Shown here one piece after another: positions 1-51,544 of a DNA stretch of 51,544 nucleotides. Origin of the DNA: Clostridia bacterium (GTDB lineage Bacteria > Bacillota > Clostridia > Christensenellales > Aristaeellaceae); contig JAFQQT010000005.1 of assembly GCA_017410455.1 (NCBI GenBank), positions 1-51,544 of the forward strand, given 5' to 3'. Made by a program: the position numbers and the translations under genes. Every line of letters starts with the position of its first letter. Position 1 is the stretch's first letter. The notes beneath the pieces were generated by a model. It had not been told where the DNA came from and did not search any database. It was given only the letters and a program-made list of their open reading frames with translations.

Positions 1-2147
1 ACCGCAAGCACATCGAGAAGGACGCCGCGCTGGAACGCCGCTTCCAGCCCGTGCGCGTGGAAGAGCCCTCCACCGAGGAGACCCTGGCCATCCTCCACGG
101 CCTGCGCCAGCGCTACGAGGAGCACCACTCCGTGCGCATCAGCGATGAAGCACTGGATGCGGCGGTGCAGCTGGCCAGCCGTTACATCGCCGACCGGTTC
201 CTGCCGGACAAGGCCATCGACCTGATGGACGAGGCCTGCTCCCGCGTGCGCATCTCCGCCTTCACCGCAACGCCGGACATGCGCCAGCAGGAGACCGAGC
301 TGGCCGTGCTGGAGGAACAGAAGAAGGCGGCCTCCGACCGGGGCGATTACGAGTCCGCAGCCCGGCTGCGCGACCGCGCCCGCGAGCTGAGCCGTGACAT
401 TGCCGCCCAGCGCGACGCCTGGCACAAGCGCCAGGAGAACGCGGTGAGCGAGGTGACTGAGGAGGACATCGCTACGGTGGTGTCCAACTGGACGGGCATC
501 CCTGTGACCCGGATGACCGAGAGCGAGCGCGAGCGCCTGCTGAAGCTGGAATCGGTGCTGCACGAACGCGTGATCGGCCAGGACGAGGCCATCTCCGCCG
601 TGTCCCGGGCGATCCGCCGTGCCCGCGCGGGCCTGAAGGATCCCAAGCGCCCCATTGGCTCCTTCGTGTTCCTGGGCCCCACGGGCGTGGGCAAGACCGA
701 GCTGTGCCGCGCGCTGGGCGAGGCCATGTTCGGCGATGAGAACGCGGTGATCCGCATCGACATGTCAGAGTACATGGAGAAGCACTCCGTGTCCCGCATG
801 ATCGGCTCACCCCCCGGCTATGTGGGCCACGAGGAGGGCGGCCAGCTGACCGAGGCCGTGCGCCGCAAGCCCTACTCCGTGGTGCTGCTGGACGAGGTGG
901 AAAAGGCTCACCCCGACGTGTTCAACATCCTCCTGCAGCTGCTGGAGGATGGCCGCCTGACCGACTCCACCGGTCGCGTGGTGTCCTTTGTGAACACCAT
1001 CATCGTCATGACCTCCAACGCGGGCGCCCATGACCTGATGACCACCCGCAGCATGGGCTTCGACGTGCAGAAGGCGGCCGAGCGCGGCGATCACAAGATG
1101 CTGCGCGAGGCGGTGATGAAGGCCGTCAAGCAGGTGTTCCGCCCCGAATTCATCAACCGCGTGGACGAGATGATCGTCTTCCACGCCCTGGAGCAGGAGC
1201 ACATCTGCTCCATCGCCCACCTGATGCTGGAGCAGGTCGCTGCCCGCCTGGAGGAGCGCGCCATCCACATGACCTGGGATGAGGCCGTGGAAACCAAGCT
1301 GGCCACCGAGGGCTTCGACGTCAAGTTCGGCGCGCGCCCCCTGCGCCGCCTGATCCAGCGCACCGTGGAGGACACCCTCTCCGAGGAGCTGCTCAGCGGC
1401 AACATCGCCCTGGGCGACATGGTGCGCCTGGTGGTGGAGGACGACCGCATCGCGGTGCTCAAGCCCGACAAGGCGCAGGAGGAGGCCGACCTCCCGGCGG
1501 AGGACGCGCCTGCTTCCGCCCCGGCGGATGGCGGCGCTGCGCCGGATGAAGTCGCAGCTGTGCAGCTTGGCGACGCCCCCAACGGGGATGCGCCCCAGCA
1601 GACCGCCCCGGTCGGGATCGATGAAGCCCCGCAGGACAAGGCGGAAGAACCGGGCGAAATCGTTCAGCCCACGGCAGAGGATGCGGCTGACGCGCCCCCT
1701 GAGGTGGAGGCAGTCGAATCCATTCCGGTGAAGCCGGCGGATACGCAGAAGCCCCCGTTCGGCGGTCTGATCTCGGGCGAGCAGTTTCAGGCGCTGATCC
1801 GCAAGGTCAACTCCATCTTCAACGATGAGAACGACGGCTATGACCCCCTGGGCCCGAAGACGGAGGAGGAAAGCCGGCAGCGGCTCCTCGACGCGATCCG
1901 TTCGGCGGGCATCCCCGTGGGGGACGAGGACGCGCCGGGCGCTGAAGCAGCTCCGGATGCGGAAAGCCCGGCGGCGGGAGAGGATCTGGGTTCCCGGCTG
2001 GCGCGGGGTGTGAAGGGCTTCGTGCAGGACATCCGCGCGTTCTGCAAGACGAACTTCACCGACAGCGACCGGCCCGGGCCGGAGGAGGGCGACGCGCCTG
2101 AAGAGGACGCGCCCGGCGAATCCGACGGCGAGCCGGAAGACAAGTAA
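1..2147 (+). CDS. clpC: ATP-dependent Clp protease ATP-binding subunit ClpC, 3' part
   Basis: Hsp100 AAA+ unfoldase that feeds substrates to ClpP in the cytoplasm. The frame is open from base 3, so the N-domain and most of AAA-1 lie outside the window. Visible are the end of AAA-1, a short middle domain with a UVR-like motif (about 300-410), and AAA-2 with Walker A GPTGVGKTE (about 675), Walker B LLDEVEK (about 890) and the D2-small domain with GARPLRR. A MGF tripeptide near 1053 sits where the ClpP-docking [LIV]GF loop is found, so a ClpP partner is likely. Odd: after the normal end of the family (about 1460) the protein runs on for about 228 residues, acidic and rich in Ala, Pro, Glu and Asp, with a small island (about 1745-1920) that could fold. 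Upstream mcsA/mcsB/ctsR cannot be checked here. Confidence 0.93.
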   Translation, partial: RKHIEKDAALERRFQPVRVEEPSTEETLAILHGLRQRYEEHHSVRISDEALDAAVQLASRYIADRFLPDKAIDLMDEACSRVRISAFTATPDMRQQETELAVLEEQKKAASDRGDYESAARLRDRARELSRDIAAQRDAWHKRQENAVSEVTEEDIATVVSNWTGIPVTRMTESERERLLKLESVLHERVIGQDEAISAVSRAIRRARAGLKDPKRPIGSFVFLGPTGVGKTELCRALGEAMFGDENAVIRIDMSEYMEKHSVSRMIGSPPGYVGHEEGGQLTEAVRRKPYSVVLLDEVEKAHPDVFNILLQLLEDGRLTDSTGRVVSFVNTIIVMTSNAGAHDLMTTRSMGFDVQKAAERGDHKMLREAVMKAVKQVFRPEFINRVDEMIVFHALEQEHICSIAHLMLEQVAARLEERAIHMTWDEAVETKLATEGFDVKFGARPLRRLIQRTVEDTLSEELLSGNIALGDMVRLVVEDDRIAVLKPDKAQEEADLPAEDAPASAPADGGAAPDEVAAVQLGDAPNGDAPQQTAPVGIDEAPQDKAEEPGEIVQPTAEDAADAPPEVEAVESIPVKPADTQKPPFGGLISGEQFQALIRKVNSIFNDENDGYDPLGPKTEEESRQRLLDAIRSAGIPVGDEDAPGAEAAPDAESPAAGEDLGSRLARGVKGFVQDIRAFCKTNFTDSDRPGPEEGDAPEEDAPGESDGEPEDK

Positions 2148-2154
2148 ACACAGC

Positions 2155-2190
2155 GAGCGCCCCGACCATTGCTGGCCGGGGCGCTCTTTC
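2155..2190 (+). terminator. Intrinsic terminator after clpC
   Basis: A 10-bp perfect GC-rich stem (GAGCGCCCCG at 2155-2164 with CGGGGCGCTC at 2177-2186) is followed by TTTC, directly after the clpC stop codon. Confidence 0.8.
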
Positions 2191-2199
2191 ATATGCGGT

Positions 2200-3462
2200 T
2201 TACTGGCGGATATCATCCACGATGGCGAGGGTGACCTGCAGGTCGATATACTCGCCGTCGGGGGCGTCGTCGTTGCCGGAGATGTCCAGGATGCCGGGGG
2301 CGCGGTACACCTTGATGTTCAGGGTGTCGCCGGCGGCGTACTTGGCGATCTCTGACTGCAGCTGGGACGTGGAGGTGATGACCACGCCGTTCACATCCAC
2401 GACGATATCGCCGGTGAGCATGCCGGCCGCTTCAGCCGGGGAACCGGCCTCCACCTCGGTGATGAACACGCCATCGGGGATCTGCCCCAGGCGGGCGGCG
2501 CGGGAGGAGGTGTTCACGTCGGCGATGCTCACGCCCAGGCGGGGCTTGCCGGTCATGTTGATGCTGTCCACATCGCTGCTCTCGGTGCTGCTTTCGGGGG
2601 CGATGGCCTTGATGCGGCCGGAGAGCACGTCATCGATCATGGGCTTGACGGCGTTGATCGGGATGCACATGCCGATGCCCTCGATGCTGGAGCCGGAGTA
2701 GTAGCTGCCGGAGTACTTCAGCGTGGGGATGCCCATCAGCTCGCCCGTGACGGAGAACATGCCGCCGCCGGAGTTGCCGCTGTTGATGGCAGCATCCACC
2801 TGGATCATGGCGTTGGAGGTGGTGGAACGGCGGCCGTACTTGTCATAGGTTTCGGACTCGATGGCGCGGTTGAGGGCGGACACAACGCCCACGGTGGTCG
2901 TCTTGGCAAAGCCCAGGGGATTGCCGATGCAGATGGCCCAGTCGCCCACCATCAGGCTGTCGCTGTCGCCCAGCTTCACGGCGGGCAGCGTGCAGTCCGG
3001 CGCGTAGAGGATGGCCGCATCCAGCGTCTCGTCGTAGGTCACCAGGCTGGCGGCGTACTCGGTGGTTTCGCCCGCGTCGTCGGTGACGGTCACCTTCAGG
3101 GAGCTGGCGTCCTCCACAACGTGGAAGTTGGTCAGCACGAAGCCCTCGCCGATGACCACGCCCGAGCCGGTGAAAGCCAGCTCCTCGCGGCTGTCGCGGT
3201 CACGGTTTCCATTGCCATAGCCGTAACCATAGCCATAGCCGTAGCCGTAGCCAAAGCCGCTGTAGGTGACGGTCTGATAGTTGCTCACGCCCACCACGCT
3301 GTCGCGCACATCGGCGACGGCCTGGGTGAAGGGGCTGGTGTGGATAACGGTGGTGGTTTCAGCGGTCGCGGGGGTGAAGGCGTGGGTCATGGCCGAGGCG
3401 ATCATCACGCAGGCCAGCGCCAGCGCGATGCATCCCAGCGTGCGGCGGAAACGATCGAACAT
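2200..3462 (-). CDS. HtrA/DegP-like trypsin-type serine protease with PDZ domain
   Basis: Membrane-anchored S1C protease for envelope protein quality control, 420 residues. An uncleaved signal anchor (about residues 8-28) is followed by a linker, the protease domain and one C-terminal PDZ domain (about 305-405). The catalytic triad is visible: His114 in TNFHVVED, Asp148 in DETLDAA and Ser231 in INSGNSGGG. The start at 3462 has AAGGAGG 7 bases upstream. It has its own promoter and converges on clpC. Odd: residues 69-84 are almost pure alternating Gly-Tyr, encoded by a 6-base tandem repeat at about 3205-3262, just before the protease domain where family members usually have a short linker. Confidence 0.93.
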   Translation of the reverse strand: MFDRFRRTLGCIALALACVMIASAMTHAFTPATAETTTVIHTSPFTQAVADVRDSVVGVSNYQTVTYSGFGYGYGYGYGYGYGNGNRDRDSREELAFTGSGVVIGEGFVLTNFHVVEDASSLKVTVTDDAGETTEYAASLVTYDETLDAAILYAPDCTLPAVKLGDSDSLMVGDWAICIGNPLGFAKTTTVGVVSALNRAIESETYDKYGRRSTTSNAMIQVDAAINSGNSGGGMFSVTGELMGIPTLKYSGSYYSGSSIEGIGMCIPINAVKPMIDDVLSGRIKAIAPESSTESSDVDSINMTGKPRLGVSIADVNTSSRAARLGQIPDGVFITEVEAGSPAEAAGMLTGDIVVDVNGVVITSTSQLQSEIAKYAAGDTLNIKVYRAPGILDISGNDDAPDGEYIDLQVTLAIVDDIRQ

Positions 3463-3555
3463 CTTGGAACCTCCTTGTCAGATAAATGGTCGGGGGATTG
3501 CGCAACAGGTGCGAAGAGGTCAGCAGGGAGCGGTTCGCCTCCCTCTGATGATCCT

Positions 3556-3584
3556 ATTATACAGCATGTATTTTACCCTGTTAT
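3556..3584 (-). promoter_or_regulatory. SigA-type promoter of the HtrA gene
   Basis: On the minus strand ATAACA (3579-3584) and TATAAT (3556-3561) are separated by 17 bases. This lies about 95 bases upstream of the htrA start and downstream of the neighbouring gene's stop, so htrA is probably transcribed alone. Confidence 0.7.
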
Positions 3585-3622
3585 GAACGAATCATGAACT
3601 TTGGCGAAAAGAATGTAAATTC

Positions 3623-5092
3623 TCAGCGGCCCGTCAGCAGGAAGGGAAGGCCGATGAGCGCACCGCACACCAGGCAGAAGAGCGCCGGCAGGAGCGAAGC
3701 ACCCAGCAGGCTCAGCTGCAGCAGGCACAGCAGCACCAGTGCGCAGCCCAGGGTGATGATCATCGGCGTCAGGTCGCGCAGTGTCAGCGGGCGATCCGGC
3801 ACGGCCAGCGTCAGCGCGAGGAAGGCCGCCACCGTCAGGCACAGCAGCGTACCGGCAAAGGGCTGCGCGGCGGGGGCAACGGCATTGATCAGCAGGCGGA
3901 TGAGCAGGCAGCCTGCGCCCGTCAGCAGGAACTCGAAGGGGCGGATGGCCCGGGCGGAGATCAGCGACCCGAAGGACAGGTACGCCGCGGTGAGCACCGA
4001 CGTGACCATCAGCGCCGAATGGGGACCGCCCAGCAGCACGCAAACCATCAGGCACAGCGCCATCACGCCGCTGAGGCGGGAGAGCATGAAGGCCATGCGG
4101 GCAAAATGCTCCCGCAGCTCGCGGATGGGCGTGTCAAGGCTCCGGTCATCGTGGCGGATGATGGCCAGGGTGTGGCTGTCGGGCCAGGGATTGGCGATGC
4201 ACAGGTGGATATCCGGGCGGGCATGCAGGTCGGGGATGCCCAGGTTGCGGCGCAGCACGGGTACGTCCATGATGCGCGTGCTGTCATCGCGGATGATGGG
4301 CGTCACGCCCAGGGAGCGCAGCTGGCGCAGCTGCTGCACGGCGGCAGCATCCACCGCATCGCCCACGGCGACCATGCCCAGGAAGGTGGCGGCCTCATCG
4401 CCCACGGCGGTGGCGAAGGCGTGCAGGCGCTCGCCGGAGGCGGTCATCTCCTGCGCCAGGGTGAGGAGTCGGCTGCGATCCTCGGCGGTCAGCAGGCGCT
4501 CCTGCCCGTCCAGGATGCTGGCGCAGAGGTTCAGGATGGCCTCCGCTTCGCCGGTGAAGAAGGTGCGCTCCTGATCCCCATCCTTGCAGGTGACGGTCTG
4601 CGCACCCTCTTCCTGCCCATCGCGGACGTGGGGGTACGCCTCGTGCAGCTTCTCGGCGGTCGTACCCGTCTGCTGGCGGATGGCCCGTTCGATGGCGACG
4701 GCGTCGGGCTGGGGCAGGGCGTCGCAGAGCAGCGCCATGGCGGCTGTGAGATGGCCGGGCGTGTCAGGCGTGAGGCTGGGGGAAGCGGTCAGGGGCTGGG
4801 CTGCCTGCAGCAGCGCCGGGCCGCGGTCGAGCAGCGCCGCATCCACCATCACCATCTCCGCCTGCCCATCCCGGGGGGAGGGGGCGCGCAGCATGTCCGG
4901 GCTGTAGACCCGGGGCAGGTCGCGCAGGTAGATGGCGCACATGGCCCCCAGGGTGAGCAGCACCCCCTGCAGCAGCACGAACAGCCAGATGGGTGCGAAG
5001 AAGGGCGTGAGGAGCGTGAAGATGGCTGCGGGGATGAGCAGCATCCAGCGGTGGCGCTGGAGCAGCCAGTGGCATAACATGCAGCGTTTCAT
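3623..5092 (-). CDS. P-type-ATPase-like membrane pseudoenzyme
   Basis: A 489-residue membrane protein. Two N-terminal helices (about 16-55) precede a soluble part that follows the N- and P-domain plan of cation P-type ATPases. Residues 115-190 resemble the nucleotide domain, with GEAEAIL where KGAPE is normal. Residues 200-285 resemble the P-domain stretch from L..ED through GERLHAFA, FLGMVAVGD and LRSLGVTPII to RRNLGI. After about 335 come roughly six C-terminal helices, as in the family's last membrane block. The catalytic parts are missing: no DKTGT (VDAAL around Asp84 may be its relic), no TGES actuator domain, IIRDDS instead of MITGD, and no GDGxND. Transport by ATP hydrolysis is therefore unlikely; a regulatory or scaffold role is inference. 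It is the last gene of the two-component/GerMN run, 23 bases after the preceding gene. Confidence 0.6.
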   Translation of the reverse strand: MKRCMLCHWLLQRHRWMLLIPAAIFTLLTPFFAPIWLFVLLQGVLLTLGAMCAIYLRDLPRVYSPDMLRAPSPRDGQAEMVMVDAALLDRGPALLQAAQPLTASPSLTPDTPGHLTAAMALLCDALPQPDAVAIERAIRQQTGTTAEKLHEAYPHVRDGQEEGAQTVTCKDGDQERTFFTGEAEAILNLCASILDGQERLLTAEDRSRLLTLAQEMTASGERLHAFATAVGDEAATFLGMVAVGDAVDAAAVQQLRQLRSLGVTPIIRDDSTRIMDVPVLRRNLGIPDLHARPDIHLCIANPWPDSHTLAIIRHDDRSLDTPIRELREHFARMAFMLSRLSGVMALCLMVCVLLGGPHSALMVTSVLTAAYLSFGSLISARAIRPFEFLLTGAGCLLIRLLINAVAPAAQPFAGTLLCLTVAAFLALTLAVPDRPLTLRDLTPMIITLGCALVLLCLLQLSLLGASLLPALFCLVCGALIGLPFLLTGR

Positions 5093-5115
5093 AAGAGCAT
5101 GGCCTCCTGTGTGGT

Positions 5116-6615
5116 TCAGCGGATGAGCCCGGGGGCGAAGAGGAATTCGCCGCTCCAGAGGGTCCCGGCGCCCAGGGTGCTGACGGTGGCGCTGTCAAAG
5201 CAGAAGCGCACGCGCCGCACGCCCAGCCCCCCGCACATCGTGTTGACGATGGCGCAGGCGGCCAGCCGCTGGGATTGGGGAGCATTGCGGAGTACGGTTG
5301 CATACCGGGCGGAGAGGTTGATGATCAGCGTGTCGCCCTGCACGGAAAGCCCCAGCACATCGCTGTCGGCGATGGGTTCGGGCAGCACCGCGCCGGGCTG
5401 ATTGCCTGTGGGCAGGTGGAGCAGCAGCGCGCGGGGCGAGCGGATGCTGCGGTAGGGCAGGGCAGCGGTCTGCGGGGTCAGCATGCCGCCTGAGGCGGCG
5501 TAGAGCGTGCACTGCGCCATCAGGTAAGCCGAGTAGTCCGCGCGGGCGTGCAGCGCGCCGGGAAAGAGCAGCGAACCATGGGCGGAACAGGCCACACTGG
5601 TCACGCCGCGTTCCCCCGTGAAGATGCAGACCTGCGAAAGGTTGGGGACGAAGGTGGTCAGCGTGTAGACCAGGGCGGCGAAGGTGCAGGCTGCATCGCC
5701 CCCGGCGGCGGTGATCCAGCTGCGCAGATCGCCGGAGAAGCGCAGCGTTGCGCGCAGGGAGCCGTCTTCCAGCGTGGTGATCTCCGGTGCGGTGGTCATC
5801 AGGGCGAGCAGATCCGGCAGATCGGACACGCCACTCAGCTCCGCAGAACCCGCGCTCAGGGCCTCCAGCATCCCCTGCACCAGCTGCTGGGGGTGCTGCC
5901 CGGCGAAGGTGACGCGCCGCGCTTCGGGCACGATGCCGCTGCCATCTGCCAGGGGGAAGTAAAGGGTGACCGTGCTGGTGACGGGGACGCTGGTGGGCAG
6001 CATGCCGTCGGGGACGGCGCGGGCCAGCAGCTGCTCCCACAGGATGGGGATCTCCTGCCCGGCCTGGTGGCGCAGGGAGCCCAGGGGCAGCCAGCCCCCC
6101 GCATCCAGGGCGATGGCGCGGCCGCCCACCAGCACGTTGACGTAGTTCACGTCCGGCAGCTCGCACAGCGTGGCGGTGATGGAAAGGCACAGGGTGTAAA
6201 GCGCCTGCGGAACCAGCTCCAGCGCGGCGGCGGAGAGGTTCACCGTGGCCACACCGCCGGCGACTTCCACCGGGTTCTTGCCCGCAGGGACCACCGCTAC
6301 GGGGGAGGCGGGCGTGACCCGCGCGTCGCCGGGGTGGGCGAGCAGCGACCGGAGGATCGTTTCCGCCGGGTGCAGGCTGTAGGTGAAATCCAGCGGCTGA
6401 TAGCTGGTCAGCAGCGTCAGCCCGTCAGCGGAGGGCAGCCAGAGAACCGCCGTGGCGGAGTAGGCCAGGCCTGCGTCGCCGATGGGGGCGGCGATGATGT
6501 CATCGGGAACCTGCGCGGGGGCGGCTGTCGCAGCGGGGGCGGCCTCCGGGGCCGGCGCGGTGCAGCCCGTGAGCAGCGCCAGAGCCATCAGCAGGCAGAG
6601 GATGCGTTTCTTCAA
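5116..6615 (-). CDS. GerMN-domain lipoprotein (multi-domain)
   Basis: Exported lipoprotein of 499 residues. The start is a TTG at 6615, whose bases overlap the upstream stop (TTGA) and which has GGGAGGG just before it. This start gives KKR, a hydrophobic core and the lipobox LLTGC. After a Pro/Ala-rich stretch there are probably three GerMN-like modules: about residues 45-180, 190-325 and 330-480. Each shows a strand pair of the type VNV/VTLYF, then a run of helix, then a conserved VNLS- or INLS-like strand. GerMN domains occur in the spore germination protein GerM and in actinobacterial LpqB; the ligand is unknown. Translational coupling to the gene before it suggests the two lipoproteins are made together. 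Function is inferred only. Confidence 0.75.
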   Translation of the reverse strand: MKKRILCLLMALALLTGCTAPAPEAAPAATAAPAQVPDDIIAAPIGDAGLAYSATAVLWLPSADGLTLLTSYQPLDFTYSLHPAETILRSLLAHPGDARVTPASPVAVVPAGKNPVEVAGGVATVNLSAAALELVPQALYTLCLSITATLCELPDVNYVNVLVGGRAIALDAGGWLPLGSLRHQAGQEIPILWEQLLARAVPDGMLPTSVPVTSTVTLYFPLADGSGIVPEARRVTFAGQHPQQLVQGMLEALSAGSAELSGVSDLPDLLALMTTAPEITTLEDGSLRATLRFSGDLRSWITAAGGDAACTFAALVYTLTTFVPNLSQVCIFTGERGVTSVACSAHGSLLFPGALHARADYSAYLMAQCTLYAASGGMLTPQTAALPYRSIRSPRALLLHLPTGNQPGAVLPEPIADSDVLGLSVQGDTLIINLSARYATVLRNAPQSQRLAACAIVNTMCGGLGVRRVRFCFDSATVSTLGAGTLWSGEFLFAPGLIR

Positions 6616-7574
6616 GGGGTCAGGCCCTCCCTTCCGGTCAGCTGAGAGAGGCTGATGCGCCACAGCCCCCGCTCGCGGTGCAGGCGAAGGGTGGCGGTGG
6701 TGGTCGCGGTTTGTCCGTCATCCAGAAGCGTGAGGGTCGCGGAGAACACGACGGTCTGTCCGTCGGAGCTGATGCTGCCCGCCGAGGCGGAGAAGCCGGT
6801 CAGGTGGGGCAGCGCCTCCATCTGCGCGGCAAAGTCCTCATAAGCGGGACGGGCCTGGCCGGTGGCGGCGTCGCTGCGGGCGATGTAGGGGTACAGGCGC
6901 GCCCAGTTGCGGCTCTGCCAGCAATCCAGCACGATATGAAGGGTGTTGGCGGGGGTCAGCAGGAGGCTTTCGTCCCGCTGCAGAGGCGCCGCCAGGGCGG
7001 AAGCATCGCTGCCGTCGCGGTAGTAGGACTGGCGCAGGCGCAGGCTGGAGCCGCCCGTGGCCGTCTGCTCCAGGAGGATCACCACCGAGTCCACGTCGCA
7101 GTTCTCCGTCACGGTGGCGGCGATGGCCTGCATGGCCAGGCGGCGGCGCAGGACGGATTCGTCAGCGGCGAGGCTCTTTTCGTCCGCGTAATCGTTGAGG
7201 ATCTGCCGCGACAGGGTGACGAAGAGTGTCCGCCCCTGCCGGTGGGTGGCCAGCACGCGGGTGCCGGGCGGGAAGAGGCCCGTCAGCTCCAGCGAGGCGG
7301 CGGCGGGCCCGGCGGCCAGGGCCTGCAGCAGCGTCAGCTCGTAGGGCGCGGTGGGCGAGAGGGACAGCACGCGGGTCTCGGGAGCCAGCAGGGGCTCGGA
7401 GGAGAAACGGAACCACAGCGTCGCCGCAGCTTCCTGAGGGGCGACGTTCGTGGGCTGCGGGGCAGGGATGGGCGCATCGGCGGCGGACACCATCTCTTCC
7501 AGGGGATCGCGGGGTGCGCAGCCGCCCAGCAGCAGCGTCAGGGCGAGCAGAAGGGGGAGCAGTTGCCGCATCAT
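6612..7574 (-). CDS. GerMN-domain lipoprotein with NTF2-like C-terminus
   Basis: Lipoprotein of 320 residues. The start is one of two adjacent ATG codons at 7574 or 7571, which overlap the kinase stop (ATGA); AGGAGG lies 4 or 7 bases upstream. The signal peptide ends in the lipobox LLLGGC. Residues about 55-180 form one GerMN module (TLWFRFSSEP through VDSVVILLE). Residues about 205-315 look like a small alpha+beta domain of the NTF2/DUF4878 kind, with WARLYPYIA and GLWRISLSQL. It sits directly behind the histidine kinase, the same order as mtrA-mtrB-lpqB in Actinobacteria, which suggests it modulates the sensor on the outer face of the membrane. Confidence 0.75.
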   Translation of the reverse strand: MMRQLLPLLLALTLLLGGCAPRDPLEEMVSAADAPIPAPQPTNVAPQEAAATLWFRFSSEPLLAPETRVLSLSPTAPYELTLLQALAAGPAAASLELTGLFPPGTRVLATHRQGRTLFVTLSRQILNDYADEKSLAADESVLRRRLAMQAIAATVTENCDVDSVVILLEQTATGGSSLRLRQSYYRDGSDASALAAPLQRDESLLLTPANTLHIVLDCWQSRNWARLYPYIARSDAATGQARPAYEDFAAQMEALPHLTGFSASAGSISSDGQTVVFSATLTLLDDGQTATTTATLRLHRERGLWRISLSQLTGREGLTP

Positions 7575-9010
7575 TCCGCCTCCTTTCCGGGGCGCTCGGC
7601 CTTCAGCGGCAGCGTCACGGTGAAGGTGGAGCCTTCGCCGGGCGCGCTGGTCAGGGTGATGGCGCCGCCGTGGAGCTGCACCATCTGCCGGACGATGGAA
7701 AGCCCCAGGCCGGTGCCGCCGGTGGCGCGGGAGCGGGCCTTGTCCACGCGGTAGAAGCGGTCGAAGACATGGGCCTGCTCCTCCGGCGGGATGCCGATGC
7801 CGTTGTCGGACACGGTCAGCACTGCGCTGCGGCCCTTCACGGCCAGGCTCACGCGCACCTCGCCGCCTTCGGGGGTGTACTTGATGGCGTTGTCCGTCAG
7901 GTTGCCCAGGACGGAGGCCAGCTTGGTCCTGTCGCCGGTGATACGCACGCCGGGCGCGATGGCGGCGGTGATGCGCAGCTTTGCCTTCTCCGCCACGGGG
8001 GCCAGGGTGTGCAGCGTTTCTTCGGCCAGGGCGCTCAGGTCGAATTCCGTCAGGTGGAGCCCGCTCTGCCTGCTGTCCATCTGCGTGAGGGTCAGCAGGT
8101 CGGTGATGATGCCGGAAAGGCGGTCGATCTCGTGGTTCATGTCCTGCATGAACTCCATGCGGAGCTCGTCGGGCATTTCCGGCTGATCGATGAGGCACTC
8201 CAGCAGGAGCTTCATGGCGGTCAGGGGGGTCTTGAGCTCGTGGGATGCGTTGGAAACGAACTGGCTGCGGCTGCGGTCGAAGTTCTCGATCTGCTCGGCC
8301 ATGGCGTTGTAGCTCTCGGCCAGCTCGCGCAGCTCCCCGGAGGCGCGGATGTTGGCGCGCACGGTGAGGTCGCCCTTGCCCATGCGGCGGATGGTGGTGG
8401 TCAGCGCCTTGACCGGGCGGGTGAGGGTGAGGGAGAAGATGAGCGACGCCACCAGCGCAACGCCCGCCACCACCGCAAAGACGGTCAGCAGCTGCTGCTG
8501 CGTGCCGACGATGGCCTCGCGCAGCTCCGTCACGGGCGTGGAGAGCAGCAGCACGCCCACCGTCTGCCCCTCATGCACCATGCGGGCGGCGCATACGGCG
8601 GCGTATTCCCCCGCATCTGCCGGGTAGATGCCATAGGCGTGGGAGGCATCTGCCAGCACGGCGTCAACCTCGGGCAGGGTGATGCGCGTGGTTTCCAGCT
8701 GGCAGAAGGTGTCCAGCTGCACCTTGCCGTCCGGGGTCAGCAGCAGGATACGCCCGTCCAGCTCGCTGGCGGCCGCGCTGAGGCTTTCCATGAGGGACTC
8801 GGTCTGCGCCTGGGCAAAAAAAGGCGCAGCCGACGTGGCCAGTCTCTCAGCGGAGAGGCTGGCCTGACGGGTGCGCTGCTGATACAGGGTGCTGCTGACA
8901 AGGCTGGTCAGCAACGCCGCCGCAATGGCAAAGGAGACCCCAACGATGCCCAGAAAGGTCGCAAGAATCTTCCAGCGGATACTTGAAAACAGGTGTTGCT
9001 TAATCCACAT
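7571..9010 (-). CDS. Sensor histidine kinase, HAMP/HisKA/HATPase type
   Basis: Membrane sensor of 479 residues, kinase partner of the regulator encoded just upstream. Transmembrane helix 1 (about 14-40), an extracytoplasmic sensor region of about 125 residues that looks PAS-like (about 42-168), transmembrane helix 2 (about 172-195), HAMP (about 196-248), the H-box FVSNASHELKTPLT with phospho-acceptor His257, the N-box LGNLTDNAIKYTPEGG, then DNGIGIP and GGTGLGLS. Architecture is close to PhoR/ResE/WalK. It overlaps the regulator gene by 11 bases and the following lipoprotein gene by a few bases, so all three are translationally coupled. The stimulus is unknown. Confidence 0.93.
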   Translation of the reverse strand: MWIKQHLFSSIRWKILATFLGIVGVSFAIAAALLTSLVSSTLYQQRTRQASLSAERLATSAAPFFAQAQTESLMESLSAAASELDGRILLLTPDGKVQLDTFCQLETTRITLPEVDAVLADASHAYGIYPADAGEYAAVCAARMVHEGQTVGVLLLSTPVTELREAIVGTQQQLLTVFAVVAGVALVASLIFSLTLTRPVKALTTTIRRMGKGDLTVRANIRASGELRELAESYNAMAEQIENFDRSRSQFVSNASHELKTPLTAMKLLLECLIDQPEMPDELRMEFMQDMNHEIDRLSGIITDLLTLTQMDSRQSGLHLTEFDLSALAEETLHTLAPVAEKAKLRITAAIAPGVRITGDRTKLASVLGNLTDNAIKYTPEGGEVRVSLAVKGRSAVLTVSDNGIGIPPEEQAHVFDRFYRVDKARSRATGGTGLGLSIVRQMVQLHGGAITLTSAPGEGSTFTVTLPLKAERPGKEAE

Positions 9011-9698
9011 CGGTGAACTTGTAACCCACCTTCCACTCGGTCAGGATGTAAAAGGGGTGGGCCGTGTCGTGCTCCACTTTCTCGCGCAGGCGGCGGACGT
9101 GCACGTCCACGGTGCGCTCGCTGGCAAAGGGATCCTTCCACACGGCGTCGAGGATCTCCTTGCGCGTGTAGGGGCGGCCGCGGTTGGTCATCAGCAGCTG
9201 CAGGAGGTCGAACTCCTTGGCGGTCAGCTTGATCTCCTCGCCCGCCAGCATCACCGTGCGCTTGATGAGGTTGACCTCCATCTCCCGCACGCGCAGGATC
9301 TTCTTGTCCTCCGGCGACTGGGCGGCGGCCACGCGGCGCAGCACCGTGCGGATGCGCGTGCGCACCTCCAGGGTGTTGAAGGGCTTGGTCATGTAGTCGT
9401 CCGCGCCGTATTCCAGGCCGAGGATCTTATCCATGTCCTCCCCCTTGGCGGTGAGCATGATGATGGGCACGTTGGAGCGCTCGCGGATGCGCTGGCACAC
9501 GCTCAGGCCATCCAGTTTGGGCAGCATCACGTCCAGCAGGACAAAGTCAAACGGGCGGGAGAAGAACTTCTCCAGCGCCTCTTCGCCGTCCATTGCCAAT
9601 TCGGTCTCGTAGCCGTCCATCTCCAGCTGATACTTCAGGGGCTTGAGGATGAGGGGCTCGTCGTCCACCAGCAGGATTCGCTTGGCCATTTGTGACAC
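9000..9698 (-). CDS. OmpR/PhoB-family response regulator
   Basis: Cytoplasmic transcription factor of 232 residues. The receiver domain (about 5-120) has the acidic pair DDE at 12-14, phospho-acceptor Asp56 in VLLDVMLP, and the TKPF lysine. The C-terminal winged helix (about 135-230) carries the family signatures LTAKEFDLLQLL and RTVDVHVRRLREK. First gene of an operon that continues through the kinase, two GerMN lipoproteins and the P-type-like protein. Ribosome site AAAAGGAG precedes the ATG. The target genes are not shown by the sequence. Confidence 0.95.
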   Translation of the reverse strand: MSQMAKRILLVDDEPLILKPLKYQLEMDGYETELAMDGEEALEKFFSRPFDFVLLDVMLPKLDGLSVCQRIRERSNVPIIMLTAKGEDMDKILGLEYGADDYMTKPFNTLEVRTRIRTVLRRVAAAQSPEDKKILRVREMEVNLIKRTVMLAGEEIKLTAKEFDLLQLLMTNRGRPYTRKEILDAVWKDPFASERTVDVHVRRLREKVEHDTAHPFYILTEWKVGYKFTDVD

Positions 9699-9720
9699 TC
9701 CTTTTGATAGGGGATATCTT

Positions 9721-9749
9721 ATTGTACGCTATTTTTTGCAAAAAAGCAA
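9721..9749 (-). promoter_or_regulatory. Promoter of the two-component/GerMN operon
   Basis: On the minus strand TTGCTT (9744-9749), a 17-base A/T-rich spacer and TACAAT (9721-9726) lie about 23 bases before the response regulator ATG. The -35 box is weak, which fits an activated promoter. Confidence 0.6.
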
Positions 9750-9781
9750 GAAGATGTGAACATTTGCGTCATAGAAATGTG

Positions 9782-10459
9782 TCAACTTGACGCGCTGTCG
9801 CCGATCAGACGGCCGTGGGCGATGGTCAGCTGGCGGCGGGCGCGGGCGGCCACGCGGGGGTCGTGGGTGATCAGGAGGATGGTGTGCCCGGCGGCGTGGA
9901 GCTCGTCCAGCAGGCGGAGCACGTCGCCGGTAGCGGCGGGGTCGAGGCTGCCGGTGGGTTCATCCGCCAGGAGGACGGCGGGGTCGCGGCTGAGCGCCCG
10001 GGCGATGGCCACCCGCTGCTGCTGGCCGCCGGAGAGCTGATCGGGCCGGTGCGTGAGGCGGTCCCCCAGCCCCACGCGGTCCAGCAGCTGCGCCGCGTGC
10101 GTCATCCGCTGCCCCTGAGGAGTGCCGCACAGCGCCAGCGGCAAGGCGACATTCTCCTGCGCCGTCAGCCGGGGGATGAGCTGGAACCCCTGGAACACGA
10201 AGCCGATGCGCTCGCCCCGCACCCGCGCCAGAGCCTTCGCATCCAGCGCGGACACATCCTCCCCGCCCAGCAGATAGCGCCCGGAGGTGGGGCTGTCCAG
10301 GCAGCCCAGCAGGTGCATCAGCGTGGATTTGCCCGAGCCGCTGGGGCCGGTGATGGCGGCGTATTCCCCCCGGCGGATGCGGAAGGACACGCCGCTGAGC
10401 GCGTGCAGCACGCGGCCCTCCATGGGGTAGGCGCGGGCGAGGTTCTCGGCGATGATCAT
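9782..10459 (-). CDS. ABC transporter ATP-binding protein, LolD/MacB type
   Basis: ATPase subunit of 225 residues. Walker A GPSGSGKST (about 38-46), Q-loop FQGFQLIPRLTAQENV, signature LSGGQQQRVAIARAL, Walker B VLLADEPTGSLD and a switch His in LLITHD all fit the MacB/LolD/FtsE-like group, which usually pairs with an FtsX-like permease. No permease lies on either side, so it is an orphan here. The start ATG at 10459 was chosen because GGAGG lies upstream and the domain begins at residue 2. An intrinsic terminator separates it from the dipeptidase gene upstream, so it depends on read-through or a promoter not recognised here. Confidence 0.9.
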   Translation of the reverse strand: MIIAENLARAYPMEGRVLHALSGVSFRIRRGEYAAITGPSGSGKSTLMHLLGCLDSPTSGRYLLGGEDVSALDAKALARVRGERIGFVFQGFQLIPRLTAQENVALPLALCGTPQGQRMTHAAQLLDRVGLGDRLTHRPDQLSGGQQQRVAIARALSRDPAVLLADEPTGSLDPAATGDVLRLLDELHAAGHTILLITHDPRVAARARRQLTIAHGRLIGDSASS

Positions 10460-10476
10460 GGCGACTCCTCCGCAGC

Positions 10477-10506
10477 AAAAAATCCTGACCACAGCGTGGC
10501 CAGGAT
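10477..10506 (-). terminator. Intrinsic terminator after the dipeptidase gene
   Basis: Minus-strand hairpin ATCCTGGCCAC / GTGGTCAGGAT (one wobble) with a run of six T after it. It lies between the dipeptidase stop and the ABC ATPase start. Confidence 0.8.
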
Positions 10507-10526
10507 GCAGGCGGAATATGCGTCTG

Positions 10527-11432
10527 TCAGCAGATACGGGCGAAATAATCCAGCAGATTCTGCCCGGCGATGCCGCGGATGGCCTCTTCGGAGTAGCCGT
10601 AGCTGCGCAGCGCCTCCAGGAGATTGCCCATCTGCCCCGGATGCTGTACATCCTCGGGGAAGCACTCGATGCCGTCGAAATCGCTGCCGAAGCCGACGAT
10701 TCCGGCGCCGCCCAGCTGGCAGATGTGGTCGATGTGCTGGGCGATGGTGACGCTGTCTGCCTTACCGTCTTCGGAGAGGAAGACGGGGTAGAAGTTGACG
10801 CCGATGTAGCCGCCATACTGGATCATCATGCGGATCTGCTCGTCAGTGAGGTTGCGGAAGTGGTCGCACAGGGCGCGGCAGCAGCTGTGGCTGGCCATGG
10901 GCGGCACATGCCCCCGGCGGAACAGGTCGAAGAAGCCGCCCTCGTTCAGGTGGCTCACGTCCACGGCGACGCCCAGGCGCTGCATCTCATGCACCACGCT
11001 GAGGCCGTAGTCCGTCAGGCGGTCGTCGGCATTGATTTTTGCCGGTGTGCCGATCCGGTTTGCGTGATTCCACACCAGCGCACCCATGCGCACGCCGCGC
11101 TGACGCCATTCCGCCACGGCGGAAAGCCCCTTGTGGAACACCTCGCACCCCTCCAGGGAGAGCATGAAGGCGCATTCGCCCTCCTTTGCTTCTGTGGGGG
11201 CGTCCACCTGCCTGAGGCCAGCGGCGGTCAGCTGCTGCACGGCGGCGAACTCCGCTTCCGCAACGGCTTCATAGTCGCCATGGGGGCCCTTGGGGCCGCT
11301 CCAGAGCGCGAAGGTCTGCAGCGTCACGCCGCCCTGCAGCAGCCGCTGCGGCGTGATGCAGCATTCGGCCAGCGGCCGCTTCATCACCCCGAGGGAGAAG
11401 AGCGTGTCAGAATGGGTGTCACAGATGAACAT
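10527..11432 (-). CDS. Membrane dipeptidase (peptidase family M19)
   Basis: Zinc-dependent dipeptidase of the renal dipeptidase family, 301 residues, a TIM barrel. Metal ligands are visible: the N-terminal DTHSDT, the Glu in LSLEGCE, His in VDVSHLNE and His in ASHSCCRAL; FGSDFDGIE is the typical late Asp motif. Start placed at the ATG at 11432 with AGGTGG 8 bases upstream; a GTG four codons earlier falls inside that ribosome site. It is the last gene of a minus-strand run that begins with a zinc-type ABC importer, with a 45-base gap to the gene before. A zinc enzyme in that operon is suggestive but not proof of a shared role. No signal peptide, so probably cytoplasmic. Confidence 0.9.
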   Translation of the reverse strand: MFICDTHSDTLFSLGVMKRPLAECCITPQRLLQGGVTLQTFALWSGPKGPHGDYEAVAEAEFAAVQQLTAAGLRQVDAPTEAKEGECAFMLSLEGCEVFHKGLSAVAEWRQRGVRMGALVWNHANRIGTPAKINADDRLTDYGLSVVHEMQRLGVAVDVSHLNEGGFFDLFRRGHVPPMASHSCCRALCDHFRNLTDEQIRMMIQYGGYIGVNFYPVFLSEDGKADSVTIAQHIDHICQLGGAGIVGFGSDFDGIECFPEDVQHPGQMGNLLEALRSYGYSEEAIRGIAGQNLLDYFARIC

Positions 11433-11477
11433 GGGGCAGGCCACCTTTCCGGTCGTGATCAGGGGAGGATATGCGCG

Positions 11478-12932
11478 TCACACCTTGCAGATGCAGGTGA
11501 AGAGCTGCCTGGGCTCGGGCATCACCTGCAGGCTGAACCAGTCGGGATTTTCGCGGATGACGGTGGCCCACAGCTCGGCCTCGGCGGGCAGCTGTCCGCG
11601 CTGAGTCAGCAGCGCCAGGGCCCGGGCCTGCAGGTCGTTGGCCAGGGGCAGCACCATGCGTTCCGGCACGCTGAACATCGTCGTGTCCGGCTGGCCGTTC
11701 ACCATGGCGATGACGATCTTGTCGGTGCAGATGGGCTCCCAGTCGATGAAAGCCTCGCTGAAGACGGGGTAGCGCACGCAGTCCGGGTCGACCCAGATGC
11801 AATGGCTGGGGGATAGCATGCGGTCGCGGGCGGCGCACAGGAGCGCGGCCCTGGACAGGGGCAGCACCGCCTCCATCGGCTGCCCGGGCAGCTCCATGGT
11901 GTGCCGGGCCTTCAGGTCGTACACATCGGGCAGGAAATCCACCAGCTGGCGCTTGAGCTGCGCGGGCGCGTAGGCCATCAGCGGCAGGTTCCGCAGCCCG
12001 GCCAGCTGCTGCAGCCAGACGAGCGTGTCCTCGGGCATCTCGGGCGTGACCAGGGTGACGCACAGGGGCGTCACCTTCTTTGACGGCCGGGTCAGCAGGT
12101 GGCTGCACCAGTGGCACAGGCGACGCCAGCGCTCGCTCAGGGAAAGGCGCAGGGGATAGCGCTTGGGCGGGTTGCAGTCCTTGCGCTGCAGCCCCCGGCG
12201 GGACTGGGGCGAGAGGTTCCGCCCGTCCAGGGAGACCCCGAAGCGCCTGAAGAAGGCGTCATCCGCATCGCACTGCGCAGGCACGGTCACCGGCTCCACC
12301 GGCGTTTCCCACTGCAGGTGGATACAGGGCCGGTGCAGCGTGTACAGGGACCAGCCCTCCTGGAAGGCGCGCAGGAAGAGCGGCGCATCCCCGCCCCGGG
12401 CCAGCGCGCGGAAAAAGCCCGACGGCGCGAAGCAGAACGACGGGTTCAGGAACGGGCCGGCCTCCGGCTTCGCCGCGTAGCGCATGGGCATGCCCCGCTG
12501 GAAGGTGAGCGTGCCATCGTGCAGGAACTGATCAGCCCCGACGGCGTACACGGCATCCAGCGGATCGCCGGCCATGGGCAGCAGGCCCGTGAGCGCACAG
12601 GTGAGCATCTGGCCAGAGTGGCAGCTGCGCAGGGCGCGGAGCAGCGCCTTGTCCCAGCCGCGTGCGAAGCGCATGGCCGGGTTTGCCATCAGGACATACT
12701 CCTCGCCCGCCCAGAGCTGCTCCATCTCCGCCCAGATGCTGCCCTCCGCCATGGGGATGAACAGCGCGCCATAGGAGGCCATGGTGTTGTTGCTCTCCTC
12801 GTCCGGGTATTCCTGCAGGGTGAAGCCGAAGGAGAGGGCATTGGGGTGCGCGGCGTTCTGCCGGGCGGATTGAACGGCGTTGTGCGCCATGAGGTAATCG
12901 GGGGCGTCCATCAGTATCAGGATGCGATCCAT
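11478..12932 (-). CDS. Glycosyltransferase-like protein, possibly Skp1-GlcNAc-transferase-like
   Basis: A cytoplasmic protein of 484 residues. The N-terminal half starts with DRILILMD, has an acidic stretch QEYPDEESNN, and then EEYVLMANPAMRFARGWDKALLRALRSC. That stretch resembles the GE.YfLqiDSHmrF..GWD core of the GlcNAc-transferase family named after Skp1 modification (from memory; no search). FLNPSFCFAPSGFF and HLQWETP follow. The second half (about 300-484) looks like another nucleotide-sugar-type fold with CIWVDPDCVRYP, a DxD-like site. The start at 12932 follows an AGGAGG-like site. It sits 32 bases after znuB and 45 before the dipeptidase gene, so it is probably in that operon. Acceptor and donor are unknown. 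Confidence 0.5.
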   Translation of the reverse strand: MDRILILMDAPDYLMAHNAVQSARQNAAHPNALSFGFTLQEYPDEESNNTMASYGALFIPMAEGSIWAEMEQLWAGEEYVLMANPAMRFARGWDKALLRALRSCHSGQMLTCALTGLLPMAGDPLDAVYAVGADQFLHDGTLTFQRGMPMRYAAKPEAGPFLNPSFCFAPSGFFRALARGGDAPLFLRAFQEGWSLYTLHRPCIHLQWETPVEPVTVPAQCDADDAFFRRFGVSLDGRNLSPQSRRGLQRKDCNPPKRYPLRLSLSERWRRLCHWCSHLLTRPSKKVTPLCVTLVTPEMPEDTLVWLQQLAGLRNLPLMAYAPAQLKRQLVDFLPDVYDLKARHTMELPGQPMEAVLPLSRAALLCAARDRMLSPSHCIWVDPDCVRYPVFSEAFIDWEPICTDKIVIAMVNGQPDTTMFSVPERMVLPLANDLQARALALLTQRGQLPAEAELWATVIRENPDWFSLQVMPEPRQLFTCICKV

Positions 12933-12964
12933 GGGCGATCCTCCTTGCAAGTGCTTTGACGGGC

Positions 12965-13804
12965 TCACCGGATGAAGCGGCGCAGCCCCAGGGAGATGAA
13001 GTAGCATCCGGCGGCCCACAGCACGATGGCCGCGCCGACGGTGGTATCCCAGGCGTAGGAGCTGACCAGCCCGGCAAAACCGCACACCAGCGCGATGATG
13101 ACGCTGATGAGGGCATGCTGGCGGCTGGAGCGGGCCACGTTGCGTGCGGCGGCCGCAGGCAGGATCAGCAGGGCGTTGATGAGCATCACGCCCACCCACT
13201 TGATGGACAGCATGACCGCCACGGCCACCAGCACCACGAAGGCGCACTCCACCAGCTGCACCCGCACGCCCCGCGTGCGGGCCAGGGAGGGGCTGATAGA
13301 GGCCATCAGCAGGCGGTTGTACATCACCGCCCACAGGATGATTCCGGCGATGAGCGCCACCAGCAGCCAGAGCAGATCCTGCGCTGTGACGGCCAGCACA
13401 TCGCCCACCAGGAGCGAGGAGTACTTCGCAAACCCGCCGCCCCTGGAGAGGATCAGCAGGCCCGCTGCCACCGAGGTGGAGGAGAACACGCTGATGACCG
13501 TGTCGGTGGAGGTTGCGCCGGTCTGCTTGATGCGGCAGATGAGCAGGGCCCACACCACGCCGAAGACCAGCATGGCCAGCAGGTCGCTGGACACGCCCAG
13601 CACGACGCCCAGGCCGATGCCCGTCAGCGCGCTGTGGCCCAGGGCGTCGGAGAAGAAGGCCATCTGCTGGTTGACGGCCATGGTGCCCAGCAGCGCCAGC
13701 AGGGGCGTGAGCAGCAGGATGGCCAGCAGCGCGTTCTTCATGAACGTCCACTCGAAGGCCTCAAAGGGCAGCAGAAAATCAATGATGGCATAGATCACAT
13801 TCAT
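12965..13804 (-). CDS. znuB: Metal ABC transporter permease, ZnuB/TroC family
   Basis: Integral membrane subunit of 279 residues with about eight hydrophobic helices, belonging to the ABC-3 family that imports Zn2+ or Mn2+. Recognisable are SDALGHSALTGIGLG near residue 55, WVGVMLINALLILPAAAARNVA in the second half, and the closing pattern with GLVSSYAWDTTVGAAIVLWA. The ATG lies inside the end of the ATPase gene (ATGA overlap), so the two are translationally coupled. The periplasmic-type binding protein ZnuA is not in this window. Metal choice (Zn or Mn) cannot be read from sequence alone. Confidence 0.9.
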   Translation of the reverse strand: MNVIYAIIDFLLPFEAFEWTFMKNALLAILLLTPLLALLGTMAVNQQMAFFSDALGHSALTGIGLGVVLGVSSDLLAMLVFGVVWALLICRIKQTGATSTDTVISVFSSTSVAAGLLILSRGGGFAKYSSLLVGDVLAVTAQDLLWLLVALIAGIILWAVMYNRLLMASISPSLARTRGVRVQLVECAFVVLVAVAVMLSIKWVGVMLINALLILPAAAARNVARSSRQHALISVIIALVCGFAGLVSSYAWDTTVGAAIVLWAAGCYFISLGLRRFIR

Positions 13805-14619
13805 GCCTCAGGCACCTCCCCGTCGGCGGCGTCGCTGGTGACGCGGGGCGTCCAGCGGTCCGCGCCGTGGATGCGGGTGGACTGCAGGTTGCGCGCGCCC
13901 ACGCCGAAGATCCGCTGGAATTCCGGCGAGTGGTACACCGTGTCCGGCGTCCCCTGGATGAGCACGGACTTGTCCAGCAGGGCCACATGGTCGGCGTACT
14001 TCTGCACCAGGGACAGGTCGTGGCTGACCAGGAGGATGGCCATGTGGTGCTGGGCCTTGAGGCGGGCGACGGTGTCCAGGAACATCTTCAGGCCGTTCTG
14101 GTCCACGCCGGAAACGGGCTCGTCCAGCACCAGCAGGTCCGGGGTGGGGTGGATGGCCAGGGCCAGCAGCACGCGCTGGAGTTCGCCGCCGGAGCAGCGC
14201 CCCAGGGGACGCTTCAGCAGCGCCTCGCCGTCCACGGCGCGCAGGGCTTCCACGACCTTCTCCCGGGTCCGGCGGCTCACGCCCGTCCACACCGGGCGGC
14301 GGGTGAAGTTGGCGGCCAGGAAGTCCTCCACCGTCACGGGCATCTCCTTATCGAAGGCCAGGTGCTGGGGGACATAGCCGGTGCGCAGGCGGGGCACTTC
14401 GCGGCCATCGCTGTCCACATGGCGGATGGCGCCGCCGTGGGTGAACTCGCCCAGCAGCGCCCGCACCAGCGTGGTCTTGCCCGCGCCATTCTGGCCGATA
14501 ATGACGGTCAGCTGCCCGCAGTGGATGTGCATGTTGACGTCCGTGAGCAGCGTCTGTCCGCCGCGGGTGACGCTGACGTTCTCCAGCGCGATGCGGCAAA
14601 GGGAACACTGAGATGACAT
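13801..14619 (-). CDS. znuC: Metal ABC transporter ATP-binding protein, ZnuC family
   Basis: ATPase of 272 residues for the adjacent permease. Walker A GQNGAGKTT, Q-loop YVPQHLAFD, a signature with Cys instead of Leu (CSGGELQRV), Walker B LLVLDEPVSGVD and the switch His in LVSHD. The ZnuC look comes from RTGYVPQ and PVTVEDFL. Odd: the protein begins with Cys5 and Cys8 as a CxxC pair before the ATPase fold, which could bind metal; this is speculation. The start at 14619 has AAGGAG upstream. First gene of a likely four-gene operon (znuC, znuB, glycosyltransferase, dipeptidase). Confidence 0.9.
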   Translation of the reverse strand: MSSQCSLCRIALENVSVTRGGQTLLTDVNMHIHCGQLTVIIGQNGAGKTTLVRALLGEFTHGGAIRHVDSDGREVPRLRTGYVPQHLAFDKEMPVTVEDFLAANFTRRPVWTGVSRRTREKVVEALRAVDGEALLKRPLGRCSGGELQRVLLALAIHPTPDLLVLDEPVSGVDQNGLKMFLDTVARLKAQHHMAILLVSHDLSLVQKYADHVALLDKSVLIQGTPDTVYHSPEFQRIFGVGARNLQSTRIHGADRWTPRVTSDAADGEVPEA

Positions 14620-14643
14620 AGGGATGATTCTCCTTGTATGTGG

Positions 14644-14668
14644 GTATAGTTGTACAGATACAGTATAC
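14644..14668 (-). promoter_or_regulatory. Dyad operator candidate and -10 box of the znuCB operon
   Basis: A 25-base imperfect palindrome (outer arms GTATA/TATAC, inner arms TGTA/TACA) lies about 25 bases upstream of znuC and covers TATACT on the minus strand (14662-14667), a good -10 box with a poor -35. A repressor such as Zur or a DtxR-family protein could act here, but the sequence does not match the Bacillus Zur box I recall. Confidence 0.4.
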
Positions 14669-14790
14669 CACGCCCGTCAAGGGTTTTGTGCGGAAAATCC
14701 GGGCATGATGCAGGAGTTCGGGAAAATTTCGCGTATATTGTATGATGAATGAAGGCGCCCGCGCGCCCGGAGAACAAGGAGGAGCAACCG

Positions 14791-15237
14791 ATGATTGCAC
14801 TGGCATGCGACCACACCGGCATTGAAATGAAGAAGGAGATCATGAAGCTGCTGGACGGCATGGGGCTGGAATGGAAGGATTTCGGCGTGAACGAGGCCGT
14901 CAGCTGCGATTACCCCATCTATGGCTACCGCGCGGCAAAGGCTGTGGCGGATGGCGAGTGCGACCACGCCATCCTCATCTGCGGCACGGGCATCGGCATC
15001 GGCATTGCCGCCAGCAAGGTGAAGGGCGTGCGCGTGTGCACCTGCTCGGACGTGTACTCCGCTGAACTCAGCAAGCGCCACAACAACAGCAACATCCTCA
15101 CCATGGGCGCCCGCGTGGTGGGCGTTGACCTGGCCAAGATGATTGCCACCCACTGGCTGACCGCCGAGTTCGAGGGCGGCCGGCACCAGCGGCGCATCGA
15201 TATGATCGCGGCGATCGAGAACGGCGAAGAGCTTTAA
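14791..15237 (+). CDS. rpiB: Ribose-5-phosphate isomerase B
   Basis: RpiB/LacA/LacB-family sugar-phosphate isomerase of 148 residues; interconverts ribose-5-phosphate and ribulose-5-phosphate in the non-oxidative pentose phosphate pathway. Visible are the opening MIALACDHTGIEMK, the catalytic-Cys loop LICGTGIGIGIAASK, and RHNNSNILTMGARVVG. The start ATG at 14791 follows GGAGGAG by 6 bases and matches the family's length of about 150. It stands alone, divergent from znuC, and ends at a terminator. Some members isomerise allose- or galactose-6-phosphate instead; nothing nearby points that way. Confidence 0.93.
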   Translation: MIALACDHTGIEMKKEIMKLLDGMGLEWKDFGVNEAVSCDYPIYGYRAAKAVADGECDHAILICGTGIGIGIAASKVKGVRVCTCSDVYSAELSKRHNNSNILTMGARVVGVDLAKMIATHWLTAEFEGGRHQRRIDMIAAIENGEEL

Positions 15238-15240
15238 GGG

Positions 15241-15268
15241 AATTAGGAATTAGGAATTTGATTTGTGG
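15241..15268. repeat. AATTAGG-type intergenic repeat, copy 1
   Basis: Directly after rpiB the unit AATTAGG is repeated (AATTAGGAATTAGGAATT) and followed by ATTTGTGG. A near copy with the same layout, also between a gene end and its terminator, lies at 26359-26400. Confidence 0.6.
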
Positions 15269-15289
15269 TTCCTGAATGGTAGCAGTAAG

Positions 15290-15330
15290 CGGCGCGGCTG
15301 TCCTGTGGGGGATGGCCGCGCCGGTTTTTT
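15290..15330 (+). terminator. Intrinsic terminator after rpiB
   Basis: Stem CGGCGCGGC (15290-15298) with GCCGCGCCG (15315-15323), then GTTTTTT. Confidence 0.85.
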
Positions 15331-15341
15331 GTTCAGTTGAT

Positions 15342-17417
15342 TCAGTTGAGGATGATGCGGGTGGCGTCGAGGGCCTTGCCTGCGGCTTTGGCGGTGGCGT
15401 TGCCGTCTGCGACGGTCACGCGGATCTCTGTCAGGCCGGCGGACAGGTCGATGACCTCGCTTTCGCCGTCGTCCTCGTAGAGGGTGAGGGCGGCGTTGGT
15501 ATCGACCCAGCCCAGCAGGGTCAGGGCGCTGGCGTCGATGCCGGCGACGTACTCCGCTGCCTTTGCCAGGGGGAGGATGTGGCCGCGCCGGATGAACAGC
15601 GGGAACTCGTGCAGCGCCAGTTCGATCCAGTGGTGACCGGCGGTCATGGGTACGCAGTCGAAGTCCTCGGCGGAGCGGAAGCGCACCAGCAGCATGTCTT
15701 CGGGCAGGTAGACGTGGCGGCCGCGGGCGTTCTGCTCGTACACCGGGGCGATCATGCAGCCGTCGCCCAGCATCAGCTGATCCTCGGTGCGGCAGGCCAT
15801 CTCGTCCTGCGGGTAATCGAAGGCCAGGGGGCGGAACATCATGCCGTCGGTCTCGGCGGCCTTGACCAGCTCACTGTACAGGTAGGGGATCAGGGCGTAG
15901 CGCACGGTCAGCACGTCGCGCATCTGCTCCCACTTTGCGAAGCGGTAGATCTCCTGGTCGCGGGTGCCCATGGCGGCGTGGTTGCGCATGATGGGGGTGA
16001 ATGCGCCCAGCTGCAGCCAGCGCAGGACCAGGTCCTCGGTGGTGTTGCAGCCAAAGCCGCCGATGTCCGCGCCATTGAAGAGGAAGCCCACCATGTTCAG
16101 GCTCGCCAGCTCCCTGAGGTTCAGCAGGATGTGGCTCCACCAGGCGTTGTTGTCGCCCTGCCAGATGCCGCCGTCGCGGTGCGCGCCGATGAAGGACGCG
16201 CGGCTGAAGAGCAGCGGGCGCTTGCCGGGGCGCACGGCCCTCATGCCCTGGGCGGTGGCTTTGGTCATCATCGCGCCGTAGAGGTTGTGTACCTTCTCGT
16301 GGTTGACGGGCTGGCCATCAATAACGTGATAGAAGCGGCGGTAGTCGGCCATGGAGTTGGACATGCCGGTGAAGGCGTCCTTCAGGGCGAAGTAGTCGTA
16401 CACGCCGATGTTGGTGCCGCGCATGGAATCCGCCTTGTCGTAAGCGGCCTGCAGGCCCTCGACGGAGTAGAAGATGGCGGGCTCGTTCATGTCGTTCCAG
16501 ATGGCCTCCACGCCCGCCTCCAGCAGGGGACGGTAGCAGGCGGCGAACCACTGGCGGACCTCCTCGCGCAGGAAATCCGGGAACACCGCCTTCCCGGGCC
16601 ATACCGCGCCCACGAAGACCTCGCCGTCCGCCTTGCGGCAGAAGTAGCCCTTATCGATGCCCTCATCGTAGGTGGCGTCGCCGGGCTGCACCTTCACGCC
16701 GGCATCCATGATGGGCATCACGCGGATGTGGTCGGCGGCGAACTCCGCCGTCAGGCCGGGCAGGTCGGGGAACTTCGCCGTGTCCCAGGTGAAGTCGCGG
16801 AAGTCGGCCATGTAGTCGATGTCCATGGAGACGGTGTCGAGGGGGATGTGCTTCTCGCGGTGCCCGGCGACGACTTCGCGCAGGTCGTCGGCGGTGGCAT
16901 ATCCCCAGCGGCTCTGGATGTAGCCCAAACCCCACCTGGGCGGGAGATAGGGCTTGCCGATGAGCTGGCGGAACTGGCGCACCAGATCGGTGAGGCTCTC
17001 GCCCTCAATGATGTAGACGGTCAGGTCGCCGTTTTCGCTGGTGATGACGGCTTCGTCGCCGCGGGTGTAGCCCAGGTCGAAGGCCACCGCGCCGGGATCG
17101 TCGAAGAACGCGCCGAACACGCCGGTTTCGCCGCTGAAGAGCAGCAGGTTGTGGCTGCCGTAGAGGCTGGCCTTGTCCTCCGTGTGGGAGAAGTCATCGC
17201 TGTTCCAGGCGCGGTAGCGGTGGCCGCGCTTGTTCAGCCCGCGCACGGCCTGGCCCAGGCCGAAGATCATGTCGTCATCGCCCAGGGGCGCTGTGAAGAT
17301 GACCTGCGCGCCATGCTGCCGGACTGTGAAGTGGGGGACGGGATCGCCGGAAACGGGCAGCTGCTGCACCACCGCGCCGGTATCGTAGGGATGGCCGAAA
17401 TCGTATCTGCTGATCAT
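15342..17417 (-). CDS. Glycoside hydrolase family 31 (alpha-glucosidase/alpha-xylosidase type)
   Basis: Retaining alpha-glycosidase of 691 residues. An N-terminal beta domain (about 1-170) leads to the TIM barrel. The nucleophile Asp is in WNDMNEPAIF, and the later barrel part shows RPLLFSRASFIGAHRDG, WQGDN, GADIGGFG and FTPIMRNHAAMG; a beta C-terminal part closes the protein. No signal peptide, so it acts on imported oligosaccharides. The ATG at 17417 was chosen because AGGCAGG precedes it and the 53 codons further upstream do not look like this family and cover the operator region. Exact specificity (glucose, xylose or sulfoquinovose linkages) cannot be read. Probably controlled by a LacI-family protein at 17499-17512. 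Confidence 0.9.
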   Translation of the reverse strand: MISRYDFGHPYDTGAVVQQLPVSGDPVPHFTVRQHGAQVIFTAPLGDDDMIFGLGQAVRGLNKRGHRYRAWNSDDFSHTEDKASLYGSHNLLLFSGETGVFGAFFDDPGAVAFDLGYTRGDEAVITSENGDLTVYIIEGESLTDLVRQFRQLIGKPYLPPRWGLGYIQSRWGYATADDLREVVAGHREKHIPLDTVSMDIDYMADFRDFTWDTAKFPDLPGLTAEFAADHIRVMPIMDAGVKVQPGDATYDEGIDKGYFCRKADGEVFVGAVWPGKAVFPDFLREEVRQWFAACYRPLLEAGVEAIWNDMNEPAIFYSVEGLQAAYDKADSMRGTNIGVYDYFALKDAFTGMSNSMADYRRFYHVIDGQPVNHEKVHNLYGAMMTKATAQGMRAVRPGKRPLLFSRASFIGAHRDGGIWQGDNNAWWSHILLNLRELASLNMVGFLFNGADIGGFGCNTTEDLVLRWLQLGAFTPIMRNHAAMGTRDQEIYRFAKWEQMRDVLTVRYALIPYLYSELVKAAETDGMMFRPLAFDYPQDEMACRTEDQLMLGDGCMIAPVYEQNARGRHVYLPEDMLLVRFRSAEDFDCVPMTAGHHWIELALHEFPLFIRRGHILPLAKAAEYVAGIDASALTLLGWVDTNAALTLYEDDGESEVIDLSAGLTEIRVTVADGNATAKAAGKALDATRIILN

Positions 17418-17498
17418 GGCGTTGACCTGCCTTTGCTCATTCGTTGGCGCACGCTGGCGCTCATGAAACACATTCGCCGCAGGATGACGATTTCCTTC

Positions 17499-17512
17499 CG
17501 GAAACGTTTCCG
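17499..17512. promoter_or_regulatory. LacI-family operator upstream of the GH31 gene
   Basis: The perfect 14-base palindrome CGGAAACGTTTCCG has the central CG and AAACGTTT core typical of LacI/GalR-family operators and of cre sites. It lies 82 bases upstream of the GH31 start. No LacI-family gene is in the window. Confidence 0.65.
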
Positions 17513-17640
17513 ATGAGAAAATTTCTTCAACAGGAAAGAGCAGACAGCGTTGTGCGCTGCCTGCGACGGGGTACAAAATGAGAGGTTCAAGAACTGAGGT
17601 ACAAAACGGGAAATGTGAATAAAGGTATATTATGGGAATA

Positions 17641-18123
17641 TCACTGCGCCTGATACATGCCGTTCTTCGCCATGTACTGGTAGAGCATCTCGCCGTGCTT
17701 CTGTTCCGCGCCCTGAATCTGGTGCAGGAGCTGCCGCACCTGCGGGTCGCGGAACTCGAAGATGCTCACGTTGTAGGCGCCGGAAACTTCCTTCTCGGTG
17801 CACAGCGCGTCCTCGGCGAGGAATTTGTCGTGCTCCATGGCCTGCTGGAGGTTCATGCCCTGGGGCGGGGTGAATTCGGCATAGCGCTGCAGCTGCTGGG
17901 AGTTCTGGTTCTGCTGGCCATTCTGCTGGGGCATCTGGCCGTTTTTCAGGCTCGTGACGGTCTGCAGGTGGCTCTGCTCGGTCTGCTGGATCTGGCGGAA
18001 GAGCTGCTGCAGTTCGGGGTCGCAGGCGGCTGCGGCGTACTTGCCGTATTTGTCCACGCACAGCTGCTCCTGGCTGCGCAGGTCCTCAAGGAGCGACGCT
18101 TCTTTTTGCGTCCAGGTCATCAT
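17641..18123 (-). CDS. CotF-type spore coat protein
   Basis: Small helical protein of 160 residues of the Coat F / ferritin-like group found in the spore coat of endospore formers. Two related helical blocks are seen: residues about 3-60 (SLLEDLRSQEQLCVDKY, LFRQIQQTEQSHLQTV) and about 95-155 (DKFLAEDALCTEKEVSGAYN, LLHQIQGAEQKHGEMLYQYM). They are joined by a Gln/Asn-rich linker. The start has GAGGTGATG upstream; there are two ATG codons in a row. No typical SigA promoter precedes it, which fits control by a late sporulation sigma factor, though no clear SigE or SigK site was found. Confidence 0.85.
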   Translation of the reverse strand: MMTWTQKEASLLEDLRSQEQLCVDKYGKYAAAACDPELQQLFRQIQQTEQSHLQTVTSLKNGQMPQQNGQQNQNSQQLQRYAEFTPPQGMNLQQAMEHDKFLAEDALCTEKEVSGAYNVSIFEFRDPQVRQLLHQIQGAEQKHGEMLYQYMAKNGMYQAQ

Positions 18124-18189
18124 GTTACATCACCTCGCCGGAAGCTTGCCCGGGCGCTGCACTTTTCATGCACTCGATTCCGGCGGCGG

Positions 18190-18219
18190 TTGACTTTGCT
18201 GCGGGCCGGATGATATCAT
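18190..18219 (+). promoter_or_regulatory. Promoter of metF
   Basis: TTGACT (18190-18195), 18 bases, TATCAT (18214-18219), about 32 bases before the metF ATG. Confidence 0.6.
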
Positions 18220-18250
18220 AAGCGTGATCATAAGCGAGGAGCACAGAGCC

Positions 18251-19117
18251 ATGCGCATCAGCAACATCCTTTCGGGCGACCGGGTTCGCCTGAGCTGCGA
18301 GGTTTTCCCGCCCAAGAAGTTCGACGGCATCGCCCATGCCTGCGAGACCGCACGGGAGATCGCCTCCCTTCGCCCGGCCTACATGTCCGTGACTTACGGT
18401 GCGGCGGGTTCCACCCCCGGGCACACGCTGGCCGTCGCCCGTGCGGTGGCGGACGCGGGCGTCACCCCGCTGTGCCACCTGACCTGCGTGCAGTCCAGCC
18501 GGGAGCATGTGCGCCAGGTGCTGTCTGACATGAAGGCTGCGGGCATGGAGAATGTCCTGGCCCTGCGCGGTGACCTGCCCCGGGATGGCAGCCGCTGCAC
18601 GGACTTCACCTACGCGGCGGAGCTGATCGAATTCATCCACCAGCAGGGCGATTTCTGCGTGGGCGCGGCCTGCTATCCTGAGGGGCACCCCGAGAGCGGC
18701 GGCCGCCTGAGGGACATCGAGTACCTCAAGCGCAAGGTGGATGCGGGCGTGGATTTCCTCACCACGCAGATGTTCTTCGACAACGCGCTGCTGTACAACT
18801 TCCTCTACCGGGCGCTGCGGGCGGGCATCGACGTGCCGGTCTGTGCGGGCGTGATGCCCATCTGCGACCCCAAGCAGGTGGCGCGCGCCGTGCAGCTATC
18901 CGGCTCCATCATGCCGCCGCGCTTTGCCGCCATCGCCGACCGCTTTGCCGATGACCCCGCCGCCATGGCTCAGGCCGGCATCGCCTACGCCACCGAGCAG
19001 ATCATCGACCTGGTGGCCAACGGCGTGACCCACATCCACCTCTACACGATGAACAAGCCCTGGATCACCCGGGCGATCGTGAGCAACCTCTCCAGCATCA
19101 TCCATATGGGCGAATGA
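18251..19117 (+). CDS. metF: Methylenetetrahydrofolate reductase
   Basis: FAD-dependent TIM-barrel enzyme of 288 residues. It reduces 5,10-methylene-tetrahydrofolate to 5-methyl-tetrahydrofolate, the methyl donor for methionine synthesis and a step of acetogenic C1 metabolism. Family motifs: SCEVFPPK near the N-terminus, SVTYGAAGST, LCHLTCVQ, NVLALRGDLP, GAACYPEGHPE, and DFLTTQMFFDN, followed by PVCAGVMPI. The start ATG at 18251 has GAGGAG 9 bases upstream. Monocistronic, between its own promoter and a strong terminator. No metV or acetogenesis gene is near, so a methionine-synthesis role is the simpler reading. No SAM riboswitch is seen in its short leader. Confidence 0.95.
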   Translation: MRISNILSGDRVRLSCEVFPPKKFDGIAHACETAREIASLRPAYMSVTYGAAGSTPGHTLAVARAVADAGVTPLCHLTCVQSSREHVRQVLSDMKAAGMENVLALRGDLPRDGSRCTDFTYAAELIEFIHQQGDFCVGAACYPEGHPESGGRLRDIEYLKRKVDAGVDFLTTQMFFDNALLYNFLYRALRAGIDVPVCAGVMPICDPKQVARAVQLSGSIMPPRFAAIADRFADDPAAMAQAGIAYATEQIIDLVANGVTHIHLYTMNKPWITRAIVSNLSSIIHMGE

Positions 19118-19154
19118 AAGAGCTGCCAGTCCACACCGGGCTGGCAGCTCTTTT
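19117..19154 (+). terminator. Strong intrinsic terminator after metF
   Basis: Stem AAAGAGCTGCCAG (19117-19129) with CTGGCAGCTCTTT (19141-19153), T-rich end. The A-run on the 5' side makes it usable in both directions. Confidence 0.9.
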
Positions 19155-19200
19155 GCGGTATATTCAGGGATAGGGTGTATTATGGGAGCGATGCCGCCTG

Positions 19201-20724
19201 TCAGAAGCGGATGCTGTTCGTCGGCTTGACCGTGCCGGAACCGGCGTTGGCCAGGATCTCCGCGATGGTGCGGGTGGGCGGAGCGTCCAGGTTCATGGCG
19301 GGATAAGGCCTCACGGGCAGGTTGCGGGGCATCACATACTCATCGATGTCCGCCAGATGGGCGATGTAGGGGCACTGGCGGCCCACCAGCATCAGCACCT
19401 CGCCGCGGTCCTTGTTCAGCCGCTGCAGCTGGGATACGGTGATCAGCCTTTCGCCGGTGAGGGCGTCCTGGCCGCACAGGTCGCTGATCTCGTTGAGCAG
19501 GGGCAGCTCGCGGCTGGTGAGGAAGGCCCAGTTGCCGCAGTTGCCCTTGATGGTGTGGGCGTTATCGGCGCCATACTTGCTGCTGAGCTGGTACAGGCCC
19601 TGGATGATCAGGTGGAACTTGATGTTGCGGGAGCGGGCGGCGGAGATCATCGCGGCCATGTCCGGAATGGCGGGGAGGTTGCTGAACTCATCCAGCAGGA
19701 AGTTGACGCGCTGGGGCAGCTGGCAGCGGGGATGCTGCTGCGCCAGGTCGATGAGCTGCTCGTAGCACAGCTTGATGATGAGGGATACGATCTTGTGCAG
19801 GGTGGTTTTCTCGTCGGGCATGATCAGGTAGAGGACGGTCTTCTCGCGGCCCAGGCTGGAGAAGTCCACTTCGCTCCGGGACAGCATGCTGATGAGGGAA
19901 TGCTGCATGTAGAGCTTCTGCATGGGGGCTTCGTAGGACACCTTGATGTTGGAGAAGGTGCCTTCGGTGCCGTGGCTGGCCACGAGCAGGTTCTGGCGGG
20001 AGATGGAGGTCTGCGGGTACAGCTCGATCAGGTCCAGCACGCCCGTGCCGCCCCGCACGCGGGGATCTGCCTGGCGGAAGTTGTCCGACAGGTGGCGCAG
20101 GGTGGCCAGGTTCACCGTGTCGTCCGGGAAGAAGGAGGTGCCCTCCACCATCATCAGCGCCAGGCCCTGCAGCATGGCGATGGAGGAATGCTCCCAGAAT
20201 GCGTCATTCTTGCCGCCGCCGGTTTCGCCGTGCAGCATGGCGGCGGCGAAGTCGTTCACGATGGAGGTGGCCTTCTCCGGGTCGCCCCGGCGCAGGGCGG
20301 CGCGGGCCATGGCCAGAGGGTTCCAGCCGTTGCTCTTGTGGGGTTCGCGCAGGTTGATGACCTCCACCCGGTAGCCGCTCTGCTCGAAGGCGCTGGCGGT
20401 CAGCTCGTACAGCTCGCCCTTGGGGTCGGTCACCACCGCGCTCTCGCCGGCGCGGCGCATGATTTCCAGCATCGGCATGGCGAAGAGGCGGCTCTTCTTG
20501 CTGCCGGTGGAACCGATGATGAGGCTGTGGGTGTCCGAGTCATCCACATAAACGGAGTCGCCGTCGCTGATGACGGGCAGGCCGCTGTGGGGCACGCCCG
20601 CAGGATCGGAGAGGCGGATGCGGCGGGTGACCTGCATCATCTCCTCATCCCGGGCCCAGCGGGCGCCGCGCAGCAGGGTTTCGTCTGCGCTGTATTTGTA
20701 GGCGTTGTAGTCCTGCATCTTCAT
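19201..20724 (-). CDS. VirD4/TraG-like P-loop ATPase (orphan coupling-protein relative)
   Basis: FtsK/HerA-superfamily ATPase of 507 residues, related to type IV coupling proteins. The Walker A variant GSTGSKKS is at 71-78 (Lys where the family usually has Gly before the catalytic Lys), then TDPKGEL at 99-105, Walker B NFLLDEF at 341-347, and a C-terminal RecA-like part with LIIQGLYQL and TSRELPLLNEIS. Unlike conjugative VirD4/TraG there is no N-terminal transmembrane pair, so the protein is probably soluble. No relaxase, VirB4 or other conjugation gene is nearby. It overlaps the preceding AAA+-like gene by 4 bases. A role in moving DNA or protein with that partner is inference. Confidence 0.8.
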   Translation of the reverse strand: MKMQDYNAYKYSADETLLRGARWARDEEMMQVTRRIRLSDPAGVPHSGLPVISDGDSVYVDDSDTHSLIIGSTGSKKSRLFAMPMLEIMRRAGESAVVTDPKGELYELTASAFEQSGYRVEVINLREPHKSNGWNPLAMARAALRRGDPEKATSIVNDFAAAMLHGETGGGKNDAFWEHSSIAMLQGLALMMVEGTSFFPDDTVNLATLRHLSDNFRQADPRVRGGTGVLDLIELYPQTSISRQNLLVASHGTEGTFSNIKVSYEAPMQKLYMQHSLISMLSRSEVDFSSLGREKTVLYLIMPDEKTTLHKIVSLIIKLCYEQLIDLAQQHPRCQLPQRVNFLLDEFSNLPAIPDMAAMISAARSRNIKFHLIIQGLYQLSSKYGADNAHTIKGNCGNWAFLTSRELPLLNEISDLCGQDALTGERLITVSQLQRLNKDRGEVLMLVGRQCPYIAHLADIDEYVMPRNLPVRPYPAMNLDAPPTRTIAEILANAGSGTVKPTNSIRF

Positions 20725-21584
20725 TCCTCCATGGAGGCGCCGAAGCCGACGCGGCGCGGGTTGGTCTTGGTGGGATTGGCGCGCAGCTGGCTGCCGAAGC
20801 CGCCGGCGGCGAAGATGAAGTCCAGCGAGTCCTCGGTGATGCTGGTGTCCTGCATGTCCTCGCTGCTCAGGCGGCGCCAGATGATATCGTCGCAGAGGTT
20901 GATGAGGGTCTGGTAGCCTTCGAACTCCCGGCTCTCGCTCAGGCGCTCGACGGCTTCCTCCAGCATGGTGCAGGCCTTGTCCGTCAGGGTGAAGCCGCGC
21001 TGACGCAGGCGGTCGACGATGTAGTTCTTCGCCTCCAGGGCAGGGAAGGGCATGCGGATGAGCTCCGCCGGTGTGCTGCTGGCGAACTGCCCCAGCAGCT
21101 TCATGATGGTGCGCTCGGGCACGCTGTCGGGCACGATGAGGACGAAGACGATCTTGCCCTGGCGGGCGTCGATGTACTCCATCAGGCGGTCCATGTCCGG
21201 CAGCTGGTCGCCATTCTTGAGCATGCGGCTCAGATCCAGGCCGATCACGCCGCGGAACTGGCCGTAGAAGCCCGCAGCCCTGCGCACGCGCAGCAGGAAG
21301 CGGTTGAAGGCATTCTCGTCATCGTCCAGCGACCATTCGAAGAACGCTTCTTCCCCGGTGAACTGCAGCAGGCGCAGGCTCTGCAGCAGGTCTGCCAGCA
21401 GGCGGATGTGCAGCGTCACGCCGCAGCCGGGGGCGGCGGCGAAGATCAGGTTGGGCAGGGGCGCGCGCTCCAGATGGAGGCGGTTGACGTTCTCAGACGC
21501 CGTGTGCAGGCGGTGGCAAAGAGCTTTGAAGTCCTCCATGCCGGGAAGCGCATCGATTTTCCTGAGAATCTCCTCAGTGCGCAT
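20721..21584 (-). CDS. Degenerate AAA+-like protein, partner of the VirD4-like ATPase
   Basis: A protein of 287 residues. The opening LRKIDALPGMEDFKALCHRL and then PNLIFAAAPGCGVTL follow the plan of CbxX/SpoVK-type AAA+ proteins (ALIGLEEVK..., LVFTGNPGTGKTT). The Walker A Lys is replaced by Val56 (PGCGVT), so ATP binding by the usual route is doubtful. Residues about 80-150 contain alternating strand and acidic patches, and about 160-230 form a helical lid-like region. The C-terminal tail (FGSQLRANPTKTNPRRVGFG) is basic. Ribosome site AAAGGAG precedes the ATG. First gene of a two-gene unit with the VirD4-like ATPase. Function unknown. Confidence 0.6.
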   Translation of the reverse strand: MRTEEILRKIDALPGMEDFKALCHRLHTASENVNRLHLERAPLPNLIFAAAPGCGVTLHIRLLADLLQSLRLLQFTGEEAFFEWSLDDDENAFNRFLLRVRRAAGFYGQFRGVIGLDLSRMLKNGDQLPDMDRLMEYIDARQGKIVFVLIVPDSVPERTIMKLLGQFASSTPAELIRMPFPALEAKNYIVDRLRQRGFTLTDKACTMLEEAVERLSESREFEGYQTLINLCDDIIWRRLSSEDMQDTSITEDSLDFIFAAGGFGSQLRANPTKTNPRRVGFGASMEE

Positions 21585-21676
21585 GGTTTAACTCCTTTGT
21601 GCTTGATGTGGAGCAGCGGCTGTGCGGCGCTCACACCACGTACAACGCCCGGGGAATGCATGTTTCGCATCCTCTG

Positions 21677-21702
21677 AAAAAGAAAATCCTGTAAACTCAG
21701 GA
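21677..21702 (-). terminator. Probable terminator after the GH51 gene
   Basis: Minus-strand hairpin TCCTG-N6-CAGGA followed by TTTTCTTTTT. The stem is short but the T-tract is long. Confidence 0.6.
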
Positions 21703-21708
21703 GCTTTG

Positions 21709-23208
21709 TCAGCCGATGCGGATGACGCTGACTGAATGGGGTGGCAGCGCGATCTCCACGCAGCCCTCCTGCAGGCCCAGACGGGTTTCGGTGACGCGCA
21801 CGCCCTCATGCCCCACATCGTTGTAGGCGTCCTTGCTGTCGCCGTTCAGGGTCAGCAGGGTGATGGCGGACGGGGCGTCCAGCGGAATGCGGATGGTATG
21901 GGCGTTTTCTGCATCCTTGTTGACGGCGGCGACGGCCAGGCCGGGCTTGTCGGAGAAGGTGGTGGCGATCAGGTCAAGGCAATCCACCGTGCGCTCGCCG
22001 CCCCACTTGAAGGGGACGGTCATTTGCGGCATGTCGCCCTCGGCCCACAGATCCACCACGGTGTCGCCCAGGTGGTTCACATACAGGTCGAACACATGGT
22101 AGGTGCTGCGCAGCACAACGCCGCTGTCATCGGAGTAGATGCAGCCGCGGGTGTTGAGCACCGGGGCTAAGTTGGCCATGCCCACAATGTCGCAGTGGCG
22201 GTGCATGGCGTTGAGGAAGCAGGCGGTGAAGACCGCATCGGCCATGGTGTAGGTGCTGTTGTCGTCGTTCTTGTCGCGGGGGGTGAGATAGCTGTCCTTG
22301 CCCACGCCCTGGCGGATGGTATGCACATTGGGGTGATGCCAGGAGCGCAGGTTCCACTCGTCGAAGGCAATCTTGATCCGCCCGTCGAGGCGCAGGGCGG
22401 CCAGCATCCCGCGCACCTCGCGGACGCTGTGGTCAATGCGGTCGGTGAAGGCCATGCACTGCTCGTAGGTCGCCGGGGCGTTCACCTCAGGCATCATGTC
22501 CCAGTATTCATGAATCGAAATCCAGTCGATATACTCGCCGCAGGTGCGCAGCAGGTTCATCGTCCAGGCGGTGTCGGGGATGGCGGCGGCGGACAGCTCC
22601 GCCGTGGGATCCACATGGCGCATCATCTTGGCGGATTCGCGCACCAGGCGGCCCCATTCGTCGGCGGACTTTGCACCGATCTCCCAGTGGCCGTAGTTCT
22701 CGTTGCCGATGGACCAGTACTTCACGCCGTGGGGCCTTTCGTATCCGTTGGCGATGCGCCATTTGGCGTACTGCCCCTCGTATTCCAGGTTGCAGTACTC
22801 AACCCAGTCGCTCATTTCCTCCGGCGTGCCGGTGCCGGCGTTGGTGCAAATGTAGGGCTCGCACCCCAGCTTCCGGCAGAGCTTCACATACTCGTCGGTG
22901 CCGAAGGTGTTGGGATCCTCCACGCGCCAGGCCTTGTCAAACAGGGGCTTGCGGTGGGGGCCCACGGCGTCCTTCCAGTGGTAAGAGGACACAAAGCACC
23001 CGCCGGGCCAGCGCAGAACCGGCACCCGGATGCGCCGCAGGGCGTCCAGTACGTCCGTGCGGAAGCCGTCCTCGTCCGACAGGGGATGTCCGGGCTGATA
23101 CACGCCGCCGTAGATCTGGCGGTGGAAATGCTCGATGAAGTGGCCGTAGAGCATCGGGCTGCGCTGCCCGACGACGCGCTTGGGGGTGATATGAACGTTC
23201 AAGGGCAT
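21709..23208 (-). CDS. Alpha-L-arabinofuranosidase, glycoside hydrolase family 51
   Basis: Retaining arabinofuranosidase of 499 residues that removes L-arabinofuranosyl side groups from arabinoxylan or arabinan oligosaccharides. Barrel motifs: YGHFIEHFHRQIYGGVY, LRWPGGCFVSSYHW, acid/base Glu in KYWSIGNENYGHWEIG, and nucleophile Glu in IAFDEWN. The C-terminal beta domain ends in LPPHSVSVIRIG, as in family members. Full length, and no signal peptide, so it is intracellular and works after uptake of oligosaccharides. It has its own promoter just after rqcH and a dyad over the -10 box, so sugar-dependent repression is likely. Confidence 0.95.
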   Translation of the reverse strand: MPLNVHITPKRVVGQRSPMLYGHFIEHFHRQIYGGVYQPGHPLSDEDGFRTDVLDALRRIRVPVLRWPGGCFVSSYHWKDAVGPHRKPLFDKAWRVEDPNTFGTDEYVKLCRKLGCEPYICTNAGTGTPEEMSDWVEYCNLEYEGQYAKWRIANGYERPHGVKYWSIGNENYGHWEIGAKSADEWGRLVRESAKMMRHVDPTAELSAAAIPDTAWTMNLLRTCGEYIDWISIHEYWDMMPEVNAPATYEQCMAFTDRIDHSVREVRGMLAALRLDGRIKIAFDEWNLRSWHHPNVHTIRQGVGKDSYLTPRDKNDDNSTYTMADAVFTACFLNAMHRHCDIVGMANLAPVLNTRGCIYSDDSGVVLRSTYHVFDLYVNHLGDTVVDLWAEGDMPQMTVPFKWGGERTVDCLDLIATTFSDKPGLAVAAVNKDAENAHTIRIPLDAPSAITLLTLNGDSKDAYNDVGHEGVRVTETRLGLQEGCVEIALPPHSVSVIRIG

Positions 23209-23221
23209 GAAAATGCCTCCC

Positions 23222-23263
23222 TTCTGTTGTTTCTATCATAACAGAAAGGAGGCGTTTCTTCAA
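23222..23263 (-). promoter_or_regulatory. Promoter and dyad operator of the GH51 gene
   Basis: On the minus strand TTGAAG (23258-23263), 17 bases, TATGAT (23235-23240). A 7-bp inverted repeat TTCTGTT-N11-AACAGAA (23222-23228, 23240-23246) spans the -10 box and the likely start site. Confidence 0.65.
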
Positions 23264-23286
23264 TGCCAAAATGGCCGGAATCGGGC

Positions 23287-25029
23287 TCAGCCCTCCACCA
23301 GCGTGATCCTCTTCACATCCGCCTCGGTGACGGTCATGTACACGGTTTTCTGGTTGGTGTAGGTCACCATGCCGGTGGCGCCGCCGGGGATTTTTTTCAC
23401 ATAGCGGCGCAGGGTGTAGTCGATGGGCACCATGGTGGAGTGCTGCCCCTTTGAGTACCAGGCGGCGAGGGTGGCGGCGGCGGCGAGGGTCGTGTCGGAG
23501 ATGTCGCCCTCCTGCCTGATGATGACGTGGCTGCCGGGCATGTCCTTGGCGTGGAGCCAGGTTTCGTTGGGCTTTGCGCCCTGGGTCAGGCGCTCGTTCT
23601 GGGCGGCGTTCTTGCCCACATAGATGTCGATGCCGTCGGCGCTGCGGTAATGGTAGGGCTTCGACTTGGGCAGCGCGCGCTGCTGGCGGCGGCCCAGGCC
23701 CTTCTTGATGTACCCGGTGGAGATCAGCTCGGCGCGGATCTCCTCCAGCTCGCTTTCGCCCACGCATTTGCCCACGTCCAGGAGCGTACTTTCCAGGTAA
23801 TCCAGCTCCCGGAGCGTTTCGGTCTTCTGCTCTGCGGCCATTTCGCGGGTTGTGCGGGCCTTCTGGTAGCGCTTGAAGTACCGCTGGGCATTCTGCACCG
23901 GGGTCAGCTGAATATCCAGGGGGATGGTGACGCTGCCGCCCTCCTCGTCGTAGAAATTGGGCAGGGTGGCTTCGGTCATGCCCTTCTTCAGCTGCCATAG
24001 ATTCGCGTTGAGCAGCTCGCCGAAGAGGCGGTATTCCTCCAGGCGGGCGGTGTTGGTCAGATCCTCCTCCTGCTGGGCCAGCTTCTTCTCGCAGCGCTCG
24101 ATGTGGGTTTTGAGGAGCTTGACCATGGTGGCGCTCTTCTGGCTGAGGCGGTCGGCCTGGTCGCGGCTGCCGAAGTACCTTTCCAGCGCCTGGGAGACTG
24201 TGGCGCAGGGCTGCTGGTTCTCCAGCGGATGCATCAGGTAGGGGAAGGCGAAGACGTCCGCCGGGTCGCCGCCCTCGTCCACCAGCACACGGGGATCTGC
24301 CATGCCGGGCAGGCGGTGCAGGAGGTCGCTGAGGCGGGCTGCGGCGTCGGCCATATACTCCGGGCGGTCGCACCCGGCGGGCAGGATGCGGAAGGCCAGC
24401 TCCTTCGCTGCGGGGTTGGACATGCCGGAGACGCAGCTGGCGATGGCCTTGTGCAGGGGGACGTCCCCGCAGGCGCTCAGGCGGGCGAGGAGGGCGTCGG
24501 CGGTCACGTCCTCCGGGGCCAGCTTGTCCTGACCGGGCGGGGGCAGGTAGGGAAGACCCGGCTGCACCTGGCGCACACGGCTCATATCGATGCTGACGTG
24601 GCGCGCCGCGTCGATGATGCGGTCATTTTCGTCGGTGACGATGAGGTTCGAATGGCGGCCCATCACCTCCAGGATGAGGCGGCGGCGCACATGGTCGCCC
24701 AGCTCGTTCACCGTGTCCACGTCGATGTGGACGACGCGGTCGCCGCCGATCTGCGTCACAGAAAGCACGCGCCCGGAAAGCAGCTGCTTGCGCATCAGCA
24801 TGCAGAACATGGGCGGCTCCAGGGGGTTGGAGAACTTCTGCTGCGTCAGGTGGCAGCGGGCGTTGTTGGGGGAGGCGCACAGGAGCAGCTGGTGATTCTG
24901 ATTCCCTGCGCGGATGACGAGGATCAGCGTATCCTTTTCGGGCTGGGTGACGCGGTCGATGCGTCCGCCGGCGAGGGTGGCGTTCAGCTCACGGGCTGCA
25001 AAGCCGAGGGTCAGGCCGTCCATGGGCAT
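23287..25029 (-). CDS. rqcH: Ribosome quality control protein RqcH (NFACT family)
   Basis: NEMF/Rqc2 homologue of 580 residues, formerly annotated as fibronectin-binding protein FbpA. It binds obstructed 50S subunits and directs alanine-tail addition to stalled chains. NFACT-N domain (about 1-185) opens with MDGLTLGFAARELN and has the Asp-Arg pair in GGDRVVHIDV and LEVMGRHSNLIV. A long helical coiled-coil part follows (about 270-430), then NFACT-R (about 440-560) with PYHYRSADGIDIYVGKNAAQNE and WLHAKDMPGSHVII. The start ATG at 25029 was preferred over upstream codons because AAAGGGG lies about 10 bases before it and the domain begins there. Confidence 0.93.
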   Translation of the reverse strand: MPMDGLTLGFAARELNATLAGGRIDRVTQPEKDTLILVIRAGNQNHQLLLCASPNNARCHLTQQKFSNPLEPPMFCMLMRKQLLSGRVLSVTQIGGDRVVHIDVDTVNELGDHVRRRLILEVMGRHSNLIVTDENDRIIDAARHVSIDMSRVRQVQPGLPYLPPPGQDKLAPEDVTADALLARLSACGDVPLHKAIASCVSGMSNPAAKELAFRILPAGCDRPEYMADAAARLSDLLHRLPGMADPRVLVDEGGDPADVFAFPYLMHPLENQQPCATVSQALERYFGSRDQADRLSQKSATMVKLLKTHIERCEKKLAQQEEDLTNTARLEEYRLFGELLNANLWQLKKGMTEATLPNFYDEEGGSVTIPLDIQLTPVQNAQRYFKRYQKARTTREMAAEQKTETLRELDYLESTLLDVGKCVGESELEEIRAELISTGYIKKGLGRRQQRALPKSKPYHYRSADGIDIYVGKNAAQNERLTQGAKPNETWLHAKDMPGSHVIIRQEGDISDTTLAAAATLAAWYSKGQHSTMVPIDYTLRRYVKKIPGGATGMVTYTNQKTVYMTVTEADVKRITLVEG

Positions 25030-25065
25030 GGGGGTCACGCCCCTTTCGTTAGATAATGCCTGACT

Positions 25066-25094
25066 ATTATAGCCCATTGCAGGGGGAATGTCAA
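25066..25094 (-). promoter_or_regulatory. Consensus SigA promoter of rqcH
   Basis: On the minus strand TTGACA (25089-25094), exactly 17 bases, TATAAT (25066-25071): both boxes are perfect. Confidence 0.9.
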
Positions 25095-25098
25095 AGTG

Positions 25099-25215
25099 AA
25101 TGCGGATTTCGGAATTTAAAGTGTTGGGCTGCGTGTTTTTTTCCGGCAGACCGCTTTCTGCTGTCGAAGACTGAGGGGGGCGCTCCCTCTAATTCATAAT
25201 TCCGAATTCCGCATT
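25099..25215. repeat. Inverted-repeat element between rqcH and a GerMN gene
   Basis: AATGCGGATTTCGGAATT (25099-25116) is repeated in inverse orientation at 25198-25215 with one mismatch, 81 bases apart. The right arm continues into AATTCATAATT, related to the AATTAGG repeats elsewhere in the window. No open frame inside. Could be a MITE-like remnant; no target-site duplication was seen. Confidence 0.5.
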
Positions 25216-25288
25216 TCCCCCCTCCCTCCCGCATATCCTCCACCACAACCCCGGGGCAGGGCATCCGCCCCATGAAGGAGGAATCTGC

Positions 25289-26344
25289 GTGAAACTCCCC
25301 GATTTCAAGAACTGGAAAATGCCCCGGCGTGTGGATATTGAGCGGCTGCTGATCGTGGGCGCGTCGGCGCTGGTGGTGGTGCTGGCGCTGACGGGCGGCG
25401 GCGAAACGACGGAAACGATGGTCTGGGAGGAGCCGCCCACCACCGCCGAAACCTCCCTGACGCTCACGGAGGACGCTGAAATGGTCTCCACCGTCTGCTG
25501 GTACGAGGACGGCGACGGCTACCTCGTGCCCGTGACGCGCCAGATTCCCATGCAGGACGGCGTCGCCAAGGCGACCCTCTCGCTGATGGTGGAGTCCTCC
25601 GAAAACGACCTCGCCGCCGCCCGCATGGGGCTGACCAACGTCATTCCCGAGGGTGTGAGCTTCGACATCGACATCTCCGGCGGCAAGGCCCGCGTGGACA
25701 TGAGCGCCGAGGCGCTCAACTGTGCCTCCGCCGAGGAGGAGCTGCTCATGGTGCAGGGCGTGGCGGCGGCCCTGTGCGGCTTTGACACGGTGGAGGAGGT
25801 CACCTTCCTCTTCGACGGCCAGAAGCGCTCGAAGCTCACCCACGGCACGGACGTATCCGGCGTGTTCACCGCAGAGATGGTCAACGCCGAGAGCGTGGCC
25901 ACCATGTCCTCCGCCCACGCGGACCAGGTGCAGCTCTACTTCCCCTCGGCCAGCGGGCGGATGCTGGTGCCGGTGACCCGCACGGTGTTCTCTCCGGCGG
26001 ACCTGCCCACGGCGATCCTTGAGCTGGCCAAAGGCCCCCGCACGGACAGCGGCCTTGAATGCCCCCTGCCCGCCGACTGCGGCGTGAAGTCCGTCAGCGT
26101 CAAGAACGGCGTGGCCACCATCGACTTCACCAGCGAGTTCGCCCAGATCGCCCAGCACTCCGACGGCGGCCATCAGGCGCTGCAGGCCATCGTCTTCACC
26201 GCCAGCCAGTTCCCGGGGGTGAAGAAGGTCAACATCACCGTGGACGGCAAGGCCTGGCAGACGGAGCCCCAAGCTGTCAGCACCTGGGTCAACCAGGCCG
26301 AGGACGTGATGGCCTGGTACCCGGGGGTGGTGGAGATCGACTGA
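25289..26344 (+). CDS. GerMN-domain membrane protein, GerM-like
   Basis: Protein of 351 residues anchored by one N-terminal helix (about 19-38). Two GerMN modules follow: about 68-200 (STVCWYEDGDGYLVPVTRQI through VEEVTFLFDG) and about 210-330 (VQLYFPSASGRMLVPVTRTV through VKKVNITVDG). This is the layout of Bacillus GerM, a spore germination and engulfment-stage protein. The start is a GTG at 25289 with GGAGGA 7 bases before it. It stands alone in divergent orientation to rqcH. The C-terminal codons form one arm of a 12-bp hairpin that spans the stop. Role in sporulation is inferred from the domain. Confidence 0.85.
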   Translation: MKLPDFKNWKMPRRVDIERLLIVGASALVVVLALTGGGETTETMVWEEPPTTAETSLTLTEDAEMVSTVCWYEDGDGYLVPVTRQIPMQDGVAKATLSLMVESSENDLAAARMGLTNVIPEGVSFDIDISGGKARVDMSAEALNCASAEEELLMVQGVAAALCGFDTVEEVTFLFDGQKRSKLTHGTDVSGVFTAEMVNAESVATMSSAHADQVQLYFPSASGRMLVPVTRTVFSPADLPTAILELAKGPRTDSGLECPLPADCGVKSVSVKNGVATIDFTSEFAQIAQHSDGGHQALQAIVFTASQFPGVKKVNITVDGKAWQTEPQAVSTWVNQAEDVMAWYPGVVEID

Positions 26345-26358
26345 AGGTCGATCTCCAC
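26330..26358 (+). other. Perfect 12-bp hairpin across the stop codon
   Basis: GTGGAGATCGAC (26330-26341), loop TGAAG containing the stop codon, GTCGATCTCCAC (26347-26358). There is no T-tract, so it is not a classical terminator; it may protect the mRNA 3' end or be a repeat scar. Confidence 0.6.
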
Positions 26359-26400
26359 AATTAGGAATTAGGAATTATGAATGAAGAATTGAGTTTGTGG
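26359..26400. repeat. AATTAGG-type intergenic repeat, copy 2
   Basis: AATTAGGAATTAGGAATT followed by ATGAATGAAGAATTGAG and TTTGTGG; same layout as at 15241-15268. Confidence 0.6.
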
Positions 26401-26401
26401 G

Positions 26402-26427
26402 GCCGGGGCGGGGTGCTCCGGCTTTTT
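26402..26427 (+). terminator. Intrinsic terminator after the GerMN gene
   Basis: Stem GCCGGGGC (26402-26409) with GCTCCGGC (26415-26422, one G-T pair), then TTTTT. Confidence 0.75.
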
Positions 26428-26437
26428 GGGTGGCATG

Positions 26438-26469
26438 AAGAAGGCGGACGGGCCTGGTGCCTGTCCGCC
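26438..26469 (-). terminator. Intrinsic terminator after the TIR/RCC1 gene
   Basis: Minus-strand stem GGCGGACAGGC / GCCCGTCCGCC with one wobble pair, followed by TTCTT. Confidence 0.7.
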
Positions 26470-26477
26470 GGGGGGAT

Positions 26478-29105
26478 TTACTTGGGGAGAGTGGAAAACC
26501 GCCAGTTGGAAACGGAGCATTGGCCGAGGTTGTTGCTGCCAGTAGCGACCACGGAGCCGTCTGCTCGTAGACCAACGGTGTGTCTATTACCGGCGGCAAT
26601 GGCAACAATGTTCTTCCAGCCGCCGACATCGCATTGAACATATTCGTTGCTACCGACCGCGATGACGGAGCCGTCCTCTCGCAGACCGACAGTGTGGGAC
26701 TCACCTGCCGCGATGGCGACGATGTCCGTCCAGTCACTAACATTGCACTGGGCGGAGTCGTTGGAGCCGATTGATACCACGGAGCCGTCTGCCCGCAGAC
26801 CGACAGTGTGGAAAGTACCTGCGCTGATGGCGACGACATCCGTCCAGCCGCTGATCTTGCACTGGCCTTCGACGTTTCTGCCAACTGCGACCACGGAGCC
26901 GTCTGCATGTAGACCGACGGTGTGAAAGGCTCCTGCTGTGATAGCTATGATATTCTTCCAGCCGATGACATTAAGCTGGCCGAATTGGTTCATACCTACT
27001 GCGACAACGGAGCCGTCCACTTGTAAACCGACAGTGTGGTGGACACCTCCCGCAATAGCTACGATGTCCTGCCAGTGCCGGAATCTGCGTTGGTCGAAGT
27101 TGTTCCAACCAACTGAGACAACGGAGCCGTCTTCCTGCAGGCCGATGGTATGGTAAGCACCCGCCGCGATGGCAGTGATTCCCTTCCAACTACGGACGTC
27201 GCACTGGCCGTAGCCGTTGCTACCAACTGCGACGACAGAGCCGTCCGCTCGCAGACTGATGGTATGGAAAGCTCCTGCGGCAATGCTCGGGGTGGTTGAA
27301 GCATGTGTTACTGAAATGGAATGATTCTTGGAATTGCGAACTCCAATACGGTCATGTGCGAGCCTCATGGCTTCTCTAAGTCGTTCGGCATCTTCAGTGA
27401 GAGCAGCTTCGCTCCGGGAAGTACTCCTCGGAGCTGCTGAGGCGTTCTCTATGGTCGTATGTTGTGCTTTTGCAGCTTCTCTGCGTGCTTTTTTTGCAGC
27501 TGTACGCCGGGCGGCTTCTTCCGCCTCCCTGCGCGCTTTTGCTTCAGCGTCACGTCGGGCGGCTTCTTCTAATTTCCGACGCACTTTTTCTTCAGCGGCA
27601 CGTCGGGCGGCCGCTTCTTCCTCCCTGCGTGCCTTTTCTTCAGCGGCACGTTGGGCGGCCTCCTCTGCCTCTCTGCGTGCCTTTTCTTCAGCGGCGCGTT
27701 GGGCAGCCTCTTCCGCTTCTCTGCGAGCATTCTCTTCAGCTGCACGCTTTGCAGCTTCTTCGGCTTCCATGCGAGCTTTTTCTTCGGCAGCACGCCTTGC
27801 AGCTTCTTCGGCTTCCATGCGCGCTTTCTCTTCAGCAATGCGTCGCGTCTCTTCCTCCGCTGCCCTTATCGCAGCCTCAATCCGCTCCACGCACTCCGTC
27901 ATCTGCTGTCGCAGATCTGCTCCGGCAAAACGCCATGCACGTTTCCAGCAGACCTCTTTAGTGAAGTCTGTATCCTCGGCAACCAGTACATCCAGGCTTG
28001 CTTCTTTCCGCCTCGCCAGCAACATCGATAAATGCGCCTCAGCGCAATCCGGTGCGTCATCAATCAGCGCAGCGGCGAGGCGCTCTGCCTTGTCCCACTC
28101 GCCGTCCTCCAGCGCCATGCTGATGCGCAGCATCGTGCGGCTGGTTTCCGGCGCAACAGGGGGTGTGGGCGCTGGATCTGCCGCCTTCCGCACCCGCTCC
28201 TGCAGCGCCCGCCGCAGGTCATCCAGCGCCGTAATCGTCCCCATATGCAGCCCCTGAATGCTGCGCCGGAGGAACTCATCCGGCAGCGCGTAGGGGTCGC
28301 AGCCGTCGTAGAGCAGGGGGATCAGGCGGCAGTCCTGGTGGTCGTCGATGCGCTCCAGATACCGCGACCACTCGCTGTGCACCCAGGGCGTGCGCAGGTG
28401 GGCGGGGTCGGCGGTGATGACCAGCATCACCTTTGCGGAATGCAGGGCGTGGAAGATCTGTGCCTCGTAGTTGGCACCGGCGGCGCGGCGCAGGGTCTGA
28501 TGGGCGAAGAAGACGCTGTAGCCCGCGTCGCGCAGGGCGATGTAGAGCTCCTGTGCGCAGTCGAACTCGCGGGTGTGGGTGCCCGGGTCGTCGCTGCCGG
28601 GGACGCTGGCCTTGTAGCACAGGAACACGTCCCACGCGTCGCCGCGCTGCTCGGCGGCAAGCACCTCCTGCTGGATGCGGGCGATGTAGGCCGCGTCCTG
28701 CATGTATTCGCCGCGCACGTCTGCGTCGGCGCGGGCGATGGCCAGGCGGCAGTCCAGGTCCTCGGTGAAGGGCCTGCGGTTGAGGAAGTGGACGACGGGC
28801 AGACGCTCCCCGGCCTTCGCGTCCCGGACGTACTCCACGCCGTAGCGGCACAGCGCAAGGCCCCAGAGGGCCTCGGCCTCGTCCGGGTGGGCGTTCAGGA
28901 CGCGCTGGTAATTATTTTCAGCGTTGATAAAGTCGCAGTCAGCGCGCTGCTGATGGGCGCGGCGCAGATCCACCAGGGCCTGCGCGGCGGCGCGGGGGCG
29001 GCTGTGAGGCGTGCTGCAGGCCGGGCAGGGGAGCAGCGGCATCCCGGCGGGCAGCGTGAATTCATATGCGCATTTCTTGCACACGAGGGCGATGGCTTCG
29101 GACAT
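26478..29105 (-). CDS. Zinc-ribbon/TIR/coiled-coil/RCC1-repeat protein
   Basis: Modular protein of 875 residues. A zinc ribbon (Cys9, Cys12, Cys27, Cys30) and a short TPR-like helical part (about 45-150, EALWGLALCRYGVEYV) come first. The TIR domain follows (about 157-305): WDVFLCYKAS, YSVFFAHQTL, ANYEAQIFHALHSAKVMLVI, WVHSEWSRYL. Glu214 aligns with the catalytic Glu642 of SARM1, so NAD+ cleavage is plausible. A helical part (about 320-410) leads to an Ala/Glu/Arg coiled coil in 15-residue units (about 416-545). Seven RCC1-like repeats of exactly 38 residues (607-872) each carry HTVGL..DGSVVAVG; seven blades fit a closed propeller. No signal peptide. The start at 29105 has AAAGGAG 9 bases upstream. 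The first part is GC-rich like the genome, while the coding DNA below about 27980 is visibly poorer in GC. Confidence 0.88.
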   Translation of the reverse strand: MSEAIALVCKKCAYEFTLPAGMPLLPCPACSTPHSRPRAAAQALVDLRRAHQQRADCDFINAENNYQRVLNAHPDEAEALWGLALCRYGVEYVRDAKAGERLPVVHFLNRRPFTEDLDCRLAIARADADVRGEYMQDAAYIARIQQEVLAAEQRGDAWDVFLCYKASVPGSDDPGTHTREFDCAQELYIALRDAGYSVFFAHQTLRRAAGANYEAQIFHALHSAKVMLVITADPAHLRTPWVHSEWSRYLERIDDHQDCRLIPLLYDGCDPYALPDEFLRRSIQGLHMGTITALDDLRRALQERVRKAADPAPTPPVAPETSRTMLRISMALEDGEWDKAERLAAALIDDAPDCAEAHLSMLLARRKEASLDVLVAEDTDFTKEVCWKRAWRFAGADLRQQMTECVERIEAAIRAAEEETRRIAEEKARMEAEEAARRAAEEKARMEAEEAAKRAAEENARREAEEAAQRAAEEKARREAEEAAQRAAEEKARREEEAAARRAAEEKVRRKLEEAARRDAEAKARREAEEAARRTAAKKARREAAKAQHTTIENASAAPRSTSRSEAALTEDAERLREAMRLAHDRIGVRNSKNHSISVTHASTTPSIAAGAFHTISLRADGSVVAVGSNGYGQCDVRSWKGITAIAAGAYHTIGLQEDGSVVSVGWNNFDQRRFRHWQDIVAIAGGVHHTVGLQVDGSVVAVGMNQFGQLNVIGWKNIIAITAGAFHTVGLHADGSVVAVGRNVEGQCKISGWTDVVAISAGTFHTVGLRADGSVVSIGSNDSAQCNVSDWTDIVAIAAGESHTVGLREDGSVIAVGSNEYVQCDVGGWKNIVAIAAGNRHTVGLRADGSVVATGSNNLGQCSVSNWRFSTLPK

Positions 29106-29155
29106 GGGCGGCAGCTCCTTTGCGGATGGCTTGCGTATCGGACGTTGTTTTGCAC

Positions 29156-29184
29156 ATTATACCACATCGGCGGGGGTTTGTCCA
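29156..29184 (-). promoter_or_regulatory. Promoter of the TIR/RCC1 gene
   Basis: On the minus strand TGGACA (29179-29184), 17 bases, TATAAT (29156-29161), about 45 bases before the likely RNA start-to-ATG interval ends. The strong boxes suggest constitutive expression. Confidence 0.8.
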
Positions 29185-29235
29185 TACGTGCTGTCGGGCT
29201 GAATTGCGCCTGTTTGTCACGATTGCCTGCGCCCC

Positions 29236-29264
29236 TTGCATTATCCGCCGAAAAGGGGTATACT
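29236..29264 (+). promoter_or_regulatory. Promoter of the moxR operon
   Basis: TTGCAT (29236-29241), 17 bases, TATACT (29259-29264), about 34 bases before the MoxR ATG. Confidence 0.75.
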
Positions 29265-29297
29265 ATTGCTATTCTGCATTTGTAGGAGGCTATGCTC

Positions 29298-30245
29298 ATG
29301 ATCCAGCAGCCCCGGCGCATTATCGGCGCTCTGCTTGACAATATCGCCAAGGTGGTCGTCGGCAAGGAGGAAGCGGCGGAATACGCGCTCATCGCCCTGC
29401 TCTGCCGCGGCCATGTGCTCATTGAGGACGTGCCCGGCGTGGGCAAGACGACCCTGGCCAGCGCGCTGGCCAAGTCCCTGGCGTGTACCTTCCGGCGCAT
29501 CCAGTTCACCCCGGACCTCATGCCCTCGGACGTGACGGGCTTCACCATGGTCAACATGCGCACGGGGGAGATGGAGTTCCGCGAGGGCGCGGTGATGGCG
29601 CAGGTGGTGCTGGCGGACGAGATCAACCGCACCAGCCCCAAGACGCAGTCCGCGCTGCTTGAGGTGATGGAGGAGCATCAGGTGACGGTGGACGGCGTGA
29701 GCCATCCGCTGCCCCAGCCCTTCATCGTGCTGGCGACCCAGAACCCCGGCGAATTCGTGGGCACCTACCCGCTGCCCGAGGCGCAGATGGACCGTTTCTT
29801 CCTGCGCATCTCCATCGGCTACCCCACGGTGGAGCAGGAGATGGACGTGCTGGAGCGTTATTCCAGCACGGTCAAACCCATGGCGACCATCGAGCCCGTC
29901 TGCACCGCGCAGGACATCATCGCCCTGCAGGAGATGGTGCATCAGGTCTACTGCTCGCCGGAGGTGCGGCATTATGTGGCGTCCATCGCCGCGGCGACGC
30001 GCCAGGAGCCCTCGCTGCAGCTGGGCGCATCCACCCGCGCGGCCATCGCCCTCATCCATGGTGCGCAGGCCTGCGCGCTGCTGGCCGGGCGGGATTACAT
30101 CATCCCCGAGGATGTGCGGCACATGGCCCTGCCCGTGCTGGCCCACCGCCTGGTGCTCAGCCCTGAGGCGCGCATGAAGGGCGTGAGTGCCCAGAGCATC
30201 GTGCAGAAGGTGCTGCAGGCCGTGCCCGTGCCGGTGAAGCTGTGA
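29298..30245 (+). CDS. MoxR-family AAA+ ATPase
   Basis: AAA+ chaperone-like ATPase of 315 residues. Walker A DVPGVGKTT, Walker B LADEINRTSPKTQSALLEVMEE, sensor ATQNP and the MoxR-type lid with STRAAIALIHGAQA and EDV.HMALPVLAHR. There are two in-frame ATG codons; the one at 29298 is preferred because AGGAGG (29284-29289) is 8 bases from it and only 2 from the other. First gene of the moxR-DUF58-transglutaminase trio, a widespread arrangement in which MoxR is thought to act on the membrane partners, perhaps in cell-wall or secreted-protein maturation. Confidence 0.93.
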   Translation: MIQQPRRIIGALLDNIAKVVVGKEEAAEYALIALLCRGHVLIEDVPGVGKTTLASALAKSLACTFRRIQFTPDLMPSDVTGFTMVNMRTGEMEFREGAVMAQVVLADEINRTSPKTQSALLEVMEEHQVTVDGVSHPLPQPFIVLATQNPGEFVGTYPLPEAQMDRFFLRISIGYPTVEQEMDVLERYSSTVKPMATIEPVCTAQDIIALQEMVHQVYCSPEVRHYVASIAAATRQEPSLQLGASTRAAIALIHGAQACALLAGRDYIIPEDVRHMALPVLAHRLVLSPEARMKGVSAQSIVQKVLQAVPVPVKL

Positions 30246-31399
30246 TGAAGATGCGACTGACAACGCCGCTGCTGGTGACCTCTGCGCTCCTGCTGGCGGC
30301 ATTTTCCACGGGCAGCCCGGTGTTCCTGGCGGGGGCAGCGCTCATTGCGCTGCTGTGCATCTCCAGCGTGCTGGGGGTGCTGATGGCCACGCGGACGATG
30401 GCGGTATCCGGCGACCTGAGCGAGCGGGCGGTGCAGCGCGGCGAGAAGGTGCAGCTGGAGGTGACCCTGAGCTACCGCAGCATCGTGCCGGTGGCGCCGC
30501 TGCTGGTGGAGATGGGCCCCGGCGTGGACCAGGACAACCGCACCATGCTGGTGGATGCGGCCTCCGGGCAGCCGGTGGTGTTTGAGCTGCCGTGCCATGC
30601 GGCGCACGTGGGCGTGCTGCTGCCGGGCGTGGAGAGCGTGACGGTGACGGACCTGTTCGGCATCTGCAGCCGGAAGGTGGCGCCCCGGCGGGAGGGCAGC
30701 GGCCTGGTGGTGCTGCCGGTTCCCTTCGAGGTGGGCGCCCAGGTCTATGCGGCGGGGGAGAGCGGCAGCGAGAGCATGGCCCGCGCCTCCGAGGATGTGA
30801 CAAGCCCCGCGGACGTGCGCGCCTGGCAGCAGGGCGACCCCATGCGCAAGATCCACTGGAAGCTCTCCGCCCGCAAGCAGGAGCTGCTGGTGCGCCGCTA
30901 CGACGCCCCTGTGATGCCCGACGCGCTGGTGCTGCTGGACTGCGGCGAACCCCAGCGTCAGGCAGGCGTGGAGGCCATGCTGGACGTGAAGGATGCGCTG
31001 CTGGAAACGGCGGCCTCCGTCATGCAGGAGAGCATCCGCACGGGGCGCCCGGTGCGCATGCCGCTGCTGGGGCGGCACCCGATCGAGCTGGACAAGGGCA
31101 TGGGCATGCCCGCCATCCTTGAAACGCTGGCGCATGTGGATTTTTCTGCCGGCGAGCCCTTTGAGCGTGTGCTGCATCTGGAGATGCGCCGCATGCGCAA
31201 GGTGGGTTCCACCATCGTCATCACCTCGCGCCTGGGCAGCCGCCTGGTGGACGTGATGAGCTCCATGCGCCGCATGGGCCCCTATGTGCGGCTGTATCTG
31301 GTGACGTTCACGCCCGAGGATCCGCCGCTGCTGCCCATGATTTCGCGCCTGCAGAACGCGGGCGTTGAGGTTTGCTATGTCACCCCGCTGGCGCTGTGA
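30245..31399 (+). CDS. DUF58 domain protein
   Basis: Protein of about 384 residues with two N-terminal membrane helices (about 8-45), a beta-rich part and the DUF58 signature DVRAWQQGDPMRKIHWKLSARKQELLVRRYD (residues about 193-222, written here as its hallmark region). A vWA-like fold follows with VLLDCGEP and a late TIVITSRLG. The ATG at 30245 overlaps the moxR stop by one base (TGATG); a GTG one codon earlier is also possible. DUF58 proteins regularly accompany MoxR ATPases and transglutaminase-like membrane proteins. Biochemical role unknown. Confidence 0.88.
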   Translation: MKMRLTTPLLVTSALLLAAFSTGSPVFLAGAALIALLCISSVLGVLMATRTMAVSGDLSERAVQRGEKVQLEVTLSYRSIVPVAPLLVEMGPGVDQDNRTMLVDAASGQPVVFELPCHAAHVGVLLPGVESVTVTDLFGICSRKVAPRREGSGLVVLPVPFEVGAQVYAAGESGSESMARASEDVTSPADVRAWQQGDPMRKIHWKLSARKQELLVRRYDAPVMPDALVLLDCGEPQRQAGVEAMLDVKDALLETAASVMQESIRTGRPVRMPLLGRHPIELDKGMGMPAILETLAHVDFSAGEPFERVLHLEMRRMRKVGSTIVITSRLGSRLVDVMSSMRRMGPYVRLYLVTFTPEDPPLLPMISRLQNAGVEVCYVTPLAL

Positions 31400-31426
31400 C
31401 GGGCGGGGTTTTCTCTGTGATGGGAG

Positions 31427-33748
31427 GTGATTGCCCTGCGGGAGAAGCTTGAAAAGAGCCTTCCGGCGGGCTTGCTGACGCTCCTGTATGCCCTGGGGCT
31501 GACGCTGACGCTGCTGCAGACGCTGGGGATCCTGGCCCGGTGGCCCGTGGCGCTGCTGGTGCTGCTGGCGATCAGCGCCGCGTCTGCGGCGGGCAGGCTT
31601 GACAGGCGCATTGCCTGGGCGGCCGGCGGCTTTGGCGCGCTGGTTGTGGTGATGTGGCTGATGACCGGTGGAACGACGACGGTGCGCGAAGTGATGACGG
31701 CGCTGTCCCTGCACATCAATGGCCTGCCTACAGCCCTGCCCTTTGTGGCGGGCGAGGCGGCGGTGATGGCGGCGGCGCTGTGCGGCCTGGCGGCCTGCTT
31801 CGTGACCCAACGCAGCGCGGGGCCTTATCCGGCGCTGGTGCTGCTGCTGCTGTCGGTGGTGGTGCTGTGGCTGACGGATATGACAGCCGTGCTGTGGTGC
31901 CTGCTGCCCTCGGTGATCGCCTCGGTGGCGCTGATGCTGCTGGGCGAGCACGATATCAGTCCGCTGCGGGTGCTGCCCCTGGCGGTGGTCACGGTGCTGC
32001 TGAGCTACACGGCGGTGGCTGTGGGCGGCGCGGCGATCCCGGCCCTGCAGGAAACGGCGCAGAACGTCCGCCAGCGTATCTACGATATCTTCTTCTTCAC
32101 CGGCAGCCGCGAGGAGTTCTCCCTGGCGGACGTCGGCTTCTATCCCCAGGGCGAGGGGCAGCTGGGCGGCCCGGCGGAACCCACCACGGAGGAGATCATG
32201 GCCGTGATCACCCCCCGCAAGGTCTATCTGCGCGGCGTGATCCGCAACGAGTACACTGGCCGTGCCTGGAAGGACACCACCGAGGGCAAGCGCTACCTGT
32301 GGGACAGCCCGCGCTTCCGCGAGGTGCGCGACCTCACCTTCGACGCGAACCTCCCTGCCGTGAGCGACCCGGCCTGGGGGCAGCTGCTCACCGAGCGGAA
32401 GATCATCATCCGCATGCTGGGCGGCAGCGCGTCCACACTTTTCATGCCCCAGCGGGTGCGTCAGCTCAGCGCCGGGGATTCGCTGGTGGTCTACTTCAAC
32501 GCCGGCAGCGAGATCTTCACCACCCGCAACCTTGCCGCCGGGGATACCTGGGAGGCGGATGCAGCCGTCTTCGTGGCGGGCGATGCGGGGCTGGCTTCCC
32601 TGACCGCGGCCTGCGAAACGGCTGACGACCCCCACTGGGAGGAGATCAACAGCGTCTACCGCGCACTGCCGCAGCACTATTACAGCACCACCAGCGAGGA
32701 GTTCGGCCGCCTGAAGACCCTGGTGGAGGAGGCCGTTTCCGGGGCGCAGACGCCCTACGAGTCCGCGCTGCTCCTCCAGCAGCACCTGCGCACCAGCTAC
32801 ACCTACACGCTGGACGCGCCCGAGCAGTCCCCGGATCACGACTTTGTCTGCTCCTTCATCCTCTACGATCAGCAGGGCTACTGCACGCATTTCGCCTCGG
32901 CGATGACCATCATGTGCCGCATGGCGGGGCTTCCCGCGCGGTATGTGGAGGGCTTCGTTGCCACCCCGGAGACCGAGGGCGAGCGGGCCGGCATGGCCGT
33001 GGTCACCGGCGAGCAGGGCCACGCCTGGACGGAGGTCTACTTCCGGGGCGTCGGCTGGGTCACCTTTGATGCGACCCCTGCCGGTGCGGATGTTGTTTAC
33101 GTCACGCCGGACCAGCTGACGCAGCCCGAGGGCAGCGGAAACGACCCGCTGGAAACGCCCACGCCTTCCCCTGACCCCGAACCCACCTCCACCCCGGAGG
33201 CCACCGCCACGCCCACCGAGCCGCCGGTCACGCCCACCCCCGCGCCGCCCACAGCGACGCCCGGCGCCACCGATGCCCCGCAGGACGGGGAGCAGCCCGG
33301 TCAGCCCCAACCGACCCGCCTGCCCTTCCCCTGGGGATGGCTGATGGCTGGTGCGGCGCTGCTGGCCCTGCTGGGCCGCATCCTGTGGATGACGCCTGCC
33401 ATGTGCTGCCGCCGCCAGAAGAACGAGTTCCACCGCTGGCTGGTCTGGGCCCAGGCTGCCCACGATGCGCTGCGCCAGATGGGCCTGGAGCGTCAGTCGG
33501 ACGAAACGCCCATGGCCTTCTTTGCCCGCGTGGATGAAACGAACCGCATCCCCCGGGTGCTCTCGCAGCTCTCGGGCGCGGAGTCGCTCATGTTCTATGG
33601 CCACGCCGTGCCCGTGCCCGAGGAAACCGAGCAGGCCCGGCAGTCCTTCCTGCTCATCTGCGGGCAGCTTACCACGCAGCAGAAGATTCGCATGACGATG
33701 CAGCGGGCCTTCCTGCTGCGCCGCAGCCGCGATATCACCGTGAAATGA
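31427..33748 (+). CDS. Membrane transglutaminase-like protein (TgpA type)
   Basis: Membrane protein of about 773 residues. About six helices (about 10-210) precede an extracytoplasmic region with a transglutaminase-like cysteine protease fold: catalytic Cys in DQQGYCTHFASA, His in EQGHAWTEVYF and Asp in WVTFDATP. A Pro/Thr-rich linker (about 565-625), one more helix (about 640-660) and a cytoplasmic tail of the DUF4129 kind complete it. Start uncertain: an in-frame stop lies at 31418 and the only early GTG (31427) is part of the GGAGGTG ribosome site itself. A CTG at 31436 has ideal spacing (8 bases) and may be the true start. Third gene of the moxR operon, ended by a terminator. Confidence 0.88.
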   Translation: MIALREKLEKSLPAGLLTLLYALGLTLTLLQTLGILARWPVALLVLLAISAASAAGRLDRRIAWAAGGFGALVVVMWLMTGGTTTVREVMTALSLHINGLPTALPFVAGEAAVMAAALCGLAACFVTQRSAGPYPALVLLLLSVVVLWLTDMTAVLWCLLPSVIASVALMLLGEHDISPLRVLPLAVVTVLLSYTAVAVGGAAIPALQETAQNVRQRIYDIFFFTGSREEFSLADVGFYPQGEGQLGGPAEPTTEEIMAVITPRKVYLRGVIRNEYTGRAWKDTTEGKRYLWDSPRFREVRDLTFDANLPAVSDPAWGQLLTERKIIIRMLGGSASTLFMPQRVRQLSAGDSLVVYFNAGSEIFTTRNLAAGDTWEADAAVFVAGDAGLASLTAACETADDPHWEEINSVYRALPQHYYSTTSEEFGRLKTLVEEAVSGAQTPYESALLLQQHLRTSYTYTLDAPEQSPDHDFVCSFILYDQQGYCTHFASAMTIMCRMAGLPARYVEGFVATPETEGERAGMAVVTGEQGHAWTEVYFRGVGWVTFDATPAGADVVYVTPDQLTQPEGSGNDPLETPTPSPDPEPTSTPEATATPTEPPVTPTPAPPTATPGATDAPQDGEQPGQPQPTRLPFPWGWLMAGAALLALLGRILWMTPAMCCRRQKNEFHRWLVWAQAAHDALRQMGLERQSDETPMAFFARVDETNRIPRVLSQLSGAESLMFYGHAVPVPEETEQARQSFLLICGQLTTQQKIRMTMQRAFLLRRSRDITVK

Positions 33749-33754
33749 CCCCCT

Positions 33755-33793
33755 GTGCGCGTCAGTCCTGATGGCTGATGCGCACTTTTATTT
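33755..33793 (+). terminator. Intrinsic terminator after the moxR operon
   Basis: Stem GTGCGCGTCAG (33755-33765) with CTGATGCGCAC (33775-33785), one mismatch, then TTTTATTT. Confidence 0.85.
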
Positions 33794-33885
33794 GGGGCGG
33801 TGGGCTGATGTGCGTTCCGACTCGTGCGAAACTTACGGCCGTGCGGGGTGCGGTCGCACGCCCCGCCAATCCCCGCCATCCAAAA

Positions 33886-33919
33886 CAAAAAACGCAGTGG
33901 CAGCGTGGGCCTCTGCGTT
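33886..33919 (-). terminator. Intrinsic terminator after the L,D-transpeptidase gene
   Basis: Minus-strand stem AACGCAG / CTGCGTT with six T after it. Between it and the opposing terminator (33794-33885) nothing is recognised apart from a short GC-rich dyad. Confidence 0.75.
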
Positions 33920-33928
33920 CTCGTGAAA

Positions 33929-35671
33929 TCATTCGTCCTCCCAGACCATGCTGTCAGGGTCGATGGTCACCACAGGCGTGGGGGCGGGGGTGGCTGTGGG
34001 AGCGGGAGTCGGGATGGGCGCGGGGGTGGGCGAAGGCGTCGGTGCCGGAGTCGCCGTGGGAGCCGGGGTGGGCGTGGCCAGCTCATCGGCGTAGATGGCG
34101 TTGTACGTCTTCTGATCCACCTGGCCGGTCTGGCTCAGCCCGTGATCCTTCTGGAAGGCCTTCACGGCGTTCACCGTGCCATCGAGGTAGGTGCCGCCGA
34201 TGTGGCCGTGGTAGTAGCCCAGCTCGGTCAGCTTGCACTGCAGGTGGTACACATCCTCGCCGGTGGAGTTCTTCTTCATCGTGCGGAAGCCGCTCTCGGG
34301 CAGCGTCCCGCTCTGGTAAACGGGCGCGGGGGTCGGCGTGGGGGTGACGTAGGGCAGCATGAATTCCTTGTTGAGGGAGGGGAGCTTCAGAGCTGCGCGC
34401 AGCTCCGGGTCGGCAGGGAGGTCCTCGGTGATGGTAACGACCACGCCTTCGCCGCAGTTGTCGTAGATCCACTTCGCGTCCGCCACCGTCAGGCGGATGC
34501 AGCCGTGGGAGGCGCGCTTGCCCAGGTTGTTGTAGCTGGAGACGCTCAGGGACATGGTATTGCCGGATTCAGAGTAAATGACGGAATGGAATGCGATGGA
34601 GGAGTTGATCCGAGTCCAGAACTGCGCATAGCCGCCCCATTGCGGGAATTCGCACCAGCGGGCAACGCGGCCGGTCAGCACCCAGTCGCCCACGTCGGAG
34701 GGGTAGGCCTTGGTGCCGGTGGAGCAGAGCATCTGCCGCACGACGGTGGTGTATTCGCCGTTTTCATCCAGGCCGTACACGGTGACGACCTGGTTAGTCA
34801 CGTCCACGGTGATGGCATAGGGGACGGGCGGCTTGGGCTTGGGTTCGTCGTTCACGCCGCGCACGTCGGGGTCGTTGAACAGGGCGTTCCAGGTGTCCTG
34901 GCCGACGATGCCGTCCACCTTCAGGGCGTTGTGCTCCTGAAAGGCCTTGACGGCGTTGCGGGTGTTGCCCAGGAAGTTGCCGGAGATGCGGTGGCTGTAG
35001 AAGCCCAGCTCGGTCAGCCGCTCCTGCACCTGGATGACGAGGCTGCCGGTGGATTCTTCATATCTGAGGGTCTTCGTGTAGGGGATTTCCGGGCGCGGGG
35101 TGGGTTCCGCCGTGGGGCCCGGGGTGGGCGTCGGGGTGGGCTGATCGGCCAGGCCGTCAGCATAGGGCAGCGCATTGACCGAGAAGAGCAGCGCCAGGGT
35201 GTCCACGTCGGCATTGCCGGTGGGCTCCTCGCCGCTGAAAAGCTGGAAGGTGCGCACGGCCTCCTGCGTTGCGGGCAGATAGGTGCCCGAGAGGTTGCCG
35301 CTGTAGTAGCCCAGGGCGGTCAGGCGCACCTGAAGCAGACGCACGTCCTCGCCCGTGCAGCCAAGGCGCAGGGGGCGGCGCTGGGTGGAGAAGATCAGCG
35401 CCTGGGTCTCAGTATCCGCCTCGCCCGTCTGCAGCAGGCTGAAGTCGGATTGGAAGGCCTTCACGGCCGCCCGGGTCACTTCGCCGTAGGAGCCGCTGAT
35501 TTCGCCGTCGTAGTAGTACAGCTCGCTCAGCTTGAGCTGCAGGGCGGCAACTTCCTCGCCGAAATCGCCGATGGAGAGCGGCTCAGCGCTCACGACGATG
35601 GCCATGTCCTCGGCGGCAGCGCACAGGGGCAGCAGCACAATGGCCAGCAGAAGGAGAAGAATCTTTTTCAT
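33929..35671 (-). CDS. L,D-transpeptidase (YkuD) with four peptidoglycan-binding repeats
   Basis: Secreted cell-wall enzyme of 580 residues that can form 3-3 peptide cross-links. A signal peptide (1-20, cleavage near AAA-ED) is followed by peptidoglycan-binding type 1 repeats at about 33-95 and 105-170, a Pro/Thr linker, a third repeat at about 208-270, and the YkuD catalytic domain (about 285-430) with the Cys motif SHGCIRL and an upstream IAFHS His. A fourth binding repeat (about 460-525) and a Pro/Thr tail (TPTPAP units) ending in WEDE complete it. The ATG at 35671 gives a clear signal peptide and has GAGAGGT upstream. Four binding repeats on both sides of the catalytic domain is more than most relatives have. 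Confidence 0.92.
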   Translation of the reverse strand: MKKILLLLLAIVLLPLCAAAEDMAIVVSAEPLSIGDFGEEVAALQLKLSELYYYDGEISGSYGEVTRAAVKAFQSDFSLLQTGEADTETQALIFSTQRRPLRLGCTGEDVRLLQVRLTALGYYSGNLSGTYLPATQEAVRTFQLFSGEEPTGNADVDTLALLFSVNALPYADGLADQPTPTPTPGPTAEPTPRPEIPYTKTLRYEESTGSLVIQVQERLTELGFYSHRISGNFLGNTRNAVKAFQEHNALKVDGIVGQDTWNALFNDPDVRGVNDEPKPKPPVPYAITVDVTNQVVTVYGLDENGEYTTVVRQMLCSTGTKAYPSDVGDWVLTGRVARWCEFPQWGGYAQFWTRINSSIAFHSVIYSESGNTMSLSVSSYNNLGKRASHGCIRLTVADAKWIYDNCGEGVVVTITEDLPADPELRAALKLPSLNKEFMLPYVTPTPTPAPVYQSGTLPESGFRTMKKNSTGEDVYHLQCKLTELGYYHGHIGGTYLDGTVNAVKAFQKDHGLSQTGQVDQKTYNAIYADELATPTPAPTATPAPTPSPTPAPIPTPAPTATPAPTPVVTIDPDSMVWEDE

Positions 35672-35704
35672 GGCAGTACCTCTCGTGATGGGTTGTACGG
35701 AATT

Positions 35705-35733
35705 ATTGTAGCGTTTCGCGCGGCCTTTTGCAA
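35705..35733 (-). promoter_or_regulatory. Promoter of the L,D-transpeptidase gene
   Basis: On the minus strand TTGCAA (35728-35733), 17 bases, TACAAT (35705-35710), about 34 bases before the ATG. Confidence 0.75.
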
Positions 35734-35823
35734 GGGGGACGGAAGAATTTACATCCCCGCGGGCCCGAATGTGGCAAAATGGTGAAATGTGTGTAAAAAA
35801 CATCATCAGTACAGTCGATGGGG

Positions 35824-35852
35824 TTGACAAATCCGGCGCAACATGGTATGCT
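35824..35852 (+). promoter_or_regulatory. Promoter of the methionine transporter operon
   Basis: TTGACA (35824-35829), 17 bases, TATGCT (35847-35852). Transcription should start near 35859, giving a leader of about 355 bases before metQ. The whole 543-base gap between the transpeptidase gene and metQ is explained by two divergent promoters, the leader ORF, the terminator and a second short ORF. Confidence 0.85.
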
Positions 35853-35885
35853 TGCCTTAATTTCCTGAGGAAGGGAGAATGCGCA

Positions 35886-35981
35886 ATGATGCAGCGCCGC
35901 AACGCGATGTCCATGCTGATGCCCATGTGCATGTGCCGCATGAGCATGCGTTGCTGTGCCGGTCTTCGTTGCGCTGCCTGA
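35886..35981 (+). CDS. Met-rich leader peptide of the metQNI operon
   Basis: A 31-codon ORF with nine Met codons (1, 2, 8, 10, 12, 14, 16, 19, 21) and five Cys codons (15, 17, 23, 24, 29), ending in TGA. AAGGGAG lies 8 bases before the first ATG and a SigA promoter lies about 35 bases further up. Downstream come a GC-rich hairpin (about 35985-36010), an intrinsic terminator (36022-36057) and the methionine importer genes. Known leader peptides for trp, his, leu and others carry repeated codons of the amino acid they sense; a ribosome stalled for lack of charged Met-tRNA would be the switch here. The role is inference, but Met density, context and RNA layout agree. A small Met/Cys metal-binding peptide is the alternative. 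Confidence 0.82.
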   Translation: MMQRRNAMSMLMPMCMCRMSMRCCAGLRCAA

Positions 35982-36038
35982 TATCGCCCGCCGGTGAATT
36001 CCGGTGCGGGGCCGACAGAGAGGAAGCTGCATCGAAGA
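35963..36038 (+). promoter_or_regulatory. Predicted antiterminator pairing in the met leader
   Basis: TCTTCGTTGC (35963-35972, codons 26-29 of the leader ORF) can pair with GCATCGAAGA (36029-36038, loop and 5' arm of the terminator) at nine of ten positions. A ribosome stalled on Met codons 8-21 leaves this segment free; one that reaches the stop codon covers it. A second complement, GATGCAGC (35888-35895) with GCTGCATC (36026-36033), is perfect over 8 bases. Confidence 0.55.
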
Positions 36039-36057
36039 GATTGCAACTTCCTTTTTT
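36022..36057 (+). terminator. Attenuator terminator before metQ
   Basis: Stem GGAAGCTGCA (36022-36031) with TGCAACTTCC (36042-36051), one mismatch, then six T. It lies 40 bases after the leader stop and 158 before metQ, so it must be bypassed for transporter expression. Confidence 0.85.
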
Positions 36058-36092
36058 GTTAACTCTGCCGAGCGTGAAAGGAGCCCTTCCGA

Positions 36093-36155
36093 ATGAGAAA
36101 TACAGCCTGCCTGAGGGCGCATATGAACCGCGAGAGCAGACGAATGCGACGCTGA
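36093..36155 (+). CDS. Possible second short ORF in the met leader
   Basis: A 20-codon ORF (starts MRNTACLRAH, Arg-rich, three Met) with AAAGGAG 9 bases before the ATG, between the attenuator and metQ. No family is recognised. It may be chance or may couple ribosome loading to metQ. Confidence 0.3.
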   Translation: MRNTACLRAHMNRESRRMRR

Positions 36156-36214
36156 AGCTGCTGCTACGGAACAGATGCGTACACGTTGACAAACAAGAAA
36201 AAGGAGAGACTGTC

Positions 36215-37066
36215 ATGAAGAAGTTCCTGTCCCTGATCCTGGCCGCCGTGCTGGCCCTGTCCGTTTCCGCTGCCCTGGCTGATACCATCACCATCGCCGT
36301 GCCCAACGACCCCACCAACGAGGGCCGCGCTCTGCTGCTGCTGCAGTCCTACGGCATCATCTCCCTGGATCCCGAAGCCGGCATCACCGCCACCGCGGCT
36401 GATATCATCGACAACCCCCTGGGCATCGAGTTCTTCGAGGTCGAGGCGGCCATGGTTCCCAACGTCATGGCTGATGTGGACTACGCCATCATCAACAACA
36501 ACTTCGCCCTGGACTTCGGCCTGAATCCCGTGGCGGACTCCCTGCTGATTGAGAGCGCGGATTCCCCCTACGCCAACGTCCTGTGCGTCAACGCCGGCAA
36601 CGAGACCACCGACGCCGCCAAGGCGCTGGCCGCCGCGCTGAACAGCCAGCAGGTTGCTGACTACATCACCGCCACCTACGCCGGCGCTGCCGTGTCCGTT
36701 GTGGCTGAGCCCACCGATGGCTACGATCCCACCGTGGATTACGCCGCTCTGGCCGGCACCACCATCACCGTGGCTGCTTCCCCCACGCCCCACGCCCAGA
36801 TCCTGGCCGTGGCCGAGGAGATCCTGGCTGCCAAGGGCGTCAAGCTGGAGGTCATTGAGTTCTCCGATTACATCCAGCCCAACATGGTCGTGGATGCCGG
36901 TGAGGTCTTTGCCAACTACTTCGCCCACACCCCCTATCAGGATAACTTCAACGCCGAGAACGGCACCAACATCGTGGTCGTTGCGCCCATCCACGTCGAG
37001 CCCATGGGCCTCTACGGCGGTCAGCAGGCCGACCTGACCCTGCTGGGCCTGCCCGCGGCTGAGTAA
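36215..37066 (+). CDS. metQ: Methionine-binding protein MetQ/NlpA family, circularly permuted
   Basis: Exported substrate-binding protein of 283 residues for D/L-methionine uptake. After a signal peptide (1-22, ALA-DT) the mature protein begins with ITIAVPNDPTNEGRALLLLQ, continues through FFEVEAA, YAIINNNFAL and DSPYANVLCVN to about residue 160. In normal MetQ this is the C-terminal half. A linker leads to residue 181, where ITVAASPTPHAQIL, EVIEFSDYIQPN, VFANYFAHTPYQD and HVEPMGLY follow; in normal MetQ these form the N-terminal half. The order is therefore swapped although every motif is present. There is no Cys after the signal peptide, so it is not a lipoprotein. Start ATG at 36215 with AAGGAGAG 6 bases upstream. 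First transporter gene of metQNI. Confidence 0.92.
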   Translation: MKKFLSLILAAVLALSVSAALADTITIAVPNDPTNEGRALLLLQSYGIISLDPEAGITATAADIIDNPLGIEFFEVEAAMVPNVMADVDYAIINNNFALDFGLNPVADSLLIESADSPYANVLCVNAGNETTDAAKALAAALNSQQVADYITATYAGAAVSVVAEPTDGYDPTVDYAALAGTTITVAASPTPHAQILAVAEEILAAKGVKLEVIEFSDYIQPNMVVDAGEVFANYFAHTPYQDNFNAENGTNIVVVAPIHVEPMGLYGGQQADLTLLGLPAAE

Positions 37067-37141
37067 TCCCTCAATCTGACAATCACACCGGCAGCTGGGT
37101 CGCAACGGCTGCCGGTTCCCTTGCGTTATGGAGGCTGAACC

Positions 37142-38170
37142 ATGATCGAACTGCGCAACCTCTCCAAGAGCTTCATCACCGCCGATGGCCCGGTGGACGC
37201 GCTCCGCAACGTGTCGCTGACCATCAACAGCGGCGATATCTATGGCATCATAGGCATGTCCGGCGCGGGCAAGTCCACCCTGGTGCGCTGCATCAACATG
37301 CTCGAGCGCCCCACAGAGGGTCATGTTCTGCTGGACGGCCAGGATCTGGGCTCGATGCGCAAGAATGAGCTGCGCAAGACCCGCCGCCGCGTCACCATGA
37401 TCTTCCAGGGCTTCAATCTGCTCATGCAGCGCAACTGCCTGCAGAACATCATGCTGCCGCTGAAGCTGGCGGGCGTGAAGCCGGCGGAGGCGAAGGCCCG
37501 TGCCCTGCAGATGCTGGATATCGTGGGCCTGCCGGACAAGGCCCGCGCTTACCCCGCGCAGCTCTCCGGCGGTCAGCAGCAGCGCATCGCCATCGCCCGC
37601 GCCCTGGCCACCAACCCGGATGTGCTCCTGTGCGACGAGGCCACCAGCGCCCTTGACCCCAAGACCACCCACGCGATCCTTGAGCTGATCCGCGACATCA
37701 ACAGGAAGCTGGGCATCACCGTCATCGTCATCACCCACCAGATGAGCGTGGTGCAGGAGATCTGCAACCGCGTGGCCATCCTGGAGCACGGCGCGGTGGT
37801 GGAGGAGGGCGAGGTGGCGCAGGTCTTTGCCAACCCGCAGGCCGAGGCCACCAAGAACCTGGTCTACCCCGAGATGGCCGACGCCAACGTGGCCCTGGGC
37901 GACAAGAATGGCCAGCGCGTGCGCATCATCTTCAATGGCGCCATCGCTGCCAATGAGCCCCTCATCGCCAGGATGGCGCTGGAGACCGGCATTGCCGCGT
38001 CCATTCTGGGCGCCTCCACCCGCGCGGTGGGCGACAGGGCCTACGGCTACATCCTGCTGGAGATCCCAGGCGGGCCGGACGAGCTCGCGAAGGCGGTCAA
38101 GTTCCTGCGCCAGACGCCGGACGTCACCGTGTCCGTGGAAGTCAACTACGCTGAGATGAAGGGGGTATAA
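37142..38170 (+). CDS. metN: Methionine ABC transporter ATP-binding protein
   Basis: ATPase of 342 residues. Walker A GMSGAGKST (about 38-46), Q-loop FQGFNLL, signature LSGGQQQRIAIARAL, Walker B VLLCDEATSALD and switch His in VITHQM. The C-terminal part (about 260-340, VRIIFNG through VSVEV) is the NIL domain, which in E. coli MetN binds methionine and shuts the transporter by trans-inhibition. GGAGG precedes the ATG. It lies 75 bases after metQ and 3 before metI. The NIL domain together with the leader would give control at both protein and RNA level. Confidence 0.96.
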   Translation: MIELRNLSKSFITADGPVDALRNVSLTINSGDIYGIIGMSGAGKSTLVRCINMLERPTEGHVLLDGQDLGSMRKNELRKTRRRVTMIFQGFNLLMQRNCLQNIMLPLKLAGVKPAEAKARALQMLDIVGLPDKARAYPAQLSGGQQQRIAIARALATNPDVLLCDEATSALDPKTTHAILELIRDINRKLGITVIVITHQMSVVQEICNRVAILEHGAVVEEGEVAQVFANPQAEATKNLVYPEMADANVALGDKNGQRVRIIFNGAIAANEPLIARMALETGIAASILGASTRAVGDRAYGYILLEIPGGPDELAKAVKFLRQTPDVTVSVEVNYAEMKGV

Positions 38171-38173
38171 GCG

Positions 38174-38884
38174 ATGAATCAGTTTGCAAGAGCCTTCACC
38201 CCGGATCGCCTGCAGGAGGCCTGGAAGGTCATCTGCGAGGACTTTCCCTTTGCGGCCTGGGAGACCTTCTATGCCACCATCCTGGCCACCTTCTTTGCCC
38301 TGATCATCGGTCTGCCCCTGGGCATGCTGCTGGTGGCGGGAGATGAAAAGGGGATCCTGCCCCTGCCCAGGCCCATCATGCAGGTCATCAACGTCGTGAT
38401 CAACCTCCTGCGCTCGGTGCCCTTCATCATCCTGATGGTCATGGTCATTCCGCTGACCCGCTTGATCGTGGGCACCTCCGTGGGCACGGTGGCCTCCATC
38501 GTGCCGCTGGTGATCGCGGCTTTCCCCTTTGTGGCCCGCCTGGTGGAATCCAGCCTGCGCGAGGTCAACCCCAACATCATCGAGACGGCTCAGTCCATGG
38601 GCGCAACGCCGCTGCAGATCCTCCTGCGGGTGATGCTGCCTGAGTCCGTGCCCAGCCTGATCACCAACATCACCCTGGCCATCACCACCATCATGGGCTA
38701 CACGGCCATGTCCGGTGCAGTGGGCGGCGGCGGCCTGGGCATGATCGCCATCACCTACGGCTACAACCGCTATCGCTACGCGGTGCTGTACGCGGCGGTG
38801 ATCGTGCTGGTCATCATCACCCAGGTGATCCAGAGCGCGGGCACCTGGCTGGCCAGGAAGTGCGACAAGCGCCTCAAAAAGTGA
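38174..38884 (+). CDS. metI: Methionine ABC transporter permease
   Basis: Membrane subunit of 236 residues with about five helices. The binding-protein-dependent transport signature is present: EVNPNIIETAQSMGATPLQILLRVMLPES region (about 135-160), the EAA loop that contacts MetN. RSVPFIILMVMVIPLTR and GAVGGGGLGMIAI are typical of MetI. Last gene of the operon; a hairpin follows. Confidence 0.95.
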   Translation: MNQFARAFTPDRLQEAWKVICEDFPFAAWETFYATILATFFALIIGLPLGMLLVAGDEKGILPLPRPIMQVINVVINLLRSVPFIILMVMVIPLTRLIVGTSVGTVASIVPLVIAAFPFVARLVESSLREVNPNIIETAQSMGATPLQILLRVMLPESVPSLITNITLAITTIMGYTAMSGAVGGGGLGMIAITYGYNRYRYAVLYAAVIVLVIITQVIQSAGTWLARKCDKRLKK

Positions 38885-38892
38885 ACAAATCA

Positions 38893-38930
38893 GCCCGTGC
38901 GGCGCGTTGAACGCTGCACGGGCTTGCTTT
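38893..38930 (+). terminator. Terminator after metI
   Basis: Stem GCCCGTGC (38893-38900) with GCACGGGC (38916-38923), inner GCG/CGC pairs, tail TTGCTTT. It may also serve the opposing XRE gene. Confidence 0.7.
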
Positions 38931-39441
38931 ATGGGCTGAGCTGGTCGTCGTAGAGGTGATGCTCGACATAACCGTCGCGGCGGTTGCGCAGGAAGATGGT
39001 CAGGCCGATGGCAAGCAGGGCGATGATGGTCACCAGATCCGTCCGGCGGATGAAGGCGAAGAAAATCGTGACGCCCATGAGGACGCCGACCAGCAGCGCA
39101 ATGCTCCACCGGTGGTCATGCAGCCATTTCTCCTGCCAGAAACGCTTCCGCTCGTTAAGCTGGAAGGCTTCCTGGTCCGCCAGCATGGCCGTCAGGGTCT
39201 GCTCCGCCGCCTGAGGTAGGTTTTCGGGAGGAATGCGCGCTCCGGTCACCAGCTCGTTCATGCTCACCCCGTAGAGTTCCGAAAGCGCCAGCAGCATCTC
39301 CACCGGGGGCATATATGCGCCGGTTTCCCACCGGGAGATCGTCTTGCTGCTTACATGCAGCCTTTCGCCCAGCTGCTCCTGGGTCAGACCCTGTTCCCGG
39401 CGCAGCTCCTGCAGGAATGCGCCCATCTTTGTCATATCCAT
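38929..39441 (-). CDS. XRE-family transcriptional regulator with membrane helices
   Basis: Protein of 170 residues. HTH_3 domain at about 8-62 (LRREQGLTQEQLGERLHVSSKTISRWETG), a linker with a basic/aromatic stretch (ERKRFWQEKW), and two transmembrane helices (about 110-130 and 135-152), a common Clostridia layout of XRE-DUF membrane proteins. Start ATG at 39441 with AAGGAGG 8 bases before it; the codons upstream cover its promoter. It converges with the metQNI operon but nothing links them. A dyad inside its promoter suggests autoregulation. Confidence 0.85.
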   Translation of the reverse strand: MDMTKMGAFLQELRREQGLTQEQLGERLHVSSKTISRWETGAYMPPVEMLLALSELYGVSMNELVTGARIPPENLPQAAEQTLTAMLADQEAFQLNERKRFWQEKWLHDHRWSIALLVGVLMGVTIFFAFIRRTDLVTIIALLAIGLTIFLRNRRDGYVEHHLYDDQLSP

Positions 39442-39465
39442 CCGGTTTGCCTCCTTTTCGCCTTT

Positions 39466-39494
39466 ATCATAGCATGTCATATTGGACATGTCCA
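39466..39494 (-). promoter_or_regulatory. Promoter and operator of the XRE gene
   Basis: On the minus strand TGGACA (39489-39494), 17 bases, TATGAT (39466-39471). The inverted repeat ATGTC-N6-GACAT (39474-39489) fills the spacer, and the palindrome GGACATGTCC (39484-39493) covers the -35 box. Confidence 0.65.
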
Positions 39495-39608
39495 CCCCAT
39501 GAACAGCGAATGGTGAAAATGGGGTATAATACGGGATGACGTGCGCGCGGATTGCGATGATTGGGGTATATTCAGGGAGCTGGCTGTATGGTAAATTCCG
39601 CGTTCCCC

Positions 39609-39637
39609 TTCACAAGGCGGGTGGTCTGTGGTATGAT
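39609..39637 (+). promoter_or_regulatory. Promoter of uvrB
   Basis: TTCACA (39609-39614), 17 bases, TATGAT (39632-39637), about 37 bases before the uvrB ATG. A second -10-like TATAAT at 39525 has no good -35. No LexA box was recognised. Confidence 0.6.
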
Positions 39638-39673
39638 GAAAGATACATGAGCGAGAAGGGGAGGTGCTTTACC

Positions 39674-41701
39674 ATGGAGGAACTGCGCGGGAAATTCGTG
39701 CTCAAGGCGCCCTATGCGGCATCGGGCGATCAGCCCCAGGCCATTGATGCCCTGGCGCGGGGCGTGCAGGAGGGCATGGACGCCCAGGTGCTGCTGGGCG
39801 TGACGGGCTCGGGCAAGACCTTCACCATGGCCAGCGTGATCGAGCGCGTGCAGCGGCCCACCCTGGTCATTGCCCACAACAAGACCCTGGCGGCGCAGCT
39901 GTGCAACGAGTTGCGGGCTTTCTTCCCGGACAGCCGGGTGGAGTACTTTGTTTCCTACTACGATTATTATCAGCCCGAGGCCTACATCGCTTCCTCCGAC
40001 ACCTACATCGAGAAGGATTCCTCCGTCAACGAGGAGATCGACCGCCTGCGCCACAGCGCCACAGCTGCGCTGCGCGAGCGCAGGGATGTGATCATCGTTG
40101 CTTCGGTCAGCTGCATCTATTCCATGGGCGATCCCAGCGAGTACGAGGGGCAGATGATCTCCCTGCGGCCTGGCATGGCCATGGACCGCGACGAGCTGAT
40201 CCGCAAGCTGATCGGCGTCCAGTATACCCGCAACGACATCGACTTTGCCCGCGGCACCTTCCGCGTGCGGGGCGATGTGGTGGAGATCATCCCTGCCGGC
40301 ATGAACGAGCAGGGCCTGCGCATCGAGTTCTTCGGCGACGAGATCGACCGCATCACGCAGATCGATACCACCACCGGCAACGCCCGCGCGGCGATGGAGC
40401 ATGTGGCGATCTTCCCGGCGACGCATTACGCCACGGACAAGAGCCACATCGAGAGCGACGTGCAGGTCATCGAGGCGGATCTGCAGCAGAGCATCGACGC
40501 GTTCCTCTCCCAGGGCAAGCACCTGGAGGCCGAGCGCATCGCCCAGCGCACGCACTATGATATCGAGATGATCCGCGAGCTGGGCTACTGCCCGGGGATT
40601 GAGAACTACTCCCGCTACTTCGATGGTCGTCAGCCCGGTGATGCGCCCTACTGCCTGCTGGACTACTTCCCGAAGGGCTTCCTGTGTATCATCGACGAGA
40701 GCCATGTGACCGTGCCGCAGATCAGGGCCATGTACAACGGCGACCGCGCCCGCAAGGAGCAGCTGGTGGAGTATGGCTTCCGCCTGCCCTCGGCGTATGA
40801 CAACCGGCCGCTGCTCTTCAGCGAGTTCGAGGAGCGCATCGGCCAGACGATTTACGTCAGCGCGACCCCCGGCCCCTATGAGATGGGCCGCACGAAGCAG
40901 ACCGTGGAGCAGATCATCCGCCCCACGGGCCTGCTGGACCCCAGGGTCACCGTACGCCCGGCCACCGGGCAGGTGGATGACCTGGTGGGGGAGATCCGCC
41001 AGGTGGTGGCCCGCCAGCAGCGCGTGCTGGTGACCACGCTGACCAAGCGCATGGCGGAGAACCTGACGACCTACCTGCAGGGGCTGGAGATGCGCGTGCG
41101 CTACCTCCACTCGGACGTGACGACCATGGAGCGCATGGCGCTCATCCGCGACCTGCGCCTGGGCGAGTATGACATCCTCGTGGGCATCAACCTCCTGCGC
41201 GAGGGCCTCGACCTGCCGGAGGTGAGCCTGGTGGCCATCCTCGACGCGGACAAGGAGGGCTTCCTGCGCTCGGAAACATCGCTCGTGCAGACCATCGGCC
41301 GCGCGGCCCGCAACGTGGATGGCCGCGTGATCATGTACGCCGACGTGATGACCGACAGCATGTTGCGCGCCATCTCCGAAACCGAGCGCCGCCGCGCCAT
41401 CCAGCAGGCCTACAATGAAGCAAACGGCATCACGCCGCAAAGCGTGCGCAACGCCGTGTATCAGGTGCTGGAGATCACAAAGCGGGTGGAGGAAACCGCG
41501 CCGGAGAAGCTCACGGAGGAAGAGGTGGCTGCACTGGTGCGCCAGCTGGAGGAACAGATGCTGGCCGCGGCGCGGGAGCTGGACTTCGAGAAGGCGGCAA
41601 AGCTGCGCGACCAGATGCTGGCCCTGCGCGGCGAAACGCCCCCGGATGACGGCGTGCAGAAAAAGCGCCGCCGCACCCGCGAGAGCACCCGCCACCATTG
41701 A
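39674..41701 (+). CDS. uvrB: Excinuclease ABC subunit B
   Basis: Nucleotide excision repair helicase-like subunit of 675 residues that verifies DNA damage with UvrA and recruits UvrC. Walker A GVTGSGKT, the beta-hairpin region [15 protein letters not shown]-type box IDESHVT, the motif QTIGRAARN and a C-terminal UVR motif ([23 protein letters not shown]). The first codons upstream (from 39536) are not family-like; ATG at 39674 with AGGTG 8 bases before it gives the usual N-terminus [17 protein letters not shown]. It may head a run of five further plus-strand genes that overlap one another. Confidence 0.96.
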
Positions 41702-41743
41702 TGAACGCCCGGTTTGTCCGGGGCACAGAGGGAGTGACACACG

Positions 41744-41884
41744 ATGCACGACAGGCATCCGTTCTGGTGCACGCTGGCGCTGATGATCCCGCTGGCGGGA
41801 TTGCTCGTCGCAGCCTGCATCCTCGGCGGCGAAGCGGCGAAGGACGCGCTCTTTGCGGCGCTGAAGCTGGCGGTGATAAGATGA
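41744..41884 (+). CDS. Small single-helix membrane protein
   Basis: A 46-residue ORF beginning MHDRHPFWCTLALMIP, with one hydrophobic helix (about 8-28) and a short Ala/Lys/Glu tail. GGGAG lies about 9 bases before the ATG and its stop overlaps the next start (ATGA), which supports real translation. No family is recognised. Probably a membrane peptide co-expressed with the next gene. Confidence 0.55.
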   Translation: MHDRHPFWCTLALMIPLAGLLVAACILGGEAAKDALFAALKLAVIR

Positions 41885-42717
41885 AGACGATTGCGAGGTA
41901 TCTGGCGGCGCTGCTGGCGGTGGTCTGCTACGTGGCGGCGGCTGCGCTGGGGCTGTTCTGCTGCGTGACCACGGAGCGCTTCGCGCTGGAGGTGAACGGC
42001 ACCGGGGCGCTGCAGTTGATTCAGCAGCGGCACATCAACTATGCGGCCGCCACCCTGACGGAAACGTGGCAGCTCTCCGAAACGGTGCTTGCGCCGTGGA
42101 CGGAGGGCGCGGCCGTGCGTCAGGGTGCGGCTGTTGCCGCCTGGTGGGGCGCGCTGTGGCAGCAGGAGGACGCCAACGCGGCCATGCCCGCCTGGCTCAG
42201 CGCACAGGATGAGGCGGATCTGGTGGCGCAGGTGCGGGCGGACGAGGGCTTCATATCCCTGACGGAGGAGGCGCAGCGCCGCGCCATTGCCCGGGATGAG
42301 GTGGCCTACGCGCTGGACGAGGCCATCTGCGATGCGGTGACCCCCCTGCGGCGCAGCATCATCGCCATGGGGATTGAGCTGGTGCGCGGCGAGATTCCGC
42401 TGCCCCTGGTGCGCAGGGCTGCGCTGATTGGCGCCTGCGGCCTGGCGGCGGTGGCGCTGGTGCTGCTCATCATCGCCCGGAAAGCGGCGGGCAGCGCACT
42501 GCTCGCCACTGGCCTGATGATGGCGGCGCTGACCCTGCCCGTGTGGCTGGCGGATGTACCGGACATGCTGCACCAGCTGAACGGCATTGCCCTGCAGCAG
42601 GGGCGGAATGCGCTGGCCTGCATGGCGCTGCTGTGGTATGGCGCGGCGGCGGTGGCGGCGGTCATGGGGCTGCTGATCATCGGCGCGAAGACGGCGATCA
42701 GGGGGGAGAAGGCATGA
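41881..42717 (+). CDS. Membrane protein of unknown function
   Basis: Protein of 278 residues. Helix at about 8-30, then a long extracytoplasmic helical part (about 35-150, with LSAQDEADLVAQVRADEGFI and a run of Gln/Glu), then three helices (about 175-198, 203-225, 240-265). No family recognised; the layout (one helix, outside domain, three helices) resembles small sensor-like membrane proteins. The start at 41881 overlaps the stop of the 46-residue ORF, and its own stop overlaps the next start, so it sits inside a coupled run. Confidence 0.75.
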   Translation: MKTIARYLAALLAVVCYVAAAALGLFCCVTTERFALEVNGTGALQLIQQRHINYAAATLTETWQLSETVLAPWTEGAAVRQGAAVAAWWGALWQQEDANAAMPAWLSAQDEADLVAQVRADEGFISLTEEAQRRAIARDEVAYALDEAICDAVTPLRRSIIAMGIELVRGEIPLPLVRRAALIGACGLAAVALVLLIIARKAAGSALLATGLMMAALTLPVWLADVPDMLHQLNGIALQQGRNALACMALLWYGAAAVAAVMGLLIIGAKTAIRGEKA

Positions 42718-43463
42718 TCTTTGCGGCGCTCAAGCGGCGGAATGTGAACTGCACCCCCCGGGAGATCAACCATGTGACGGTGCGGTCGCGGCGTATCCTG
42801 CAGCCGCTGACGCTGGCGGTGGTGGCGGACCTCCACGACGGTCCCGCTGAGGACGTGCTGCCGGCTCTTCGGGGCTGCGACGCCATCCTCATCCCCGGCG
42901 ACCTGGTGGACCGCCACAGCGGCGGCTACGCCAACGCGCTGGCCTTCCTGGATGCGGCGGTGCAGATCGCCCCGGTGTTCTACGCCATCGGCAACCACGA
43001 GTGGAAGCACCCGGCCCACGGGGATTACTGGCCGCAGGTGCTCCGGCGGGATGTGACCGTGCTGGATGACCGGTTCGTGCCCTTTGGCGGGATCGTGCTG
43101 GGCGGCCTGTCGAGCCGGAAGAACCCGAAGGAGCCCGTGCCCTTTGTGGCGGAGATGGCCGCGCGGCCGGAGTTCCGCCTGCTGATGTGCCATCACCCGG
43201 AGTACTTCGCCCGGCATGTGAAAGCCCATGACATCGACCTGACGCTGGCCGGGCATGCCCACGGCGGGCAGGTGCGGCTGGGGCGGCAGGGCGTGTATGC
43301 GCCCGGGCAGGGGCTGCTGCCCCGGCTGACCAGCGGCTTCTACGAGGGCGGACGGCTGCTGGTGTCCCGCGGCATGACCAACGCCACCTGGGCGCCGCGC
43401 ATCCACTGCCCCTGCGAACTGATCATCCTGCATCTGGAGGGCGACAATGGACAAGGGGCTTGA
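42714..43463 (+). CDS. Metallophosphoesterase, YkuE-like
   Basis: Calcineurin-type phosphoesterase of 249 residues. Metal ligands in order: ADLHDG, PGDLVDRHS, IGNHEW, CHHPEYF and AGHAHGGQ, which are the five family motifs in which Asp/His/Asn bind two metals. Members close to YkuE act on membrane-linked phosphates such as UDP-sugar or lipid precursors; the substrate here is unknown. It starts with ATGA overlap with the membrane protein and ends 17 bases inside the IMPase gene, so the genes are coupled. No signal peptide or helix of its own. Confidence 0.9.
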   Translation: MIFAALKRRNVNCTPREINHVTVRSRRILQPLTLAVVADLHDGPAEDVLPALRGCDAILIPGDLVDRHSGGYANALAFLDAAVQIAPVFYAIGNHEWKHPAHGDYWPQVLRRDVTVLDDRFVPFGGIVLGGLSSRKNPKEPVPFVAEMAARPEFRLLMCHHPEYFARHVKAHDIDLTLAGHAHGGQVRLGRQGVYAPGQGLLPRLTSGFYEGGRLLVSRGMTNATWAPRIHCPCELIILHLEGDNGQGA

Positions 43464-44229
43464 CGGCATCCTGCGCAGAGCCGCGCGGCTGATGCTGGAT
43501 TTCGGGAACCCGCAGGTCTACGCAAAGGGCGGGCATGCGGACTTCGTCACCGAGGCGGATGTGGCGGTGCAGGCATTTCTGCTGGAGGAGCTGGCGAAGG
43601 CGTACCCCGGTGCGGCCTTCTTCGCCGAGGAGGCGGAGGGTCAAACCCTGGGCGACGGCCTGACCTTCATCATCGATCCCATCGACGGCACCACCAACTA
43701 CTTCCGCCACCGCCGCTGTTCGGCCATCTCCATCGGCGCGGTGGAGGGCAAAAAGCCTGTCTTCGGCGCGATCTACGATCCCTATCGGGACGAAATGTAC
43801 CATGCAGAGCGTGGCAAGGGCGCGTTCTGCGGCGATATGCGTCTGCAGGTGTCCGACACGCCCTTCGAGAAGGCGGTGATCGGCCTGGGCAGCGCGCCCT
43901 ACTACAGCGAGCTGTTCGAGCTGACGGGGCGGACGGTGGGCAGGCTCCTGCCGCAGATTGCGGACTTCCGTCGCACGGGCAGCGCCTGCATCGACCTGTG
44001 CGACGTGGCAGCCGGCCGCAGCGACGGCCACTTCGAATGGCGGCTGCAGCCCTGGGACTACTGCGCGGCGACGCTCATCGTCGAGGAGGCCGGCGGCAAA
44101 TGTGGAAACATCCTGGGCGGCGAGGTCGTCTATGACCGGGCGATGCCCCATCTGGCGGCCAATGCGCGGATCTTCGAACAGCTGCAAAGGGCGCTGCAGC
44201 GGGTCTGGAAGGAGCAGCATGAAGGCTGA
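43447..44229 (+). CDS. Inositol-monophosphatase-family phosphatase
   Basis: Mg2+-dependent phosphatase of 260 residues in the SuhB/IMPase family. Motifs: DFVTEADVAV near residue 35, FFAEEAEG, the core IDPIDGTTNYFRH, and WRLQPWDYCAATLIVEEAGGK at the C-terminal side. Typical substrates are inositol-1-phosphate, fructose-1,6-bisphosphate or 3'-phosphoadenosine-5'-phosphate; the sequence does not decide among them. Overlaps the upstream gene by 17 bases and the next by 11. Confidence 0.9.
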   Translation: MDKGLDGILRRAARLMLDFGNPQVYAKGGHADFVTEADVAVQAFLLEELAKAYPGAAFFAEEAEGQTLGDGLTFIIDPIDGTTNYFRHRRCSAISIGAVEGKKPVFGAIYDPYRDEMYHAERGKGAFCGDMRLQVSDTPFEKAVIGLGSAPYYSELFELTGRTVGRLLPQIADFRRTGSACIDLCDVAAGRSDGHFEWRLQPWDYCAATLIVEEAGGKCGNILGGEVVYDRAMPHLAANARIFEQLQRALQRVWKEQHEG

Positions 44230-44845
44230 AATGACGCAGTGGATCCAGTCGCGGATCGACCATGTGCTGACCCTCGAGCGGGATCATTCCTGTGTGACGG
44301 CTGCAGCGCTTGCGCAGAGCGCGACGAAACGCTGGAGCACACCGGGGAAGGCCTGGAGTACGCTGGGGCTGAACGTCTACGATCCCGTACCGCAGGAGCT
44401 GATGAACGGCAACTTCCGCCGGGGCCGCATCCTCCGCAGGCAGCCACAGGATATGCGCGATAAGTGGGAGTACGATCTGAACGAAGACGGAACCGTGCTC
44501 TGGGCGCGGCTGCATTGCAGCGAGTGGCTGCCCCGATGGGGCTATGAGGATAACCTCCTTGTCCCGTCGGTGGCGGGGAATGAGCTGACATACCTCAACT
44601 ACAGCCTGCGGGAAGGGTTGGCCCCGTGGTCGGACTATTTCCTCGTGTATCGCTTCGACGCGCAGGGGCGGCTGGAATGCCGTCTGCAGGGGGCTTTCCA
44701 TGAGGGCATGCGTCCCACGGCGGAGGTGCAGACCTTCCTATGGGAGGGTGATCGGCTGCTCCGGGTGCATGAGCATATCTCGCCTTCGGAGGAGCCTTCG
44801 TGGGAGGACATCGCGGCGCTGCGCATCCTCATCAACACCCAATGA
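44219..44845 (+). CDS. Protein of unknown function
   Basis: Soluble protein of 208 residues, no family recognised. It starts with a helical part (TQWIQSRIDHVLTLERDH), then a mixed alpha/beta region rich in Trp and Tyr (KWEYDLNEDG, WLPRWGYEDNLLVPS, PWSDYFLVYRFDAQGRLECRLQGAFHEG), with alternating strands that suggest a beta-sandwich or lipocalin-like sheet. Its ATG lies inside the IMPase gene (11-base overlap), with GGAGCAGC before it. Last gene of the uvrB-side run, ended by a strong terminator. Confidence 0.75.
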   Translation: MKAEMTQWIQSRIDHVLTLERDHSCVTAAALAQSATKRWSTPGKAWSTLGLNVYDPVPQELMNGNFRRGRILRRQPQDMRDKWEYDLNEDGTVLWARLHCSEWLPRWGYEDNLLVPSVAGNELTYLNYSLREGLAPWSDYFLVYRFDAQGRLECRLQGAFHEGMRPTAEVQTFLWEGDRLLRVHEHISPSEEPSWEDIAALRILINTQ

Positions 44846-44849
44846 AAGA

Positions 44850-44886
44850 CGGCCTGCTCCCTTCAATCGGGAACAGGCCGCTTTTA
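44850..44886 (+). terminator. Bidirectional terminator between convergent genes
   Basis: Stem CGGCCTGCTCCC (44850-44861) with GGGAACAGGCCG (44869-44880), one mismatch, tail CTTTTAT; the opposite strand has TCTTTC. Confidence 0.8.
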
Positions 44887-44892
44887 TGTGGC

Positions 44893-45987
44893 TCACTTGA
44901 ACAGCTTGGGCAGGAAGTTGTAGATGCAGCGGCGCCACACGCTCCAGTCGTGGCCGCCGGGGAAGAGCTGGCGCTCCATGTTCAGGCCCTTGTCCTGCAG
45001 CATGGCGTCGTCATCCACGAAGGACTGGAAGAAGTTGTCCTCCGTGCCCATGGCGCGGTAGAACACGCGGAAGCTCTCGTTGAACTTCGCCGCGTCCTCC
45101 AGCAGGGCCAGGTGCTTCTCCTCCACATTGCCCCTGTGGCGGAAGCTCAGGAAGCCGCTGAACACGCCCGCGTAGCCGAAGAGGTCGGGGTTGCTGAGGG
45201 TGACGATGCTGGTCTGGTAGCTGCCCATGCTCAGGCCGGCCATGGCGCGGTGCCACTTGTCCGTCAGCACGGGGAAGCGGGACTCGATGTAGGGGATCAG
45301 GTCGGTCAGCAGCACCTGGGGGAAGAGCATCCGCCCCATCTCGCGGGATGCGCCGCTCTGGGGCTGTGCCATGCCGCAGCCCATGACGATGATCATCTCT
45401 TCCATCCTGCCTTCGCTGAGGAGGTTATCGGCGATGCGGGCCAGATGCCCCTGATAGACCCAGCCGGTCTCGTTTTCGCCGTAGCCGTGCTGCAGGTAGA
45501 GCACGGGGTAGCGCTTCTGCGCGTCGTAGGTGGCCGGGAGGTACACCAGGCAGCTCTCGGTCTTGCCGGTGACGGTGGAGAAGTAGTAGTGCCGGGCGAC
45601 GGAGCCATGGGGGACGTCGTTGCGCAGCTGGTTCCAGTCCTCGCCGGGCACGGGCACGTCCACGAAGTTCATCGGGCGGCAGCAGCCGTAGCCGATGGGC
45701 AGGTAGGGGTTGAGCACGTCGCAGCCATCCACCTTGAGGAAGAAGTACTTGAAGCCGCGGCCGAGGTCCACCTCGCCCTCCCACATCTCGTCGCTCACGC
45801 GAGTGAGGGGCGTGACGTGGCCAAACTGGTCGATGGCCACCTCGCGGGCGTCGGGGGCCTTGATGTGGAAGCGCACCTTGCCGTCGGGAAGGATCTCCCA
45901 GCCCTGGTCGCCATCGCGGCCGGGTTCGCCGAAGTAGGGGTCGAAGGATACAGCGGTGTCCAGGGGCCAATTCGTATACATGCGCAT
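44893..45987 (-). CDS. Carbohydrate esterase, CE1/esterase D type
   Basis: Alpha/beta-hydrolase of 364 residues. Residues about 25-95 look like an E-set/CBM48 beta domain (KVRFHIKAPDAREVAIDQFG, MWEGEVDLGRGFKYFFLKVDG). The esterase domain has VYLPATYD, LYLQHGYGENETGWV, nucleophile Ser in AGLSMGSYQ and His in FPGGHDWSVWR, the plan of feruloyl or acetyl-xylan esterases of family CE1. No signal peptide, so it probably deacylates imported oligosaccharides, in line with the intracellular GH51 and GH31 enzymes. A candidate promoter lies about 50 bases upstream. Confidence 0.88.
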   Translation of the reverse strand: MRMYTNWPLDTAVSFDPYFGEPGRDGDQGWEILPDGKVRFHIKAPDAREVAIDQFGHVTPLTRVSDEMWEGEVDLGRGFKYFFLKVDGCDVLNPYLPIGYGCCRPMNFVDVPVPGEDWNQLRNDVPHGSVARHYYFSTVTGKTESCLVYLPATYDAQKRYPVLYLQHGYGENETGWVYQGHLARIADNLLSEGRMEEMIIVMGCGMAQPQSGASREMGRMLFPQVLLTDLIPYIESRFPVLTDKWHRAMAGLSMGSYQTSIVTLSNPDLFGYAGVFSGFLSFRHRGNVEEKHLALLEDAAKFNESFRVFYRAMGTEDNFFQSFVDDDAMLQDKGLNMERQLFPGGHDWSVWRRCIYNFLPKLFK

Positions 45988-46033
45988 ACCTCCGTTGTGC
46001 AGTTGATGGGGAACGGGTCGTTATCATAACTAT

Positions 46034-46062
46034 ATCACATCGCCGTGGGGTGTGCATGTCAA
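46034..46062 (-). promoter_or_regulatory. Candidate promoter of the CE1-type esterase gene
   Basis: On the minus strand TTGACA (46057-46062), 17 bases, TGTGAT (46034-46039). The -35 is perfect, the -10 weak. Confidence 0.4.
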
Positions 46063-46157
46063 AAATGGCACAGAAATACACAGATTTTGCCCGATTGCAA
46101 AAACGCTCCCTCCGCAGAGGAAGCGCCAGATCATTCAGTGATTGCAGAGCGTGCCGG

Positions 46158-46402
46158 TCAGCTGAGGGTCTCGTACATGCTGTACTCCACCATGCCCTGA
46201 ATGCCCTCCAGCCCGTCGGGGACGAGTTCCTTCACCATCAGGCAATCCGGGTGGGCAGGTAGTAAGGCTTGCTGCGGATCTCCTCCACAAGGCTGCGGAC
46301 GAGCCTGCCCTCCTCCGCGTTCTCGTGCTGGGTGAAGACCTGCTCCACCAGCTCCAGCGCGGAAATGAGGAATTCGGGCTTCATGGACGTGATCGCTCTC
46401 AT
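46158..46402 (-). pseudogene. Remnant of a GNAT acetyltransferase gene
   Basis: The frame from 46402 (GGAGGT before the ATG) gives 54 residues resembling the N-terminus of GNAT proteins (FLISALELVEQVF..., EEGRLVRSLVEEIRSKPYYLP) and stops at 46238. In another frame, starting just before that stop, comes DCLMVKELVPDGLEGIQGMVEYS, which resembles the usual GNAT C-terminus (ALELVPGALDGVSGTVEY, from memory). The middle of the domain with the acetyl-CoA loop is missing. A deletion with frameshift explains this best. It overlaps the UDG stop by 4 bases. A genuine 54-residue protein is the alternative. Confidence 0.55.
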
Positions 46403-46989
46403 GGGGTACCTCCGTAAATGTCCGGGTACAGGTTCAGTTCGGTCAGCTTGTCCCGCAGGCGCTGCATGTCCTCCCAGGCCTCGCGCTTCCTGGCGGGGTC
46501 GCGCAGCAGGGCGCTGGGGTGATAGGTGGGCAGGAACAGCACGCCCTTGCGCTCGAACCAGCGGCCCCGGTCGCGGGTGATGCGGATCTCGGGGCCGAGG
46601 ATGTTCTTTGCGGCGGTGGAACCCAGGAGCACAATCACCTGCGGGCGGATGAGGGCGGTCTGCATACGCAGGTGGATGCGGCAGGCGGCGGCCTCCTCCT
46701 CGGTGGGGACGCGGTTGTTCGGCGGGCGGCACTTGACGATGTTGCAGATATAGACCCGGTCGCGGGGGAGGGAGATGGCGGCGAGCATCCGGGTCAGCAG
46801 CTGCCCGGCAGGCCCGACGAAGGCCAGGCCCTCCTCATCCTCCACCTGCCCGGGGCCCTCGCCGATGAGCATCAGCGGGGCGCCGACGTCCCCCTGGCCG
46901 GGCACCTTGTTGCGGACGCCCTGATGGAGCGGGCACAGGGCGCAGGCGGCCACCTGATGGTGGAACAGCTCCCAGCTGATTTCGGGCAT
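46399..46989 (-). CDS. Uracil-DNA glycosylase, family 4
   Basis: Iron-sulfur uracil-DNA glycosylase of 196 residues that removes uracil from DNA. Four Cys for a 4Fe-4S cluster are at 16, 19, 87 and 103 (CALC, NIVKC, AAC). Catalytic-site motifs: GEGPGQVEDEEGLAFVGPAGQLL and, near the C-terminus, TYHPSALLR. The length and Cys spacing fit the family well. The start has a purine-rich site in front (CAAAGGAGG). Followed by the GNAT remnant with a 4-base overlap. Confidence 0.94.
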   Translation of the reverse strand: MPEISWELFHHQVAACALCPLHQGVRNKVPGQGDVGAPLMLIGEGPGQVEDEEGLAFVGPAGQLLTRMLAAISLPRDRVYICNIVKCRPPNNRVPTEEEAAACRIHLRMQTALIRPQVIVLLGSTAAKNILGPEIRITRDRGRWFERKGVLFLPTYHPSALLRDPARKREAWEDMQRLRDKLTELNLYPDIYGGTP

Positions 46990-47007
46990 GGTGCGGCCTC
47001 CTTTGTG

Positions 47008-47499
47008 TCACATGGGCATCTGCAGCAGCGTGAAGGTCTGGGCGATGTCGTTGACCAGCCAGTTCACCAGGCTGAACAGCAGCGCGAGGAGCACGAGGAT
47101 GAAGGCTGTGCCCAGGATGACCGCGCCGAAGTCCGCCAGGTTGGCCAGCAGCCGCCAGTTGTTGCGGCGGATCTCCGCCAGCTCCTCCTCGGTGAGCAGG
47201 TCTTCATCGTAGGGGAGGTCGGCGCTGTCCTCCCAGTCCTCGTCGGATTCGTCGAAGGAGCCGTATGCGCCGTCGTAGCCGAAGCGGGCGGAGTTGCCAT
47301 AGGGGATGACGGGGTCGGCGTAGAGGGCGTCCTCGTCCTCTGCGTCGGGCAGGAAGGCGTCGCCGTCGGGGGGGACGGCGTAGTCCTCCTCGGTGTAGAC
47401 GCGGTCGCCATCCTCGTCCACGGGGTAGGCGGTGACGGGCTCCTGCCGGAAGGTCGGCTGATAGGGCTGCTGGGGCCGCCGGTGGTCAAAATAGGTCAT
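47008..47499 (-). CDS. Acidic single-helix membrane protein of unknown function
   Basis: Protein of 163 residues. The first about 105 residues are very acidic and rich in Tyr, Asp, Glu and Pro (EEDYAVPPDGD, DESDEDWEDSADLPYDED), probably disordered; a basic patch (EIRRNNWRLL) precedes one transmembrane helix (about 125-148). No family recognised. The start has GGAGGCG before it. Lies 18 bases upstream of the UDG gene in the same direction and may be co-transcribed with it. Confidence 0.7.
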   Translation of the reverse strand: MTYFDHRRPQQPYQPTFRQEPVTAYPVDEDGDRVYTEEDYAVPPDGDAFLPDAEDEDALYADPVIPYGNSARFGYDGAYGSFDESDEDWEDSADLPYDEDLLTEEELAEIRRNNWRLLANLADFGAVILGTAFILVLLALLFSLVNWLVNDIAQTFTLLQMPM

Positions 47500-47562
47500 G
47501 GGGTCGCCTCCGGAAATGGTCTTTCCAATATAGAACGCATCAGCGCGGCGGATTCGTGCAGG

Positions 47563-48084
47563 TCAGACATAATCCAGCCAGGGCGCGTCGGGTTCCTCGC
47601 GGCCGGTGAGGGTACCCTCGGCACTCAGGCCGGGGAAGCCGCTCTGGCGCAGCGCCTCGTAGAGCACGATGGCCACGGAGTTGGACAGGTTCAGGCTCCG
47701 CGCCTCGGGGCGCATGGGGATGCGCACGCAGCGGTCATAGACGCGCTCCAGCAGGCTCTCGGGCAGGCCCCGGGTTTCGCAGCCGAAGACGAGGAAGTCC
47801 CCGTCCTGATAGGCGGCCTCGTGGTGCCCCCGGGGGGCCTTGGTGCTGGCGAAGTGCATGCGGGCGTGAGGGTGGGCGCGCAGGAAGGTCTCCACGTCCG
47901 GCCAGACGTGATATTCCATCAGGTGCCAGTAATCCAGCCCGGCGCGCTTGAGGTACCTGTCCGCCAGGGAGAAGCCCAGGGGCTCGATCAGGTGCAGCAC
48001 GCTGCCCGTGGCGGCGCAGGTGCGGGCGATGTTGCCGGTGTTCTGCGGGATCTCAGGATTCACCAGCACGATGTTCATGGCCAT
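47563..48084 (-). CDS. trmL: tRNA (cytidine/uridine-34 2'-O)-methyltransferase TrmL
   Basis: SPOUT-class methyltransferase of 173 residues that methylates the wobble ribose of tRNA-Leu. Motifs: IVLVNPEIPQNTGNIARTCAATG at the N-terminus, FGCETRGLP, and the trefoil-knot region RIPMRPEARSLNLSNSVAIVLYEALRQ. The ATG at 48084 with GGAGGTG 7 bases upstream gives the family's start; codons further up lie in the promoter. Confidence 0.95.
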   Translation of the reverse strand: MAMNIVLVNPEIPQNTGNIARTCAATGSVLHLIEPLGFSLADRYLKRAGLDYWHLMEYHVWPDVETFLRAHPHARMHFASTKAPRGHHEAAYQDGDFLVFGCETRGLPESLLERVYDRCVRIPMRPEARSLNLSNSVAIVLYEALRQSGFPGLSAEGTLTGREEPDAPWLDYV

Positions 48085-48104
48085 GGGCTCCACCTCCTGC
48101 AGAT

Positions 48105-48133
48105 ATTTTACCATCGCAGCCGCCGTTTTGCAA
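48105..48133 (-). promoter_or_regulatory. Promoter of trmL
   Basis: On the minus strand TTGCAA (48128-48133), 17 bases, TAAAAT (48105-48110), 20 bases before the ATG. Confidence 0.6.
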
Positions 48134-48176
48134 GGGCTGATGGGGGATGGAATCGCGCGCTTCATCCGTTATATGG

Positions 48177-48206
48177 TTGACAGGCGCGAAACGCCTGGTA
48201 TATACT
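48177..48206 (+). promoter_or_regulatory. Promoter of the YARHG gene
   Basis: TTGACA (48177-48182), 18 bases, TATACT (48201-48206). The spacer holds a small dyad GGCG-CGAAA-CGCC. Confidence 0.7.
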
Positions 48207-48237
48207 GAAAAGGAGCAGAACGATGAGGAGGGGGAGC

Positions 48238-49140
48238 ATGAAAAAAGCGTTGCTGAGCGTTGCGCTGACGCTGCTGGCCCTGCTGATGATGACCCCTGCG
48301 CTGGCGGACCGCATGTATGTGCTGCCGGAGAGCGATCAGCGCAGGCTGACATGGGAAGAGGTGGCCGAGTGGGACTATGAGTCCCTGGGCTATGCGTACA
48401 ACGAGATCTTCGCCCGCCACGGGTATTGCTTCGAGGCTGGCAAGGCCTACGATAACTATTTCCGCGCCATGCCCTGGTACACCCCGAACGCGGATCCCCG
48501 CAACCAGGTGGCCTGCTACCCGAAGCTGACGAGCGTGGAATGGTACAATGTGGAGCTGATCAAACAGGTGCGCGCCGCCAAGAAGGACGATGACAGCGGC
48601 CGGTCCATCTGGGACAGCTTCTCCACCGGCTTTGACGCCCTGCAGGGCTTCAGCTACGTCCGCCTGCGCAGCGGGCAGAAGCTGGCCGTCTACACCGCGC
48701 CGGATGACGACTCGGTGCGCGGCGCGGAGGGCAAGGCCGTCGCCTCCACCAATGGCGCCATCTACGCCGCAGGCTGGGAGGGCGACTGGCTGCTGGTCAT
48801 GTACGAGACCAACGCCGGCGCTGTGCGCGTGGGCTATATCAACGGCAACAAGGTGCGCGGCGGCGTCCCGCTGGACACCAGCCTCCGCTTTGATCACTGC
48901 GCTGCCACGGTTTTGGCGGCCTGCTGCCTGACCGACGATCCGGCCACCTGCAGCACCACCATCGTGCAGCTCAGGCCCGGCGCGCAGGTGACCTGGCTGA
49001 CCCGCTTCTACAACAACACCGCCTGGGACTATGTGGAAGTGACCGTGGATGGCCAGACTGCCCGGGGCTTCGTGCCCGTTGGCTGCCTCTCCATTTCCTA
49101 CGGCGCAGACCCCCTGGAGCAGATCAGCACCGGGTACTGA
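48238..49140 (+). CDS. Secreted YARHG-domain protein
   Basis: Exported protein of 300 residues. Signal peptide of about 23 residues (MKKALLS..., cleavage near ALA-DR), then a YARHG domain (about 35-110): YAYNEIFARHGYCFEAGKAYDNYF and MPWYTPN match the name-giving motif. The rest (about 130-295) is beta-rich, with two likely SH3-like folds (YVRLRSGQKLAVYTAP and VTWLTRFYNNTAWDYVEVTVDG). YARHG domains are extracellular and of unknown ligand. Start ATG at 48238 with GGAGGGGGAG before it. Confidence 0.85.
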   Translation: MKKALLSVALTLLALLMMTPALADRMYVLPESDQRRLTWEEVAEWDYESLGYAYNEIFARHGYCFEAGKAYDNYFRAMPWYTPNADPRNQVACYPKLTSVEWYNVELIKQVRAAKKDDDSGRSIWDSFSTGFDALQGFSYVRLRSGQKLAVYTAPDDDSVRGAEGKAVASTNGAIYAAGWEGDWLLVMYETNAGAVRVGYINGNKVRGGVPLDTSLRFDHCAATVLAACCLTDDPATCSTTIVQLRPGAQVTWLTRFYNNTAWDYVEVTVDGQTARGFVPVGCLSISYGADPLEQISTGY

Positions 49141-49218
49141 ACCGCATGATGTGCGGCGCTTCCGGGAAGGATGAACAGCGCCGCAGAAAATATTCTTGCG
49201 AAAATCCCCCGTCACCCC

Positions 49219-49247
49219 TTGACAAAGCGGGCCGACGGGGGTATATT
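49219..49247 (+). promoter_or_regulatory. SigA promoter of the hrcA-grpE-dnaK operon
   Basis: TTGACA (49219-49224), exactly 17 bases, TATATT (49242-49247). RNA start expected near 49254, just before the CIRCE element. Confidence 0.9.
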
Positions 49248-49258
49248 ATCAACTGTGA

Positions 49259-49285
49259 TTAGCACTCACTCCGGGCGAGTGCTAA
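49259..49285 (+). promoter_or_regulatory. CIRCE element (HrcA operator)
   Basis: Perfect TTAGCACTC-N9-GAGTGCTAA, the conserved heat-shock operator. It sits between the promoter and hrcA, so HrcA represses its own operon. Confidence 0.97.
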
Positions 49286-49345
49286 CAATGCGAAATGTGG
49301 CCGCTATCTTGCCAGCGACCACAAAACAGCAGAGGAGGTGCAGGC

Positions 49346-50392
49346 ATGGCGATGGACGAGCGGAAATTCCGCATCCTGCAGGCCATCATCGATGACTATA
49401 TCCTGACCGCCGTGCCGGTGGGTTCGCGCACGATCTCCAAAAAGTACGGCATGAGCCTTTCCTCTGCGACGATCCGCAACGAGATGAGCGACCTGGAGGA
49501 GCTGGGTTACCTCGATCAGCCCCATGTGTCGGCCGGACGCGTGCCGTCGGCGAAGGCATACAGGCTGTATGTGGATCAGCTGCTGCAGGGCGGGCGCATC
49601 TCCCAGGATGATGAGCAGCAGGTGCGCGCGCATTTTGCGGGTCGCACGCGGCAGATGGAAGACGTGATCGACCACGCCGCGCAGGTGCTCTCCAGCCTGA
49701 CGAAGTACACCGCCGTGGTGCTGCCCCCCACCGGGACGCAGCCGAAGATCCGCAACATCCAGCTGGTGTCCGTGGCGGACAACGCCGCGCTGGTGGTGAT
49801 CGTGACGGACGCGGGCGTGGTGCGGGATTCGGTGATCCGCGTGTCGGAGGAGCTGGATTCGGACGCGCTCTACAGCATCAGCCGCTCGCTGACGGCGGAG
49901 CTGACGGGCTGCTCGCTGACGGAGGCGGTGGAACGCATTCCGCAGATGATGCAGCGCATGAGCGAGCAGGCGCAGCTGATCGAAGGCGTGGGCGCCGTGA
50001 TGCACGAGCACGGGGAGGACATTCGCCCTCACGTGGCCATCGGCGGCACGGCCAACATGCTCAGCTACCCCGAGTATTCCGACATGGAGAAGGCCCGCTC
50101 CTTCCTGAGCCTGATGGAAACACGGGACCGCCTCGCCGACATCATCAGCCAGAGCGGGGAGATGAGCTTCACCGTGCGCATCGGCCCGGAAACGGGCGTG
50201 CCGGAGATGGAGGACTGCTCCATCGTGACGATGACCTACACCGCCGGCAACGGCCAGCAGGGCACCATCGGCGTCATCGGCCCCACGCGCATGCAGTACA
50301 GCCGCGTGCTGGCGGCGGTCAACATGATCGGCCGGCAGCTCACGCAGCTGCTCTCTGATGCCCCGGGCGAGGACATTCCCCGGCTGGAATGA
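49346..50392 (+). CDS. hrcA: Heat-inducible transcription repressor HrcA
   Basis: Repressor of class I heat-shock genes, 348 residues. N-terminal winged helix (about 5-75, ILQAIIDDYILTAVPVGSRTISKKY and SSATIRNEMSDLEELGYLDQPHVSAGRVPS), then the GAF-like dimerisation region, ending with GVIGPTRMQYSRVLAAVNMI. Acts at the CIRCE site just upstream; its folding is known to depend on GroEL. The ATG at 49346 with AGGAGG is the family start. First gene of hrcA-grpE-dnaK. Confidence 0.97.
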   Translation: MAMDERKFRILQAIIDDYILTAVPVGSRTISKKYGMSLSSATIRNEMSDLEELGYLDQPHVSAGRVPSAKAYRLYVDQLLQGGRISQDDEQQVRAHFAGRTRQMEDVIDHAAQVLSSLTKYTAVVLPPTGTQPKIRNIQLVSVADNAALVVIVTDAGVVRDSVIRVSEELDSDALYSISRSLTAELTGCSLTEAVERIPQMMQRMSEQAQLIEGVGAVMHEHGEDIRPHVAIGGTANMLSYPEYSDMEKARSFLSLMETRDRLADIISQSGEMSFTVRIGPETGVPEMEDCSIVTMTYTAGNGQQGTIGVIGPTRMQYSRVLAAVNMIGRQLTQLLSDAPGEDIPRLE

Positions 50393-50414
50393 ATCCGCAC
50401 AATGAGAAAACGCG

Positions 50415-50441
50415 CCACGCCCACCGTTGATGCAGGCGTGG
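50415..50441 (+). other. Hairpin between hrcA and grpE
   Basis: CCACGCC (50415-50421) pairs with GGCGTGG (50435-50441); no T-tract follows. In other Firmicutes dnaK operons a processing site lies near here, so an mRNA-stability role is possible. Confidence 0.45.
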
Positions 50442-50492
50442 ACGAAACCGGAAGGACCGGTGACAAGAATGAGGAAAGGCAGAAAGAGCCGA

Positions 50493-51023
50493 ATGAACGA
50501 ACAGGAAATGAACCCGCAGGAGATCCCTGCGGAGGAGGTTGTGCAGGAGGAGGCCGTTGAGGCGGAGGTCATCGACGTGCCCGCCCTGCAGGCCGCAGCC
50601 GCCAAGGCCGATGAGTACCTGGCCCTGGCCCAGCGCACCCAGGCGGACTTCGATAACTTCCGCCGCCGCAACGAATCCGTCCGTGCGGATGCGATGGCGG
50701 AGGGCCAGCGCAGCGTCGTGAAGGCGATGCTGCCGGTGCTGGACAATCTGGAGCGCGCTCTGGCCGCCCCGGCGGGCGAGAATGACGCGCTGCGCACAGG
50801 CCTTGAGATGACCCACAAGCAGATGCTCCAGGTGCTGGAGAAGCTGGGCGTGACCGCCGTGGACCGCGTGGGCGAAGTGTTCGACCCCAATGTGGAGGAG
50901 GCCATCATGCAGGCCCCCGCCGACGCCGGCGAGCCCGGCACGGTCGCCATGGTGCTGCAGAAGGGCTACCTCATGGGCAGCTACCTGATCCGCGCCGCGA
51001 TGGTGCAGGTCGTGGCTGAATAA
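50493..51023 (+). CDS. grpE: Nucleotide exchange factor GrpE
   Basis: DnaK co-chaperone of about 176 residues that releases ADP from DnaK and acts as a thermosensor. An acidic N-terminus is followed by the long dimer helix (DEYLALAQRTQADFDNFRRRNE) and the C-terminal beta domain (VGEVFDPNVEEAIMQAP, VAMVLQKGYLMGSYLIRAAMVQV), all family hallmarks. The start is uncertain: ATG 50493 gives a normal acidic start (MNEQEMNPQE) but has only AAAGAG before it; ATG 50469 would add eight mostly basic residues. Confidence 0.93.
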   Translation: MNEQEMNPQEIPAEEVVQEEAVEAEVIDVPALQAAAAKADEYLALAQRTQADFDNFRRRNESVRADAMAEGQRSVVKAMLPVLDNLERALAAPAGENDALRTGLEMTHKQMLQVLEKLGVTAVDRVGEVFDPNVEEAIMQAPADAGEPGTVAMVLQKGYLMGSYLIRAAMVQVVAE

Positions 51024-51058
51024 GATAACAACGAATCGACATATAGAAGGAGTAATGA

Positions 51059-51544
<486 letters not shown>

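Follow-up and report, generated by a model that had tools for sequence, protein, structure and literature searches.

Upstream of the methionine importer operon metQNI of a Clostridia bacterium, probably an uncultured gut bacterium, a leader region was found which can best be explained as a Met-specific, ribosome-mediated transcription attenuator sensing charged methionyl-tRNA, with an estimated probability of about 0.86. As far as sequence comparison can show, this reading rests on the parts of the device, on selection for its Met codons and on the coevolution of both sides of a predicted antiterminator. The leader lies in a stretch of 51,544 nucleotides (contig JAFQQT010000005.1, assembly GCA_017410455.1), referred to below as the window. 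From position 35824 on, a promoter, a Shine-Dalgarno sequence, a short ORF (ORF1), a GC-rich hairpin, an intrinsic terminator and metQNI follow each other in this order (Table 1). The first-pass annotation had listed these same elements, including the nine Met codons among the first 21 of ORF1, and sequence inspection confirmed all of them.

Table 1. Position and basis of the features assigned to the leader region and the metQNI operon in the window.
Feature	Position	Strand	Remarks and basis
Sigma-70-type promoter, TTGACA-17-TATGCT	35824..35852	+	TG ahead of -10; sequence inspection
Shine-Dalgarno sequence of ORF1, GGAAGGGAG	35869..35877	+	8 nt 5' of ATG
ORF1, putative Met/Cys-rich leader peptide of 31 codons, MMQRRNAMSMLMPMCMCRMSMRCCAGLRCAA	35886..35981	+	ATG...TGA; comparison of relatives
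Predicted antiterminator, 5' strand	35963..35979	+	3' end of ORF1; coevolution and folding
GC-rich hairpin, nested in the antiterminator loop	35984..36015	+	folding
Predicted antiterminator, 3' strand (terminator 5' arm and loop)	36021..36038	+	folding, consensus structure
Intrinsic terminator	36020..36057	+	stem 36020-36053, T-tract 36052-36057
ORF2, second conserved leader ORF, MRNTACLRAHMNRESRRMRR	36093..36155	+	Shine-Dalgarno AAAGGAG 36077-36083; CGA-ATG 36141-36146
metQ, methionine-binding protein, circularly permuted; controlled gene	36215..37066	+	Pfam, comparison with PDB sequences, NCBIfam, structure model
metN, ATPase with NIL domain	37142..38170	+	Pfam, NCBIfam
metI, permease	38174..38884	+	Pfam, NCBIfam

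A short ORF with its own ribosome site 3' of a promoter is the arrangement expected of a leader-peptide attenuator, and TTGACA/TATNNT-like elements were also seen by eye 5' of ORF1 in many relatives. The earlier description of the leader as Met-rich was right, but it missed the Cys richness (five Cys codons in the ORF1 of the window) and the second conserved ORF after the terminator. When 35700-36214 was shuffled 2000 times with its dinucleotides preserved, eight Met codons within 20 never arose; across the six frames of the window, a second stop-free stretch with even six Met in 20 codons is absent. On the minus strand, divergent from the leader promoter, a large ORF (33929-35670) with repeated stretches and proline/threonine linkers resembles, by eye, a protein of the cell-wall-binding type.

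According to the proposed mechanism, transcription would begin just 3' of the -10 element (35852), with ORF1 being translated by a ribosome. When Met is plentiful, this ribosome would reach the stop codon (35979-35981) and, sitting there, would mask the 3' end of ORF1 from 35963 to 35979, so that the terminator would form and metQNI would be switched off. A shortage of elongator Met-tRNA, by contrast, would make the ribosome stall at the Met codons within codons 8-21 and leave the same segment free to pair with the terminator 5' arm and loop, around the GC-rich hairpin, before the terminator 3' arm is made; once the antiterminator had formed, transcription would continue into the importer. Starvation for methionine reduces fMet-tRNA as well, and with it translation initiation; a sensor based on Met codons could be blunted thereby. 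The classical attenuators of trp, his, leu and ilv, whose anatomy served for comparison, likewise begin with a short ORF in which codons for the amino acid of the operon abound, followed by an antiterminator and a terminator that exclude each other. The leader described here differs from them in the amino acid, in preceding an importer operon and in that the ORF itself, at its 3' end, contains the antiterminator 5' strand.

The MetQ protein of the window was used as query for homologous loci. Of 80 genomes chosen by kinship 56 contained a MetQ match, and further loci were taken from the best 80 of 476 named MetQ matches, the nearest of which were MAGs that carry the label Clostridia or Clostridiales and in many cases derive from the gut of herbivores. 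As the first-pass annotation had proposed to search for, Met-rich short ORFs followed by terminators were present 5' of metQ in relatives: after removal of duplicates between the collections, a stop-free stretch of 20 codons with at least six Met was found in 31 distinct loci, including the window. Three leaders with 4-5 Met (L019, L042 and L105) were added by eye on the basis of their layout, after the pairing had been noticed in L042 and L105, giving a set of 34; the tests described below were rerun without them. Other loci with 4-5 Met (L024, L049, L052, L058, L077, L079 and L086) were left out. Leaders of this type also occur in MAGs that bear the labels Gemmiger (L105) and Faecalibacterium (L107). 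A start with Shine-Dalgarno sequence was assigned by script in 31 of the 34; in these, ORF1 has a length of 26-47 codons, the upper value (L013) probably being due to a mis-assigned start, and contains 5-12 Met with a median of nine.

In the 34 distinct leaders, window included, 256 ATG triplets are in frame and 11 out of frame, and in 18 divergent leaders the counts are 126 and 5. This bias indicates that codons are under selection rather than a repeat in the RNA or DNA. The ORF, a lack of whose conservation was to have refuted the first-pass reading, keeps its Met codons in frame across divergent relatives, and the residues that separate them differ widely. Codons of the amino acid served by the operon are therefore both enriched and kept, as in other leader attenuators.

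The composition of the leaders raises the question of whether sulphur amino acids are sensed jointly rather than Met alone. In the last 28 codons of the 18 divergent leaders Cys accounts for 12.7% beside 25% Met, and the metL leader of S. lividans, located before metNIQ, shows the same mixture of both residues in the available part of its description (PMC8079986). However, several leaders carry only two Cys against 5-12 Met, and the ATG-TGC runs may partly stem from sequence constraints. A contribution of Cys to the signal is therefore possible but considered doubtful.

For the Met-specific attenuator, folding calculations gave the expected pair of structures. The terminator hairpin of the window has a predicted energy of -14.3 kcal/mol. 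The terminator scanner, whose rules demand a plain stem and a loop of 3-8, reported none between 34500 and 37500 (shuffle expectation 1.8); the terminator stem in the window is imperfect. With a ribosome placed on Met codon 21 and the terminator 3' arm not yet made, 15 antiterminator pairs were computed between 35963-35979 and 36021-36038 around the GC-rich hairpin, which shows that the pairing of 35963-35972 with 36029-36038 noted in the first-pass annotation was correct but incomplete. Placing the ribosome on the stop codon instead lets the terminator fold.

Across the set, a terminator follows ORF1 in all 34 leaders and thus stands between the leader ORF and the structural genes; 29 terminators were located by script, two were trimmed (L013, L069) and three set by hand (L019, L021, L054). 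At least 10 antiterminator pairs were predicted in 31/34 leaders when the 3' arm was unmade, and the terminator folds in 34/34 with a ribosome at the stop. Once the 3' arm is present, the terminator beats the antiterminator in 33/34 leaders despite a stalled ribosome. Read-through would therefore have to be kinetic, and the model needs kinetic trapping of the antiterminator. An antiterminator exclusive with the terminator, whose 5' strand would be gated by the ribosome, is accordingly predicted as in known leader attenuators, with weak pairing in 5 of the 18 divergent leaders.

Support also came from coevolution. Shuffle tests on single leaders frequently failed to reach significance (L005, p 0.23; L067, p 0.69; L069, p 0.94), which the author attributes to the readiness of GC-rich tails to pair with many partners; a permutation between divergent leaders was therefore used instead. 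ORF tails were permuted among the 18 divergent leaders and the pairing energies of tail and terminator arm were summed; own partners reached -344.7, compared with a permuted mean of -277.2 (sd 13.4), and none of 20,000 permutations was as good. Nine leaders have their own tail in first place among the 18 and four have it in second or third, while in L050, L061, L067, L075 and L105 it ranks 7-17, no better than several foreign tails. The result was retained when the three hand-added leaders (0/50,000 permutations) or the main sequence group with the CATCG loop (0/50,000) were dropped, and also when hand-added leaders and hand-set terminators were removed together (6/50,000); shuffles of the own tails reached the own sum in 0/500 cases. 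In a sliding window of 43 nt the pairing signal is located around the ORF 3' end (offsets -5 to +20, with a weaker signal at -10) and is absent over the Met run. RNAalifold returned the antiterminator unprompted as consensus structure of 16 near-group leaders, in whose alignment only 1 of 13 antiterminator pairs has changes on both sides. The switch proposed in the first-pass annotation, in which a stalled ribosome would free the segment and one at the stop would mask it, is thereby supported at the level of ORF tail and terminator arm.

The genes downstream are predicted to serve the same amino acid. Pfam domains were found for all three proteins, the best NCBIfam names falling below curated cut-offs, and the substrate is predicted from these family profiles. 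The Pfam NlpA profile matches MetQ of the window in swapped order, pointing to a circular permutation. All 22 PDB sequences compared match MetQ in two stretches, the best of which fits the swap in each case, and for 4k3f an alignment of both stretches was obtained. The relatives align to this MetQ over its full length. The structure model has a mean pLDDT of 89.9, and the MetQ alignments among the Foldseek matches listed span 81-140 columns, about one half. No natural circularly permuted MetQ was found in the literature searched.

ORF2, situated between terminator and metQ, contains N-R-E-S-R-R-M. In 20 of 20 loci, picked by the peptide motif, CGA-ATG comes next after N-x-(E/C)-S-x, and the codon before it varies between the Arg codons AGA, AGG, CGG and CGC, with Met or Cys in two loci. 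The sequence CGAATGYG is present in 39/62 loci (74/6200 in mononucleotide shuffles), 36 of the 39 within a translatable short ORF; an ATG-started ORF with ribosome site runs in frame through it in 29/39 loci, the other frames giving 0 and 1. The motif also occurs in relatives lacking ORF1. With up to two mismatches the ORF2 motif was found once each in 10/18 genomes, always beside metQ, and a wider regulon carrying it was rejected for these 18 genomes. The tetrapeptide R-R-M-C recurs in some ORF1s, some ORF2s (compared in L012, L018, L006, L013 and L015) and, in the part of its description available, S. lividans metL; this may be convergence or a shared stalling motif.

These peptides could also act by arrest of the nascent chain as in TnaC, CRRM-like stretches of ORF1 or the RM end of ORF2 stalling the ribosome on free Met or SAM and not through codon hunger. 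The N-x-E-S-x-R-M of ORF2 is indeed kept with synonymous changes beside the constant CGA-ATG, and the recurrence of R-R-M-C, as far as the S. lividans description goes, can be counted on the same side. The variable residues between the Met codons of ORF1, however, fit codon hunger, and ORF2 lies 3' of the terminator with a motif in only part of the loci, which makes arrest an unlikely explanation of the switch.

Methionine is known to be sensed in Firmicutes chiefly by the SAM riboswitch, the T-box or a DNA-binding regulator. Control of the terminator by a Met/SAM riboswitch or T-box, with ORF1 being incidental, deserved attention, since such elements occur before metQ elsewhere: among 60 metQ loci of 34 other families of the class (drawn from 148 genomes that gave a match among 292), Rfam searches on the metQ strand found SAM-I in 16 and T-box in 4, counted over the whole fetched stretch before metQ and not case by case for the gene directly downstream. 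These elements were likewise located in the stretch before metQ but bind SAM or tRNA. The genome of the window also has a SAM-I before metK (L113) and a T-box before metG (L114), gene names being read from translations. At the locus itself neither the SAM-I (RF00162) nor the T-box (RF00230) covariance model matched, although SAM-I was recovered before metK and the T-box model gave 12 matches at E <= 0.001, three above cut-off, elsewhere in the same genome. No Rfam match rose to the gathering score of its family, either in the window or in 20 related loci, and a relaxed search (E up to 10) of 35780-36300 yielded four unrelated families, far below gathering scores. The absence of both elements, as stated in the first-pass annotation, is upheld by these searches, on which a riboswitch or T-box at the locus was rejected; conserved in-frame ATG codons would moreover be needless for an aptamer, leaving this explanation very improbable. 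One genome thus appears to carry three different RNA devices around methionine, and the lineage has other RNA sensors yet uses the Met leader for its importer. Even less credible is selection for an RNA structure or DNA motif of ATGTGC/GCAT repeats with the frame as by-product: repeats like GCATGTGCATG are partly self-complementary by eye, but the frame test (ATG in frame in 126/131 cases) rules it out and windows over the Met run lack coevolution with the terminator.

A DNA operator appears to take the place of the Met leader in part of the relatives. In 59 distinct loci with permuted MetQ (L011 and L070, which have short upstream DNA, and loci lacking permuted MetQ being left out), the palindrome TATAG-N7-CTATA with at most one mismatch within 420 nt was present in 0/29 loci with a Met-rich ORF versus 21/30 without (Fisher p = 3.6e-9, a value that takes no account of common ancestry). 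The threshold for Met-rich was 6/20, and the 30 loci below it include the leaders L019 and L042. Mononucleotide shuffles gave the palindrome in 40/2950 cases. The palindromes (L024, L025, L048, L049, L051-L053, L055-L059, L064-L066, L072, L074, L076, L078, L079 and L081) were often seen near a TTGGACA element. In the window (L003) the best match within 420 nt of metQ has 4/10 mismatches. A similar palindrome, the MET box TATAGTTTnAAACTATA, is described in the accessible parts of two reports as operator of the LysR-type regulators MetR/MtaR/CmhR (PMC2627894, PMC5359408). On that description it is a DNA operator at the promoter, unlike the Met leader.

The distribution of the leader was followed within the family and beyond it. 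A covariance model built from 16 leaders and run on 300 family genomes matched in 32, of which 16 were its source genomes. All 14 of the 16 further genomes that were inspected contain a Met-rich short ORF with 4-10 Met in 20 codons, some of these loci repeating members of the set of 34. The gene 3' of the match is metQ in 10/14 and directly metN in L143, and L132 runs into a contig end. In L148 a Met leader and terminator precede a gene for a LysR-type regulator and then one for a peptide-binding protein, and not metQ (names by eye).

A screen of these 60 loci from other families for short ORFs with five or more Met in 20 codons gave 11, six of which (L206, L213, L225, L229, L236 and L245, from four families) were taken as leader candidates on account of their position before the importer; the Met-rich short ORFs of L197, L209, L252 and L253 are not so placed and were left out. 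In L227 a short ORF with five Met in 20 codons may precede metQ, inside or before the operon of another family. With the threshold raised to at least six Met in 20 codons, the 317 kb contained four sense short ORFs, all directly before the importer, and one antisense. L206 has a perfect 11-bp match between ORF tail and terminator loop; the pairing energies of L206 and L236 were each reached in 1/1000 shuffles, the terminator of L236 having been set by hand as none was found by script. Pairing in L245 is weak (rank 5 of 7). When five of the six candidates were added, giving 23 leaders, 0/20,000 permutations were as good, and the seven leaders outside the main group gave modest support by themselves (479/20,000).

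Leader peptides related to the present one have been proposed before, and in this respect the first-pass annotation, which knew of no Met-codon attenuator in this group, has to be narrowed: Met leader peptides have already been put forward for metBA of C. jejuni (PMC3847290) and for metNIQ of S. lividans (PMC8079986), and none was found for Clostridia in the literature searched. MetL before C. jejuni metBA is described as a Met leader peptide of 20 aa with three Met and early termination; the accessible part of that source reports it for no species besides C. jejuni, C. coli and C. doylei and describes no coevolution analysis (PMC3847290), and a start-codon signal is seen in Ribo-seq (PMC11955535, in part available). 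It precedes a biosynthetic operon, the leader of the window an importer operon. The metL of S. lividans, a Met/Cys peptide of 29 aa with Met near its end, precedes the same kind of importer, but in the part of the report available its transcript is leaderless and has no typical intrinsic terminator (PMC8079986). CJsORF19 (MMYQMR), detected by Ribo-seq 5' of the C. jejuni gene Cj0772c for a methionine-binding protein, is likewise a Met-rich short ORF in this position, with only six residues according to the excerpt (PMC11955535).

Histidine leader peptides before hisZ and a copy of hisS, described for Firmicutes in the available part of PMC2965389, similarly replace a T-box, with histidine instead of methionine. 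In the portion available, an actinobacterial survey reports no conserved RNA structures 5' of methionine operons (PMC1262725). The available parts of PMC9373788 and PMC4239095 describe no Met leader peptide, and none of the sought terms is present in PMC3656092. No precedent for a Met leader peptide in Clostridia was found in the literature searched, with subscription journals and preprints outside its scope. The kind of mechanism is thus known, and the amino acid, the bacterial group and the complete attenuator appear to be new within that literature.

A wider reading can be offered tentatively, at somewhat less than even odds: Met-codon attenuators may be widespread in Clostridia, repeatedly invented and interchangeable with SAM-I, T-box and MET box on this one importer operon, and the device described here may be double, ORF1 counting charged Met-tRNA to set termination and the CGA-ATG of ORF2 serving as a second checkpoint, perhaps as a Met-responsive arrest peptide. 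The counting of Met codons is an odd choice, as Met also starts every protein and starvation should weaken the initiation that the sensor needs. With selected Met attenuators replacing other sensors on one and the same operon, this initiation paradox becomes testable. The findings would carry leader-peptide attenuation into a large group of uncultured bacteria and provide a rule by which further cases may be searched for: the ORF should be Met-rich and have a tail that mirrors the arm of its terminator.
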